Shown: one piece after another, positions 1-43,153 of the stretch
How the letters are laid out: every line of letters starts with the position of its first letter
How positions within the stretch are numbered: position 1 is the first letter of the stretch
Assembly (NCBI GenBank): GCA_944384305.1
Contig: CALWSW010000003.1
Coordinates: 1 to 43,153 of the forward strand
Source of the DNA: an uncultured Christensenellaceae bacterium
GTDB lineage: Bacteria > Bacillota > Clostridia > Christensenellales > CALWSW01
Direction: 5' to 3'
Length of the DNA: 43,153 nt
Program-made: the position numbers and the translations under genes
The notes under the pieces: generated by a model
Databases searched by the model: none
The model's input: only the letters and a program-made list of their open reading frames with translations
What the model was told of the DNA's origin: nothing

Positions 1-674
1 GCCGGCACGAGCCCGGCGGATTCCAGGTTCCCGGTGGAGCGCTGGGTGCCGGTGTCGTAGGTGCGGATGGAGTCGATCTCGTCGTCAAAAAACTCCACGC
101 GGTAGGGGTCGGCCACGGTGCAGGGGAACACGTCTAAAATGCTGCCGGACAGGCGGAACTGCCCGGGCGCTTCCACGCGCTCGACGCGCTCGTAACCGGC
201 GGCGCGCAGGGAGGCGGCGAGCGCCTCGGGGTCGCGGCACTCGCCTGCGCGCAGCGTTGTGCAGGCGCCAAGCAGCGCCTGGGGCGGGGCCAGCCGCTGC
301 AGGGCGGCTTCTGCCGAGCAGGCGACCACGGCGCGGGGGACTGTGAGCAAAGCGCACAGCGCGCGGATGCGGGTGGCCGAAAGCTCGCGGCTGCGGGCAA
401 AGTAGGCGCGCAGCTGCACCTCGCGCGCGGGCAGGAAGAACACGCTTTCGCTCCCCAAGACCGCCGCCAGGCGGTCGGCGGCCTGCGCGGCCTCGCGCTC
501 GGTGGGCAGCACAACAAGGCCGCCGGTGTGCTGCAGCAGGGCGGCCCAAAGGTAGAGCGCGGCCTCTTCGCCCGCGCCGTAGACCGCGGCGGGGCCGTCG
601 CCTTCGCGCAGCGCGCTTTGCAGGCGGGCAAATTCGCCGCTTTGGTCCCAAAGAGAAAGCAGGTGTTCGTTCAT
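1..674 (-). CDS. mfd: Transcription-repair coupling factor Mfd, N-terminal part (gene runs off the left edge)
   Basis: Mfd is the ATP-dependent translocase that displaces RNA polymerase stalled at DNA lesions and recruits UvrA. The visible ~224 residues are the UvrB-like N-terminal region, read by translating the minus strand from the ATG at 674. The stretch SGSILDVFPCTVADPYRVEF followed by FDDEIDSIRTYD is typical of this region. The frame stays open to base 1, so the rest of this ~1100-residue protein lies outside the window. Its ATG overlaps the stop codon of pth (ATGA), so the two genes are probably translationally coupled, a common pth-mfd order in Firmicutes. The identification is firm; only the C-terminal translocase part is unseen. 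Confidence 0.93.
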   Translation of the reverse strand, partial: MNEHLLSLWDQSGEFARLQSALREGDGPAAVYGAGEEAALYLWAALLQHTGGLVVLPTEREAAQAADRLAAVLGSESVFFLPAREVQLRAYFARSRELSATRIRALCALLTVPRAVVACSAEAALQRLAPPQALLGACTTLRAGECRDPEALAASLRAAGYERVERVEAPGQFRLSGSILDVFPCTVADPYRVEFFDDEIDSIRTYDTGTQRSTGNLESAGLVP

Positions 675-1312
675 GTTGCAGTGGCGGGGCGGTTTGCCCC
701 TTCGCCCTCGCTGGGGGCGTTTTCGCGCGCTTCCTTTTTGCTGCGCTTTTTGACGTTGTACTTTTGCTGCGCCGCGCCGATGCCCTGGGTGAGCATCAGC
801 TCGACGGCGTCGGCAGCGTGGGAAAGCCCGGCTTCGATCAGCTCGTGTTCTTCCTGGGGAAAGGCCGAGAGCACGTAGTTGGCAAGGTCCCACCCCTTGG
901 GGGGCTTGCCGATGCCGATGCGCACCCGGGGGAAGTCCTCGGTGCCGGTGAGCTGCAAAATGGAGCGCATGCCGTTGTGGGTGCCGGCGCTGCCCCGGGG
1001 ACGGATGCGGATCTCGCCCGCGGGCAGGTCGATGTCGTCGTAAAGGACGATCAGTTCGGACGAGGGGTCGATCTTGTACCAGTTCAGCAGCGCCACCACC
1101 GCCTCGCCCGAAAGGTTCATGTAGGTGATGGGCTTGGCCAGCACCACGCGGTTTGTGCCGATGCGCCCTTCGGCCAGCACGGACTTCAAGGCGGTTTTTT
1201 CAAAGCGCAGGCCGTGGCGCGCGGCGAGCACGTCGAGCGCCAAATACCCGGCGTTGTGCCGGGTGTTGAGGTATTTGCGGTCGGGGTTGCCCAGGCCGGC
1301 GATGACATACAA
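671..1312 (-). CDS. pth: Peptidyl-tRNA hydrolase
   Basis: Pth cleaves the ester bond of peptidyl-tRNAs that fall off the ribosome, recycling tRNA in the cytoplasm. The protein is 213 residues. It opens with the family motif GLGNPDRKYLNTRHNAGY, with the catalytic His at residue 19, and has the ITYMNLSGEAV loop with its conserved Asn. The conserved GGHNG loop reads GTHNGMRS here, so the His and Asn are kept but one Gly is Thr. The C-terminal ~25 residues are a basic, then acidic, low-complexity tail beyond the usual fold. It lies 6 bp after glmU and overlaps mfd by 4 bp, so glmU-pth-mfd looks like one leftward operon. Confidence 0.97.
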   Translation of the reverse strand: MYVIAGLGNPDRKYLNTRHNAGYLALDVLAARHGLRFEKTALKSVLAEGRIGTNRVVLAKPITYMNLSGEAVVALLNWYKIDPSSELIVLYDDIDLPAGEIRIRPRGSAGTHNGMRSILQLTGTEDFPRVRIGIGKPPKGWDLANYVLSAFPQEEHELIEAGLSHAADAVELMLTQGIGAAQQKYNVKKRSKKEARENAPSEGEGANRPATAT

Positions 1313-1318
1313 GGGCCC

Positions 1319-2077
1319 TTACCCCCTTTCGCCGCGCGCGCGGCAAATGGCGTCGCAGTGCGCCAGCTCCTCGGGGGTGTTCACGCCCAGGCACTCGTCG
1401 GGGTCGGCGGCGGGCAGGGCCTCCACGCCCATGTTGTGGTCTACAAAGAGCTTGACGCAGTCGGTCAGGTAGTATTCGTTCTGGGCGTTTTCGGTGGTGA
1501 GCTGCCTTAGCGCCCACAGCAGGCGGGGAATGTCCAAACAGTAGACCAGGGTGTTGACTTCACAAATGGCGCGCTCTTTTTCGGTGGCGTCCTTTTGTTC
1601 GACAATGCCTTTGAGCCGGCCCTGTTCGTCGCGCACCACCCGGCCGTAGCCCGTGGGGTCTTTGAGGACGGCGGAGAGGAAGACCAGCGCCGCGCCGGTT
1701 TTTTGCTGTTCGTCCACCAGCGCCTGCAGGGTTTTTTGGGTAAGCAGGGGCATGTCGCCCGCCACCACCAGCGCACAGCCCTCCTTGGGCGCGCCCGTGG
1801 GGGCCTTTAAAAACTCTTCGGCGCACATGACGGCGTGGCCGGTGCCGAGCTGTTCGCGCTGCAGCGCGTAGCGGGCGGCAGGCCCGAGCGCGGCCTGAAG
1901 CTCTTTGGCGCGGTGGCCTACCACCACCACCGGCGGTTCTGCGCCGGGCAGGGCGGCGGCTTCCATCACCCGCCGGATCATGGGCTTGCCGCCCACCTGG
2001 TGCAGCACCTTGGGCAGCGTGGAGCGCATGCGCTTGCCTTCGCCGGCGGCAAGCAGAATGGGTACAATGGTCTTCAT
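1319..2077 (-). CDS. glmU: UDP-N-acetylglucosamine pyrophosphorylase, nucleotidyltransferase domain only (short GlmU)
   Basis: This enzyme makes UDP-GlcNAc from GlcNAc-1-phosphate and UTP, feeding peptidoglycan synthesis. The N-terminus ILLAAGEGKRMRS...LPKVLH is the nucleotide-binding signature; GTGHAV, VVAGDMPLLT and NAQNEYYLTD follow in GlmU order. The start at 2077 is chosen because GGAGGATCTT lies just upstream of the ATG; the frame stays open further upstream but lacks a site. At 252 residues it ends where the left-handed beta-helix acetyltransferase domain of bifunctional GlmU (~450 aa) should begin. It stops cleanly and pth follows at once, so this is a genuine single-domain form, not an obvious truncation by mutation. 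A separate GlcN-1-P acetyltransferase is then needed elsewhere. Confidence 0.92.
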   Translation of the reverse strand: MKTIVPILLAAGEGKRMRSTLPKVLHQVGGKPMIRRVMEAAALPGAEPPVVVVGHRAKELQAALGPAARYALQREQLGTGHAVMCAEEFLKAPTGAPKEGCALVVAGDMPLLTQKTLQALVDEQQKTGAALVFLSAVLKDPTGYGRVVRDEQGRLKGIVEQKDATEKERAICEVNTLVYCLDIPRLLWALRQLTTENAQNEYYLTDCVKLFVDHNMGVEALPAADPDECLGVNTPEELAHCDAICRARGERG

Positions 2078-2122
2078 AAGATCCTCCGCGGCACAGGGCC
2101 GTTTGAACGAAAAGAGCGCGCC

Positions 2123-2154
2123 AAAACCTGCCGGGAAAGACTTTTTCCGGCAGG
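2123..2154 (-). terminator. Possible intrinsic terminator between purR and glmU
   Basis: On the minus strand, a perfect 8-bp stem (CCTGCCGG pairing with CCGGCAGG, arms 2154-2147 and 2134-2127) with a 12-nt loop is followed by TTTT. It lies downstream of purR and just upstream of the glmU ribosome site, so it could end the purR transcript or act as a partial barrier. The T-tract is short, so confidence is moderate. Confidence 0.4.
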
Positions 2155-2324
2155 CGGCACGTGGGTTGCGGTTGAAAAAACCAAAGAAAAGGCGCAAAAG
2201 AAAACGCCCTTCTCTGCGGTTTTATTTTAGGAAAAAAGCGCCGGGGTGTCAAGAAAAGGGGGCCGAACAGGCGGGGCGCCGGCACCTGCCCCTGCGCTCT
2301 TGCCCGCGGCAAAAAGCCGGAGGG

Positions 2325-3155
2325 CTACTTGCTGTTTTCCAGCCAGTCGGCGGGGTGGATGGAGATCTTCTCGTTCTCCTCGTCGATGCCCTCGAGCACC
2401 ATGAGCGTGCGGAAGTCGCGCAAACGGCGCTGGGCCGCGGCCTGCGGTGTGGCCACCAGGCTGCACACCCCCACCACCGTGACGGCGAACTCCTTCATCA
2501 TGTTGCAGATGGCGCCCACCGTGCCGCCGCCCTTTACAAAGTCGTCGACGATGAGGGCCTTCTGCCCTTCGTGCACCGCCCGCCGCGAAAGCGACATGGT
2601 CTGCAGGCGCTTGGAGGAAGTCGAAAGATAATTGAGCGTGACGACCGAACCTTCGGTGACGCGGTTGTCGCGCCGGGCCACCACCAGGCTGCACCCCAGG
2701 GCCTGCGCCGTCATGAGCCCGATGGGCACGCCCTTGGACTCCACGGTGACCACCACGTCCGGCTCGGCGCCGTAGTACTGCGCGGCGAAGATCTCGCCCA
2801 ATTTGCGGATGCAGGAAGGGTCGGAAAAGAGGTCGACGGTGTAAAGGTACCCGCCCGGCAGGATGCGCGCCGGGTCGGAGAGCTTTTCGCACACCGCCTG
2901 CACACAGGCCACGTTGGCCCCGGCCGGGCCGCCCATCAAAAACTTGACGCCGCCGGCCGCGCCGGGCACGGTCTCGATGCGGCCCAGGCCGTTGGCGGCA
3001 AGCACCTTTTTGAGGGCCGCCATGTCTTCGGAAAGCGTGGACTTGGCGCAGCCAAAACGGTCGGCAAATTCTGTGAGCGTGTGCAGTTTGTTGGGCTGCT
3101 GGGAAAGCATCAGCAAAATCATGGCGATGCGCTCGCTGCGCGTGGTCTTGTTCAC
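2325..3155 (-). CDS. purR: Pur operon transcriptional repressor PurR
   Basis: PurR of Gram-positive bacteria represses purine genes and is relieved by PRPP. The 276-residue protein has an N-terminal winged-helix part (about residues 1-75, RSERIAMILLMLSQQPNKLH) and a phosphoribosyltransferase-like domain. The PRPP-binding loop reads ALIVDDFVKGGGTVGAI, close to the Bacillus form. The GTG at 3155 is chosen because GGAAAGGA lies about 10 bp upstream; a longer frame to 3224 would start inside the predicted promoter. The frame ends at 2325, before a gene-poor stretch leading to glmU. It is divergent from murC across a 247-bp region that holds a promoter for each gene. Confidence 0.93.
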   Translation of the reverse strand: MNKTTRSERIAMILLMLSQQPNKLHTLTEFADRFGCAKSTLSEDMAALKKVLAANGLGRIETVPGAAGGVKFLMGGPAGANVACVQAVCEKLSDPARILPGGYLYTVDLFSDPSCIRKLGEIFAAQYYGAEPDVVVTVESKGVPIGLMTAQALGCSLVVARRDNRVTEGSVVTLNYLSTSSKRLQTMSLSRRAVHEGQKALIVDDFVKGGGTVGAICNMMKEFAVTVVGVCSLVATPQAAAQRRLRDFRTLMVLEGIDEENEKISIHPADWLENSK

Positions 3156-3195
3156 GGTAGGGTCATCCTTTCCGAATATTTTAGATGCTTTTAAT

Positions 3196-3224
3196 ATTAT
3201 AGTTCGTTCACCATGTGCACGCAA
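3196..3224 (-). promoter_or_regulatory. purR promoter
   Basis: On the minus strand TTGCGT (3224-3219), a 17-bp spacer and a perfect TATAAT (3201-3196) give a strong sigma-A-type promoter about 40 bp before the purR GTG. A GAACGAAC direct repeat sits in the spacer next to the -10. A PurBox-like CCGAACATT lies upstream at 3268-3260 (minus strand). These suggest autoregulation but are not proof. Confidence 0.7.
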
Positions 3225-3294
3225 GGACTTTTGTGGATGTTTTTTCGGTTTTACAAGACAATGTTCGGGGTTTTACAGGCGCGCGGGGCGGGGT

Positions 3295-3323
3295 TTGCAT
3301 GAATGGGCGGCACCGATTATAAT
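3295..3323 (+). promoter_or_regulatory. murC promoter
   Basis: TTGCAT (3295-3300), a 17-bp spacer and a perfect TATAAT (3318-3323) form a strong sigma-A-type promoter about 80 bp upstream of the murC ATG. It is divergent from, and does not overlap, the purR promoter. Confidence 0.75.
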
Positions 3324-3402
3324 ATGTAGTGTGTAAGGCTGCCCGCGGCGCGGGAACACTCCGCGCCCCGAATACGGCGCCGCCAGATGGGAGCGAAACA
3401 GC

Positions 3403-4815
3403 ATGGAATACCCGAAGATAGAAACTTATAAAAACGGCCGGATCCACTTTATCGGCATCGGCGGGACGAGCATGCACGGCCTGGCGCTGATGCTCCAGAG
3501 CCTGGGGTATACCGTAACGGGGTCGGACCGCGGCGAGTCCAACTTTACCGAGCGCCTGCAAAAGGCCGGCATTCCCGTGATGATCGGCCAGAAGGAAGAA
3601 AATGTGCAGGGCGCTTCGCTCGTGGTGTTTTCGGCGGCCATCAAGCCCGAAAACCCCGAGCGCGCCGGGGCCAGACGCCTGGGCATCCCCGAATTGGAGC
3701 GCAGCGAGCTGCTGGGGCAGATCAGCGCGCACTACCGCCAGGTGGTGGGCGTGGCGGGCTGCCACGGCAAGACCACCATGAGCTCCATGCTCGCCAAGAT
3801 CGCCATGGACGCCGGGCTCGACCCCACGGTGCACGTGGGCGGGTTTGTGGACCTGCTTGGGGGCGGCGTAAGGCTGGGGCACAGCCCGCTTTTTGTGACC
3901 GAGGCCTGCGAGTACGTGGACAGCTATTTGCACCTGCACCCCACGGTGGAGATCGTGAGCAATATCGACAACGACCACCTGGATTATTTCAAGACCGAAG
4001 AGAACATTTACAAGTCCTTTGAAAGCTACGTTTCGCTTTTGCCCCAAGACGGCCTTCTGATCGTTTGCGCAGACGACGAAAAGGCCGGCCGGCTGGGGCG
4101 GGAAGCAAAGGCGCAGGGCCGCCGGGTGGTGGCCTACGGCATTGGCGCGGGCGACTGGCAGGCAAAAAACATCACCGCCGACCATTTGGGCGACACGGCC
4201 TTTGACGTGCTGCGCGAAGGGGAATTTGCGGCGCACGTGACGCTTTTGGAGCCGGGCGACCACAACGTGAGGAACGCCCTGGCGGCCATAGCGGCCGCGG
4301 CGGAGCTGGGGGTCCTGCCCGAAGCTGCGGCGAAGAGCCTGGAGAGCTATCGCCTGACCCGCCGCCGGTTCGAGCGCATGGGGTCTTTAAAGGGCGCGCG
4401 GGTGTTCCACGACTACGCCCACCACCCGGCCGAGATCGGCGCCTGTTTGCAGGGCGCAAAGTCGGTGTGCGCCGGGCGGGTCATCGCCGTGTTCCAGTGC
4501 AATTCCTACACCCGCGCAAAGACGCTGTTTTCGACCGTGCAGGACCTGCGCGGCTGCTTTGACTGCGCCGCGCTGGTGCTGGTACCGGACATTTACCCCG
4601 GCCGCGAGGTGGATACCGGTTTGGTACACGCCAAAGACATGGTGGCGGCGATCAACGAAAGCGGCGTGAAGGCGGAGTACTTGCCCACCTTTGAGGAGAT
4701 CCGCGCCCGGCTGGACGAAGTGGTGCAGCCGGAGGACGTGGTGGTGACCCTGGGGAGCGGCGACGTTTACAAAAAGACCGCCCTGCTGCTGGACGCCCCG
4801 GCAGAAGGCCGGTGA
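3403..4815 (+). CDS. murC: UDP-N-acetylmuramate--L-alanine ligase MurC
   Basis: MurC adds L-alanine to UDP-MurNAc, the first step of the peptidoglycan stem peptide, in the cytoplasm. The 470-residue protein has the three Mur-ligase parts in order. They are an N-terminal Rossmann UDP-binding domain (FIGIGGTSMHGLALML, residues ~16-31), the central ATPase domain with P-loop GCHGKTT at 119-125, and a C-terminal domain with the VFHDYAHHPAEI motif and late GSGDVY. Length is typical of the family. The ATG at 3403 follows GGGAGCG at good spacing and a clear promoter. It leads a rightward set with rqcP, ispDF, the propeller protein and radA. Confidence 0.96.
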   Translation: MEYPKIETYKNGRIHFIGIGGTSMHGLALMLQSLGYTVTGSDRGESNFTERLQKAGIPVMIGQKEENVQGASLVVFSAAIKPENPERAGARRLGIPELERSELLGQISAHYRQVVGVAGCHGKTTMSSMLAKIAMDAGLDPTVHVGGFVDLLGGGVRLGHSPLFVTEACEYVDSYLHLHPTVEIVSNIDNDHLDYFKTEENIYKSFESYVSLLPQDGLLIVCADDEKAGRLGREAKAQGRRVVAYGIGAGDWQAKNITADHLGDTAFDVLREGEFAAHVTLLEPGDHNVRNALAAIAAAAELGVLPEAAAKSLESYRLTRRRFERMGSLKGARVFHDYAHHPAEIGACLQGAKSVCAGRVIAVFQCNSYTRAKTLFSTVQDLRGCFDCAALVLVPDIYPGREVDTGLVHAKDMVAAINESGVKAEYLPTFEEIRARLDEVVQPEDVVVTLGSGDVYKKTALLLDAPAEGR

Positions 4816-4876
4816 TTTGCAAAAAAGAGCACAGGGCCCGGGGCGGTTTGCCCGCGGCGGGCCAAAGGGAAGTTTT

Positions 4877-5119
4877 ATGCGATTGGATAAATATTTAAAG
4901 GTCTCGCGCATCATTAAGCGCCGCACCGTGGCGAACGAGGCCTGCGACCAGGGCCGCGTGACGCTCAACGGCCGCATGGCCAAGGCCGGCGCCGAGGTGA
5001 AGGTGGGCGATGTGATCGAGCTGAAGCTGGGGGAGCGCACGGTGCGCGCCGAGATCACCAGCGTCACGGAACACGCGCAGAAGGCGGACGCGGCAGAGAT
5101 GTACCGCCTGCTGCCGTGA
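4877..5119 (+). CDS. rqcP: S4-domain ribosome quality control protein RqcP (YabO-like)
   Basis: RqcP binds 23S rRNA/tRNA on obstructed large subunits and helps RqcH add C-terminal alanine tails. The protein is 80 residues, a single S4 domain: MRLDKYLKVSRIIKRRTVAN, then GRVTLNGRMAKAGAEVKVGD. Length matches the 80-90 residues of the family. The ATG at 4877 is the one that begins the S4 fold; AAAGGGAAG lies upstream. Its stop TGA overlaps the GTG start of ispDF by 4 bp (GTGA), which implies translational coupling. The family call is secure; the quality-control role is from homology. Confidence 0.9.
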   Translation: MRLDKYLKVSRIIKRRTVANEACDQGRVTLNGRMAKAGAEVKVGDVIELKLGERTVRAEITSVTEHAQKADAAEMYRLLP

Positions 5120-6264
5120 AGGCCGGCGCCGTGCTGCTCGCCGCCGGCAAAAGCGAGCGCATGGGCGAGAACAAAATGCTTTTGCCGCTGTGCGGGCGCA
5201 CCGTGCTGGAGCGCAGCTTTTTGACGCTCGCCTCCTGCAAGGGCATTGAGCGCATTGTGTTCGTGGCCTCGCAGGAGACCCGCGCGGCGTGCGAGGCGCT
5301 CGCGGCGGGCTCTGCCATCCCCTGCGCGGTGGTCATGGGGGGCGAAGAGCGGCAGGACTCGGTGCTGAACGGCCTGCGGGTGCTGGGGCGCGCCGAGATC
5401 GCCGTCATCCACGACGGCGCGCGCTGCCTGGCCACCAAAGAGCTCATCGAGGCGTCGATCGAGAGCGCCGGGCGCTACGGCAGCGGCGTGGCGGCCGTTC
5501 CCGCCACCGACACCATCAAGCGCGCCGGCGAAGACCGGGTGGTAGCAGAAACGCTCGACCGCCGGGTGCTCTGGCAGATGCAGACCCCGCAGACCTTCCG
5601 CTACGCCGATATTCTGGAGGCCTACGAAAGCGCCGCCATGCGCGGCGTTTGCGCCACAGACGACGCCGCGCTGCTCGAGGCGGGCGGAAGGGAAGTGCGC
5701 CTGGTGTTGGGCAGCCGTGACAATTTGAAGATCACCACGCCCGAAGATGTGGAGCTTGCGCGCGCATTGCTCGCCAAGCGGGAGGGCGGCCTGCCCATGC
5801 GCACCGGCTGCGGCTACGATGTGCACCAGTTGGCCGCGGGCCGCAAGCTGGTGCTGGGCGGGGTGGAGATCCCCTATGAAAAGGGGCTGTTGGGCCACTC
5901 CGACGCCGACGTGCTGACCCACGCCGTGATGGACGCGCTGCTGGGCGCGGCGGCGCTGGGCGACATTGGCCAGCTCTTCCCCGACACCGACCCCGCCTAC
6001 GAGGGGGCGAACAGCCTGGAGCTGCTTGCCCGGGTGGCGGCGCTGTTAAAGGAAAAGGGGTTTGCGGTGGGAAACGTGGACGCCACCGTTGCGGCCGAGC
6101 GGCCCAAGCTGCTGCCCTACGAACCGGCCATGCGCCAAAACCTTGCGCGGGTGCTGGGCATTTTGCCCGAGCGGGTGAGCGTAAAAGCCACCACCACAGA
6201 GGGCCTGGGCATCGTGGGCGAGGGGCGCGGCATGGCGGCGCAGTGCGTGTGCACCATTTTTTGA
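5116..6264 (+). CDS. ispDF: Bifunctional MEP cytidylyltransferase / MEcPP synthase (IspD-IspF fusion)
   Basis: This fusion performs two non-consecutive steps of the MEP isoprenoid pathway: CTP-dependent cytidylylation of MEP, and cyclisation to MEcPP. Residues 1-~225 are IspD (GAVLLAAGKSERMG, GGEERQDSVLNGL, HDGAR). Residues ~228-382 are IspF, with metal ligands in GYDVHQL and GHSDADVLTHAVMDALLGAA and the GDIGQLFPDTD motif. No stop or frameshift separates them; the linker is about KREGGLPMRTG. Translation starts at a GTG overlapping the rqcP stop. Fused IspDF is known in alphaproteobacteria, epsilonproteobacteria and some Clostridia. All key motifs are intact. Confidence 0.95.
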   Translation: MKAGAVLLAAGKSERMGENKMLLPLCGRTVLERSFLTLASCKGIERIVFVASQETRAACEALAAGSAIPCAVVMGGEERQDSVLNGLRVLGRAEIAVIHDGARCLATKELIEASIESAGRYGSGVAAVPATDTIKRAGEDRVVAETLDRRVLWQMQTPQTFRYADILEAYESAAMRGVCATDDAALLEAGGREVRLVLGSRDNLKITTPEDVELARALLAKREGGLPMRTGCGYDVHQLAAGRKLVLGGVEIPYEKGLLGHSDADVLTHAVMDALLGAAALGDIGQLFPDTDPAYEGANSLELLARVAALLKEKGFAVGNVDATVAAERPKLLPYEPAMRQNLARVLGILPERVSVKATTTEGLGIVGEGRGMAAQCVCTIF

Positions 6265-6288
6265 CCCCGCCGGCTTGGAGGAGGACGA

Positions 6289-7479
6289 ATGGGAACCTAC
6301 TACGACAAAAAAAGACCGCGTTACAGAAGCGGCAGCGGCCGCCGGGTGCGGCGCATGCGCCGCCGGGGCAGGCCGATCTCCGGCCGGCGGGGCGGGCCGC
6401 TTTTGATCGTCTTTTTGGTGCTGCTCTTTGTGGCCGCCCTGGCGGCGGCGGTCGTGTTTTTGATCGTTCCCATGTTCCAGGGAACGTATGACGGCACCGC
6501 GCCCGAGGTGGTGGCGGCAGAGCCCCTGCCCACCGAGGCCCCGCACACCGTGCAGGTGGTGGAACTGGGCGCGCTGCAGAAGGAGGTGGCGCTTTCGGAC
6601 CGCTACGTGAATTCGCCGTGGGTGGCGGATGGCGCCATGGTGCTGGTGGGCGGCACGGACGACTACGGCAACCCCGCAATGCGCAGCATGTACCTGCTGG
6701 ACCTCGGCGGCGAGGAGAGCGAGCCCACCCGGCTTTCGCTTTCGCCCGAAAACGACGAGTTCTTCCATGTGCGCATGAACGAGCGGTGGATCGTGTACTG
6801 CGACGGCAACAGCGATGAAGGCGGCACGGTGATGGCCTACGAGCGCGCCACGGGCGAGACCCTGCGCGTGAAGGACTACTACGCCGGAGCGCCGGAGCTG
6901 GCGCCCGACGGCGACACGCTTTGCTTTATGGAGCGCACCGGCACCTATATGGACAAGCTTTACGTCTGCGACCTGAACACCTTGGAGTGCGTGGCCGTGG
7001 CGACCTTTGAAGAGAGCGTGTACGGCCAGAGCGAGCCTTCGGCGGCGAACGGCCAGCTGATTTGGGCGGACGGTGGAACAGACGGCGGCAGCGTGATCTG
7101 CTCGCTCGACCTTGAGACGGGCGAACTGGGCAGCTTTGACGCCGGCACCTATGTGCACGACCCCGTGACCAACGGCACGGACTGGGCCTGGATCGACAGC
7201 AACCACGAGGCGGGCGCAAAGCTCTACCTTTCGGTCGCGGGGAGCGAGCCCCAGGTTTTGGCCGAGAACGTGCTGAACTACGGCATTTCGGAAGAGTTCG
7301 TAGCCTACGACAAGGACGGCGCCATTTACGTGTACTTTATAGAAGACGGCTACGAGCAGATCATTACCCCGGCTGCCGAGCGGGGCTGGCTGGCCTGCGT
7401 GGCCAACGGCACGGTGCTGTGGTACGAGACCGGCGTGAGCAGCTCGCGCGATCTGCTGAAATACGCTGTGATCGATTGA
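6289..7479 (+). CDS. Membrane-anchored extracytoplasmic beta-propeller-like protein, function unknown
   Basis: This 396-residue protein has a very basic cytoplasmic N-terminus (residues 1-36, rich in Arg), one transmembrane segment at about 37-62 (LLIVFLVLLFVAALAAAVVF), and a large outside domain. The outside part is made of ~45-residue beta units such as DGAMVLVGGTDDYG, ERWIVYCDGN, GDTLCFMERTG and GQLIWADGG, as in TolB/PD40-type beta-propellers. No catalytic motif is evident. The ATG at 6289 follows GGAGGAGGACGA, 24 bp after ispDF. Similar anchored propellers are common and uncharacterised in clostridia; a sensing or binding role is inference only. Confidence 0.75.
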   Translation: MGTYYDKKRPRYRSGSGRRVRRMRRRGRPISGRRGGPLLIVFLVLLFVAALAAAVVFLIVPMFQGTYDGTAPEVVAAEPLPTEAPHTVQVVELGALQKEVALSDRYVNSPWVADGAMVLVGGTDDYGNPAMRSMYLLDLGGEESEPTRLSLSPENDEFFHVRMNERWIVYCDGNSDEGGTVMAYERATGETLRVKDYYAGAPELAPDGDTLCFMERTGTYMDKLYVCDLNTLECVAVATFEESVYGQSEPSAANGQLIWADGGTDGGSVICSLDLETGELGSFDAGTYVHDPVTNGTDWAWIDSNHEAGAKLYLSVAGSEPQVLAENVLNYGISEEFVAYDKDGAIYVYFIEDGYEQIITPAAERGWLACVANGTVLWYETGVSSSRDLLKYAVID

Positions 7480-7488
7480 AACAATACC

Positions 7489-7530
7489 GCAGAGAGGGGG
7501 GCGGATGGCCGGCCGCCGCACCCTCTCTGC
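7489..7530 (+). terminator. Long GC-rich hairpin upstream of radA, terminator or attenuator candidate
   Basis: GCAGAGAGGG (7489-7498) pairs perfectly with CCCTCTCTGC (7521-7530). The loop has an inner GGCGG/CCGCC pairing at 7500-7504 and 7513-7517. It is followed by GCCTTTGCGTTTT and then by the radA ribosome site. The T-rich tail is imperfect, so it may end the upstream transcript only partly. Confidence 0.5.
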
Positions 7531-7554
7531 GCCTTTGCGTTTTAAGGAGTTGAT

Positions 7555-8913
7555 ATGGCGAAGTCTGCATCCTATTACTGCACGGCCTGCGGGTACGAGA
7601 CCGGCAAGTGGCTGGGGCGCTGCCCCTCCTGCGGGGCGTGGAACACCGTTGAAGAGCGCCCTGCCTTGGCTGCGCCCGCCGCCAAAGCAGGGCGGCACGC
7701 CGCGGCGCAGGCCGCGCCGGCGGCCGCCCTGCCGCTCGATCAGATCCGCCCCGACGGCGCGGCCCGCCTGAAGACCGGCCTGGGGGAACTGGACCGCGTG
7801 CTGGGCGGCGGACTGGTAAAGGGCAGCGTGGTGCTGCTGGGCGGCGACCCGGGCATTGGCAAGTCGACGCTTTTGCTGCAGGTGTGCGACGCCCTGGGCG
7901 CGCACGGGCCGGTGCTTTACGCCACGGGCGAAGAGAGCGCCGCGCAGATCCGCCTGCGCGCCCAGCGGCTGGGGATCCAGGGGCGGGGCCTGTTCGTTGC
8001 GGCCGAGACCGACCTGGGGGCCATTTTGGCCGCCGCGCAGGAAAAGGGCTGCCACACGCTCATCGTCGACTCCATTCAAACCGTGTACCGGCCGGAACTG
8101 CCCAATTCCGCCGGTTCGGTAACGCAGATCCGCGAGGCGACCTCGCTTTTGACCCGCGCGGCCAAGCAGACCGGCATGACTGTGGTGATCGTGGGGCACG
8201 TGACCAAAGAGGGTGCGCTGGCCGGGCCGCGGCTGCTGGAGCATTTGGTGGACGCCGTGTTGTATTTTGAAGGCGACCGGTTCGACAGCTTCCGCATCCT
8301 GCGGGCGGTGAAGAACCGCTTTGGCTCCACCAACGAGATCGGGCTGTTCACCATGGGCGAGCGCGGCATGGAGGAAAGCCCCGACCCCAGCGCGCTCTTT
8401 TTGCCCGAGCGCGAGCAGGAGGTGCCGGGGTGCGCGGTGTTTTGTACCATAGAGGGCAGCCGCCCGGTGCTGGCCGAGCTGCAGGCCCTGGCCGCCAAGA
8501 CGGTGTTTGGCAACCCCCGCCGGGCCACCACCGGCCTGGACTACAACCGCCTGACCATGCTCATTGCCGTGCTGGAGCGCAAGCTGGGGGTGAGCTTGGG
8601 GGACCAGGACGTGTACGTGAACATTGCCGGCGGCCTGCGCGTGGAAGAGCGCGCGGCCGATCTGGCCTGTGTGGCGGCGCTGTATTCCTCGGTAAAAAAT
8701 CTGCCCATGCCCAAAAAGACCGCGCTGTTCGGCGAGATCGGCCTGACGGGCGAAGTGCGCGCCGTAGCCGCCGCCGACAAGCGCGCCGCCGAGTGCGCCA
8801 AGCTGGGGTTTGAGCGCATCATTCTGCCCAAGGGCAACCGCGCCGGGATCAGCCTGCCCGTGGAGGTCGTGGGCGTGGCGACGGCGGCAGAGGCGCTGCG
8901 GGCGTTGTTTTAA
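7555..8913 (+). CDS. radA: DNA repair protein RadA (Sms)
   Basis: RadA is a RecA-like, DnaB-like branch-migration helicase acting in recombinational repair. The 452-residue protein has the N-terminal C4 zinc finger (CTACGYETGKWLGRCPSC), Walker A GGDPGIGKSTLLLQ, and the RadA-specific KNRFGSTNEIG motif. A C-terminal Lon-protease-like domain (from about residue 290) follows, lacking an evident protease active site, as is normal for RadA. The ATG at 7555 follows AAGGAG at 7544-7549. Length and order are typical. It is the last chromosomal protein gene before the tRNA and prophage. The 286 bp after it contain no gene, only GC-rich hairpins without T-tracts (for example arms 9074-9081 and 9095-9102). 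Confidence 0.97.
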   Translation: MAKSASYYCTACGYETGKWLGRCPSCGAWNTVEERPALAAPAAKAGRHAAAQAAPAAALPLDQIRPDGAARLKTGLGELDRVLGGGLVKGSVVLLGGDPGIGKSTLLLQVCDALGAHGPVLYATGEESAAQIRLRAQRLGIQGRGLFVAAETDLGAILAAAQEKGCHTLIVDSIQTVYRPELPNSAGSVTQIREATSLLTRAAKQTGMTVVIVGHVTKEGALAGPRLLEHLVDAVLYFEGDRFDSFRILRAVKNRFGSTNEIGLFTMGERGMEESPDPSALFLPEREQEVPGCAVFCTIEGSRPVLAELQALAAKTVFGNPRRATTGLDYNRLTMLIAVLERKLGVSLGDQDVYVNIAGGLRVEERAADLACVAALYSSVKNLPMPKKTALFGEIGLTGEVRAVAAADKRAAECAKLGFERIILPKGNRAGISLPVEVVGVATAAEALRALF

Positions 8914-9157
8914 ACGGATCGTGCCTTTGCGCACAGAAAAAGCGCGGGGGCCGGCGGGCGCTGTTTGCCGGCCGCCCGGCAGCGGGCCTGGGCGCCTTTG
9001 CAGACCAAGCGCAAGGGCGCCCGCGCCCCCATGGCAAAGCAGGCGCCCGCGCTGCCGTGCAGCGCCCCTGTGCGAGGAGGCGAAAGCCCCTCTGGCCTCC
9101 TCCCAGCCCCGCTGCCTGCAAGAACGCAAAAAGGTGGCTGCGGCCTGGATTTTCTTC

Positions 9158-9186
9158 TTGCTTTTTGCCGCGCGCTGCGGTATAAT
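9158..9186 (+). promoter_or_regulatory. tRNA-Ala promoter
   Basis: TTGCTT (9158-9163), a 17-bp spacer and TATAAT (9181-9186) lie 14 bp before the tRNA 5' end, as expected for a stable RNA promoter. Confidence 0.7.
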
Positions 9187-9199
9187 ACTTTTTGCGTAT

Positions 9200-9275
9200 G
9201 GGGCATTAGCACAGTTGGTAGCGCGCATCGTTCGCATCGATGAGGTCAGCGGTTCGAATCCGCTATGCTCCACCA
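9200..9275 (+). tRNA. tRNA-Ala, anticodon CGC
   Basis: The 76-nt sequence folds as a full cloverleaf. The acceptor stem GGGGCAT/ATGCTCC includes the G3-U70 wobble pair that identifies alanine tRNAs. The anticodon arm is CATCG-TTCGCAT-CGATG, giving anticodon CGC (codon GCG), and the T arm is AGCGG-TTCGAAT-CCGCT. The CCA end is encoded. Prophage genes begin about 120 bp downstream, so its 3' half is the likely phage attachment site. Confidence 0.96.
9250..9275 (+). other. Candidate left attachment site (attL) in the tRNA 3' end
   Basis: Everything left of the tRNA is chromosomal and everything right of the following terminator is phage. Tailed phages commonly integrate into tRNA T-arm/3' ends and restore the gene. 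The matching right copy would lie beyond the window, so the core cannot be delimited here. Confidence 0.4.
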
Positions 9276-9355
9276 TTCTCTGCACATGCGAACATTCAGT
9301 TGTGTTGTACATGATAGATGGGATGTTCGTACTGGAGTTTCCGTTCAAGGGAAGC

Positions 9356-9390
9356 AAAAGACCCTCGGCCAAGTAAGCCGAGGGTCTTTT
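9356..9390. terminator. Bidirectional terminator at the chromosome-prophage border
   Basis: A perfect 13-bp stem (AAAAGACCCTCGG at 9356-9368 pairing with CCGAGGGTCTTTT at 9378-9390) with a 9-nt loop has A and T tracts on both sides. It can end the leftward late phage transcript after the gp10-like gene and also stop rightward tRNA transcription. Confidence 0.85.
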
Positions 9391-9395
9391 GTGTA

Positions 9396-9908
9396 TTATT
9401 GGGGTTCCATCCTTTGCCTGATCGCTTTATAGATCTTCCGCTTAACGCGAGCTTGCTGAGTATCTTTCATTCGTTTCACAGCTCTTTTGAGCACAAAATG
9501 TCCTCTGACATATCCGCCCGGTGGACCGACATACATTCCTCCGGCAGGATCGCCACGATTGTATACAAAAGTATGTCCTGCCCAGTGTCCGGGTACGAAG
9601 TGACTTCGAAATCCATACTCAAGGTGCTTCGCGTAATCCAGGTTGTTATAGACGCGGATGAAGTAGCGGTTGCCGCTTTGCCTGGCTGTCTTATCCGACT
9701 TCCAGTTGCGCCGGTAGTCGCCGGTATTGACGATACCGGTCTTCCGGCGGCCGGGCTCGCTCAGATCGGTCGTGCAGATCTTGCGCGCCTGGCCAACGGC
9801 ATACATCCCCTCGCTCACAGCGATTTGGCCAATGATGTTGGGCGCGTCTTCTTGTAGCCGGGTCAATCTTTCGATATAATCCCGCAACTCCTTTGTGTTG
9901 ACCGCCAT
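9396..9908 (-). CDS. HK97 gp10 / XkdI-type head-tail connector protein, displaced to the prophage end
   Basis: The 170-residue protein has the gp10/XkdI signature: a helical N-terminus and TGDYRRNWKSDK. VYNNLDYAKHLEYGF follows, then a GHFVLKRAVKRMK helix. Proteins of this family act in head-tail joining or tail completion. The start at 9908 is chosen because the long upstream extension of the frame runs over the holin gene in another frame, and the domain begins at this Met. It is the last gene of the leftward late operon, 2 bp after the holin, next to the terminator and attachment site. Its usual place is between the XkdH- and XkdJ-like genes; see findings. Confidence 0.8.
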   Translation of the reverse strand: MAVNTKELRDYIERLTRLQEDAPNIIGQIAVSEGMYAVGQARKICTTDLSEPGRRKTGIVNTGDYRRNWKSDKTARQSGNRYFIRVYNNLDYAKHLEYGFRSHFVPGHWAGHTFVYNRGDPAGGMYVGPPGGYVRGHFVLKRAVKRMKDTQQARVKRKIYKAIRQRMEPQ

Positions 9909-9910
9909 AT

Positions 9911-10195
9911 TTATTCCTTTGTGGCCCGCGCCGCCGTCACGCCATCGAATGCGCCATTGGCGGCCAAACTCACCACCACGGCGTTGATGAACGCAAGCCC
10001 GGCCGTGGACCAGTTGAGTTCCCCCGCCACCGCCGCAGCGGCGATGAGCACAACGAGCGCCACAATGTAGCTGGTGATGCGGGTCGGGATCCGCTCGATC
10101 CACCCGATGCCCTTGATGAGCTGGGTGATGAGGGTGACGGCCAGCGTGGCGCCGGCGTAGGTGCCCAGGGCGCTCCAGGTGAAGAATTCTTCCAT
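9911..10195 (-). CDS. Phage holin
   Basis: This is a 94-residue protein with two or three hydrophobic segments: about residues 8-27 (ALGTYAGATLAVTLITQLI), 42-60 (SYIVALVVLIAAAAVAGEL) and 65-83. The tail is short and charged. Holins form membrane lesions that release or activate the endolysin at the timed end of infection. Size, topology and position just after the lysin and a second small membrane protein support the call. No family-specific residue can be cited. Confidence 0.75.
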   Translation of the reverse strand: MEEFFTWSALGTYAGATLAVTLITQLIKGIGWIERIPTRITSYIVALVVLIAAAAVAGELNWSTAGLAFINAVVVSLAANGAFDGVTAARATKE

Positions 10196-10210
10196 ATTCG
10201 TTCTCCTTCC

Positions 10211-10525
10211 TTATTTAATCAAATGATCGGCGGCTTGTTCGTTCAAAAAATGATAGTACGCCTCTTTGGCGGTCTCGTAGTCTGCAACAGCCTCTTCCAC
10301 CTCACCATTGGGCTTGCCGCGCTTGATGGCCATAGCGCAGGCGTAGGAGAGCTTGGCGGCGGCCATGGTGACCTCTAAATTGAGGAGCGATTCCTGCTTG
10401 CGCGCGGCGGCGTGGGCCTCGCTGGCCCGGTCGCGCCGCTTTTGCGCCCTTTGGAGATAATACGCTGCGCACGATGCGATGACGCTGGGCAGCAGCCCTA
10501 GCAGAAATGCTGTTACTTCACTCAT
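10211..10525 (-). CDS. Small membrane-anchored coiled-coil protein of the lysis module
   Basis: The 104-residue protein has one N-terminal hydrophobic segment (residues 5-24, TAFLLGLLPSVIASCAAYYL) followed by a charged, Ala-rich helix (QRAQKRRDRASEAHAAARKQ) likely to form a coiled coil. It lies between the lysin and the holin, 12 bp after the former. The position fits an antiholin, holin partner or spanin-like role, but Gram-positive hosts need no spanin and I do not recognise the family. Confidence 0.55.
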   Translation of the reverse strand: MSEVTAFLLGLLPSVIASCAAYYLQRAQKRRDRASEAHAAARKQESLLNLEVTMAAAKLSYACAMAIKRGKPNGEVEEAVADYETAKEAYYHFLNEQAADHLIK

Positions 10526-10537
10526 CCCACCACCCCC

Positions 10538-12274
10538 TCAGTACTTCCAGCGGGCCTTCGTGCCCCGCACATCCACATGGACGATATAGCGTGCGCCGTA
10601 GCCCACGCCGCCGGAAACGTTCATTTTAAGGGCGATCTCTTCCAGGTGATCTCGGATTTCGGCGTCGGATACTCCGTCGCATTTGCCGAAGATATCCGCC
10701 GCGCGGCCGAATTTGTGCTGGGAGCCTGATGCCCCGCCCCGCTCTTTGTTCCACTGCTCGCAACGCTGGCCGCCGGCGATGGCGCCATCGCGCGTTGGTT
10801 CCGCACGGCAGGTCACGTACAGCCTCAGCCCAGGGTACTTCTTTTCTGCCTCCCGCCAGATGCGTTCGACCAGGAGGCGCACACCGGCGGTGCTGGCGTT
10901 GGGGTACCCGTCGCAGTACTTGTTGCACTGGCACTCCATGTCGGCCTCAGTCAAGCGCGGGGTGATGATCCCGCTTTTTAAGGCCGCCCAGGTCTTGGGC
11001 CCGGCAATGCCGTCCGCTGCAAGACCCATGGCCGCCTGGAACTGCTTCACCGCCTCTTTGGTCTTGGGGCCGTTCTTGCCGTCGATCTCCCCAACGATCG
11101 CCCCGAAGCCCCAGTCGGTCAGCGCCTGCTGCACGCCCTCGATGGTCTCCGGCCAATCGGTAGGGATGTCGGGGTCTGCAGGCTGCTCAGGCCCGTCGGG
11201 TGGCTCGGTGAGGTAGCTCGCCTTGATCCAGCCGCAGGTGCCGGTGCCGACCAGTGCCCGTTCGCCCTGGCGTTGCAATACCGTCACGATATCGCCATTA
11301 TAGAGGTAGCCGACCTTATCGCTCTTGGTATCAGCTTTGGCTCGTACGATGAGCGCATTACCCTCAGAGACGCCGGAGATCATCTTCTTTTCCTGCACTG
11401 GGTCCTCCTTCCCGTCATTCTTGTCGTTGCCGCCGTCATCCTCCCCAAAGTCATCCGGCAGCTCGACCCGTGGGATGAGGTGCAGCCCGGAGGGGCACTT
11501 GACCTCGGCAGGGGTGGCGTGGTCCATCAGGTAGGCGTAAGCATCGGCCTCGCTGATCTCCGGCCAGCGGGAGAGGATGAGGGCCATCATGCCGGCCACG
11601 GCCGGGGAGGCCATGCTGGTGCCGCTGAGCACGCGGTAGCCGCTCCCGGCGTTTTTGCAGCTGATTACACTGCTGCCGATGACGCAGCAGTCGGTGAGCG
11701 CTCCCCAGCAGGAAGAACTGTCGTTCATTTTCGAATTGCTTTTTAAATTTGCCACCACGATGGGGCTTTCATAGTCCGCCAGGGGCGATTTTTCGTCGGA
11801 ATCATTGCAGGCAGCCACTATAACCGGCACATTGCTGGCTACGAGATCATCTATCTCTGTCATAATGACCGGCCTGTCCGTTTCGCTGAGCGAGATATTG
11901 ACGACCAACCGCTTCTCGGGATGCTCGCTATGCCACGCTTTGATCTGCTGCAGCGCCTGGACAACGCTGCTGTTGCTCCCCGCGTTGGCAGCCCCATCCG
12001 TGACTTTGAGCGGCAATATTTCCGCGTCTGGTGCGATGCCGTACACTGCACCAGCAGCGATGCCCGCCACGTGCGTGCCGTGCCCGTAGGGGTTCACATC
12101 ATTGGTCGGCGTATTCCCGCGGATCGCCCAGCCATCTGTGCGCACGGACAAGTCCTCGTGCGGCCACACCCCTGTGTCGATCACCGCGATCACGACGCCC
12201 TTCCCCGTCACCCCGTGCTGGTGCCACTTTTCCGCCCCCGTAAACTCCCGGGGGATATTTCCACTCAGTGCCAT
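10538..12274 (-). CDS. Chimeric endolysin: subtilisin-like S8 protease, SH3, peptidoglycan-binding and M15 peptidase domains
   Basis: The 578-residue protein joins four domains. Residues ~1-270 are an S8 subtilase with an apparently complete catalytic set: Asp33 in IDTG, His65 in GHGTHVAG, oxyanion Asn157, Ser220 in SGTSMASP. An Asp/Glu/Lys-rich linker spans ~273-297. An SH3-like domain covers ~300-356 and a PG_binding_1 repeat ~376-434 (DGKNGPKTKEAVKQFQ; DGIAGPKTWAAL). The C-terminus is an M15 metallopeptidase with zinc ligands His520 and Asp527 (SQHKFGRAADI) and His566 (VHVD). The M15 part would cut stem peptides in host peptidoglycan. There is no signal peptide. The S8 partner could activate the enzyme, cut wall proteins or process a phage protein. 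It sits between the radical SAM gene and the small membrane genes. Confidence 0.9.
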   Translation of the reverse strand: MALSGNIPREFTGAEKWHQHGVTGKGVVIAVIDTGVWPHEDLSVRTDGWAIRGNTPTNDVNPYGHGTHVAGIAAGAVYGIAPDAEILPLKVTDGAANAGSNSSVVQALQQIKAWHSEHPEKRLVVNISLSETDRPVIMTEIDDLVASNVPVIVAACNDSDEKSPLADYESPIVVANLKSNSKMNDSSSCWGALTDCCVIGSSVISCKNAGSGYRVLSGTSMASPAVAGMMALILSRWPEISEADAYAYLMDHATPAEVKCPSGLHLIPRVELPDDFGEDDGGNDKNDGKEDPVQEKKMISGVSEGNALIVRAKADTKSDKVGYLYNGDIVTVLQRQGERALVGTGTCGWIKASYLTEPPDGPEQPADPDIPTDWPETIEGVQQALTDWGFGAIVGEIDGKNGPKTKEAVKQFQAAMGLAADGIAGPKTWAALKSGIITPRLTEADMECQCNKYCDGYPNASTAGVRLLVERIWREAEKKYPGLRLYVTCRAEPTRDGAIAGGQRCEQWNKERGGASGSQHKFGRAADIFGKCDGVSDAEIRDHLEEIALKMNVSGGVGYGARYIVHVDVRGTKARWKY

Positions 12275-12289
12275 TGCCTTTCCTCCGTT

Positions 12290-13534
12290 TCAGTCTCCTG
12301 TGATCGCTCTGATCTCATCGGCCGTCAGGTTGAGCGGGAACTTTTTGCCCTCTCCATCCCGCTCATAGACCTGGTCCCAATAATAGGCGTTTGCCAGTAC
12401 CCGCGCTTTGTGCATGGGACAGATGTAGGTCGCGCGCCTGTTTGGAGTGCCAAAGACCTCGTAGTTGTGTGCGCTGCACCACGCGCAGCCCGAAGCCACG
12501 GGGCAGCAGAAGCACTCGTCTGTTGATTGCGACCGGCGGGTGATGCTTTCCAGCTCCGCGATCCTCTGCCGGTGCTCAGCCGTTGTGCCGATGCCCGTCC
12601 ATATGTCCCCGATCACATACGGCTCGCGAGAGACCGACATGGGCGTGTACCGCAGGCAGGGGTAGATCCTGCCGTCCACGTCGATGGCGAGCATTTTCCC
12701 CGTGCCGCCGCACCAGTTGCCGTTTTCTTCCGGCGGCAGAGGCTGCCCGATCCAATCGTCAAACAGTGTGTTGCGCAGCCCCGGATGTTCCAGCAGGTAA
12801 TCCGCCAGACGAAGCATTTCGCGGTACAGTACACGGGCGTGTTCCGGCTCCCATCCCTGCTCAAATACGCAATTGCAGAAGATCGTGTCCATGCCGAGGT
12901 TCTCATAAAGATTGACGGACGCTTCATACAGGTATTGCAGATTCCCCGGCGCCAGTGTGAACTTGGTGCTGTTTAGGCCGGCAGCTTTGACTGCAGCAGC
13001 GACGCGGTCATAGGTCGGCTGGCCATATAGATCGAATCTGCAGGCGTCGTGGCAGGCCTGGCAGCCATCCACCGTGATGTTGATGTTCAGCCGGCCGGCA
13101 TATTTAAGCAGCAGTTTCTGTACGGCAGGATCAAAGTAGTCCAAACCATTGCTGCAGATCGACATCATATACTGCGTTGCCCAGCGATGCTGTTTTTCGA
13201 GAGACGTCCGGAGAAAATAAGTCATGGTCTCGTCGATCAACCCTGTCTCAAGCAGCGGTTCCCCGCCGATGAAGTCCATGATCAGCCCGTGGGCGTCTTC
13301 GCCGTTGATCCATTGAGAGTGCCGGGCATCTTCTGCAAACAAAAAATCGACGGTTTGCTTTGCCGTCGAAAGACTCATCTTGTCATTGCTTTTGTGCGTC
13401 TCGTAACAATAAGCGCAGCGCATCGAGCAATCGTGCGTGACTACGAAGGTTACGGTTTTTACCCGTTTGTCCCGTCCGTACATGGCCAAATATTTATCCC
13501 CGAAGCCACCCAACGCAACACGGTCACTTTTCAT
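12290..13534 (-). CDS. Radical SAM/SPASM peptide maturase, CXXX-repeat target type
   Basis: The 414-residue enzyme binds a [4Fe-4S] cluster through C36, C40 and C43 (CSMRCAYC) and S-adenosylmethionine through GGEP at 90-93. A C-terminal SPASM region has cysteines at 275, 293, 341, 343, 344, 350, 353 and 372, enough for auxiliary clusters. SPASM enzymes install thioether or C-C links in ribosomal peptides or mature sulfatases. The gene is in one run with a 25-cysteine CXXX-repeat protein, so a RiPP maturase is the best reading. The start at 13534 has GGGGGTGAT upstream and overlaps the preceding stop by 11 bp. It could instead be a generic anSME-like enzyme, but no sulfatase is nearby. Confidence 0.85.
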   Translation of the reverse strand: MKSDRVALGGFGDKYLAMYGRDKRVKTVTFVVTHDCSMRCAYCYETHKSNDKMSLSTAKQTVDFLFAEDARHSQWINGEDAHGLIMDFIGGEPLLETGLIDETMTYFLRTSLEKQHRWATQYMMSICSNGLDYFDPAVQKLLLKYAGRLNINITVDGCQACHDACRFDLYGQPTYDRVAAAVKAAGLNSTKFTLAPGNLQYLYEASVNLYENLGMDTIFCNCVFEQGWEPEHARVLYREMLRLADYLLEHPGLRNTLFDDWIGQPLPPEENGNWCGGTGKMLAIDVDGRIYPCLRYTPMSVSREPYVIGDIWTGIGTTAEHRQRIAELESITRRSQSTDECFCCPVASGCAWCSAHNYEVFGTPNRRATYICPMHKARVLANAYYWDQVYERDGEGKKFPLNLTADEIRAITGD

Positions 13535-13838
13535 ATGCGACGATCACCCCCTTGTAAAAATCCGGTGTGAAGAAAACATTGGGGTCATGTGCCCGATCCG
13601 GTGCTGCACGCTTGACGATCTCGTTGAGCGCAACCTGCCGCTCGGCAAACGCCTGCTGGTACTCGTCTCTGAGCTTGTTGTACACGGGGTCGATGGCAGC
13701 CGGTTCCACGAGACGGGACAGATTCGTGATCAGTACGCGCAAGCCGTCCGTTTCAAAACTGAGTTTTTCCAGGTAGGACATTTGGCTTTCGCCCACCTCG
13801 TATTCGGCTATTTTCTTTCTAAAGCGGTCACAGCTCAT
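13524..13838 (-). CDS. Small helical protein of the radical SAM cassette, possible peptide-modification helper
   Basis: This 104-residue protein is predicted all-helical and charged, with no cysteine cluster and no membrane segment. The core (SYLEKLSFETDGLRVLITNL, then PVYNKLRDEYQQAF) recalls the small helical accessory proteins annotated with CXXX-repeat peptide systems. That resemblance is from memory of the family pattern and unverified. The ATG at 13838 is chosen since it overlaps the previous stop by 11 bp. The longer upstream frame overlaps the 185-residue gene heavily. It also overlaps the radical SAM gene by 11 bp, so the three are probably translated together. Confidence 0.6.
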   Translation of the reverse strand: MSCDRFRKKIAEYEVGESQMSYLEKLSFETDGLRVLITNLSRLVEPAAIDPVYNKLRDEYQQAFAERQVALNEIVKRAAPDRAHDPNVFFTPDFYKGVIVAYEK

Positions 13839-14385
13839 TGATGATGCGGTCCCCCAAATCCACGATGGTGCTATCCAGCGACTTGACGTAATCTGCGATT
13901 TCTTCGATTTCACTGAGATGGTTGGCTAACGCGTCGTTGGCCTTGCTCGCCAAAAGCAGGGTAAGGTAGGTCCGCCCTGCAATGTACCGTAAGATCGGGC
14001 TGCCTTCGTCCGTCGCGTAATACGTATAAAAGTTCGTGTCGTAGTTTTCCTTCGCGTAAAAATCCTGCAGCTTGCGCTGCGCCATCAGGGAAATAAATCC
14101 GTCAAACTCCGTCTGGTCGAATCTGCTGGCTACGGTCCCGAACATTGTGGTAAACACCGTTTTGAAGTCTGCCGTGAAGTTGCCGGCGATGTTTTTGAGC
14201 GCATTGTACGTGGCAAAGCCAAGGGCAAACACTTCGTGCTCGTCCCGTGCTGCGGCAAAACTTTCGATGGCGGACCGCAGCGGCTCGACAATGGCTTCCC
14301 ACCCTGGTCCTTCCGTGAGGCTCACAAGAAAATCGGCCAGGTGAAACACCTGGTCCGGCATCGAATTGATGAAGATATCGAACAT
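13828..14385 (-). CDS. Unrecognised helical protein in the Cys-repeat/radical SAM cassette
   Basis: This 185-residue protein is mainly alpha-helical with many aromatic residues (VFHLADFLVSL, FYAKENYDTNFYTYYATDEG) and no cysteine. There is no signal peptide or evident catalytic motif. A strong AGGAGGGTGCC lies just before the ATG at 14385, 12 bp after the Cys-rich gene. It directly follows the presumed substrate and precedes the helper and maturase genes, so a role in substrate recognition, folding or export is possible. It could equally be a tail-fibre chaperone. I do not recognise the family. Confidence 0.6.
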   Translation of the reverse strand: MFDIFINSMPDQVFHLADFLVSLTEGPGWEAIVEPLRSAIESFAAARDEHEVFALGFATYNALKNIAGNFTADFKTVFTTMFGTVASRFDQTEFDGFISLMAQRKLQDFYAKENYDTNFYTYYATDEGSPILRYIAGRTYLTLLLASKANDALANHLSEIEEIADYVKSLDSTIVDLGDRIINEL

Positions 14386-14397
14386 GGCACCCTCCTA

Positions 14398-15015
14398 TCA
14401 AGTATCGCGATTGACACCAGAGCACGTGTAGCCGCACGCCAAGGAACAGGCTGTTTGACAGCTGCCTTCGCACGTACCGGTACAGCTGCGGCATCCTTGG
14501 CAGCCGTTCCGGCAAGAGTAGTCACAGGTTCCGGTGCAATCGTATTGGCAGGTGTTTCCGCACCCGCTGCAGCCATAACACCCCGTGGAACACGTGCCAG
14601 AGCACCCTTGGCAGCCGCCGGTACACGTGCCCGTGCAGGATGTGTCGCAGCTGGTGCTGCAAGTTGCGTAACAAGCGCCGGCGCAGTTGCCGTTGCAGTC
14701 GGTCGCAGTTTTGTTGTATAAATTCGTCCTCGCCGATAGTATGGTAACAAACGCCGTCATTTCGTCCAGATCTGTTTTGGAGACCGGGCGCGGCATGCCG
14801 GCATCGGGCACCTGCTCGCTGTTGGCGGCCTGCAGTGGGACTGCGTTCTTAGTATAATGCTCCTCATAGACCGGCTGGCCTTCCGCTGGTGTGTGAGCAT
14901 AATCGTAATCTGTGCCGCCATAAGTCGCCAGCGAATCCTGGTACTGCCGCCGCAGCATTTCCGCTTTTACCGCTGCTTTGAGGTTGATAAAATCATCTGG
15001 ATCGATCCTGGGCAA
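14398..15015 (-). CDS. Cysteine-repeat (CXXX) protein, candidate RiPP precursor encoded in the phage late operon
   Basis: The 205-residue protein has two parts. Residues 1-106 are cysteine-free, polar and acidic, ending in DLDEMTAFVTILSARTNLYN. Residues 107-198 carry 25 cysteines: 19 of the 24 gaps are CxxxC and 5 are CxxC, with Gly, Ser and Thr dominating between them. There is no signal peptide. Translation starts at TTG (15015) behind a strong GAGGAGGTGAAAC; no ATG fits. CXXX-repeat peptides matured by radical SAM/SPASM enzymes are a known RiPP-like class, and such an enzyme lies two genes downstream. The N-terminal half would be the leader. Alternatives are a metal-binding protein or a disulfide-rich tail fibre part. 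Confidence 0.8.
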   Translation of the reverse strand: MPRIDPDDFINLKAAVKAEMLRRQYQDSLATYGGTDYDYAHTPAEGQPVYEEHYTKNAVPLQAANSEQVPDAGMPRPVSKTDLDEMTAFVTILSARTNLYNKTATDCNGNCAGACYATCSTSCDTSCTGTCTGGCQGCSGTCSTGCYGCSGCGNTCQYDCTGTCDYSCRNGCQGCRSCTGTCEGSCQTACSLACGYTCSGVNRDT

Positions 15016-15027
15016 AGTTTCACCTCC

Positions 15028-15336
15028 TCACACCAGCACCAGCCGCCCGGCAAACGCTGCGCCGGCGGTCAGGGTCACGTCTCCTGCAGCGTTGATCTCT
15101 GCGGCCCAGTACACATCGGTGTAGGCGCCCCAGGATGTCGTATAGCTGTTGCTCTCAGTTTTTTGGTACACCGCCAGCACAAACGGCGGGGTCTTGCCGT
15201 GCGTCGCGGCAGGGACGCTCATCGTCACGCCGCTGGCCGATGAAGACCAATTGCTCGTTTCAAAATCCAGCGCATATGCTTTCAATGCCGGGTTGGGGGA
15301 CAGCGTGCTGTTGCCGCCCAGTAAAATGCCACTCAT
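15028..15336 (-). CDS. Small tail-fibre-associated protein
   Basis: The 102-residue protein is beta-rich and ends with AGAAFAGRLVLV. Its N-terminus (MSGILLGGNSTLSP) resembles that of the 560-residue fibre gene (AGYLYGGNANLSP), so both may share an attachment motif. It overlaps the upstream gene by 4 bp (ATGA) and is followed 12 bp later by the Cys-repeat gene. No enzyme motif is visible. A minor fibre or fibre-tip role is inferred from position and the shared N-terminus. Confidence 0.6.
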   Translation of the reverse strand: MSGILLGGNSTLSPNPALKAYALDFETSNWSSSASGVTMSVPAATHGKTPPFVLAVYQKTESNSYTTSWGAYTDVYWAAEINAAGDVTLTAGAAFAGRLVLV

Positions 15337-15959
15337 CAGTCGATCACCTCCCGTGTGGCCGCGTCATAGGTCAGGCTACCACGTAAGATCATGGCTGGCC
15401 GGGTCAGCAATTCGTAGAGCAGCACGGGGTGACTGAGCTGCTCGCCAGACGCTCCTACCGAAATGATATGCACACTGTTGCCGATCACCGATTTCATGGG
15501 GGTGCGCGTACCATAGGGCAGCGCCTGCCCAAAGCGCTGCGCCACGCGCGCTGCGTCGTTTGCAAAGTAGGGGATGGCAGTACCCTCTACGGGCACACGG
15601 CTCTCGTCCACGAAACCGAGCTCGGTGGCGGACAAGAGAAAGCAGCGGCGAACAAGGGTCTTTTGCTCTTTGTGGAATTCGTCCCAGCAGGGGAGGGAGG
15701 CGGGCACGAGATTGACGCGCACCGAGTCCTGCAGGGTGTTTAGGTAGCCGTAGGACAGCCAGCGGTCGGGCGTGCTGCCTTCATACTCTGCGCTGGCGAA
15801 AAAATACGTGCAGGGCGCGAGCAGATCCCGGCGGATGACCAGGGTGTCGGCCTCGTTCGTGCCGTGCGTCCCCCTCGCGATCACCGTAAAATCCTGGAAC
15901 TCACCATTCTCCCTGATGCGGAGCGTCTCTCCAAGGGCCAAGCCGGATAATACCGCCAT
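15336..15959 (-). CDS. Tail-fibre-region protein, DUF6273-like
   Basis: The 207-residue protein starts at the ATG at 15959, with GGAGGTGACGA just upstream; the frame is open further but overlaps the fibre gene. It reads GETLRIRENGEFQDFTVIAR, then a basic RRDLL stretch and WLSYGYLNTLQDSV, a pattern like DUF6273 domains found in clostridial phage fibres and surface proteins. It probably belongs to the receptor-binding apparatus. The domain name is low confidence; position between two fibre genes is the main support. Confidence 0.6.
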   Translation of the reverse strand: MAVLSGLALGETLRIRENGEFQDFTVIARGTHGTNEADTLVIRRDLLAPCTYFFASAEYEGSTPDRWLSYGYLNTLQDSVRVNLVPASLPCWDEFHKEQKTLVRRCFLLSATELGFVDESRVPVEGTAIPYFANDAARVAQRFGQALPYGTRTPMKSVIGNSVHIISVGASGEQLSHPVLLYELLTRPAMILRGSLTYDAATREVID

Positions 15960-15972
15960 GTTCGTCACCTCC

Positions 15973-17655
15973 TTAGCTTTGCGTGAGGCCGGTATCCACC
16001 CAGCCGTCGGCAGCGACGTAAATGTACACTTTATACGGCGAGGATGTGCCGACCTCGTACATGTCGCCCTGGGCGGGGCTGGTAATGGCCGCCTGCAGCG
16101 CTTCGAGCGAGCCGTACCGTCCCAGCACAGGCAGCTTTTCCTCTTGACCCAACACGAATTGCGGCTCGAACACCGTGTCGCAGATGAGGGCCAAGCGTGG
16201 GTCGGGGGCCCACCCGGTAAAGAAGCCTTTCTTCCAGGTCGGATTGGATGCGGGCGGCGTGGCAAAGGGGTGAGCGGCCGGCAGCTCCTGAACGTCGACG
16301 GGCTCTCCATTGCGATTGGTAAACGTGGCTGTGAAGCTCTGCCGCGCCGCCATGGCGGGCAAATACGTCAGGCGGTAGAAGCACTCCAAGTTGAGGGCCG
16401 AGACCAAACTGAAGATGCCGCCCGCTCCCAGGGGGGTCAATGCTTCGCCGGGGTCGGGCTCGTCCTCGTCCGGGCCTTCCAAGGGGGGCGGGGGATCGAG
16501 CTCGCCGGCGGCGATTTCACTAAGGGCGTCCGCCGCCACAGGCGCAGCCGGTGCGGCCGATACTGCGCCCCAATACAGAGTGAGGTACAACGAATCCCCC
16601 AGTCCGGAGGTGGCGTACTGGTCGGGGATGGCCCCGGCCGCGGCGGCCGTGGCGTTGGGGATGAGGATGCCGGGAATGACCTCGTCTGGCACCAACTTTG
16701 TGATGTAGCCCGAGCCGGTGTCCACATAGGCGGGCTGGTCCACACCGCTCTCGCCGCTCTCCTGCACCACGCCCAGGGGGACGTGGGCAGAAGTCTCGGC
16801 GGCGTTGTCGTTCCAGGGGCTTTCCTTGTAGAGCAGGTTCGTAGTCTCAAAAGCCAGCGTACCCCAAAGGGCGGTGGGGGTTTTGCCCCACAGGTTTTCG
16901 AGCCCCCTGTAAACGCACCAGCCCTCGACCTCGCTGCCGCCCGAGTGGTAGCCCAGGGCGCCGGACTTGCCGTTGATGTCAGTGCCCGTATGGAGCCCGA
17001 CGCTGCACACCGCCGTCTGGCTGTTCCAGTCGGCGACTTCGACGAGGTACAAGAGAAGGATGGTCGCCCAGGTCATAGCGCCAGAAGGGACCCAGCCGCT
17101 GCCGCGCTCGCCGTTCGGCCATGTCGTGGGCAGGGAGATTGACGTGGACTTGGCCGCGGGCGCGCCGGAAGAACGGCCTTCTTTATCCAGAAAGTAAGCG
17201 CTGACGTATGCTTTTTCCTCTCCCTGTTCGTTCCCTGGCACCGGCCGGTGCAGGGGGGAGACTTCTGCGCCCTCGAAGGGCTGGGCCGAAATCCGGATGG
17301 CGAGCTCTGTTTCGCTGTCGGTCACTTTGTAATAGAAGCGGGGGATCTCGACCATCACATCCCCCACATCGGGGGTCATGGTAAAGCCCAGCTCGCCCTC
17401 GTAAGCCGTAACGACGCCGTTTGTTACGTTGCACCGGCGGATGTCTCGGTAGATCGGCCGTGTGTCGAAGCTCGAACTGCCGGTAGTCGTGCCTGAAGCG
17501 GTGATGCGCTGCGGCGTAAAAGAGAATCCCACCGCGTCATCCGTGCGCGTGAGGGTAGAAGAGGCAGAAGCCTTCGTCCATTTGACGCCATAAATGTACG
17601 GCTGTTCGAGCGGCGACAGGTTGGCGTTCCCGCCGTAGAGGTATCCTGCCATCAT
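15973..17655 (-). CDS. Large tail fibre / receptor-binding protein with C-type-lectin- or FGE-like domain
   Basis: The 560-residue protein has an N-terminal GGNANLSP attachment-like stretch and a central domain (~95-370) with VMVEIPRFYYK, ALGYHSGGSEVEGWCVYRGL and ENLWG. This resembles the formylglycine-enzyme/C-type-lectin fold used in phage receptor-binding proteins. A Pro/Asp/Glu-rich linker at ~385-405 follows. The C-terminal fibre segment ends in a VGTSSPYKVYIYVAADGWVD repeat unit typical of phage tail fibres. It should bind the host surface. The gene overlaps the upstream fibre gene by 4 bp. The lectin-like fold is also that of retroelement-diversified proteins, but no reverse transcriptase is present in the window. 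Confidence 0.8.
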   Translation of the reverse strand: MMAGYLYGGNANLSPLEQPYIYGVKWTKASASSTLTRTDDAVGFSFTPQRITASGTTTGSSSFDTRPIYRDIRRCNVTNGVVTAYEGELGFTMTPDVGDVMVEIPRFYYKVTDSETELAIRISAQPFEGAEVSPLHRPVPGNEQGEEKAYVSAYFLDKEGRSSGAPAAKSTSISLPTTWPNGERGSGWVPSGAMTWATILLLYLVEVADWNSQTAVCSVGLHTGTDINGKSGALGYHSGGSEVEGWCVYRGLENLWGKTPTALWGTLAFETTNLLYKESPWNDNAAETSAHVPLGVVQESGESGVDQPAYVDTGSGYITKLVPDEVIPGILIPNATAAAAGAIPDQYATSGLGDSLYLTLYWGAVSAAPAAPVAADALSEIAAGELDPPPPLEGPDEDEPDPGEALTPLGAGGIFSLVSALNLECFYRLTYLPAMAARQSFTATFTNRNGEPVDVQELPAAHPFATPPASNPTWKKGFFTGWAPDPRLALICDTVFEPQFVLGQEEKLPVLGRYGSLEALQAAITSPAQGDMYEVGTSSPYKVYIYVAADGWVDTGLTQS

Positions 17656-18560
17656 TCTACCTCCGATCCGCCGGCGGAAGTTTCAGCCACCGCCTTGCAG
17701 ATCTCGTATTGCAGGGTAATAGCCACGTCGTGCTGGCGGTCGCTGCGCAGCAGGAAGGAGCCGTCCGACGTCTCAATATAGGCGTGGATGGTCTGCACTT
17801 CAGCGATCGAGCCCATGTCGGCTGCCAGCGCCACCACCATGTCGGCCGCGCCGACGTCGGCATCCGTCACGGTGCGTTCAAACCAGTAGTACCCGTCCTC
17901 CGGTTCCCCTTCTGTCCATCCTTCTGCGGGGATGGTGCAGGTTTTGCAGATGCTGCCGCCGCCAGTCCCCATGTCTTGCAGCGCCTCTGTCAACGAGCCG
18001 CCGTTGTAGGTGACCTGGTCGGTCGTGTGCGTGTGGGTCTTTGGCGCGGCGTACTCGGTCAGGTCGGTTTGTGTCACATAGCTGCCCGCACCGATTTCGA
18101 TGGTAATGGCAGCATCCTCTTGATTGGTCGCCAGCAGCGCGAGTTCGTGCAGGTGGATGCTGTCGCCTGAATCAACCGCCGCTGGCGCTGGCACGGGCAG
18201 AATGTTGTCGCTGTCGCCGCCGTCCAGCCAAGCATAGGCAAACAGGTATTCGCCTTGCTCTTCATCCTGGGCGAAAATGCCGATCTCCCGGACTGCTGCT
18301 GGTGCGGTCAAATGGGCGTTGGTGATCTGCACCGGTATTTTGATATAAGGTGGGGAGACGTTGGCAATATACTCTTTTTCGCCCAGCTCTGCGTCCACGC
18401 CATCCAGCGGGCTGATGAGCGCGCTCAATGCGCCCTGGTCTCTCTGGCAGATGCCGTCGCCCACGGCCGCTTTGGTCAATATGAGCTGCGCGCCGGCAGC
18501 AATGGCAGCGGTCAGGGCCGCTGCGCCCTGATCGGTAATGGTAGATTGATAGCGCGCCAC
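17652..18560 (-). CDS. Tail fibre protein, P2 gpH-like N-terminus
   Basis: The 302-residue protein begins MARYQSTITDQGAAALTAAI and has LTKAAVGDG in its first 40 residues, the baseplate-binding region of P2-type tail fibres (DUF3751-like). It continues with an ITNAHLTAPAAVREIGIFAQ segment and a THTHTTDQVTYNGG metal-binding-like collar strand near residue 180. The C-terminal third is beta-rich. It would attach the fibre to the gpI/XkdU-type protein encoded just upstream, one base away. Confidence 0.85.
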   Translation of the reverse strand: MARYQSTITDQGAAALTAAIAAGAQLILTKAAVGDGICQRDQGALSALISPLDGVDAELGEKEYIANVSPPYIKIPVQITNAHLTAPAAVREIGIFAQDEEQGEYLFAYAWLDGGDSDNILPVPAPAAVDSGDSIHLHELALLATNQEDAAITIEIGAGSYVTQTDLTEYAAPKTHTHTTDQVTYNGGSLTEALQDMGTGGGSICKTCTIPAEGWTEGEPEDGYYWFERTVTDADVGAADMVVALAADMGSIAEVQTIHAYIETSDGSFLLRSDRQHDVAITLQYEICKAVAETSAGGSEVE

Positions 18561-18561
18561 A

Positions 18562-19092
18562 TTAGCTCCTTTCCCCGGGCTGGTGTTTGTGCGTAACCAT
18601 GCCGGGCGTCAACCCCGACGCACAGATGAGCACCGGCTGCGTGAGTTTTTGGCGAATCGCCGTGCGCAGGATCCACAGCAGATTCGCGGGGATCATCTGC
18701 TGCAGCGTTGCTTGCAGATCCTCCCGCTGCGAATCTCCTTGCAGTTCAACGTCGATTTGGATGCGGTAATCCTCAAGCACTGCGCCTGCTTTCGGGTCGA
18801 TCGACTGCAAGTAGGACAGCAGCGTGCGCCAGGTGTAAGGCAGATGGTTGAGGTATTTGATCAGGATGCGTTCCCGCCGGCCTTCCAATGTGTCCCCAGG
18901 AGCCGCTGTAAGACCCAGGATCGCTTCCCAGCGCTCACAGCCATACTCGGATAAGCTGAGCAAGAAAAAGTCGTCTGGTGCGCTCCGGATGTCCTGGACG
19001 GCTTGCGCGTACTCCGGCTGTTCGGCATCGGCTATTTGGCCGAACTCGAACAGATTTTGTAAAAATCGCGGCCAATATTCTTTAAGCTCCAT
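18562..19092 (-). CDS. Baseplate/tail protein, DUF2313 (XkdU / gpI-like)
   Basis: The 176-residue protein reads ELKEYWPRFLQNLFEFGQIA and DIRSAPDDFFLLSLSEYGCE, followed by WEAILGL, the YmfQ/XkdU pattern. These proteins join the tail fibre to the baseplate wedge, as gpI does in P2. It overlaps baseplate J by 11 bp and the fibre gene follows directly. Length is typical. Confidence 0.85.
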   Translation of the reverse strand: MELKEYWPRFLQNLFEFGQIADAEQPEYAQAVQDIRSAPDDFFLLSLSEYGCERWEAILGLTAAPGDTLEGRRERILIKYLNHLPYTWRTLLSYLQSIDPKAGAVLEDYRIQIDVELQGDSQREDLQATLQQMIPANLLWILRTAIRQKLTQPVLICASGLTPGMVTHKHQPGERS

Positions 19093-20293
19093 TGGTCACC
19101 TCTCCCAGCACTGGTATTTCTTCGGCCGCCAGCGGAATGTTCGCGGTGCCGCCGTTGATGGTCGTGCCCTGGATATCGATGATCCCTTCTACATTCAAGA
19201 TGGCCGTTTCTATTTGACTGACGCGGACGATCAGGCTGTCATTGTCCGCCCAGGTCTGGGTCAGGCCGTCGAAATAGGACTGGATCGCTGCTTTGACCGC
19301 TGTTTGCGCAGTGCTCCACGACGCCGGTTCGGAAAAGGTCAGCACAAAGGTAATGTCGATCGTTTTCCCGGCGACGCCGGCGACCGTAACGACATGGCCG
19401 ATCGGGGCAACGCCCACGCCTTCCCCCTTCATCCCCACCGGGTCGACCGCCTCCTGCACTTCCGCGACCAGTTCGGCAGAAGGGACAGACCATTCGCTGT
19501 CCACCAATACGATGCGGACCGCGCCGCCCACCGTCAGCTTCCCGTCCGCAGCCGCAGCATAAACTTTCGCAAGCCATGCTTTGATTGCGTCCGCTGCTTC
19601 CACAGATGTCATCCAAGATTCCGTCCCCTCCGGGGGAATCAGTTCAGCGGGGCGAATATCGCCATTCCACACGGGAATGACCTTTACCTTCCCCACGCCC
19701 GGCAACAATTCGACTTTTGCTTTATAGTCGGCAATATTTCCGCCATATGCCTGGGACTCGAGCGATGCAAAGTAACGTTCGCGCAGCGCCTCGTCGCTCT
19801 CCTCGTCCTCCCCCGGAATAAGGATGTCCGAAAGTGTTGCCGCCGCCAGATCGGGCACATAATCGATGGGGAACAGCGTGCCGATATACTCGTTTCCGGC
19901 CGCGCCGGGCGTCTCCGCTGTCACCCGGTATTCGCTTGACGTGATCTTTTCCGCAACTGCAAAATTCAGGTCACCGCCCGAAAAGCGTGTTCCAATGGGT
20001 ACGTTACAGCCTGATCCATCGGCTTTCGTCAGTATCGCTTTTCTGACTGCACAGGTCGCGGCCACCCGGAAGACGCTTCGCTCACGGCATTTCTTCGTCA
20101 GGTCTTCGCCGGTCTCGGTGTCCGGGAACGCCCTGTCCAGCAGATAGGCCAGCTCAATATACAAGACTGCCAGCTCTGCCGCAGCAGGGGCGACAGCGTC
20201 GTACATGATCGAACCCTCGCGCTTGTCTAGGGAGGCGGAGATTCTGGCCATACAGCGCGCCATGATGTTTTCGAAGGTCATGTTCTCATACAT
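19082..20293 (-). CDS. Baseplate J / gp47-like wedge protein (XkdT)
   Basis: The 403-residue protein starts MYENMTFENIMARCMARISA, followed by DKREGSIMYDAVAPAAAELA, the Baseplate_J/XkdT signature. It continues through CNVPIGTRFSGGDLNFAVAE and GAAGNEYIG to a C-terminal GVAPIGHVVTVAG part. It forms the wedge of the contractile-tail baseplate together with the gp25-like protein encoded before it (8-bp overlap). Length and order match PBSX. Confidence 0.93.
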   Translation of the reverse strand: MYENMTFENIMARCMARISASLDKREGSIMYDAVAPAAAELAVLYIELAYLLDRAFPDTETGEDLTKKCRERSVFRVAATCAVRKAILTKADGSGCNVPIGTRFSGGDLNFAVAEKITSSEYRVTAETPGAAGNEYIGTLFPIDYVPDLAAATLSDILIPGEDEESDEALRERYFASLESQAYGGNIADYKAKVELLPGVGKVKVIPVWNGDIRPAELIPPEGTESWMTSVEAADAIKAWLAKVYAAAADGKLTVGGAVRIVLVDSEWSVPSAELVAEVQEAVDPVGMKGEGVGVAPIGHVVTVAGVAGKTIDITFVLTFSEPASWSTAQTAVKAAIQSYFDGLTQTWADNDSLIVRVSQIETAILNVEGIIDIQGTTINGGTANIPLAAEEIPVLGEVTNGA

Positions 20294-20714
20294 TGGCCTG
20301 GACAGTCCTTTCTATGTGGATGCTGCCGAAGATGGTGTTGGCGGTGAACGCGACCCGCGCCGTCCGCCGGTCGAGCCGCTCGACCGTAAAGTCCGCTGTG
20401 CCGGTGATCCGGCTGTCGGCCAGCAGCGCTTCCGTTATGACGCGCTTGATCTCGCTCTCGAACACCGCATAACTTTTCCCCATAACCGCGTTCCACTCCA
20501 CGCCGTAGTCCCATGAATAGATGTAATAATGGAAGCGCTCTGTCGAGAGGATCTTGAAGATCGCCTGCTTCATAGCTTCGGTTTCGTCGGTAAAGCCGGC
20601 GACGCGGCCGGTATCAAAATTCACCTTGTAGGTTTTTGTCGGCTGTTCGGCCGCCGGCTGGATCTCGATGCCCTGCCCAATGGGCGCTCCGGCTGAATTT
20701 GGGATCAATGCCAT
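20286..20714 (-). CDS. gp25-like baseplate protein, DUF2634 (XkdS)
   Basis: The 142-residue protein has KTYKVNFDTGRVAGFTDETE, then AIFKILSTERFHYYIYSWDY, ending in SIHIERTVQA, as in the DUF2634/XkdS family. Its equivalent in T4, gp25, helps trigger sheath contraction. It sits between the XkdR- and XkdT-like genes in the usual order. Confidence 0.88.
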   Translation of the reverse strand: MALIPNSAGAPIGQGIEIQPAAEQPTKTYKVNFDTGRVAGFTDETEAMKQAIFKILSTERFHYYIYSWDYGVEWNAVMGKSYAVFESEIKRVITEALLADSRITGTADFTVERLDRRTARVAFTANTIFGSIHIERTVQANV

Positions 20715-20715
20715 G

Positions 20716-21093
20716 TCACACCCTCCCCAGCACGAGGAAGGACTGTCCGCCGGCGTTGCGCAGCAGCACGACCTTCTCGCCTGTTTTCAATCCATAGTAG
20801 GATTCAGATTCCTCGCCATCGTTGGTCTTATAATCGTCTTTCAGATCATGCGCGTGGCCGGAAGCGTCTTCGGTCTGCGCCGGGAGCTTGAATCCGGTGT
20901 GCTGGTGGGTGGGGTAATACCCTTTCTTAAACTCCTTCATCAGAACGATCGCTTCGCCGGTAATGTCAAAGCGGTTGTCCACGCGGATGGTCAGAGGGGC
21001 TTCCGCCGTTACCGTGCCAAACAAAAAGGCCGCCGGCACGGAAGCATTCTGCGACTGCCTGGCGACCTTTTTCATCGTGTCAAGAAGCGCCAT
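20716..21093 (-). CDS. Baseplate hub-associated protein, DUF2577 (XkdR)
   Basis: The protein is 125 residues from the ATG at 21093, or 126 from the GTG immediately before it; AAGGTGG lies upstream of both. It reads LLDTMKKVARQSQNASVPAA and ends GQSFLVLGRV, the DUF2577/XkdR pattern. A HQHTGF motif in the middle resembles the histidine strands of spike and collar proteins. It lies between the late-control-like and gp25-like genes, with a coupled start. Confidence 0.83.
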   Translation of the reverse strand: MALLDTMKKVARQSQNASVPAAFLFGTVTAEAPLTIRVDNRFDITGEAIVLMKEFKKGYYPTHQHTGFKLPAQTEDASGHAHDLKDDYKTNDGEESESYYGLKTGEKVVLLRNAGGQSFLVLGRV

Positions 21094-21095
21094 CA

Positions 21096-22049
21096 CTACA
21101 CCACCTTCAGCTTTAGGGTCATGGTTTCTTTCATGAGGTCGGCGCTGACTTCTTCCACGATGAAAAAAGAACTGACGCCGATCTTTGCGATTTCGATGGT
21201 CAACGCCTGCCCGGCCCGCACGGAAAGATCCAGCAGCGCTTTGACCTCGAATGTCCGTCTGGGGCGGTTATAGAGTTCGAGCATCATCCCGCCGCGTTCC
21301 TTGATCTGCGCTTCGTTCATCTCTTCGTCCACCGCCTCATAGTTTTGGAGAGTCCCCCACAGCGCCATATTGCCGGAATCCTGGAACAAATAGACGTCGC
21401 GCTTGCCGGTCTCTTTGTTGTCGCGCACCAGCTTGATCACGTTGTAGGTCTCGGAATCGATCTCGGATTCCTGGGTGAATCCGGTAGCCAGGCTGTTGTC
21501 GCCAATGATCAGATCCTGAACGGACTCCGTAACACCCGTCAGCCGCAGGGCGCCGAAATCATCCCACAGGACGAACATCTTGCCGGTGTTGACCAGCGTG
21601 TAGTCCAGCGCCTTCAGCACGATGTCGAAGAGGGTCTGGGCGTCTTCGACCATGGAGGGAATGGCATACCCCGTGTTTGCCAGTGCGCCGCACAGCAGGC
21701 CAAAGTCCGCCGCGATCTGGGTCAGGATCTCATCGGCGCGCTTGCCGGCAAACACATAGGTCTCTTTGTTTTTCTTCAGGTACCAGGTCTGGTCGTACGC
21801 CGTGACCGTGACTTCATCCTCTTCGTTTTGGCTGATCTTTACCACGTAGCCGTAAAAGATTCCGGCATTGTCCTCTTTCAGGGCGACGATCCCTCCGTGG
21901 TTCCACGCCACATCATTGTGCGCGAGCAGCGTCAGTTCCAAGGAGGCGGGGGAGCCGGCCCGCTTGGTCGTCCAGGTCACGCCGGTGCACAACGCGGCAA
22001 CATCGTGCGTCTCGCCGGTCACGTTGTTTTGGTACAGGATGGAGATCAT
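21096..22049 (-). CDS. Baseplate hub protein XkdQ-like (late control D / gp27-like)
   Basis: The 317-residue protein begins [20 protein letters not shown]. It contains the beta-barrel hub pattern seen in XkdQ ([20 protein letters not shown], then a [16 protein letters not shown] segment). Hub proteins connect the tail tube to the spike. The ATG at 22049 overlaps the stop of the LysM gene by 4 bp and is preferred to the longer frame, whose first 41 residues overlap that gene. Confidence 0.87.
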
Positions 22050-22699
22050 GGTATGGTGAACACCTGCCCTGGGTAGATCAGGTTCGGGTTTGAGCCGATC
22101 GTGCCCTTGTTGGCTTCGTAGATCTTCGTGTAATCTCCCCCTTTGCCGTAGAATTTCTGCGCTATGCGCCACAGGCAGTCTCCTGCCTGCACGGTATAGG
22201 TTTTTTCTTCGGCGATTTCCGGTTCGCCGGCGCGTTCGGGCTCCTGCGCCTGCGCTTGGCTGTTGTCTTCAGAGAGCACGATCCGCCGCGGAGAACAGTC
22301 CTTCCATTCTGAGAGCTTGATGGAATAGTAGATGTCCCCCGGCTCGCCGCCGCGCTCTTCGTAGTCGAAGTCCTCCACCCCCATCTGCACATTGATGTCC
22401 AGGTCGGTTCCCGTGATCAAAAAGCGCAGCGGTTTCAGGGTGTCACGCGCCGCCTGGATGGCCTGCACCGCATCCAAGGGCGCGGCCAGCCTGCCCGTCA
22501 CATAAGGCGCGTCGTGTGCCGGGAAAAAGCCATCCCACGCTACCGTGCGCAGCTTCTTTTTGCGAAGCAGCAGCACTTCGCCGAGCTCCAGCACCGTTGC
22601 GGTCTCGTTCGCACCGGAGGACGTCACCTTCAATTTTGACGGCAGGACGGGAATGCTGATTTCCGCGCCGCTGGCGATCAGGGTCATGGTATAGGCCAT
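22046..22699 (-). CDS. LysM-domain baseplate/tail protein (XkdP)
   Basis: The 217-residue protein has an N-terminal tail domain with [20 protein letters not shown] and a C-terminal LysM motif ([20 protein letters not shown], residues ~167-187, ending YPGQVFTIP). XkdP-type proteins sit in the baseplate hub, where LysM may contact peptidoglycan or act as a structural joint. The tape measure gene abuts it, sharing one base. Confidence 0.9.
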
Positions 22700-24588
22700 T
22701 AAGAATACACCCCCTCTGCAGCAGCCTGGAACTCGGTTTCCAGGCGTGTTTCGATCGCGCGCACTACTGTGTCCACATCCACTTTTTCGCTGATGCTGGC
22801 ATTCATTGCTACCGTTGGGGTGAGCGTTACGAAATTTTGTACGTAGCGCATTTCAGCAACATCGCGCAGGAACTTCAGATCTTCTTCAGCGATGTTGACG
22901 TCCTCTTCGATCTCACCGACGCTTCCAACCCGGCCAACCTCATCCACCTCAGGCTGAGTCTGCTCTTCCGCGGTCTGCTGGGCTAGTTCTGCTTTTTCTC
23001 CGGCGGCGTCCGCTGCGGCCCGCGCCGCATCGATTTCCGCCTGGCGTTCGGCCGTAGCTGCCTGGGCATCCGCTTTCATCTTCGCGAGCGCTGCATCGCG
23101 TTCAGCGGCATTTGCCTCGATCTCGTCCTGATACGCTGCCAGGTCGGCCGCGCGCGCCTGCTTGGCTGCCTCGTTCTCCAATTGTGCCGTAGTCCCGAAG
23201 GTCACGTGCTCGATGGCGTCGATCGACACAAAAGGGATGGCGTTCAACACCGAAATGAAGGCATTGATGATGTCGATGGCGCCGTTCACAAGGCTTTGCA
23301 GGATCAAAAGCACGCCCACCTTCATATCACCGACAGCGTTCTGGATGGCCGCGCCGATCGTTTGGAAGGCGAGGAGCATCTGGTCCCACAGGTTGCACAC
23401 GAAATACACGCCCGTCATGAAACCGATCTTGACCCAGTCCCAAGCTGTAAGAAGCGCGTTCACGACGGTCAACCAGGCGGCTTTGATGCCGCCCATAGCC
23501 TGGATCCACCTGTAAATGGCTGCAACAACGATGCCGATCGCCGCCGCGATCCAAAAAATGGGCGACTTTAGGAGCGTCGTAAAGAAGGTCGTTGCCGCGC
23601 CGTTGGCGATCCAGGTGGCTGCGGCATAAGCCAGCACCGCCGCCGCCACGCCGTACACGACCGGAGAAATGGCCGACCAATTTTCAACGATCCAGCCGGC
23701 CATAGAACCGATGAATTCCAGCACGGGAGTAAAAGCTTCCAGCAGGGCGTTTTTTGCGAGCGTCCAAGCTTGGGCAAAGGTCATGGACATGGATTCAAAC
23801 TTGGCATTGATTTCATCAGCGGAGGCCAACATTGCGTTTTTGACAACCGTTGCTGTGATCTTCCCTTCGGAAGCCATCTCGCGAATCTGCCCGATGGGCA
23901 CGCCCAGATAGTCGGCGATCGTCTGAATGATGGTCGGCGCCTGCTCGAAGATGCTATTCAGTTCCTCGCCGCGCAGCACGCCCGAGGACATGGCCTGTGT
24001 CAGCTGCAGCATGGCCGCGTCGATACCGGAAGCCGATGTGCCGGCAATTGTAAACTGCTTGTTGATCAGCTCGGCAAATTCGATCAGCTCATCATTGCTC
24101 GAAAAAGCGTCGCCCGCCATGATGCCCATTTTGGCAACGGCGTCGGCTGTGGTCTGGAAGTAGGCGCGGGAGCGGTTGGCCGCCTGCATGATCTTGTTCT
24201 GCAGTTCATCCGTGGTCTGCAGGCCGTCGTTCATCAGGTCCAGGCGGGCGCGGGTGGTGGTCATGCTGTCGGCAAGGTCGAGGAGCCGCTTGCCGCCCAA
24301 AGCAGCCATGGCGGTCCGGATGATGCCAGGAATTCCAGACCAAGCAGATCTGACTCTTTTTGCTCCACGCTCTGCGTCTTCCTGCTTATCATTGAACTGA
24401 TCGACCCTGCGGCTGGCTGCTCCGATGCCAGCGCTACTGTCTTCAAACGGCGCACCAGGGTCGATGCGGTCCGAAATAGCGTCCGTCTCTTCGAGCGCGC
24501 TGTTTAACCGCCCTGTCTCCTGAATCATCACATTCAGTTTTGCCGTCATTTTGTCCTGAATCGAGAACTGCGTGGATACTCCCGGCAA
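22699..24588 (-). CDS. Tape measure protein
   Basis: The 629-residue protein starts at TTG (24588), with AGGAGGTGATC upstream; no ATG lies near. The first ~75 residues are helical and Gln/Glu-rich. The tape-measure core (~95-300) has [40 protein letters not shown] and [19 protein letters not shown]. Hydrophobic segments span ~300-400 ([20 protein letters not shown]). A coiled coil at ~480-550 is rich in Ala, Glu and Gln. It sets tail length and is ejected with DNA. It is short for a contractile tail, implying a tail of about 90-100 nm by the usual ~0.15 nm per residue. Confidence 0.92.
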
Positions 24589-24592
24589 GAGA

Positions 24593-25206
24593 TCACCTCC
24601 TCTTTCTTCCCCTGCGGCGTTTTGCCTTTTCGGCTTCTTTCTTTTCCTTCTCTATTTGAAGATCGATGGAGGCGTAAATAAAAGCCCGTTCTCGCCGGGA
24701 AAGGGCCAGCAGCGTACCCGGCAGGATCTTCAGCCGGTGGAGGGCGTAGTGGGCATAGACCGATTCGCCGTCGGCCTCCGCCTCCTCACCGCCCCCCGTG
24801 ATCAGTTTTTTGCTTCTTCCCTCAGATCGTTAACGTCGTCGCTGAATCCATTGATCTCCTGCACGGCCAGAAGAAGATCGGTGTACTGGCCGGGGTTCAG
24901 AATCAGGTTGATCAGGTCTTCGGCTCCGCGAACGCCGTATTTCTCTTGAAGGGCGGCGTCCTTGAAGTTGGGTTCGATGCAACAGGCAGCAACCAGCCGG
25001 CTGTTGTACAGATCGACGTCGGTCTCCGTGGTCTTGCGCCGGGTCTTTTTGTCGAACTCCACCTTTTGGCAGGTTTTTCGGATCGTTTTATTTTCCGCTT
25101 CGGTAATCGAACGGATCTCAAACGGAAAAGGGAAGGGTGCAATCGTTACTTTGGTGCGCACTTCGCCCAGTTCTGCTCCCATCAAAAATTCTTGCAGTTT
25201 TCCCAT
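24593..25206 (-). CDS. Frameshifted tail assembly chaperone, long form (XkdN-T fusion made by -1 slippage)
   Basis: Reading XkdN to its last codons and slipping one base back at A AAA AAC (24811-24805) opens 70 further codons to the TGA at 24595-24593. The total is about 204 residues. The extension reads LITGGGEEAEADGESVYAHY, then ALHRLKILPGTLLALSRRER, then a Lys/Glu/Arg-rich helix, as in the second half of Gram-positive tail chaperones. As with lambda gpG/gpGT, a small amount of the long form would recruit the tape measure while the short form coats it. The extension has no start codon or ribosome site of its own, and the tape measure gene begins 5 bp beyond its stop. Confidence 0.85.
24802..25206 (-). 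CDS. Tail assembly chaperone, short form (XkdN)
   Basis: The 134-residue protein begins MGKLQEFLMGAELGEVRTKV. It has the XkdN pattern KTIRKTCQKVEFDKKTRRKT, then LINLILNPGQYTDLLLAVQE. It follows the tail tube gene by 10 bp. The zero-frame stop TGA (24804-24802) directly follows the slippery heptamer, so most ribosomes give this form. It is thought to coat the tape measure during tail assembly and is absent from the virion. Confidence 0.9.
   Translation of the reverse strand: MGKLQEFLMGAELGEVRTKVTIAPFPFPFEIRSITEAENKTIRKTCQKVEFDKKTRRKTTETDVDLYNSRLVAACCIEPNFKDAALQEKYGVRGAEDLINLILNPGQYTDLLLAVQEINGFSDDVNDLREEAKN
24805..24811 (-). promoter_or_regulatory. -1 programmed frameshift slippery site A AAA AAC
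   Basis: The heptamer is in the correct phase (gcA AAA AAC TGA), a canonical X XXY YYZ -1 site right at the end of the XkdN frame. The -1 frame downstream encodes a conserved tail-chaperone extension. I see no clear stimulatory pseudoknot, but GC-rich sequence follows. Confidence 0.85.
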
Positions 25207-25216
25207 GGAGTCCTCC

Positions 25217-25675
25217 TCAGAATTTGGTAAAAGGGGTCAGGATGTCGAAATCCTCAAAAGTGAAGTCGATATCCTCGTCAAGAGGATCGTCGCTGTCGCC
25301 GTCGAGTTTTGCCAGCACGACGGAATCCAGATTGCACCCGATCAGCAGAGTGGACTGCTTACCGGCGGAGGATTCCTGATCGTCGTTTTCGATCACCATG
25401 TCAAAGTAGATGTCTTTGCCGGTCTGCTTCCAGGTCTTTACCATATTCCGAAACAGGGGCGACAGGTAATGCAGTGTCATGGAACCGCTGCCGCTGCCGC
25501 CGGTGGTTTTGTACCCGGTCATGCGCTTGCCGATGGCCTTGACCTCGCCTTTCGCTTTCTCGATCGTGGCTTCAATCGTCTTTGCGAAGAACAGTTCTTC
25601 GTTGTTGCCGTCGACCTTCGCGTAGGCGCGGCCTTCCTTGCCGGAAATGGTATCCGGCGAGTTGAGGGTCTTCAT
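25217..25675 (-). CDS. Tail tube protein (XkdM)
   Basis: The 152-residue protein reads DTISGKEGRAYAKVDGNNEE, then KAIGKRMTGYKTTGGSGSGS, then WKQTGKDIYFDMVIENDDQE, as in XkdM-type tube proteins. Hexameric rings of it form the inner tube through which DNA passes. It lies 19 bp after the sheath gene, the standard sheath-tube pair. Confidence 0.93.
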   Translation of the reverse strand: MKTLNSPDTISGKEGRAYAKVDGNNEELFFAKTIEATIEKAKGEVKAIGKRMTGYKTTGGSGSGSMTLHYLSPLFRNMVKTWKQTGKDIYFDMVIENDDQESSAGKQSTLLIGCNLDSVVLAKLDGDSDDPLDEDIDFTFEDFDILTPFTKF

Positions 25676-25694
25676 TCACTCAAACTCCTTTCCA

Positions 25695-27035
25695 TCAGTT
25701 TACGGTCACGGTCATGTACAGCTTTTCCATGCTGTCGTTGGGCTGCAGGGCACAGTCCACCGCAACGTCTCGCTTGCCGCTGCCCTGCTGAATGGTGATA
25801 TCTTCCGACGTAAAATTGCTGATGGCGTCAATGCCCTGATACTGCAAGGCCAGGGACACAAGGTCCGCCTTGAAAAGCTGGCGGCCGGTGTCGCTGTTGG
25901 TCACCAGGCCGATGTAGGAGTCGCCGAAGATCCGCGCGACGTCGTTCGCCCAGCCGTCCAGCACGCGGATCACGCGGTTGCTGGTCCAATCTTGCGTTTT
26001 TCCGCCGCCGAAGGTCGTCAGGCTGTTGATATCAGTCAGCACGCGCGCACGGCCGTTGTCGGCGTAAAAAACGAACTCGCCGGCGGTGATCGCCGCTTCG
26101 AACTGCGACTTCGTGTACTTGATATCCACATCCACAGCGTCGTCGTAGGCGGTATTCGTCAGGCTCTCGTTGACCTCTGCGCCGGCGGACGCGCCCGTCA
26201 CCCAAGCGACCGCCTGCGGCCCCGGCACTGTGGTCCCGTCGGTGAGCACAACGCCGTTTTTGACGTTGATCAGGCCGATATCGTCGGCCTTGTAATCGTA
26301 CAGCACACCGACGATCTTCTTGCCTTCATCGTCTCTAAGGCGCTTCACGAAAGTCGCGTAAAGGGCTTTTGTGGTATCGTCGTCGCCCGGGTAGCCGATC
26401 ACGTTGAAGGATTCCACTTCGAAGGCGTTCAGAGCCGCCGTGTGGGCGGCGCCGTTGACCGTGCCGTTCGTGCCGCCAGAAAGCGCGGCCGCAACTGCAA
26501 CCGTCAGCGTCTCTGCCGCGCCGAAGGTGACAAAGTCGTTCGCCTGCAGGCTTGCCGCGCCGCCGGCTTTGGGCACGGTCTGCGTGTCCATCGTCATGCC
26601 GTCAAGATAGGTCACGACGTCTACGGCATTTTCGTCGTCTGCGTTGGCGAGCACAGCAACGCGGATATCGTTGCCGCGCGTACCGCCTACGGCGGCCGTC
26701 ACGGTCATGCCACCCACAGATGCCGATGCTTTCGTACCGCCGGAATTGACCCGGTACACCAGCAGCGTGCGGGCTCGCTTGAGCGCTTCGCGGATGAGCA
26801 GGACTCCGGCCGCCGTGGGGTCGTAGCCCAGCAGGGTCATGGCGTTTTTGTTGAAGTCTTCCGAGGTGATCGTAAACACCTTGTTTTCCGGGCCCCAGTT
26901 CAGCTCGAGCGGCAGCGCGGCAACACCGCGCGCGCCCATCGAAACAACGCTCCCCAGGCTGACGAAGTTGATGTACGCGCCGGGGAGGATCTTGTTTTGT
27001 ACGGTAAAGGTTCCGCCGCCTACAGGCATGGTCAC
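25695..27035 (-). CDS. Contractile tail sheath protein (XkdK)
   Basis: The 446-residue protein begins GGTFTVQNKILPGAYINFVS and has LPLELNWGPENKVFTITSED, the Phage_sheath N-terminal pattern. The C-terminal part GVVLTDGTTVPGPQAVAWV, ALTDI-type strand and EKLYMTVTV match XkdK. It marks the phage as a contractile-tailed type. The sheath shortens on infection to drive the tube through the envelope. Length agrees with the family. Confidence 0.96.
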   Translation of the reverse strand: MTMPVGGGTFTVQNKILPGAYINFVSLGSVVSMGARGVAALPLELNWGPENKVFTITSEDFNKNAMTLLGYDPTAAGVLLIREALKRARTLLVYRVNSGGTKASASVGGMTVTAAVGGTRGNDIRVAVLANADDENAVDVVTYLDGMTMDTQTVPKAGGAASLQANDFVTFGAAETLTVAVAAALSGGTNGTVNGAAHTAALNAFEVESFNVIGYPGDDDTTKALYATFVKRLRDDEGKKIVGVLYDYKADDIGLINVKNGVVLTDGTTVPGPQAVAWVTGASAGAEVNESLTNTAYDDAVDVDIKYTKSQFEAAITAGEFVFYADNGRARVLTDINSLTTFGGGKTQDWTSNRVIRVLDGWANDVARIFGDSYIGLVTNSDTGRQLFKADLVSLALQYQGIDAISNFTSEDITIQQGSGKRDVAVDCALQPNDSMEKLYMTVTVN

Positions 27036-27220
27036 ACCTCTCTTTTCAAATAATCAAGGACCAGGTCAACCGCCTGATCCTTCGTGTAGGTCTGCCCATC
27101 CTTCAAGACAGCCGCAACGGCATCACGGGGCAAACCAAGTGTTTTTGCTCTGACAAGCTGCTCTTTCGTAAAAGCCGACACCTCCACGGGCGCCGCCTTC
27201 TCTTTCTTTGCTGTTGTCAT
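27032..27220 (-). CDS. Small protein between tail terminator and sheath
   Basis: The 62-residue basic protein overlaps the sheath start by 4 bp and shares one base with the preceding gene, so it is translated in the same run. It has a helix-turn-like C-terminus (FTKEQLVRAKTLGLPRDAVA, then YTKDQAVDLVLDYLKREV). Small genes at this position occur in many XkdK-type phages with unknown roles; I do not recognise a defined family. Confidence 0.7.
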   Translation of the reverse strand: MTTAKKEKAAPVEVSAFTKEQLVRAKTLGLPRDAVAAVLKDGQTYTKDQAVDLVLDYLKREV

Positions 27221-27657
27221 TATTTCAGTTCCTCCGATTGTTCGAGCGTTTCCATAACGGGGAGTTCTGCAGGCGTTACGACAAAGAAGAAGCCGGCGTC
27301 GAAGGTAAACTGGTAGACGCGGGCGTTCTCATTCGGCCGGGCCTCCGCATTGGTCAATCTCACCAAGCGGGTCTTCCCTTCGGCCTCCCACACAGTCAAG
27401 GTCTCAAACTCGTCGTACATCCTCTCGGCCCAGGACTGAAACGCCATGGTCTCACCCGCCTGGAGAAAATAGAGGATCTCAAACTGAAGCGATCTTCGGT
27501 AACGCCGGTCGAGGTGCTTTTCCTGCGCAGATGAGATCATTCCCACGAAGAATTGCCCGTCGGCGTCTTTGGGAATCTCGTCTACATAAACCAGCCGTTC
27601 CGGCCAGATCTCCGTCAGCTTCGCCGCAATGGCTTCAAGGAAATCATTTAAAGTCAT
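27220..27657 (-). CDS. Tail terminator-like protein (XkdJ/YqbJ, DUF6838-like)
   Basis: The 145-residue protein starts LNDFLEAIAAKLTEIWPERL, a tail-terminator-like opening, and has RRYRRSLQFEILYFL and RVYQFTFDAGFFFV strands. Such proteins cap the tube and sheath where the tail meets the head. Its ATG overlaps the preceding stop by 4 bp (ATGA), which leaves no room for the gp10-type gene normally found between these two. Confidence 0.75.
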   Translation of the reverse strand: MTLNDFLEAIAAKLTEIWPERLVYVDEIPKDADGQFFVGMISSAQEKHLDRRYRRSLQFEILYFLQAGETMAFQSWAERMYDEFETLTVWEAEGKTRLVRLTNAEARPNENARVYQFTFDAGFFFVVTPAELPVMETLEQSEELK

Positions 27658-28037
27658 GCCAGCGCAACCTCCTTCACGCAGATCTCCTGGTGGGTCGCGT
27701 ACAATGCCGGCCGTCCGACGACCACAAAATTCAGCATCCTGCCATTTAGATCTGTTCGGCCAAACCTTCGAAGAGCGATCTTGTCGCCCGGCAGTACGAT
27801 CAGTTCCGGAGCCGCAAATACCACAGCATCGTATTCGATCTCATTCTGCGCCTTGGTCTGTTGGCTGCTGTCGCCGCCCGAGTAAGACAATGCGCAGATC
27901 ACCCTTTCATACACCACGGCAGGAACTGCCTTTGTGATGCTGTTTTCACCCGTTACAGGCTCACTCCGGCTGATTGCCGCGATATCCTCGTAGGTCTGTT
28001 CGACCGCCACCCGCTCCGCGGCAGGATTCCCAAACAT
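27654..28037 (-). CDS. Head closure / minor structural protein (XkdH-like)
   Basis: The 127-residue beta-rich protein has VICALSYSGGDSSQQTKAQN and LIVLPGDKIALRRFG, followed by GRMLNFVVVGRPALYATHQE. The PGDKI and final VxGxPxxYxTHQE pattern fits XkdH/YqbH-type head-tail joining proteins. It follows the gp6/YqbG-like connector by one base and precedes the tail terminator. Confidence 0.75.
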   Translation of the reverse strand: MFGNPAAERVAVEQTYEDIAAISRSEPVTGENSITKAVPAVVYERVICALSYSGGDSSQQTKAQNEIEYDAVVFAAPELIVLPGDKIALRRFGRTDLNGRMLNFVVVGRPALYATHQEICVKEVALA

Positions 28038-28038
28038 G

Positions 28039-28488
28039 CTACCACCTCAACTTCCGAAAACCGTTCAGCACCGTACGCCAGCCGAAAAAATCGCTCCCAT
28101 CCGCGCCGAGATTAAAGGTTGATGCCGATCCGGAAGACCCCGCGGAATTCGCAAAGGAGGTTTGCACATCCCCGCGCTTAACCGACGTAACCGCGCCGAC
28201 AGCGGCTTGAACAGTCCCCAGGCCAGCCGCCTTATAGTAACTCACGCACATGACGATCAACGCGTTTTCGAGCTGGGCGGGAAGGGCCTCCCAATTGATA
28301 TAAGCGAGGATGAGATCCTCGACCGTTTGAATAACAAACGCCAGGATCTCATCCTGTTCTTCGCCCTCGATGCCCAACAGAGCCTTGACCTTTTCCAGGC
28401 GGCTGTCCTTTGCCATCAGCACGCGCAGGACCTCCTTCTGTTCAAGGTCCGTCAGCCCTTCCAGGGAAGTTAAGATCTGCTGCAGCAT
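28039..28488 (-). CDS. Head-tail connector, gp6/YqbG-like
   Basis: The 149-residue helical protein reads LTDLEQKEVLRVLMAKDSRL, ILAFVIQTVEDLILAYINWE and ALIVMCVSYYKAAGL, the gp6/YqbG adaptor pattern. The ATG at 28488 is preferred (GAAAGG 9 bp upstream); an alternative ATG at 28509 directly follows the preceding stop. It would form the ring below the portal. Confidence 0.8.
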   Translation of the reverse strand: MLQQILTSLEGLTDLEQKEVLRVLMAKDSRLEKVKALLGIEGEEQDEILAFVIQTVEDLILAYINWEALPAQLENALIVMCVSYYKAAGLGTVQAAVGAVTSVKRGDVQTSFANSAGSSGSASTFNLGADGSDFFGWRTVLNGFRKLRW

Positions 28489-28509
28489 GCCGCACCGCCT
28501 TTCACCCAT

Positions 28510-28698
28510 TCACTCCGTGGTTTTTCCCCGTTTGGGGGGCTCTTTTCCCTCGTTCTTTTGTTCGCCTTCGGGCTCTTTTCCCTCGTTTTCTGCCGGCTTC
28601 TCCAGCCTCCGGTAATCCAGGCTCTTTTCAAGCTGTTCGGCAACCATCGCGTTTTTCGGTTCCAGCTGGACGCCTGTACGCACGTTGATAAACTTCAT
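28510..28698 (-). CDS. Small structural-region protein
   Basis: The 62-residue protein starts at 28698 behind AAGGAGATTGGA. The first ~35 residues (MKFINVRTGVQLEPKNAMVA) are ordered; the C-terminus is a charged EGKEPE/EGKEPP repeat likely disordered. A gene of this size and shape between capsid and connector (a Rho-like N-terminal/virion accessory type) is common in these phages. Its function is unknown. Confidence 0.65.
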   Translation of the reverse strand: MKFINVRTGVQLEPKNAMVAEQLEKSLDYRRLEKPAENEGKEPEGEQKNEGKEPPKRGKTTE

Positions 28699-28708
28699 TC
28701 CAATCTCC

Positions 28709-29602
28709 TTATTCACTCGTCACGCTGGTAGAGTAGGTGAAGATCAGGTCGGGGGTCAAGGCCTTCGTGCCGTAGTCGAAGAACATCGAGATGCCGAAAT
28801 CATTCGAAAGCGGGATCTTCTCTGGCTGGGCATAAGGATAAATCACAGCCGGCTGCGCCACGGCTCCCTCGATCATGGCGATCATGTGATAGGTCGTAGT
28901 CTTGGTCTTGGTGGTTTCGACGGTTTCGGTGGTCACGGGAAGGTTGATGGAAGAATAGACCCGGACGCCGTGGAACAGGGCGAAGTCCTCGGCGGCGGTG
29001 TCCACGTTGGCGTTGCTGGTGTTCTTGTCCAGGTAGGTGCGGAGCTTGCCGTAAGTCATGGGGTCGAGCACCAAGCGGATCATGTTGCGGGGCACACCGC
29101 GGACGTAGTCGTTCTTCACGGTTTCCAGCGTCTGGATCAGGGCTTCAACCTGGGCTTCGATGTCTGTTTCGGTGGTAGTGAAGGCAGTCCCCTCATTGGC
29201 CGCGCACAGGAAAAAGGCGGCGTCCAGCTCGGCCGCCACGGTATCGACGTGGTTGTCAGCACGCCGGGCCATGATGTTGCCGACGCCGAAGGTGTCCAGG
29301 TCGAACTTCGCAGCTTCCTCGACGATCTCGCGGTGGGTGTCCAAATTGACGGTGGTGGGGGGCACGGTGATCGCTTCGCCCTTGCCGGCGGCTCTGGCGG
29401 TACCATACGCCTGGCTGGCGCTGTTTCGGAAGCGTTTATATTCCACAGCCCCGGTCGCCGGGTTTCCGGTGTAGGACTGGGATTTCAGCCCGGCAGACAG
29501 GGTCTCTTTCTGGATGTTTGCAATCACAAGATTGGAGAGCTCTGCAAGATCGACTTTTGTAGAGCTGTCCTGCAGCAGGCTGAGCGCCTTGGTTCTTGCC
29601 AT
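28709..29602 (-). CDS. Major capsid protein
   Basis: The 297-residue protein follows the scaffold gene and contains VEYKRFRNSASQAYGTARAA, then KFDLDTFGVGNIMARRADNH, then an ALIQTLETVKNDYVRG helix and NMIRLVLDPMTYGKLRTYL, the XkdG/HK97-fold pattern. No prohead-protease gene is next to it and no long N-terminal delta domain is seen; a separate scaffold does that job. It is the shell subunit. Confidence 0.9.
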   Translation of the reverse strand: MARTKALSLLQDSSTKVDLAELSNLVIANIQKETLSAGLKSQSYTGNPATGAVEYKRFRNSASQAYGTARAAGKGEAITVPPTTVNLDTHREIVEEAAKFDLDTFGVGNIMARRADNHVDTVAAELDAAFFLCAANEGTAFTTTETDIEAQVEALIQTLETVKNDYVRGVPRNMIRLVLDPMTYGKLRTYLDKNTSNANVDTAAEDFALFHGVRVYSSINLPVTTETVETTKTKTTTYHMIAMIEGAVAQPAVIYPYAQPEKIPLSNDFGISMFFDYGTKALTPDLIFTYSTSVTSE

Positions 29603-29627
29603 GGGTATTCCTCCTTTTTGTTGTGGG

Positions 29628-30212
29628 TCAGATCACGACGGGGCCGGGGCTTTGCGCCTGTTCCTGCCGTGCGCCGGGGTCTGCGGGCTTTGCGCCCTTG
29701 ATCTCAGGGTTCTTTCCCTGGGCCTTGAACAGGTACGCCTTCGATTCCTTGTAGGGCTGCAGCAGGCTTTCTACGTCGGTTTTCAGCGCGCCCGCGCCGT
29801 CGACTTCGATTTTGTCCAAGTCCAGGAGAGGGATGATGTCGGCCGGGTCGTGTACTTTATCCGCCAGGGCCAACCGCAGGGCGGTGTTCTTCTGGATGCG
29901 CGCGATTTCCGCCTGGTGGTCGGTTTGCAGGGTTTCAATGGCGGTTTGGGCGGTCTTGACGTCGTCGGCGATTTTCGCCGGGTCGCCGGACCCGCCGATC
30001 GCCTTCAGGGCTTCGGCGGCGGCTTTCAGGGCGTTTTCCGCGCTGGCTTTGCCGCTGTTGGCGCCGTTGTATTTTTCGGCGGGAACAAAGGTGCCGTCGT
30101 TTCCGACGACCAGATCCACGTCCTTTCCGTCCTTGCCCTTTCCCTTCAGGGCGGCCTCTACTTGATTCGTCAGTTCTTCTCCCAGCAGGGTCTTCACGCT
30201 CTCAGTGATCAT
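29628..30212 (-). CDS. Scaffolding protein (GP20-type minor structural protein)
   Basis: The 194-residue protein is helical and charged. It has a long coiled coil (KTAQTAIETLQTDHQAEIAR) and the late motif ADKVHDPADIIPLLDLDKI, followed by SKAYLF, typical of GP20-family scaffolds. It would guide capsid assembly and then leave. It precedes the capsid gene by 25 bp and is the first gene after an internal terminator. Confidence 0.88.
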   Translation of the reverse strand: MITESVKTLLGEELTNQVEAALKGKGKDGKDVDLVVGNDGTFVPAEKYNGANSGKASAENALKAAAEALKAIGGSGDPAKIADDVKTAQTAIETLQTDHQAEIARIQKNTALRLALADKVHDPADIIPLLDLDKIEVDGAGALKTDVESLLQPYKESKAYLFKAQGKNPEIKGAKPADPGARQEQAQSPGPVVI

Positions 30213-30304
30213 CTTTCCGTCCTTTCTTTTCCGCTGTGTTTACCGTGACTTCCACACGCTTTGCGGGCCCGCCGGTTCGCCGGGCGGGCGCAGCTTTGGG
30301 CATG

Positions 30305-30326
30305 AAAAAACGCCCAGGCGGGCGTT
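30305..30326 (-). terminator. Intrinsic terminator inside the structural region
   Basis: On the minus strand AACGCCC pairs with GGGCGTT (7 bp, 4-nt loop), followed by TTTT. It lies between the MuF/small-gene pair and the scaffold gene, in the ~127-bp non-coding stretch 30213-30339. Late transcripts must read through it or restart beyond it. Confidence 0.65.
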
Positions 30327-30339
30327 GAATCATTATTCT

Positions 30340-30525
30340 TTATTGTTCTTCGTCAAGGTCGGCATGATAGGGGCATTCCCGACACGCCTTTTGCAAAGGT
30401 TTACTCAAAACAATTCCGTCTGGAAGTACTGACTGTGGCGCTTCGCCGTCAACAACCAGCACGATGCGGAAACAGGTATCACCGTCGACCTTTCCGCCGG
30501 TCACAGGACACTCTACCGTTTTCAT
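30340..30525 (-). CDS. Small cysteine-containing protein next to the MuF toxin, candidate immunity protein
   Basis: The 61-residue acidic protein overlaps the MuF gene by 4 bp and is followed directly by a terminator. It has four Cys (VECPVTGGKV, TCFRIV, QKACRECPYHADLDEEQ), possibly a small zinc site. MuF-linked polymorphic toxins usually have a small immunity gene just downstream, which is the reason for this proposal. It might instead be an ordinary small phage protein. Confidence 0.6.
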   Translation of the reverse strand: MKTVECPVTGGKVDGDTCFRIVLVVDGEAPQSVLPDGIVLSKPLQKACRECPYHADLDEEQ

Positions 30526-32072
30526 CCGTCATATGCCTCCATAGTTGACTTTGTTTTTGCGTCGAATTCTTTGTGTGAAAAAGCGGTGTTGATTTTCCCG
30601 TCTTCGTTGATGTAGACCGCGCCGTCCGCGGAATAATAATTCGTTTTTGTTCCATCCCATCTGCGGCGGGTAATGGAAAACTTGGCTGTCCTTACATATT
30701 CTCGCGCCTGTTCCACTGTAACGCCGTGCCGCAAAGCATGGGAATCTAAAAATTCCAAAGACGCGGTCTCGATCTTTTGAGCAGGCACTCGAACCGTTCC
30801 GTTGATACCCGTCTCCTTGATTCGTTTAGCTGTTTCCCAATCTGCTTTGCTCGCTTCTGGAACACGTCCTTTATAAGAATAATGTTCTTTCAGAGCCGTC
30901 CATTCGTCAGGTTTGCTATATTTTATCCTCTGGAATTCTTCAAAAGCTTTCGGTGCATCCTCGCCCAGCCGGTCAACATATCTTTCAAACTGCTCTTCAT
31001 CTCTCGTTTGATTATAAAGCTTCTTCCGTTCCCGTTCAACATACCCTTCGCCGTGCGCGGCCACCTCCTGCGCATACCATTCTTTGTAGGTCATTCGCTT
31101 GGGCATGGGCTTCCCGGAGTTTTTCCAATCCAGGGCGTCCTCCGGGTCGTACTCCACCGTAGCGCAACGGCAATTGGGGTGGATGGGCGGGAAGTTCACG
31201 CCTTCTTTGGCGTCGTCGTAGGCGAAATGCTCGCCATCGAGCGCGCCACAGACCGGACAGGTCCTGTATTGCGGCGTGGCAAGGAACTCGTATTCCTGTA
31301 CACCCGCGGCTTTGTAGGCCAGTTTGTCCGACTCCCCGTGGAAATGCGCCGTCTCGGTGCGGATCAGCCGCTCGGCAGCCTTGTAGGATTGCCCTAGTCT
31401 GTCCGAGAGCTCTTTGGACATCTCTGCAATGCTTTTCCCCTGGATCACGCCTTGGGTAATGGTCGAGCGCGCTTGGAAGAGCAGCGCCTGTTTGTTCTGC
31501 CACAGGCGATCGGAAAACATCGCTCCCGACCAAGGGTAGGAGAGCACCTCTTCGACCATTTCCTCGTCGATTTTCACAAATTCGCCGATGAACCCGGCGC
31601 GCGACTGGATATCGTAGACCTTTTTGTAGTAACCTTCTTCGAATTCCTCGCCGAACTCTGCCTGCATCTCCGTCACGCCTCGCTCCCACAACTCGTTGAG
31701 CTTGAGGTCGATCTGCCCCAGCAAGGCTTCCAGGCGAGAGATCTGGCTATTGGTGGACAGCGCGTCGAGGTGAGCAATCAGCAGCTCTTTGACAACAGGA
31801 TCGGCTTCACGGGCGATCCGCTCAACGTAAGCGCCCAGGTCCGCCCGCCACTCCTGGAACTCCCTTTTGTTCAGCAGTTTTATGGCCTGCTCGTAGGTCA
31901 GGCCGTATTTGCCGGCATACTTGGTGTAAAAATCGTGGATCTCCCGCCGGATGGCCTTTGCCGCGGCATCATAGTGCTTGAACATCGACTCCGTGAGCTT
32001 GTTGCCCCGCTCATAGGCTTCCCGTTCCCGCTGCCGCGCCCTGTTCGCCCAGTATTCCTTATCCCGCTGCAT
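30522..32072 (-). CDS. MuF-type minor head protein with C-terminal nuclease-toxin-like domain
   Basis: The 516-residue protein has a long helical N-terminus (1-~215) and a MuF domain (~225-315, with LIRTETAHFHGESDKLAYKA, then YRTCPVCGALDGEHF and PPIHPNCRCATVEYD). An extra C-terminal region follows. Residues ~435-516 resemble the phage BECR-fold nuclease domains (Barnase/EndoU/ColicinE5-D/RelE-like): DSHALRHGVTVEQAREYV, FSITRRRWDG, NYYSADGAVYINEDGKINTA. MuF fused to polymorphic toxin domains is known in temperate Firmicute phages. The protein enters the virion and could be delivered with DNA. It overlaps portal by 14 bp. The toxin reading rests on motif pattern only. Confidence 0.85.
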   Translation of the reverse strand: MQRDKEYWANRARQREREAYERGNKLTESMFKHYDAAAKAIRREIHDFYTKYAGKYGLTYEQAIKLLNKREFQEWRADLGAYVERIAREADPVVKELLIAHLDALSTNSQISRLEALLGQIDLKLNELWERGVTEMQAEFGEEFEEGYYKKVYDIQSRAGFIGEFVKIDEEMVEEVLSYPWSGAMFSDRLWQNKQALLFQARSTITQGVIQGKSIAEMSKELSDRLGQSYKAAERLIRTETAHFHGESDKLAYKAAGVQEYEFLATPQYRTCPVCGALDGEHFAYDDAKEGVNFPPIHPNCRCATVEYDPEDALDWKNSGKPMPKRMTYKEWYAQEVAAHGEGYVERERKKLYNQTRDEEQFERYVDRLGEDAPKAFEEFQRIKYSKPDEWTALKEHYSYKGRVPEASKADWETAKRIKETGINGTVRVPAQKIETASLEFLDSHALRHGVTVEQAREYVRTAKFSITRRRWDGTKTNYYSADGAVYINEDGKINTAFSHKEFDAKTKSTMEAYDG

Positions 32073-33552
32073 TCAGTTCACCCTGTGCATCGGGGTCCTG
32101 GGGTTCTGCGCTGCGGCGCCCCGCCGCCAGGCTGCCGTCGAACAGTCCCGCGCCGAAGCTCTCCATGGCCTGCTGCTTTTCTTTCTCGATCTGCTCCTGC
32201 TCCTCTTCTGCGTCTTCCACCCATGGATGGTTTTTGAGGATGGTCCGGCTGGAGATCAACCCTTCGCTGTTGCGGGCGTTGGTGATGACGTCGGTCTCGT
32301 TGACCGGCATGTCCATGTTGAAGATAATGTCAAAATCCTCTTCCGTAAAATCTCCTTTGCCGGTGATCTGGAAGCATACATCCAGGAAAAGCTTGAGCCG
32401 TTGAAACGTGTCTTTCAGCTCGCTGCCCAGCGCCGCGCAGTCGGCATCAAGGTCCATATACCGGAAGTTGATCGCCGTTCCGCTGGCGTTCCCCAGCTCT
32501 GGGTCTTTGGTGTCGACCGCCGCCGCAAAATCGTAAATATCCCGCCGCTCGTTGTCCAGGAAGGCCATGACGGCGTCGATGTTCAGGTCGGCCGTCAGTT
32601 TGTCCACGCCGCCGTCGGCATCCACCTTGATCGCAAGGTGATCTTTGAGATCCTTTAGGAACTCCCCGAGGTCCGCGCCGCCGTAGTTTCGCAGCACGTA
32701 AATGAATTTTGCCACGTCACGAAGGACGTCGGCCGTCACGCTGTTTTGCCAGTTGATGTCGTCTATCAGATCCCTTATGAAGTACTGCAGCGGCAGCTCT
32801 TCCTCGTTGTACTTGAGCCACAAAAGGGGAGGGGCCTCCCAGTTGTAGGCCCTGCCGCCCACTGTAAAGTGCGGCTCCGTCCAGTCGTTGCTTTCCTCTC
32901 CGTGTTCTTTGTCCACGTAAAAATCGCCGGCGCCCGCGCCGGAGAACAGGTCGGTTTTGTAGTATTGCACCCCGCCCGGCCACCAGAATTCAGCGTGTGT
33001 GATGGTGTGCTTGCGCATTCCGGTATACACGGTTTGGTCGTAAAAGCGAATGAAAGCCGAAAGCTGCGTGTGCTCGGCGTCCTCCCACAGCGGCACCACT
33101 TCGGTGCTGGGCAGTCGAAGGAACGCCAGTTTGCCCTGGCTGTCGAAATAGGGTTGCAAATAGGCAATGCCGGACTTTACAGCGCCCTTCCCCAGGCTTT
33201 TGATCTTTCGGCGGAAGGTCTGGTCGAAGACGCCGTTCAGGGCTTCGCCGTATGCTGCGTTTTGCGTGTCGACCGTCCATGGTTTGGAAAGCAGGTAATT
33301 CGCCTTCTGATCGACCAGCTTCTTCAGGATGGGGCGCTCTATTTTCGTGTTGGAGCGGCTGCGAAGGTCAACGGTCTTTTGCTGCACGCTTGAACGGTTG
33401 CGGTAGTAGGCTTCCGCTTCCAGCATGATGGCGTACTCAGGCGAGCGCCGGAATTCCCGAATCTCCTCGCTTATGATCTGCGCCATGGTCATGGGCGCGT
33501 TTTCTGGGTCCGCAAGCACCAGGTTGATCCGGTCCATGGCAGTGTATTCCAT
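32059..33552 (-). CDS. Portal protein (SPP1 gp6-type)
   Basis: The 497-residue protein has IKSLGKGAVKSGIAYLQPYF, VVPLWEDAEHTQLSAFIRFY, a LQYFIRDLIDDINWQNSVTA wing and ASGTAINFRYMDLDADCAAL, as in SPP1-like portals. Twelve copies form the DNA gate at one capsid vertex. The C-terminus is Gln/Glu-rich and likely disordered. It follows terL by 9 bp. Confidence 0.93.
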   Translation of the reverse strand: MEYTAMDRINLVLADPENAPMTMAQIISEEIREFRRSPEYAIMLEAEAYYRNRSSVQQKTVDLRSRSNTKIERPILKKLVDQKANYLLSKPWTVDTQNAAYGEALNGVFDQTFRRKIKSLGKGAVKSGIAYLQPYFDSQGKLAFLRLPSTEVVPLWEDAEHTQLSAFIRFYDQTVYTGMRKHTITHAEFWWPGGVQYYKTDLFSGAGAGDFYVDKEHGEESNDWTEPHFTVGGRAYNWEAPPLLWLKYNEEELPLQYFIRDLIDDINWQNSVTADVLRDVAKFIYVLRNYGGADLGEFLKDLKDHLAIKVDADGGVDKLTADLNIDAVMAFLDNERRDIYDFAAAVDTKDPELGNASGTAINFRYMDLDADCAALGSELKDTFQRLKLFLDVCFQITGKGDFTEEDFDIIFNMDMPVNETDVITNARNSEGLISSRTILKNHPWVEDAEEEQEQIEKEKQQAMESFGAGLFDGSLAAGRRSAEPQDPDAQGELNAAG

Positions 33553-33561
33553 TCGCTCACC

Positions 33562-34833
33562 TCACTTCAATATCGAAATGGACGGGCCGCGCCGCAGCCG
33601 CTCTACGCTGTAGCGCAGCGCGGCCATGGCGTCGTCCATGAACTCGACAGGCTCATCTATGTAGAGTCCCGTTGCTGGGTCTTTTTTCCACTTCCACTGC
33701 TGCGCTTCCTTGATCGTGTTCACGCAGGAGGGGTGAATGTGGATCTTCCGCCCCTTCAAAAAGTCGATCTGCGCCTTCACGCTGCCCGGATCCTTTTTTA
33801 CTGCGCGGGCACGGAAGCCAGCCTTCTGCCAGGTCTTGATCCGGTCTGGTTCCGCCGAATCGCACCACATTTCAGTCTTTGGGTCAATGCCTGCGCTTTT
33901 TGCCATGCCGATGATCTCGCCGGTGTCCTTCTCAAAGCAGTACACTTCCGATGTGATGTACAGTTCTCCATCCTTCCATCCAACGCCCAGGATGGCGTTC
34001 GCGTGGTTGTATCCGAAGTCCTGGCCATAATAAAAGGCATCGAAGCAGTTCCGTGCGGTCGGGAAGTCGTGGATCTCGTAGTTCGTCAGAATCAGGCCGC
34101 CCAGCTCTCCCCATTCGCCCAGGCCATAAATTCGATAACCTTCCGGATCTTCGATTTTGCGGCGCTCCATGCGCCTGTAATAAGCAGGATCGATAAACCG
34201 ATTATCGCGATATGTGGAATGATGCGTCAGCACGTCCGGGTCTGTGCGGTCAAAATACCGGGCCTTGATCCAATGCATCGAACTGACCGGATTGAAGGTC
34301 ATCGTAATCTGGTAGTACAGGTTGGGGTTGATGCCTGCAAGATCGCCACGCAGGCGGTCGTCGAGAATGTCTGCGTCCTCTGGCAGCAGCTCGGTCGCTT
34401 CTTCGCACCAGATCCACACCAGTTTGCCATTTTTGAATGTGATGGACTTTACTTTCTCGCGCTGGCGCTGGTCCTTCACGCCCCGGAAGATGACCCGGTT
34501 CCCAGTGATTCGGCATTCCAGCGCCAGTGGGTTCAGATTGACTTTCCACGCCCGCTCGGCAAAAGGTCCAAACATGCGATAGATCGCCGCCTGCAGCTCC
34601 GCGAACGTGCTGTCCCGGTTGGTCTCCTCGATCTTGCGGACAACCAGCAGGTTCGCGCCGGCATAAGAAGGGTCGGACAGTTTGGCAATGTAGTCCTGCG
34701 CGATGTTGACGGACTTCCCACTGCCCGCAGAGCCTTTTAGGATGCGGTATCTGCCGCGCCACTCATTGACAGGGCGAAAGACGGGATTGAACCGCGCCGC
34801 CGTGTTGATTTTAACTTTCGTCTCCGTAATCAT
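33562..34833 (-). CDS. terL: Terminase large subunit
   Basis: The 423-residue packaging motor has Walker A GSAGSGKS (34-41) and Walker B-like KLVWIWCEEATEL with the catalytic Glu. The C-terminal RNase H-like nuclease has YGQDFGYNHANAILGVGW, MWCDSAEPDRIK and a late MDDAMAALRYSVERL helix. It cuts and pumps DNA into the head through the portal. It overlaps terS by 23 bp. PBSX/SPP1-type sequence suggests headful packaging. Confidence 0.96.
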   Translation of the reverse strand: MITETKVKINTAARFNPVFRPVNEWRGRYRILKGSAGSGKSVNIAQDYIAKLSDPSYAGANLLVVRKIEETNRDSTFAELQAAIYRMFGPFAERAWKVNLNPLALECRITGNRVIFRGVKDQRQREKVKSITFKNGKLVWIWCEEATELLPEDADILDDRLRGDLAGINPNLYYQITMTFNPVSSMHWIKARYFDRTDPDVLTHHSTYRDNRFIDPAYYRRMERRKIEDPEGYRIYGLGEWGELGGLILTNYEIHDFPTARNCFDAFYYGQDFGYNHANAILGVGWKDGELYITSEVYCFEKDTGEIIGMAKSAGIDPKTEMWCDSAEPDRIKTWQKAGFRARAVKKDPGSVKAQIDFLKGRKIHIHPSCVNTIKEAQQWKWKKDPATGLYIDEPVEFMDDAMAALRYSVERLRRGPSISILK

Positions 34834-35323
34834 AGTTGATCACCACCGTTACAGGCGCGGCGCTGTCCGGGCTGTCCTTGAACATTCCCAGGTGCTTACC
34901 GCACAGTTCCAGCGCTTTCAACTTGTCGGCCATTCTGACCTCGCGCTCAATGCCTTCGCCGTCTTCGCTGTGGATCACCTTCACCCGGACGGATGCGATC
35001 GCCGCCGTATCCTCCCGGCTGGCATCCGCGCGCACCATACCCGTATCCGTGTCGATCAGGTCGATCGGGTTGACGAAGGCGATTTTGCCCAGTTCCTGCA
35101 GCACGCGGTCTGCGGTGACGCCCGTCCGGCGGGAGCGTTCGGCCAGTGCCTTCTCTACGCGCGCGCGGATTTCAGGTTTTTTCAATAATTCGTGGCCGAT
35201 GCTGCCCGCCGATTCCGGCGAATACCCCGCGCGGATGGCGGCCTGCGTAGCGTTTAAATCAACCAAATACTCTTCGCAAAACAGTTTGTTTCTTTTGGTT
35301 AGATTTTGCTTGTTTCCTGCCAT
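34811..35323 (-). CDS. terS: Terminase small subunit
   Basis: The 170-residue protein has the terS helix-turn-helix LTKRNKLFCEEYLVDLNATQ, then AAIRAGYSPESAGSIGHELL, and a central oligomerisation part with VTADRVLQELGKIAFVNPID. It recognises pac DNA and loads the large subunit. The ATG at 35323 is chosen for its AAGGAGGTGAAGCCC ribosome site. It follows the terminator that ends the DUF2971 gene. Confidence 0.93.
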   Translation of the reverse strand: MAGNKQNLTKRNKLFCEEYLVDLNATQAAIRAGYSPESAGSIGHELLKKPEIRARVEKALAERSRRTGVTADRVLQELGKIAFVNPIDLIDTDTGMVRADASREDTAAIASVRVKVIHSEDGEGIEREVRMADKLKALELCGKHLGMFKDSPDSAAPVTVVINYDYGDES

Positions 35324-35342
35324 GGGCTTCACCTCCTTCCGC

Positions 35343-35369
35343 AAAAAAGGAGCGCGTGCAACGCCCCTT
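35343..35369 (-). terminator. Intrinsic terminator after the DUF2971 gene
   Basis: On the minus strand AAGGGGCG pairs with CGCTCCTT (8 bp, one G-U) around a 7-nt loop and is followed by a T6 run. It sits 8 bp beyond the DUF2971 stop and immediately upstream of the terS ribosome site, so it insulates the cargo gene from the late operon. Confidence 0.65.
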
Positions 35370-35376
35370 CAACAAA

Positions 35377-36261
35377 CTATTTATTTGACACTATAAAGTC
35401 ATTGCCAATCCATCGTTTTGCGCCTTTCAGCCTGCCCATGCTTTCCGCGCCCGAAGAGGCTAAAATTTCGTAGATCGTTCCCGGAGTATCGTACAAAGTT
35501 GATTTTTCAATAGGCTTGTTATAACACCTCAAATCTTTCACAAGAGTAAGGAATTTATCCTCATTCAAACGTGGGTCAGCAATGATCCTATGGATAAAAT
35601 CTAAGTTGCTTAAGGGAAGATAGGCTCCCTTTCCGTCCTCTGCTAACGTCAATGTGCTATCTGGATTAATTGTTTTCCAATGCATCGGCGCATAAATCAA
35701 AAAACGGATTTCGCGTTCGTGTTCAAAAGCTTTGCGCTTTATAAAGGGCGATACCATGTTTCTCGGATATCGCTGGGACTCCACGTCAAAAAAGCACTCT
35801 CCATCAGGAAGGTTCAATTGTTCATACCGAACAGGACCTATAAATCCGTCAGCGTATCTATTGTTGCGAAACGAGAAATCAATCGATTGAAACAGCTTCC
35901 TCGGCGTCGTTTCGATGACGAGCCCATCTTTGTCGGGCCCTGAATAAATCCGCCATAACGCGTCAGAATCTACCGTGTCTGTCCAGCACATGCCGAAAAG
36001 GTTGTTGTCATCGACTTCGTGACAAATTCTTGAGTCAAGATTCAATAATTCATTCTGCTTCTCTGGATTATCCTGCGGTGCCTGTAAGTAGCGAGACGGG
36101 TTTTCCCATGTGTCTTCCCATTCGATCACTCTGCGTAAGTATAGGGCCCGTCTACAAAAGAGATCTTCCAGATAATTTTGTTTGATGCAGTGATAAATCG
36201 GTTTGTCTACATCCAACTGCTCATGCACAAAAAAGCCACTGTGCATCATCTTAGCCAACAT
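35377..36261 (-). CDS. DUF2971-like cargo (moron) protein
   Basis: The 294-residue protein fits DUF2971: LFGMCWTDTVDSDALWRIYS, GLVIETTPRKLF and the ending PFIKRKAFEHEREIRFLIYA. The family's function is not established. Its codons are clearly AT-richer than the genes on both sides. An AAGGAGG precedes the ATG at 36261; a dyad with a TATAGT box lies upstream and a terminator lies just downstream. A stand-alone, differently composed gene between the early operon and terS has the form of a phage moron expressed in the lysogen. A defence or host-fitness role is inference. Confidence 0.75.
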   Translation of the reverse strand: MLAKMMHSGFFVHEQLDVDKPIYHCIKQNYLEDLFCRRALYLRRVIEWEDTWENPSRYLQAPQDNPEKQNELLNLDSRICHEVDDNNLFGMCWTDTVDSDALWRIYSGPDKDGLVIETTPRKLFQSIDFSFRNNRYADGFIGPVRYEQLNLPDGECFFDVESQRYPRNMVSPFIKRKAFEHEREIRFLIYAPMHWKTINPDSTLTLAEDGKGAYLPLSNLDFIHRIIADPRLNEDKFLTLVKDLRCYNKPIEKSTLYDTPGTIYEILASSGAESMGRLKGAKRWIGNDFIVSNK

Positions 36262-36265
36262 TAGT

Positions 36266-36307
36266 GCAAGTTCCTCCTTTTAGCTACTATACTATCACGG
36301 AACTTGC
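36266..36307 (-). promoter_or_regulatory. Dyad and candidate promoter of the DUF2971 gene
   Basis: GCAAGTTCC (36266-36274) and GGAACTTGC (36299-36307) are perfect 9-bp inverted repeats. The dyad centre falls on a minus-strand TATAGT (36291-36286) and the left arm overlaps the ribosome site. No convincing -35 is visible. The layout fits an operator over a promoter. The rest of 36308-36361 shows no gene. Confidence 0.45.
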
Positions 36308-36361
36308 GACCCAGAAAGAAGTCATTTGGTGTAACATTTTCACACTGCCAACATACCACAG

Positions 36362-36775
36362 TCAAAGAGGAAATAGTTGGCACTCTTTTTCAAGCCGTCG
36401 CAGAGCTGCAGCATGAATGTTGCTGCAATGCCGTATCGAATAATGCAGCGTCCGCGCCACGCGCTTCCAGCTCATGCCATCGATGTACCGCGCCCGCAGC
36501 ACGGCTGCCTGCTGCTCCGGCAGCATAGTAAGCAACGCTTCCGCCGCGCGGGCTTCTTCCTCCGCGGCGGCGATCTCGGCCGCGAGCTCCGCTTCCAGGG
36601 CAAGGATCCTTTCGGCCGCGCCGGCCGTTGGGTCGCCGGACAGGCCCTTGCCTTGCGGTATCCCGGTCAGCGCCGGCGCCTTGGGCGCACCGCGCAGCAC
36701 ATCCAGCCGGGACCGAAGGCTCGACAGGCGCAGCAGCCGGTAGCGGTGGCGTTTCAGCAGTTCGATTGCGGTCAT
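36362..36775 (-). CDS. Sigma-70 region 4-like / ArpU-type phage transcriptional regulator
   Basis: The 137-residue protein has a long Ala/Glu coiled coil (~56-82) followed by a C-terminal helix-turn-helix: LLTMLPEQQAAVLRARYIDG, then MSWKRVARTLHYSIRHCSNI. That is the region-4 form of DUF1492/ArpU proteins, which often sit just before the terminase genes and switch on late transcription. Position here, last of the early operon, fits. The late promoter it would use is not obvious. Confidence 0.82.
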   Translation of the reverse strand: MTAIELLKRHRYRLLRLSSLRSRLDVLRGAPKAPALTGIPQGKGLSGDPTAGAAERILALEAELAAEIAAAEEEARAAEALLTMLPEQQAAVLRARYIDGMSWKRVARTLHYSIRHCSNIHAAALRRLEKECQLFPL

Positions 36776-36786
36776 TCCACATCCTC

Positions 36787-37041
36787 CTAGCCCAGCCGCT
36801 CCCGCAGCCGGCTGATTTTTCGTTCTCTGAATGGATCCACCCCGCCGAAGATCAAGGTCAGCTGATCGAGCATGATCCCAACATCGGCGATCTCTTCCCG
36901 CACTGGGTCCGCTGAGCCTCCCCGCTCGCGGTAGTGCAGCAGCGCGGCGGTCAGCTCGGCCATTTCTTCAACGGCCTTGTCGATCTGCCGCTGCTCGCCA
37001 TAGGCCCGGATCGCATAAGCCAAGATTTCCCGATGTTTCAT
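36787..37041 (-). CDS. MazG-like nucleotide pyrophosphohydrolase domain protein
   Basis: The 84-residue helical protein contains AVEEMAELTAALLHY and PVREEIADVGIMLDQLTLIF. The paired EExxE and ExxD residues are those that bind Mg and nucleotide in MazG-type enzymes. Such enzymes hydrolyse NTPs or alarmones; phage copies are thought to adjust nucleotide pools. It overlaps the preceding gene by 4 bp. Confidence 0.85.
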   Translation of the reverse strand: MKHREILAYAIRAYGEQRQIDKAVEEMAELTAALLHYRERGGSADPVREEIADVGIMLDQLTLIFGGVDPFRERKISRLRERLG

Positions 37042-37244
37042 TTTTCATCCTCCCTCCGGACTTGCACGTCAATGATCACCGGCCGGGGCAGCGGCGGCTT
37101 CTGCCGGCGGCGCGCATCGGCCATGAGGCGGTCGATCACCATGCCCATGCTCGCGCCCTGCTCCTCTGCCAGGCGGGCAAGGTGCCAGGCAGTCTGGGGC
37201 GATACCTTTACCGTCAGGGTGCGTTTTCCCTTGCGGCCGCTCAT
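37038..37244 (-). CDS. Small ribbon-helix-helix-like protein
   Basis: The 68-residue basic protein has an N-terminal beta strand and two helices (KRTLTVKVSPQTAWHLARLA, then MGMVIDRLMADARRRQ), the shape of CopG/Arc-type DNA-binding proteins. It overlaps both neighbours by 4 bp. A regulatory role is inferred from shape only. Confidence 0.65.
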   Translation of the reverse strand: MSGRKGKRTLTVKVSPQTAWHLARLAEEQGASMGMVIDRLMADARRRQKPPLPRPVIIDVQVRREDEK

Positions 37245-37681
37245 GGTGCCCTCCGCAGGCCGTGCCGCGCCGCGTGCCGGGCAAGCCGGTGTTTGGCTTC
37301 TTCATAGGTCCGCTGCCATGGGAAGTAGGGGGCCATTTTCCAGCCCACTCCCCCGGGGATGTACCGCGCCGCCCGAAAGCAGCCGGTGGCCCGGCTCTGG
37401 ATCACTCGGTATTCCGCTTCTTCCGCTTCCACGCCTTTCCCGTAAAACGCTGTTTCGCCCACCGTTACCGGCTCCAGCGTGCCCAGCTTGTATTGGTTCA
37501 TTTCCCATTCCAGCAGCGTTGTTTCGTCGTCTTCTGCGCAGCCGCAGCGGCTGGCGTCGTTTTCACATTTTACCGGGGATCCGCAGGTCTCCCGCAGGTC
37601 GCAAAAGCAGCAGCACAGCCGCTGGCGTTGGCAAACGCGCTTGCGCGGGGCCCATTTTTTCAGCCGGCAAAGCCTGATCAT
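37241..37681 (-). CDS. Hypothetical phage protein with Cys-rich N-terminus
   Basis: The 146-residue protein has about ten cysteines in its first 50 residues (RVCQRQRLCCCFCDLRETCG, then RCGCAEDD), which could bind metal. A C-terminal YIPGGVGWKMAPYFPWQRTY region follows. It has no relation in spacing to the CXXX-repeat protein at 14-15 kb. The gene lies between the Rep-like and RHH-like genes. Function unknown. Confidence 0.65.
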   Translation of the reverse strand: MIRLCRLKKWAPRKRVCQRQRLCCCFCDLRETCGSPVKCENDASRCGCAEDDETTLLEWEMNQYKLGTLEPVTVGETAFYGKGVEAEEAEYRVIQSRATGCFRAARYIPGGVGWKMAPYFPWQRTYEEAKHRLARHAARHGLRRAP

Positions 37682-37682
37682 G

Positions 37683-38609
37683 TCATTCCTCCCAATCCTC
37701 TGTCAGTTCCGCGCCGAAGCGCTGGCTGGTGCCGCTCACGCCCCACCAGAACAGCCTGGCGCGCACGTACACCCCGCCCACGAAATCGGAGCGGTAGCAC
37801 TCGATCTCGCCGCTGACCCTGTAGCCGGGAAAGCTCGCTTCCAGCCGTTCCCGCGCTTCCTCGGGGTCTGCAAGCAGCTTTGCCGCGCGGCGGCGGGAAA
37901 GCCGGTGCGCGGGGTAGCGCACCACGGGTTCTTCCAGGTTGCGCGAGCGGCCCCAGCGGCGCAGGCGCTGGGGGTTGGCCTCCGGCAGGGTCTTCGTCAT
38001 GTAAACGCAGAGCCCGCTCAGGCCCTCGCCTTCTTTGGGCTGCAGGCGCCGGGTGTTTGCCCGGCCGTAAGCCCACAGCTGTTCGGCTTCGTCGCGGTCC
38101 ATGCCGCTCATCACAATGTGGATGTGCACCCGCTTCCGGCCGCGTTCAGAGAAGTCGCCGCCTTCGATCACATACAGGTACTTCAGGGGGCCCAGCCCTT
38201 CGCGCTTCCGCTCCCGCCGCACGACTTTTAAATATTTGGCCAGGGCCTTTTTGACCTCCTTGGTGGGCGGGCTGCCGCTGTAGTGGACGGGGTCGAAGGT
38301 CAGGGTGAGGCACAGGTCGCGTTCGTCGAAGTTCTGGTGCACCAGCTGCGTGATGTACTTCTTGGTGTTGCGGGCGTTCAGGCGGCGCTGCGCTTCGGGG
38401 GTGGCGGCGGCCTTGGCTTTGCGGCGGGCGGCCCGGTTCGACCACACAGGGAAGCACTCCGCGTCGATCATCAGGCCGGCCTCGGTAACTTTCACGGCGT
38501 AGTGGCTGACCTCCTTCGACTGCGCGTCCGTGGGCGCGCCGGGCTGCTCGAAGATGCCGCCCATGGCGGACAGGTAGGCCCGTTCCTGCCGGCGCTCCCG
38601 CTTGTTCAT
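37683..38609 (-). CDS. Rolling-circle replication initiator-like (HUH) protein
   Basis: The 308-residue protein has the three Rep motifs: motif 1 LTLTFDP (101-107), the metal-binding HUH motif VHIHIVM (His162, His164), and a candidate catalytic Tyr203 in CVYMTKTL with Lys206. Such proteins nick one strand and start rolling-circle replication. The start at 38609 has GAGAGGTG upstream; an earlier ATG at 38645 lacks one. No helicase, primase or DNA polymerase is found in the window, so this is the only replication candidate seen. A relaxase-like or transposase-like role is less likely. Confidence 0.82.
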   Translation of the reverse strand: MNKRERRQERAYLSAMGGIFEQPGAPTDAQSKEVSHYAVKVTEAGLMIDAECFPVWSNRAARRKAKAAATPEAQRRLNARNTKKYITQLVHQNFDERDLCLTLTFDPVHYSGSPPTKEVKKALAKYLKVVRRERKREGLGPLKYLYVIEGGDFSERGRKRVHIHIVMSGMDRDEAEQLWAYGRANTRRLQPKEGEGLSGLCVYMTKTLPEANPQRLRRWGRSRNLEEPVVRYPAHRLSRRRAAKLLADPEEARERLEASFPGYRVSGEIECYRSDFVGGVYVRARLFWWGVSGTSQRFGAELTEDWEE

Positions 38610-38694
38610 TCCCACACCTCTCTTTGGTCGAATTGGTAATACCATTTACAAGGCCGCAACCGCCCATGGTCGGGCGGTTTTGCAGCCGGTGGGT

Positions 38695-38904
38695 TCATGC
38701 GTTTTTTTCTTCTGCCGCCGCGCGCAGCGCGTGGCTCCATTCTCCTGCCCGGTGGGTCTCGAAGATCAGGTCGCGGGCCTGGGCCGGCGTCATCCCCAGG
38801 CGGGCGGCGATGCCCGGCAGGCACTCGTTGCGGACCATCCCGCGGGCGAGCTGCCGCACAAGCTCTTCCCGGGCGATCGCAGCGGCGTTGGGCTTCCGCT
38901 TCAT
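38695..38904 (-). CDS. Small helix-turn-helix-like early protein
   Basis: The 69-residue helical basic protein contains LPGIAARLGMTPAQARDLIF, which reads like a helix-turn-helix. The ATG at 38904 overlaps the previous stop by 4 bp, which decides the start against a longer open frame upstream. Function unknown; DNA binding is possible. Confidence 0.6.
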   Translation of the reverse strand: MKRKPNAAAIAREELVRQLARGMVRNECLPGIAARLGMTPAQARDLIFETHRAGEWSHALRAAAEEKNA

Positions 38905-39185
38905 TCCGCGCCGCCTTTTGCGCTGATCAGCCCGTCGAGCTCCAGCCAGCCGGCAAACAACGCCGCGTGGCGGGCGGTGTGCGCGTCCAGGGCACGGAGT
39001 TCTGTTTCTATCCCGCGCCGTATGGCGTGGAGCTCGTCCAAACTCAGATCCCGCCATTCGGGCCGGGCCGCGCGGCATACGCAGCACCGGCAGCGGTAGC
39101 CTTCCGGCGGCGGGGCAAAATAAGTCTGCTTGTCCACCGCCCAGTCACGTCCGCAGACGGTGCAGCGCAAGGTGTATTTTGTCAT
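38901..39185 (-). CDS. Zinc-ribbon-like early protein
   Basis: The 94-residue protein has CTVCGRDWAV and CRCCVCRAARPEW, two paired-Cys groups ~23 residues apart as in zinc ribbons, followed by a helical SLDELHAIRRGIETELRALD. It is coupled to both neighbours by 4-bp overlaps. A nucleic acid-binding role is plausible. Confidence 0.65.
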   Translation of the reverse strand: MTKYTLRCTVCGRDWAVDKQTYFAPPPEGYRCRCCVCRAARPEWRDLSLDELHAIRRGIETELRALDAHTARHAALFAGWLELDGLISAKGGAE

Positions 39186-39574
39186 TCTTTAACACCTTCG
39201 CCCAGCCATTCGGCTTTGATGCGCTTTGCCGCGCCAGGCAACAAGCCGATCAGCTCGTCTCCCAGGCCTGCCATGATCACCGCTGGGCCAACAATGGGCC
39301 CAACCCCGAAGGCGGCTATGAGGCTTGCAATTCCGTTGTGCGGCAGACCGAGCAGCCGGCCCTCCTCATTGACGATCATGACGACGCGGGCTCCGTCTTC
39401 CCGGGCCCATCCATCCGACAGCATGGTGGGTACTGTCTCGATCGGACCGCCTACCAGCTTCTGCAGCTCTCCAAGCGCCAGCGTCCCAGTTTTTGGGTCG
39501 CAATTGATCAGCCCTGCGCCTGCGTCGGGGTCGATTACGATCACTTGCCTCTTCATTGTCATTGTCATTGTCAT
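39182..39574 (-). CDS. DUF3846 domain protein
   Basis: The 130-residue protein contains LQKLVGGPIETVPTMLSDG and VVMIVNEEGRLLGLPHNGI, followed by GVGPIVGPAVIMAG, the DUF3846 pattern common on phages and plasmids, with unknown function. The first of four in-frame ATGs (39574) is chosen: AAGGAGGGGAA lies before it and it overlaps the preceding stop (ATGA). The start region is a three-fold ATGACA repeat. Confidence 0.82.
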   Translation of the reverse strand: MTMTMTMKRQVIVIDPDAGAGLINCDPKTGTLALGELQKLVGGPIETVPTMLSDGWAREDGARVVMIVNEEGRLLGLPHNGIASLIAAFGVGPIVGPAVIMAGLGDELIGLLPGAAKRIKAEWLGEGVKE

Positions 39575-39858
39575 TTCCCCTCCTTGTTGAGCGGACACCA
39601 CGGCGGCGTTCTCCCCGACCAGTCTGCCGGATTGCCAATCTTTCGTGCGTTTGGCGTCGCCATGCAGTAGGGCGCGAAGGGCTGCAGCTCGCGTCCAGGC
39701 GCCGAAGGAGATGCGACACGAATCATTGTGTCCTCGCACTTGATCCACCCGCCCAGGTGATCGCCCTGCCGTGCCTTGTAGTAAGCCGGACAAGCAGGCT
39801 CTGTCCGGACAAGATCGCCGCCGTGGCGCTCGAATTTACCATTACATCTGCGTCTCAT
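39571..39858 (-). CDS. Small Cys-containing early protein
   Basis: The 95-residue protein reads MRRRCNGKFERHGGDLVRTE, PACPAYYKARQGDHL and WIKCEDTMIR, with six Cys that might form a metal site. The ATG at 39858 overlaps the stop of the 43-residue gene by 4 bp, which decides this start over longer options. No recognised family. Confidence 0.65.
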   Translation of the reverse strand: MRRRCNGKFERHGGDLVRTEPACPAYYKARQGDHLGGWIKCEDTMIRVASPSAPGRELQPFAPYCMATPNARKIGNPADWSGRTPPWCPLNKEGK

Positions 39859-39986
39859 TTGTTCCATCCTTCCCTCTTGCGTCGCCAGCGTCGGCAGAGC
39901 CACAAGCCTGCCGTTACCCCCGCCGCAAATCCTACGGCCAACAGTCCCAGGATCCACAGCAGGATGCCCATTGCCTGCGTGGTCAT
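39855..39986 (-). CDS. 43-residue single-span membrane protein
   Basis: Translated from the minus strand: MTTQAMGILLWILGLLAVGF, then AAGVTAGLWLCRRWRRKREG and WNK. One transmembrane helix spans about 5-31, with a basic tail that should stay in the cytoplasm. AAGGAGGAG precedes the ATG, and it overlaps both neighbours by 4 bp, which supports that it is real. Function unknown; a membrane-acting early phage peptide is possible. Confidence 0.7.
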   Translation of the reverse strand: MTTQAMGILLWILGLLAVGFAAGVTAGLWLCRRWRRKREGWNK

Positions 39987-40129
39987 TTGCCGTTCTCCTC
40001 CTTCGTTTTTTCCTTTTCGCGTTCACGCGCCAGCCACCGCCGAATCATGCCCAGGGTTTCCGCAGCGAGAACGTCCCGCACGTGGGCGGGGATCTGCGTG
40101 ACGTCGATATATATTTGATGTTCGTTCAT
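39983..40129 (-). CDS. 48-residue early protein, first gene of the leftward early run after Cro
   Basis: Translated from the minus strand: MNEHQIYIDVTQIPAHVRDV, LAAETLGMIRRWLARERE, then KEKTKEENGK. AAAGGAGCAACTT precedes the ATG at 40129. It is mostly helical with a charged tail. It overlaps the next small gene by 4 bp. The operator copy at 40170-40186 lies ~40 bp upstream. Function unknown. Confidence 0.7.
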   Translation of the reverse strand: MNEHQIYIDVTQIPAHVRDVLAAETLGMIRRWLAREREKEKTKEENGK

Positions 40130-40169
40130 AAGTTGCTCCTTTCTTTTAGTCCGAAAGCTCTTAACGGTA

Positions 40170-40186
40170 GTAGATTTTAAATCTAC
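40170..40186. promoter_or_regulatory. Operator 1, palindrome between the Cro-like and early genes
   Basis: GTAGATTTTAAATCTAC is a perfect dyad. It extends to 10-bp arms (TAGTAGATTT and AAATCTACTA flanking T) over 40168-40188. It matches the three operators in the repressor/Cro region at the fixed positions. It lies just after the Cro-like stop; a weak minus-strand promoter (TTGCGT, 17 bp, TCTACT) overlaps it. Confidence 0.7.
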
Positions 40187-40189
40187 TAG

Positions 40190-40393
40190 TCACGCAAAAA
40201 AAATGGCTTCTCTTTCTTCTACCGATAAGTCAAGGATTTCGGACAGCTTCATAATCTCACTTGCTTTAAACTCACTGTCATTTTCGATTTTTTTTCGTAG
40301 GCCATATGAAGAAAGTCCCATTTGCGCAGCAACATATTTATTTTTAAGCCCTCGATTGTTTATTGCTGCTCGCAACGCTTGAGTATCTGTCAT
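40190..40393 (-). CDS. Cro-like helix-turn-helix regulator
   Basis: The 67-residue protein has LKNKYVAAQMGLSSYGLRKK as helix-turn-helix, followed by FKASEIMKLSEILDLSVEER, an XRE/Cro layout. It is divergent from the S24 repressor and starts behind GGGAGGAAAAAGG. Size and position make it the antagonist of the repressor in the lysis-lysogeny switch, first gene of the leftward early operon. Confidence 0.85.
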   Translation of the reverse strand: MTDTQALRAAINNRGLKNKYVAAQMGLSSYGLRKKIENDSEFKASEIMKLSEILDLSVEEREAIFFA

Positions 40394-40409
40394 CCTTTTT
40401 CCTCCCTTC

Positions 40410-40426
40410 GTATATTTAAAATCTAC
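40410..40426. promoter_or_regulatory. Operator 2
   Basis: GTATATTTAAAATCTAC has half sites differing at one position from operator 1. It lies just downstream of the -10 of the Cro-like promoter, where a bound repressor would block transcription start. Confidence 0.65.
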
Positions 40427-40432
40427 AACACA

Positions 40433-40461
40433 AGCATACCATTTAGTGTATTTAAAGTCAA
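40433..40461 (-). promoter_or_regulatory. Leftward early promoter (Cro-like gene)
   Basis: On the minus strand TTGACT (40461-40456), a 17-bp spacer and TATGCT (40438-40433) lie 40 bp before the Cro-like ATG. Operator 3 covers the -35 box. Confidence 0.7.
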
Positions 40462-40462
40462 C
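40446..40462. promoter_or_regulatory. Operator 3
   Basis: GTGTATTTAAAGTCAAC fits the consensus GTNNATTTNNANTNNAC and overlaps the -35 of the leftward promoter. Confidence 0.6.
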
Positions 40463-40488
40463 ACTTTTTGATTATTTCTCCAACTTTA

Positions 40489-40505
40489 GTTGATTTTCAA
40501 TTTAC
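40489..40505. promoter_or_regulatory. Operator 4
   Basis: GTTGATTTTCAATTTAC fits the consensus and overlaps the -35 of the repressor promoter, so it may set autoregulation. Confidence 0.6.
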
Positions 40506-40518
40506 GCTATGTTATATT
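40490..40518 (+). promoter_or_regulatory. Repressor promoter
   Basis: TTGATT (40490-40495), a 17-bp spacer and TATATT (40513-40518) are followed closely by AAAAAGGAGG and the repressor ATG at 40539, giving a very short leader. Confidence 0.6.
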
Positions 40519-40538
40519 TCAAAAAGGAGGAAGTTACA

Positions 40539-41174
40539 ATGTCCGAAATCAGTCAACGAATTCGATCCCGCCGAGAAGAGCTCGGTCTTTCACAGGAAGA
40601 ATTGGCAAAGAGAATGGGATATAAGTCTCGCTCTTCCATTAACAAAATAGAACTTGGTGAAAACGATATCCCTCAATCTAAAATTGAAGCTTTTGCCAAG
40701 GCTTTGAGCACAACTCCTGCTTATTTAATGGGGTGGATTAATGACCCATCTATAAGGAAAATCTCAGAAATCTTTCCTTATCACCCCACACACCGAATTC
40801 CCATTCTGGGCCGTATTTCAGCCGGTAAGCCGCTTTTTGCCGAAGAAAACATTGAAGGTTACACCTATACCGAGCTCAATAGCGGGGGCACCTATTACGC
40901 TCTACGTGTCGCCGGTGACAGCATGAACGCTGCCCGCATCAACGAGGGCGATCTACTCATCGTTCGACAGCAGGATGAAGTAGAAAATGGCCAAATTGCC
41001 ATCGTTATGGTAAATGGCAATGATGCCACTGTCAAAAAATACTACCGCAATGGAGATACAGTCACCTTACTGCCTCAAAGTCTCAATCCTGAGCACCAGA
41101 TGCAAGTTTATGACTTGCGAAAATCTCAGATAAAGATATTGGGATTAGTGGTTCAAAACGTAATTAAACTGTAA
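40539..41174 (+). CDS. Phage repressor, XRE helix-turn-helix plus S24 (LexA-like) autoprotease
   Basis: The 211-residue protein has an N-terminal HTH (LSQEELAKRMGYKSRSSINK, residues ~17-36) and a C-terminal S24 peptidase. The cleavage region is GRISAGKPLFAEEN with an Ala-Gly bond. The catalytic Ser is in VAGDSMNAARINEGD and the Lys lies in DATVKKYYR. RecA-stimulated self-cleavage after DNA damage would induce the phage. The ATG at 40539 follows AAAAAGGAGG; an ATG 10 codons earlier is less likely. It faces the Cro-like gene and starts the rightward lysogenic genes. Confidence 0.95.
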   Translation: MSEISQRIRSRREELGLSQEELAKRMGYKSRSSINKIELGENDIPQSKIEAFAKALSTTPAYLMGWINDPSIRKISEIFPYHPTHRIPILGRISAGKPLFAEENIEGYTYTELNSGGTYYALRVAGDSMNAARINEGDLLIVRQQDEVENGQIAIVMVNGNDATVKKYYRNGDTVTLLPQSLNPEHQMQVYDLRKSQIKILGLVVQNVIKL

Positions 41175-41219
41175 ATTTAATAAATAGCCGGTAGTGTCCG
41201 GCGTAGAGGAGGTAACACA

Positions 41220-41429
41220 ATGGGGTGGAAGATCGGAGGAGGGATCTGCAGCGTAATGACTGTAGCCGGAATTATTGTTGCAGCAACAACAGAACCGGAA
41301 TATGCGACTCCTGCCCAATGGGTCGTTGCCGCTTTGTTCGCAGCGCTTGCGGTATATTTTTTCTGGAAGGGCAGCAAAAAGAAGAAAGGTGTTTCCCATT
41401 CCAGTGAAACCCCGGAGCACACTTCATGA
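41220..41429 (+). CDS. Small two-span membrane protein of the lysogeny operon
   Basis: The 69-residue protein has hydrophobic segments at about 5-23 (IGGGICSVMTVAGIIVAA) and 32-50 (AQWVVAALFAALAVYFFW), then a basic tail. GAGGAGG precedes the ATG. It lies 45 bp after the repressor and overlaps the next gene by 4 bp. Small membrane proteins here can act in superinfection exclusion, but there is no family evidence. Confidence 0.65.
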   Translation: MGWKIGGGICSVMTVAGIIVAATTEPEYATPAQWVVAALFAALAVYFFWKGSKKKKGVSHSSETPEHTS

Positions 41430-42832
41430 ACGCCCAGGATGTTTCTGCCGGATTAAATCGGAAGTCTGGCGGTGGAATCGGAAATCTTTTTAAGTCGCGC
41501 GAAAACCAGCAGCTAAAACATCAAATTGCCGCTCTCGAGGCACAATTGACGCCCGAAATGCGGGATACTTTGACGGCGCAAAAGCGGCTTGCCGAAGCCA
41601 AGCAGGAAGTGTCTCTTTGTGAATCGAAACTGGCTGGTCTCAAATCTGATCTGACGGCCCTGCAAAACGAAATCAGCGCTGCAAAGAAAAACCTTGTGGA
41701 AACGAATGACGCCATACTGATGCAGGAGTTTGGCCTGTACGAGCCCAAATATTCTTTTGCCAATTCTGACTTATATAAAAACGCTCTGCAAGAGGTGCGC
41801 GCAAAGCAGAAGGAAATGATTCGAAGCAAGACTGCCGCGACTGGTTCCACTACCTGGAGAGTCAACAACAACCTTGCCAAAGGCCGGAAAATGGTTGCCG
41901 ACATGCAGAAATTGCTTGTTCGCGCCTTTAATACCGAATGCGACGAAATCATCGATAAGATCAAGTTCAACAATGTTGATTCAGGAATTCAAAGAATCAA
42001 TGCGTCTCGCGATGCTATTTCCAAACTGGGAAGCATGATGGACGTTTCCATCACTCCGGGCTATTTGCAGCTCAAGCTTGATGAACTTCATCTTGCCTAT
42101 GAATATCAGCAAAAGAAGCAGGAAGAGAAGGAGGAACAGCGCAGGTTACGTGAAGAACTCCGTGAACAGGCAAAGCTCAAAAAAGAAATTGAAGAAGCCC
42201 GGCAGAAAATCGCCAAAGACAAGCAGCATTATGAAATTGCCCTAAAGCAGGCGCGAGAGCGTCTTAATGCCGAGAAAGATGATGTGAAGAGGGCAGACCT
42301 TGAAGATAAAATGGCATTGTTCCAAGAGCAGCTGGAAAAGCTTGGAAAAGAACTTGAAGAAGTTGACTATAGAGAAGCAAACCAAAAAGCGGGCTATGTG
42401 TATGTGATATCCAACATAGGGGCTTTTGGAGAAAACGTGTATAAAATTGGAATGACCCGACGGCTGGAACCCATGGACCGCATCGACGAGCTCGGGGATG
42501 CTTCGGTTCCTTTTAAATTTGATGTTCACGCTATGATTTTTGCTGAGGATGCACCCAAACTGGAAGCCGCGCTTCACCATGCTTTTGAGGCCCAGAGGCT
42601 CAATATGGTAAACAACCGGCGAGAATTCTTCCGGGTGCCCTTGGATGAGATTAAGCGAGTTGTGCGAGAAAATTTTGATAACACTGTAGAATTTGTGGAC
42701 ATTCCGGACGCAGAACAATACCGGCAGTCGTTGCTGTTAAAAAAGCAAGAGGCATCCTCCGGTGCTTGCCGCGCTCACGATTTCGTGAACACAGAGGCCC
42801 AAATTGGATGGAAAAAGGAGCTTGGTTTATGA
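41426..42832 (+). CDS. DUF4041 / T5orf172 (GIY-YIG-like) protein
   Basis: The 468-residue protein has an N-terminal coiled coil (~30-95), a DUF4041 region (~100-225; ILMQEFGLYEPKYSFANSDL, AFNTECDEIIDKIKFNN), and a second long coiled coil (~235-320). The C-terminal T5orf172/MUG113 domain (~325-420) has GYVYVISN and VYKIGMTRRLEPMDRIDELG, with NRREFFRVPLDEI near its end. GIY-YIG-type domains can be nucleases. The family occurs on prophages near repressors and its role is not established. It is coupled to dinD by a 4-bp overlap. Confidence 0.85.
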   Translation: MNAQDVSAGLNRKSGGGIGNLFKSRENQQLKHQIAALEAQLTPEMRDTLTAQKRLAEAKQEVSLCESKLAGLKSDLTALQNEISAAKKNLVETNDAILMQEFGLYEPKYSFANSDLYKNALQEVRAKQKEMIRSKTAATGSTTWRVNNNLAKGRKMVADMQKLLVRAFNTECDEIIDKIKFNNVDSGIQRINASRDAISKLGSMMDVSITPGYLQLKLDELHLAYEYQQKKQEEKEEQRRLREELREQAKLKKEIEEARQKIAKDKQHYEIALKQARERLNAEKDDVKRADLEDKMALFQEQLEKLGKELEEVDYREANQKAGYVYVISNIGAFGENVYKIGMTRRLEPMDRIDELGDASVPFKFDVHAMIFAEDAPKLEAALHHAFEAQRLNMVNNRREFFRVPLDEIKRVVRENFDNTVEFVDIPDAEQYRQSLLLKKQEASSGACRAHDFVNTEAQIGWKKELGL

Positions 42833-43153
42833 ACGATCTTGTAAAGTATAGCGAGAAGACGTTTGAAGATATCAAACATATCAATGAATATGGCGAGGAA
42901 TTCTGGTATGCCAGAGAACTACAGCTTGCATTGGAATATTCTGAGTGGCGCAATTTTAATAACGCCATTGAGAAAGCCAAAACTGCATGTGAGACCAGTG
43001 GATTTGATGTGCAAGACCATTTTGTTGATGTCAACAAAATGGTTGAAATCGGCTCTGGCGCAGAGCGCAAAATCGATGACATCATGCTTTCCCGTTATGC
43101 ATGCTATCTGATCGTGATGAACGGTGATCCTAAGAAGGAAGTTATTGCCATAG
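42829..43153 (+). CDS. dinD: DNA damage-inducible protein D, N-terminal part (runs off the right edge)
   Basis: The visible 108 residues read FWYARELQLALEYSEWRNFN, then DHFVDVNKMVEIGSGAERKI, then DDIMLSRYACYLIVMNGDPK, the DinD signature. DinD of E. coli is an SOS protein that inhibits RecA. AAAAGGAG precedes the ATG, which overlaps the DUF4041 stop. A DinD homologue behind an S24 repressor may modulate induction. The gene continues outside the window. Confidence 0.9.
   Translation, partial: MNDLVKYSEKTFEDIKHINEYGEEFWYARELQLALEYSEWRNFNNAIEKAKTACETSGFDVQDHFVDVNKMVEIGSGAERKIDDIMLSRYACYLIVMNGDPKKEVIAI

What the first reader, a model, noticed from the sequence alone, without database searches (positions are those of the whole stretch)
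12290..15015. Radical SAM / CXXX-repeat peptide cassette inside a phage late operon
Seen: a 205-residue protein with 25 cysteines in 92 residues (19 CxxxC and 5 CxxC gaps) is followed, in a tightly packed run, by two helical proteins and a radical SAM/SPASM enzyme. Known: CXXX-repeat peptides with dedicated SPASM maturases are a recognised RiPP-like class, usually chromosomal. Inference: here the set lies between tail fibre genes and the lysin, so the product is made during lytic growth. It could be a cross-linked tail-fibre or tip part, a hyper-stable adhesin, or an antibacterial released at lysis. I know of no described RiPP built into a tail operon in this way.
Basis: partly seen in the sequence, partly recalled or inferred. 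Interest (0 to 1): 0.92.

Follow-up and report, generated by a model that had tools for sequence, protein, structure and literature searches.

The report
Radical-enzyme-modified phage tail Cys protein
Inside the tail-to-lysis stretch of a gut-type prophage sits a protein with a cysteine at nearly every fourth residue plus a dedicated radical SAM enzyme and helper, and the same cassette recurs at the same place in dozens of unrelated phages, which suggests that many phages chemically harden a tail part with radical chemistry, something not yet described.

Summary
On the minus strand, 12290-15015 encodes a 205-aa protein (25 Cys in 92 residues; 19 CxxxC and 5 CxxC gaps), two helical proteins and a radical SAM/SPASM enzyme, packed between tail-fibre and lysin genes. 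The enzyme passes the NCBIfam cutoff for the CXXX-repeat maturase (TIGR04115, 398 bits against 350). The small helical protein is a distant homologue of the known CXXX-system helper (TIGR04116; hhalign 97%). The cassette is not unique: all 31 viral loci with a strong enzyme match (window included) also carry a CXXX protein. The usual order is Cys protein, helical, helical, enzyme, with tail-fibre or baseplate genes upstream and endolysin genes downstream. Phage enzymes form one clade apart from chromosomal CXXX maturases. The phage Cys proteins carry a dedicated three-helix domain absent from chromosomal ones. A more distant version is conserved beside baseplate/fibre genes in isolated jumbo phages (SPN3US, phiEaH2, CR5), where gene models miss the CXXX ORFs. 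In three other contigs the Cys protein lies in the tail-tip or baseplate operon. Best reading: a phage tail appendage cross-linked or otherwise modified by a radical SAM enzyme. Chemistry and virion location are inferred, not shown. New variant of a known kind.

The parts
17652..18560 (-). tail (collar) fibre protein, upstream flank
   Evidence: phrog_7037 tail fiber, E 9e-25
15973..17655 (-). tail protein (fibre-like), upstream flank
   Evidence: phrog_5302 tail protein, E 2e-34
15028..15336 (-). small virion-associated protein directly upstream
   Evidence: phrog_10468 virion structural protein, E 5.5e-8
14398..15015 (-). CXXX-repeat Cys protein P0002 (205 aa), the presumed substrate; TTG start
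   Evidence: phrog_6085 E 3e-7; 59 of 60 hits of its N-domain profile across all held loci are Cys-repeat proteins
14698..15015 (-). N-terminal three-helix domain (residues 1-106), phage-specific
   Evidence: AlphaFold2 pLDDT block means 73-93; not seen in chromosomal CXXX peptides; no PDB match below E 1
14422..14697 (-). CXXX/CXX repeat region (residues 107-198, 25 Cys)
   Evidence: model confidence below 50
13828..14385 (-). h1, all-helical protein (185 aa), phage-specific partner
   Evidence: no family hit at cutoff; AlphaFold2 all-helical, mean pLDDT 59; same slot in L040, L168, L169, L174, L190, L193, L197, L281, L289
13524..13838 (-). h2, small helical protein (104 aa), homologue of the CXXX-system helper TIGR04116
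   Evidence: hhalign A7 (phage h2) against A8 (chromosomal TIGR04116 family): probability 97%, E 1e-10, 89 columns; start codon
12290..13534 (-). radical SAM/SPASM CXXX-repeat maturase (414 aa)
   Evidence: TIGR04115 398 bits, cutoff 350; phrog_1802; catalytic and SPASM Cys conserved
13406..13429 (-). radical SAM CX3CX2C motif
   Evidence: sequence, invariant in A6
10538..12274 (-). lysin-like protein: subtilase S8, SH3, PG_binding_1, Peptidase_M15; downstream flank
10211..10525 (-). holin-like small protein
   Evidence: phrog_9428 (unknown function) E 1e-10; weak holin hits
9911..10195 (-). holin-like small membrane protein
   Evidence: phrog_18218; weak holin hit

Best explanation
The four genes are a phage-adapted CXXX-repeat maturation cassette that makes a modified tail component. 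The Cys protein has an N-terminal helical domain, proposed to dock it to the tail fibre or baseplate, and a C-terminal CXXX chain. The SPASM enzyme, helped by the TIGR04116-like small protein h2, acts on the chain during late gene expression, most likely forming intramolecular thioether-type links at many Cys, and turns it into a stiff, protease-resistant rod or tip element. Protein h1, an all-helical phage-specific partner, probably chaperones substrate or tail assembly. Shown: enzyme family, helper homology, substrate repeat, conserved gene order, tail/lysis neighbourhood, distinct phage clade, dedicated substrate domain. Inferred: that the enzyme modifies this protein, the bond type, that the product is in the virion, and its adhesive or mechanical role.
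For: Enzyme over the TIGR04115 cutoff. h2 homologous to the CXXX helper. All 31 viral loci (window included) with an enzyme match below 1e-80 hold a CXXX protein: 29 within 5 kb in the simple scan, the other two found on rechecking. Immediate upstream genes match tail-fibre/tail PHROGs in 7 of 9 relatives tested plus a virion structural family in SPN3US (also 66); downstream genes match endolysin/amidase PHROGs. In named genomes, phage-type loci of at least 10 kb have tail markers in 26 of 33, chromosomal-type in 0 of 31 (Fisher p 7e-12; markers were drawn from these phages). Enzymes of phage-type loci form one clade, SH-aLRT 98. The N-domain occurs only with CXXX repeats, at either end of the protein, so it is not a classical leader. 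Distant relatives: CXXX protein fused to FN3 directly after Dit, a minor tail protein and the rSAM gene (L236), between PAAR tip and baseplate J (L239), in a gp25 baseplate operon (L240). Lytic jumbo phages of several genera keep CXXX ORFs next to the baseplate/fibre genes; the SPN3US fibre candidates gp168-170 are virion proteins (PMC5694885).
Against: No direct evidence that any phage CXXX protein is in a virion or modified. Main texts of the SPN3US virion proteomics papers do not mention gp163-166, though the CXXX ORFs are absent from or out of frame with the annotation. The acidic acceptors used by the PapB ranthipeptide enzyme are rare in phage repeats (D+E about 6% per position), so the bond type cannot be borrowed from PapB. 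The tail-to-lysis gap is also a usual site for lysogenic cargo genes (established knowledge). h1 is poorly conserved and its model is low confidence. The jumbo-phage enzyme is a distant relative below the TIGR04115 cutoff (125 bits).
Confidence: 0.6

Rival explanations
1. The product is an antibacterial or toxin-like RiPP made late and released by lysis to act on competing cells.
For: rSAM-modified Cys-rich peptides are often bacteriocins (established knowledge); the cassette lies next to the lysin.
Against: No immunity, protease or exporter gene in the block; large proteins (up to 145 Cys) with a dedicated folded domain rather than a short core; a related protein is fused to FN3; conserved in lytic jumbo phages beside baseplate genes.
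Confidence: 0.1
2. Lysogenic cargo (moron): the cassette serves the host cell, for example as a surface, metal-binding or redox protein expressed from the prophage.
For: Position between fibre and lysis genes is a usual cargo site; chromosomal CXXX systems exist in host lineages.
Against: No promoter excess within the run and overlapping genes; phage clade distinct from chromosomal enzymes; chromosomal versions have Tat signals or short peptides and lack the phage N-domain; present in lytic jumbo phages.
Confidence: 0.12
3. The enzyme does something other than cross-linking: the Cys repeats bind metal or iron-sulfur clusters, or the rSAM/SPASM enzyme installs another change (epimerisation, C-C bond, hydroxylation). 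This can be true together with a tail role.
For: The chemistry of the TIGR04115 family was not found described in the searched literature; acidic acceptors of PapB-type links are rare.
Against: Closest other NCBIfam families are thioether-forming ranthipeptide, SCIFF and Cys-rich-peptide maturases.
Confidence: 0.25
4. Assembly or host-takeover factor that is modified but does not stay in the virion.
For: Not listed among virion proteins in the main text of SPN3US papers.
Against: CXXX ORFs are missing or out of frame in the annotated gene sets; the Cys region has few K/R and so few tryptic peptides.
Confidence: 0.12

Closest known systems
Chromosomal CXXX-repeat peptide systems (NCBIfam TIGR04114/04115/04116/04117/04119)
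   Same: TIGR04115-type SPASM enzyme, TIGR04116-like helper, substrate with Cys every fourth residue
   Different: Phage form: own enzyme clade, substrate with a phage-only helical domain and usually 155-650 aa against 55-175 aa, no Tat signal, no TIGR04119 partner in the block, extra h1 protein, tail-to-lysis operon
PapA/PapB ranthipeptide system (NF047865)
   Same: SPASM enzyme, Cys-rich substrate; second-best family at 148 bits
   Different: Below PapB cutoff (340); PapB links Cys to Asp/Glu (PMC9413430 abstract), which are rare in phage repeats
SCIFF / CcpM Cys-rich peptide maturases (TIGR03974, TIGR04068)
   Same: rSAM/SPASM maturases of Cys-rich peptides
   Different: Scores 83-87 bits against cutoffs 425-500; chromosomal, short substrates (from memory)
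PHROGs phrog_1802 (radical SAM) and phrog_6085 (Cys protein)
   Same: Window proteins match both
   Different: PHROGs files them as 'other' and 'unknown function'; no link to tails or to each other is stated
HK97-type covalent virion cross-linking (from memory)
   Same: Phage particle hardened by covalent bonds after translation
   Different: HK97 uses autocatalytic isopeptide bonds in the capsid, no radical enzyme

Membership tests
TIGR04115 CXXX-repeat radical SAM maturase | score above curated cutoff over the domain | tested here: met
   398 bits against 350, positions 2-359 of 359
TIGR04115 CXXX-repeat radical SAM maturase | CX3CX2C and SPASM cysteines | tested here: met
   C36/C40/C43; C275, C293, C341, C344, C350, C353, C372 conserved
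CXXX-repeat peptide system | substrate with tandem CXXX units encoded close by | tested here: met
   19 of 24 Cys gaps are 4, rest 3; same in relatives
CXXX-repeat peptide system | curated substrate models TIGR04114/TIGR04117 above cutoff | tested here: not met
   P0002: only TIGR04117 at 13.7 bits, cutoff 50; relative P0006 passes TIGR04114 at 21.3, cutoff 20
CXXX-repeat peptide system | helper TIGR04116 | tested here: inconclusive
   no NCBIfam hit for h2 but profile-profile homology 97%, E 1e-10
CXXX-repeat peptide system | second maturase TIGR04119 | tested here: not met
   no such gene between Cys protein and lysin; present in the chromosomal L041 cassette
Ranthipeptide (PapB type) | Cys-X3-Asp/Glu acceptors | tested here: not met
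   the residue four after each Cys is nearly always another Cys, and D+E at X1-X3 is 0.16, 0.00 and 0.05 in the window protein
Phage virion (tail) protein | present in purified particles | not testable with these tools
   needs mass spectrometry
Phage virion (tail) protein | conserved position in the tail module | tested here: met
RiPP | post-translational modification shown | not testable with these tools
   needs co-expression and MS

The most novel reading that the evidence does not exclude
A widespread, undescribed class of phage tail appendage: a Cys-repeat protein anchored by a dedicated helical domain and covalently hardened by a phage-encoded radical SAM enzyme, found in unrelated myophages, siphophages and jumbo phages, with several radical SAM families recruited independently.
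Probability: 0.5. Interest if true: 0.93.

Novelty: new variant of a known kind. Interest (0 to 1): 0.85.

Why it matters
Radical SAM peptide chemistry is known from secreted natural products and cofactors. I found no report of it building a virus particle. If true, it would add a radical-formed covalent fibre to virion biology, explain an unexplained pair of PHROGs families, give a source of many new SPASM enzymes with long natural substrates, and make a directly testable claim in isolated phages: the CXXX proteins of SPN3US-type jumbo phages are missing from gene models, so existing virion mass-spectrometry data can be searched again at once.

Tried and rejected
Single-sequence scan of IMG/VR with P0001 found only one distant hit; an alignment query was needed. 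A raw TGY-every-12-bases DNA scan of viral contigs returned mostly chance or simple-repeat matches but did find a jumbo-phage relative (L144). Order relatives of the host carry no other enzyme over the TIGR04115 cutoff. Plasmids: no match. Fold searches: the N-domain matches no solved structure and in BFVD only an unnamed viral protein of similar length (E 1e-6) plus a weaker one from an uncultured podovirus; h1 matches nothing reliably. A sulfatase-maturase assignment was rejected by score. A chromosomal-contaminant reading was rejected by the terminase-to-lysin gene run in the window and by recurrence. Two supposed tail markers from L168 turned out to match chromosomal loci without other phage genes and were removed before the Fisher test. 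Paper searches for phage CXXX or tail RiPP systems found nothing; the library is open-access only, so subscription papers and preprints are not excluded.

Full report
What is there. The window is a prophage contig in a 2.07-Mb draft genome. Its late genes run on the minus strand from terminase (33562-34833), portal, tail sheath, tail tube, tape measure, baseplate wedge genes (20286-20714, 19082-20293) and tail protein (18562-19092) to tail fibre genes (17652-18560, 15973-17655), then the four genes of the finding, then a subtilase/SH3/PG-binding/M15 lysin and two holin-like genes. The four genes are tightly packed with good ribosome-binding sites for the Cys protein and h1. The small helical protein starts at ATG 13838, overlapping the end of h1. 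No excess of promoter-like or terminator-like sites was found in the region.

The repeat is real. 25 Cys in 92 residues, 19 spaced by four and 5 by three. Shuffling the same residues gives 2.6 such gaps on average and never more than 10. In 78 phage relatives 74% of Cys gaps are 4 and 21% are 3; X positions are mostly Ser, Thr, Gly, Asn and rarely acidic.

The enzyme. It scores 398 bits against TIGR04115 (cutoff 350), 148 against PapB (cutoff 340), 87 against SCIFF (425) and 53 against sulfatase maturase (349). Twenty relatives keep the radical SAM and SPASM cysteines.

The helper. The NCBIfam model TIGR04116 does not hit h2 directly, but an alignment of 17 phage h2 proteins matches an alignment of 13 chromosomal TIGR04116-type proteins over 89 columns at 97% probability, E 1e-10. 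So the cassette holds the maturase, the helper and the substrate of the known system. It lacks the second maturase TIGR04119 seen in the chromosomal cassette L041 and adds h1.

How widespread. A human-gut phage, MT835573 (L040), has the same four-gene order directly after a tail gene; its enzyme is 37% identical. An alignment search of IMG/VR returned 80 loci. All 31 viral loci (window included) with an enzyme match below 1e-80 carry a CXXX protein; 29 lay within 5 kb in the simple scan and the last two, L171 and L198, were found on rechecking frames and contig ends. Four contigs with in-frame TAG in the enzyme gene (L183, L184, L186, L188) showed no CXXX protein on the available DNA. The typical block is Cys protein (155-650 aa), h1 (about 170-200 aa, not always present), h2 (about 95-115 aa) and enzyme (about 430-470 aa). 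Upstream genes match tail-fibre, collar and tail PHROGs; downstream genes match endolysins and amidases.

Named hosts and the contrast with chromosomes. A scan of 84,980 species genomes gave phage-type cassettes in Neglectibacter timonensis, Anaerobacterium chartisolvens, Eubacterium pyruvativorans, Desulfosporosinus, Desulfocucumis palustris, Gemmiger formicilis, Faecalibacterium and Vallitalea, and chromosomal types in Anaerococcus, Peptoniphilus, Bacteroidota and others. Phage-type loci of 10 kb or more had phage tail markers in 26 of 33 cases, chromosomal types in 0 of 31 (p 7e-12). The markers came from the window and relatives, so this is a consistency test rather than an independent one. 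Chromosomal systems have either a Tat-signal Cys protein or tiny Cys peptides next to a 725-aa enzyme. In a tree of 84 enzymes the 56 phage-type rows form one clade (SH-aLRT 98) apart from the 23 chromosomal rows; the window enzyme lies near those of A. chartisolvens and N. timonensis (quick method, no bootstrap).

The substrate domain. AlphaFold2 gives a confident three-helix domain for residues 1-100 and no confident structure for the repeat. A profile of this domain hits 60 ORFs in all held loci; 59 are Cys-repeat proteins and the other is a fragment (L276) followed by CXXX repeats. It lies N-terminal in most and C-terminal in others (L178, L189, L191, L268, L272, L321), so it is not a classical leader; a docking role is my inference. 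Closely related Faecalibacterium prophages keep the domain and differ in repeat length (247 against 362-367 aa), as expected for a length-variable rod.

Tail link beyond the close family. In L236 a CXXX protein with an FN3 domain follows the distal tail protein Dit, a minor tail protein and the radical SAM gene. In L239 a 131-Cys protein lies between a PAAR tip protein and baseplate J. In L240 a Cys-repeat protein is in a gp25 baseplate operon with several radical SAM genes. Isolated jumbo phages SPN3US, phiEaH2, CR5 and Wellington have two CXXX ORFs, and EarlPhillipIV at least one, between a virion structural protein that follows the baseplate/fibre paralogues and a pair of radical SAM genes, with an endolysin close by in most. 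SPN3US gp168-170 are virion proteins and baseplate/fibre candidates (PMC5694885; PMC10052503). The CXXX ORFs are unannotated or out of frame in several of these records, which may be why virion proteomics has not reported them.

Mechanism and its limits. Most likely the late-made Cys chain is modified by the SPASM enzyme with h2 and then mounted on the tail. Cross-linking is the best guess because the nearest enzyme families make thioethers, but the acceptor is unknown and the PapB rule (Cys to Asp/Glu) does not fit. Virion location rests on gene context and fusions, not on protein data. Confidence is 0.6 for the whole statement, about 0.93 for 'CXXX-maturase cassette built into phage tail modules'.

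Verdict. The finding stands and is stronger than first stated: not a curiosity of one genome but a diverse phage clade of a known maturase family with a phage-specific substrate architecture. No description of it was found in the open-access library.

Noticed in passing
L185:2362-4737, L193:8780-11170, L200:4825-7212, L229:8837-11179: The phage CXXX radical SAM genes are interrupted by inteins (Hint plus LAGLIDADG) in four contigs.
   Followed up: partly
L179, L183, L184, L186, L188, L192 (TAG); L206 (TGA): In-frame stop codons of a single kind inside the radical SAM gene, up to 8 per gene, which suggests stop-recoded phages carry the cassette.
   Followed up: partly
L173, L175, L254, L255, L257, L259: Cassettes with two adjacent Cys proteins: a short one with the N-domain (11-18 Cys) and a longer one without it (44-96 Cys), perhaps anchor and chain.
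   Followed up: no
L216:11104-12198, L240:5265-6305, L239:1591-3438: Other Cys repeat types (TCDCNYC, CETGCEVSC) beside other radical SAM families in phage contigs; suggests repeated recruitment of radical SAM enzymes for Cys-rich phage proteins.
   Followed up: partly
JN641803 143191-144220; NC_021531 near 136.2-137.0 kb: CXXX ORFs of jumbo phages are missing from GenBank annotation, or the annotated gene is out of frame (SPN3US_0166) or on the opposite strand (CR5_157).
   Followed up: yes
window 10538-12274: One protein joins a subtilase (S8) to SH3, PG_binding and M15 peptidase domains, an unusual lysin architecture.
   Followed up: no
window 9200-9275: A tRNA-Ala gene lies about 120 nt from the end of the prophage late genes, and a strong terminator-like hairpin lies at 9354-9392; candidate attachment site.
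   Followed up: no
window 9396-9887: An HK97-gp10-like gene (PF04883) sits after the holin-like genes instead of in the head-tail connector region.
   Followed up: no
window 35377-36261: DUF2971-like ORF between the replication initiator and the terminase.
   Followed up: no
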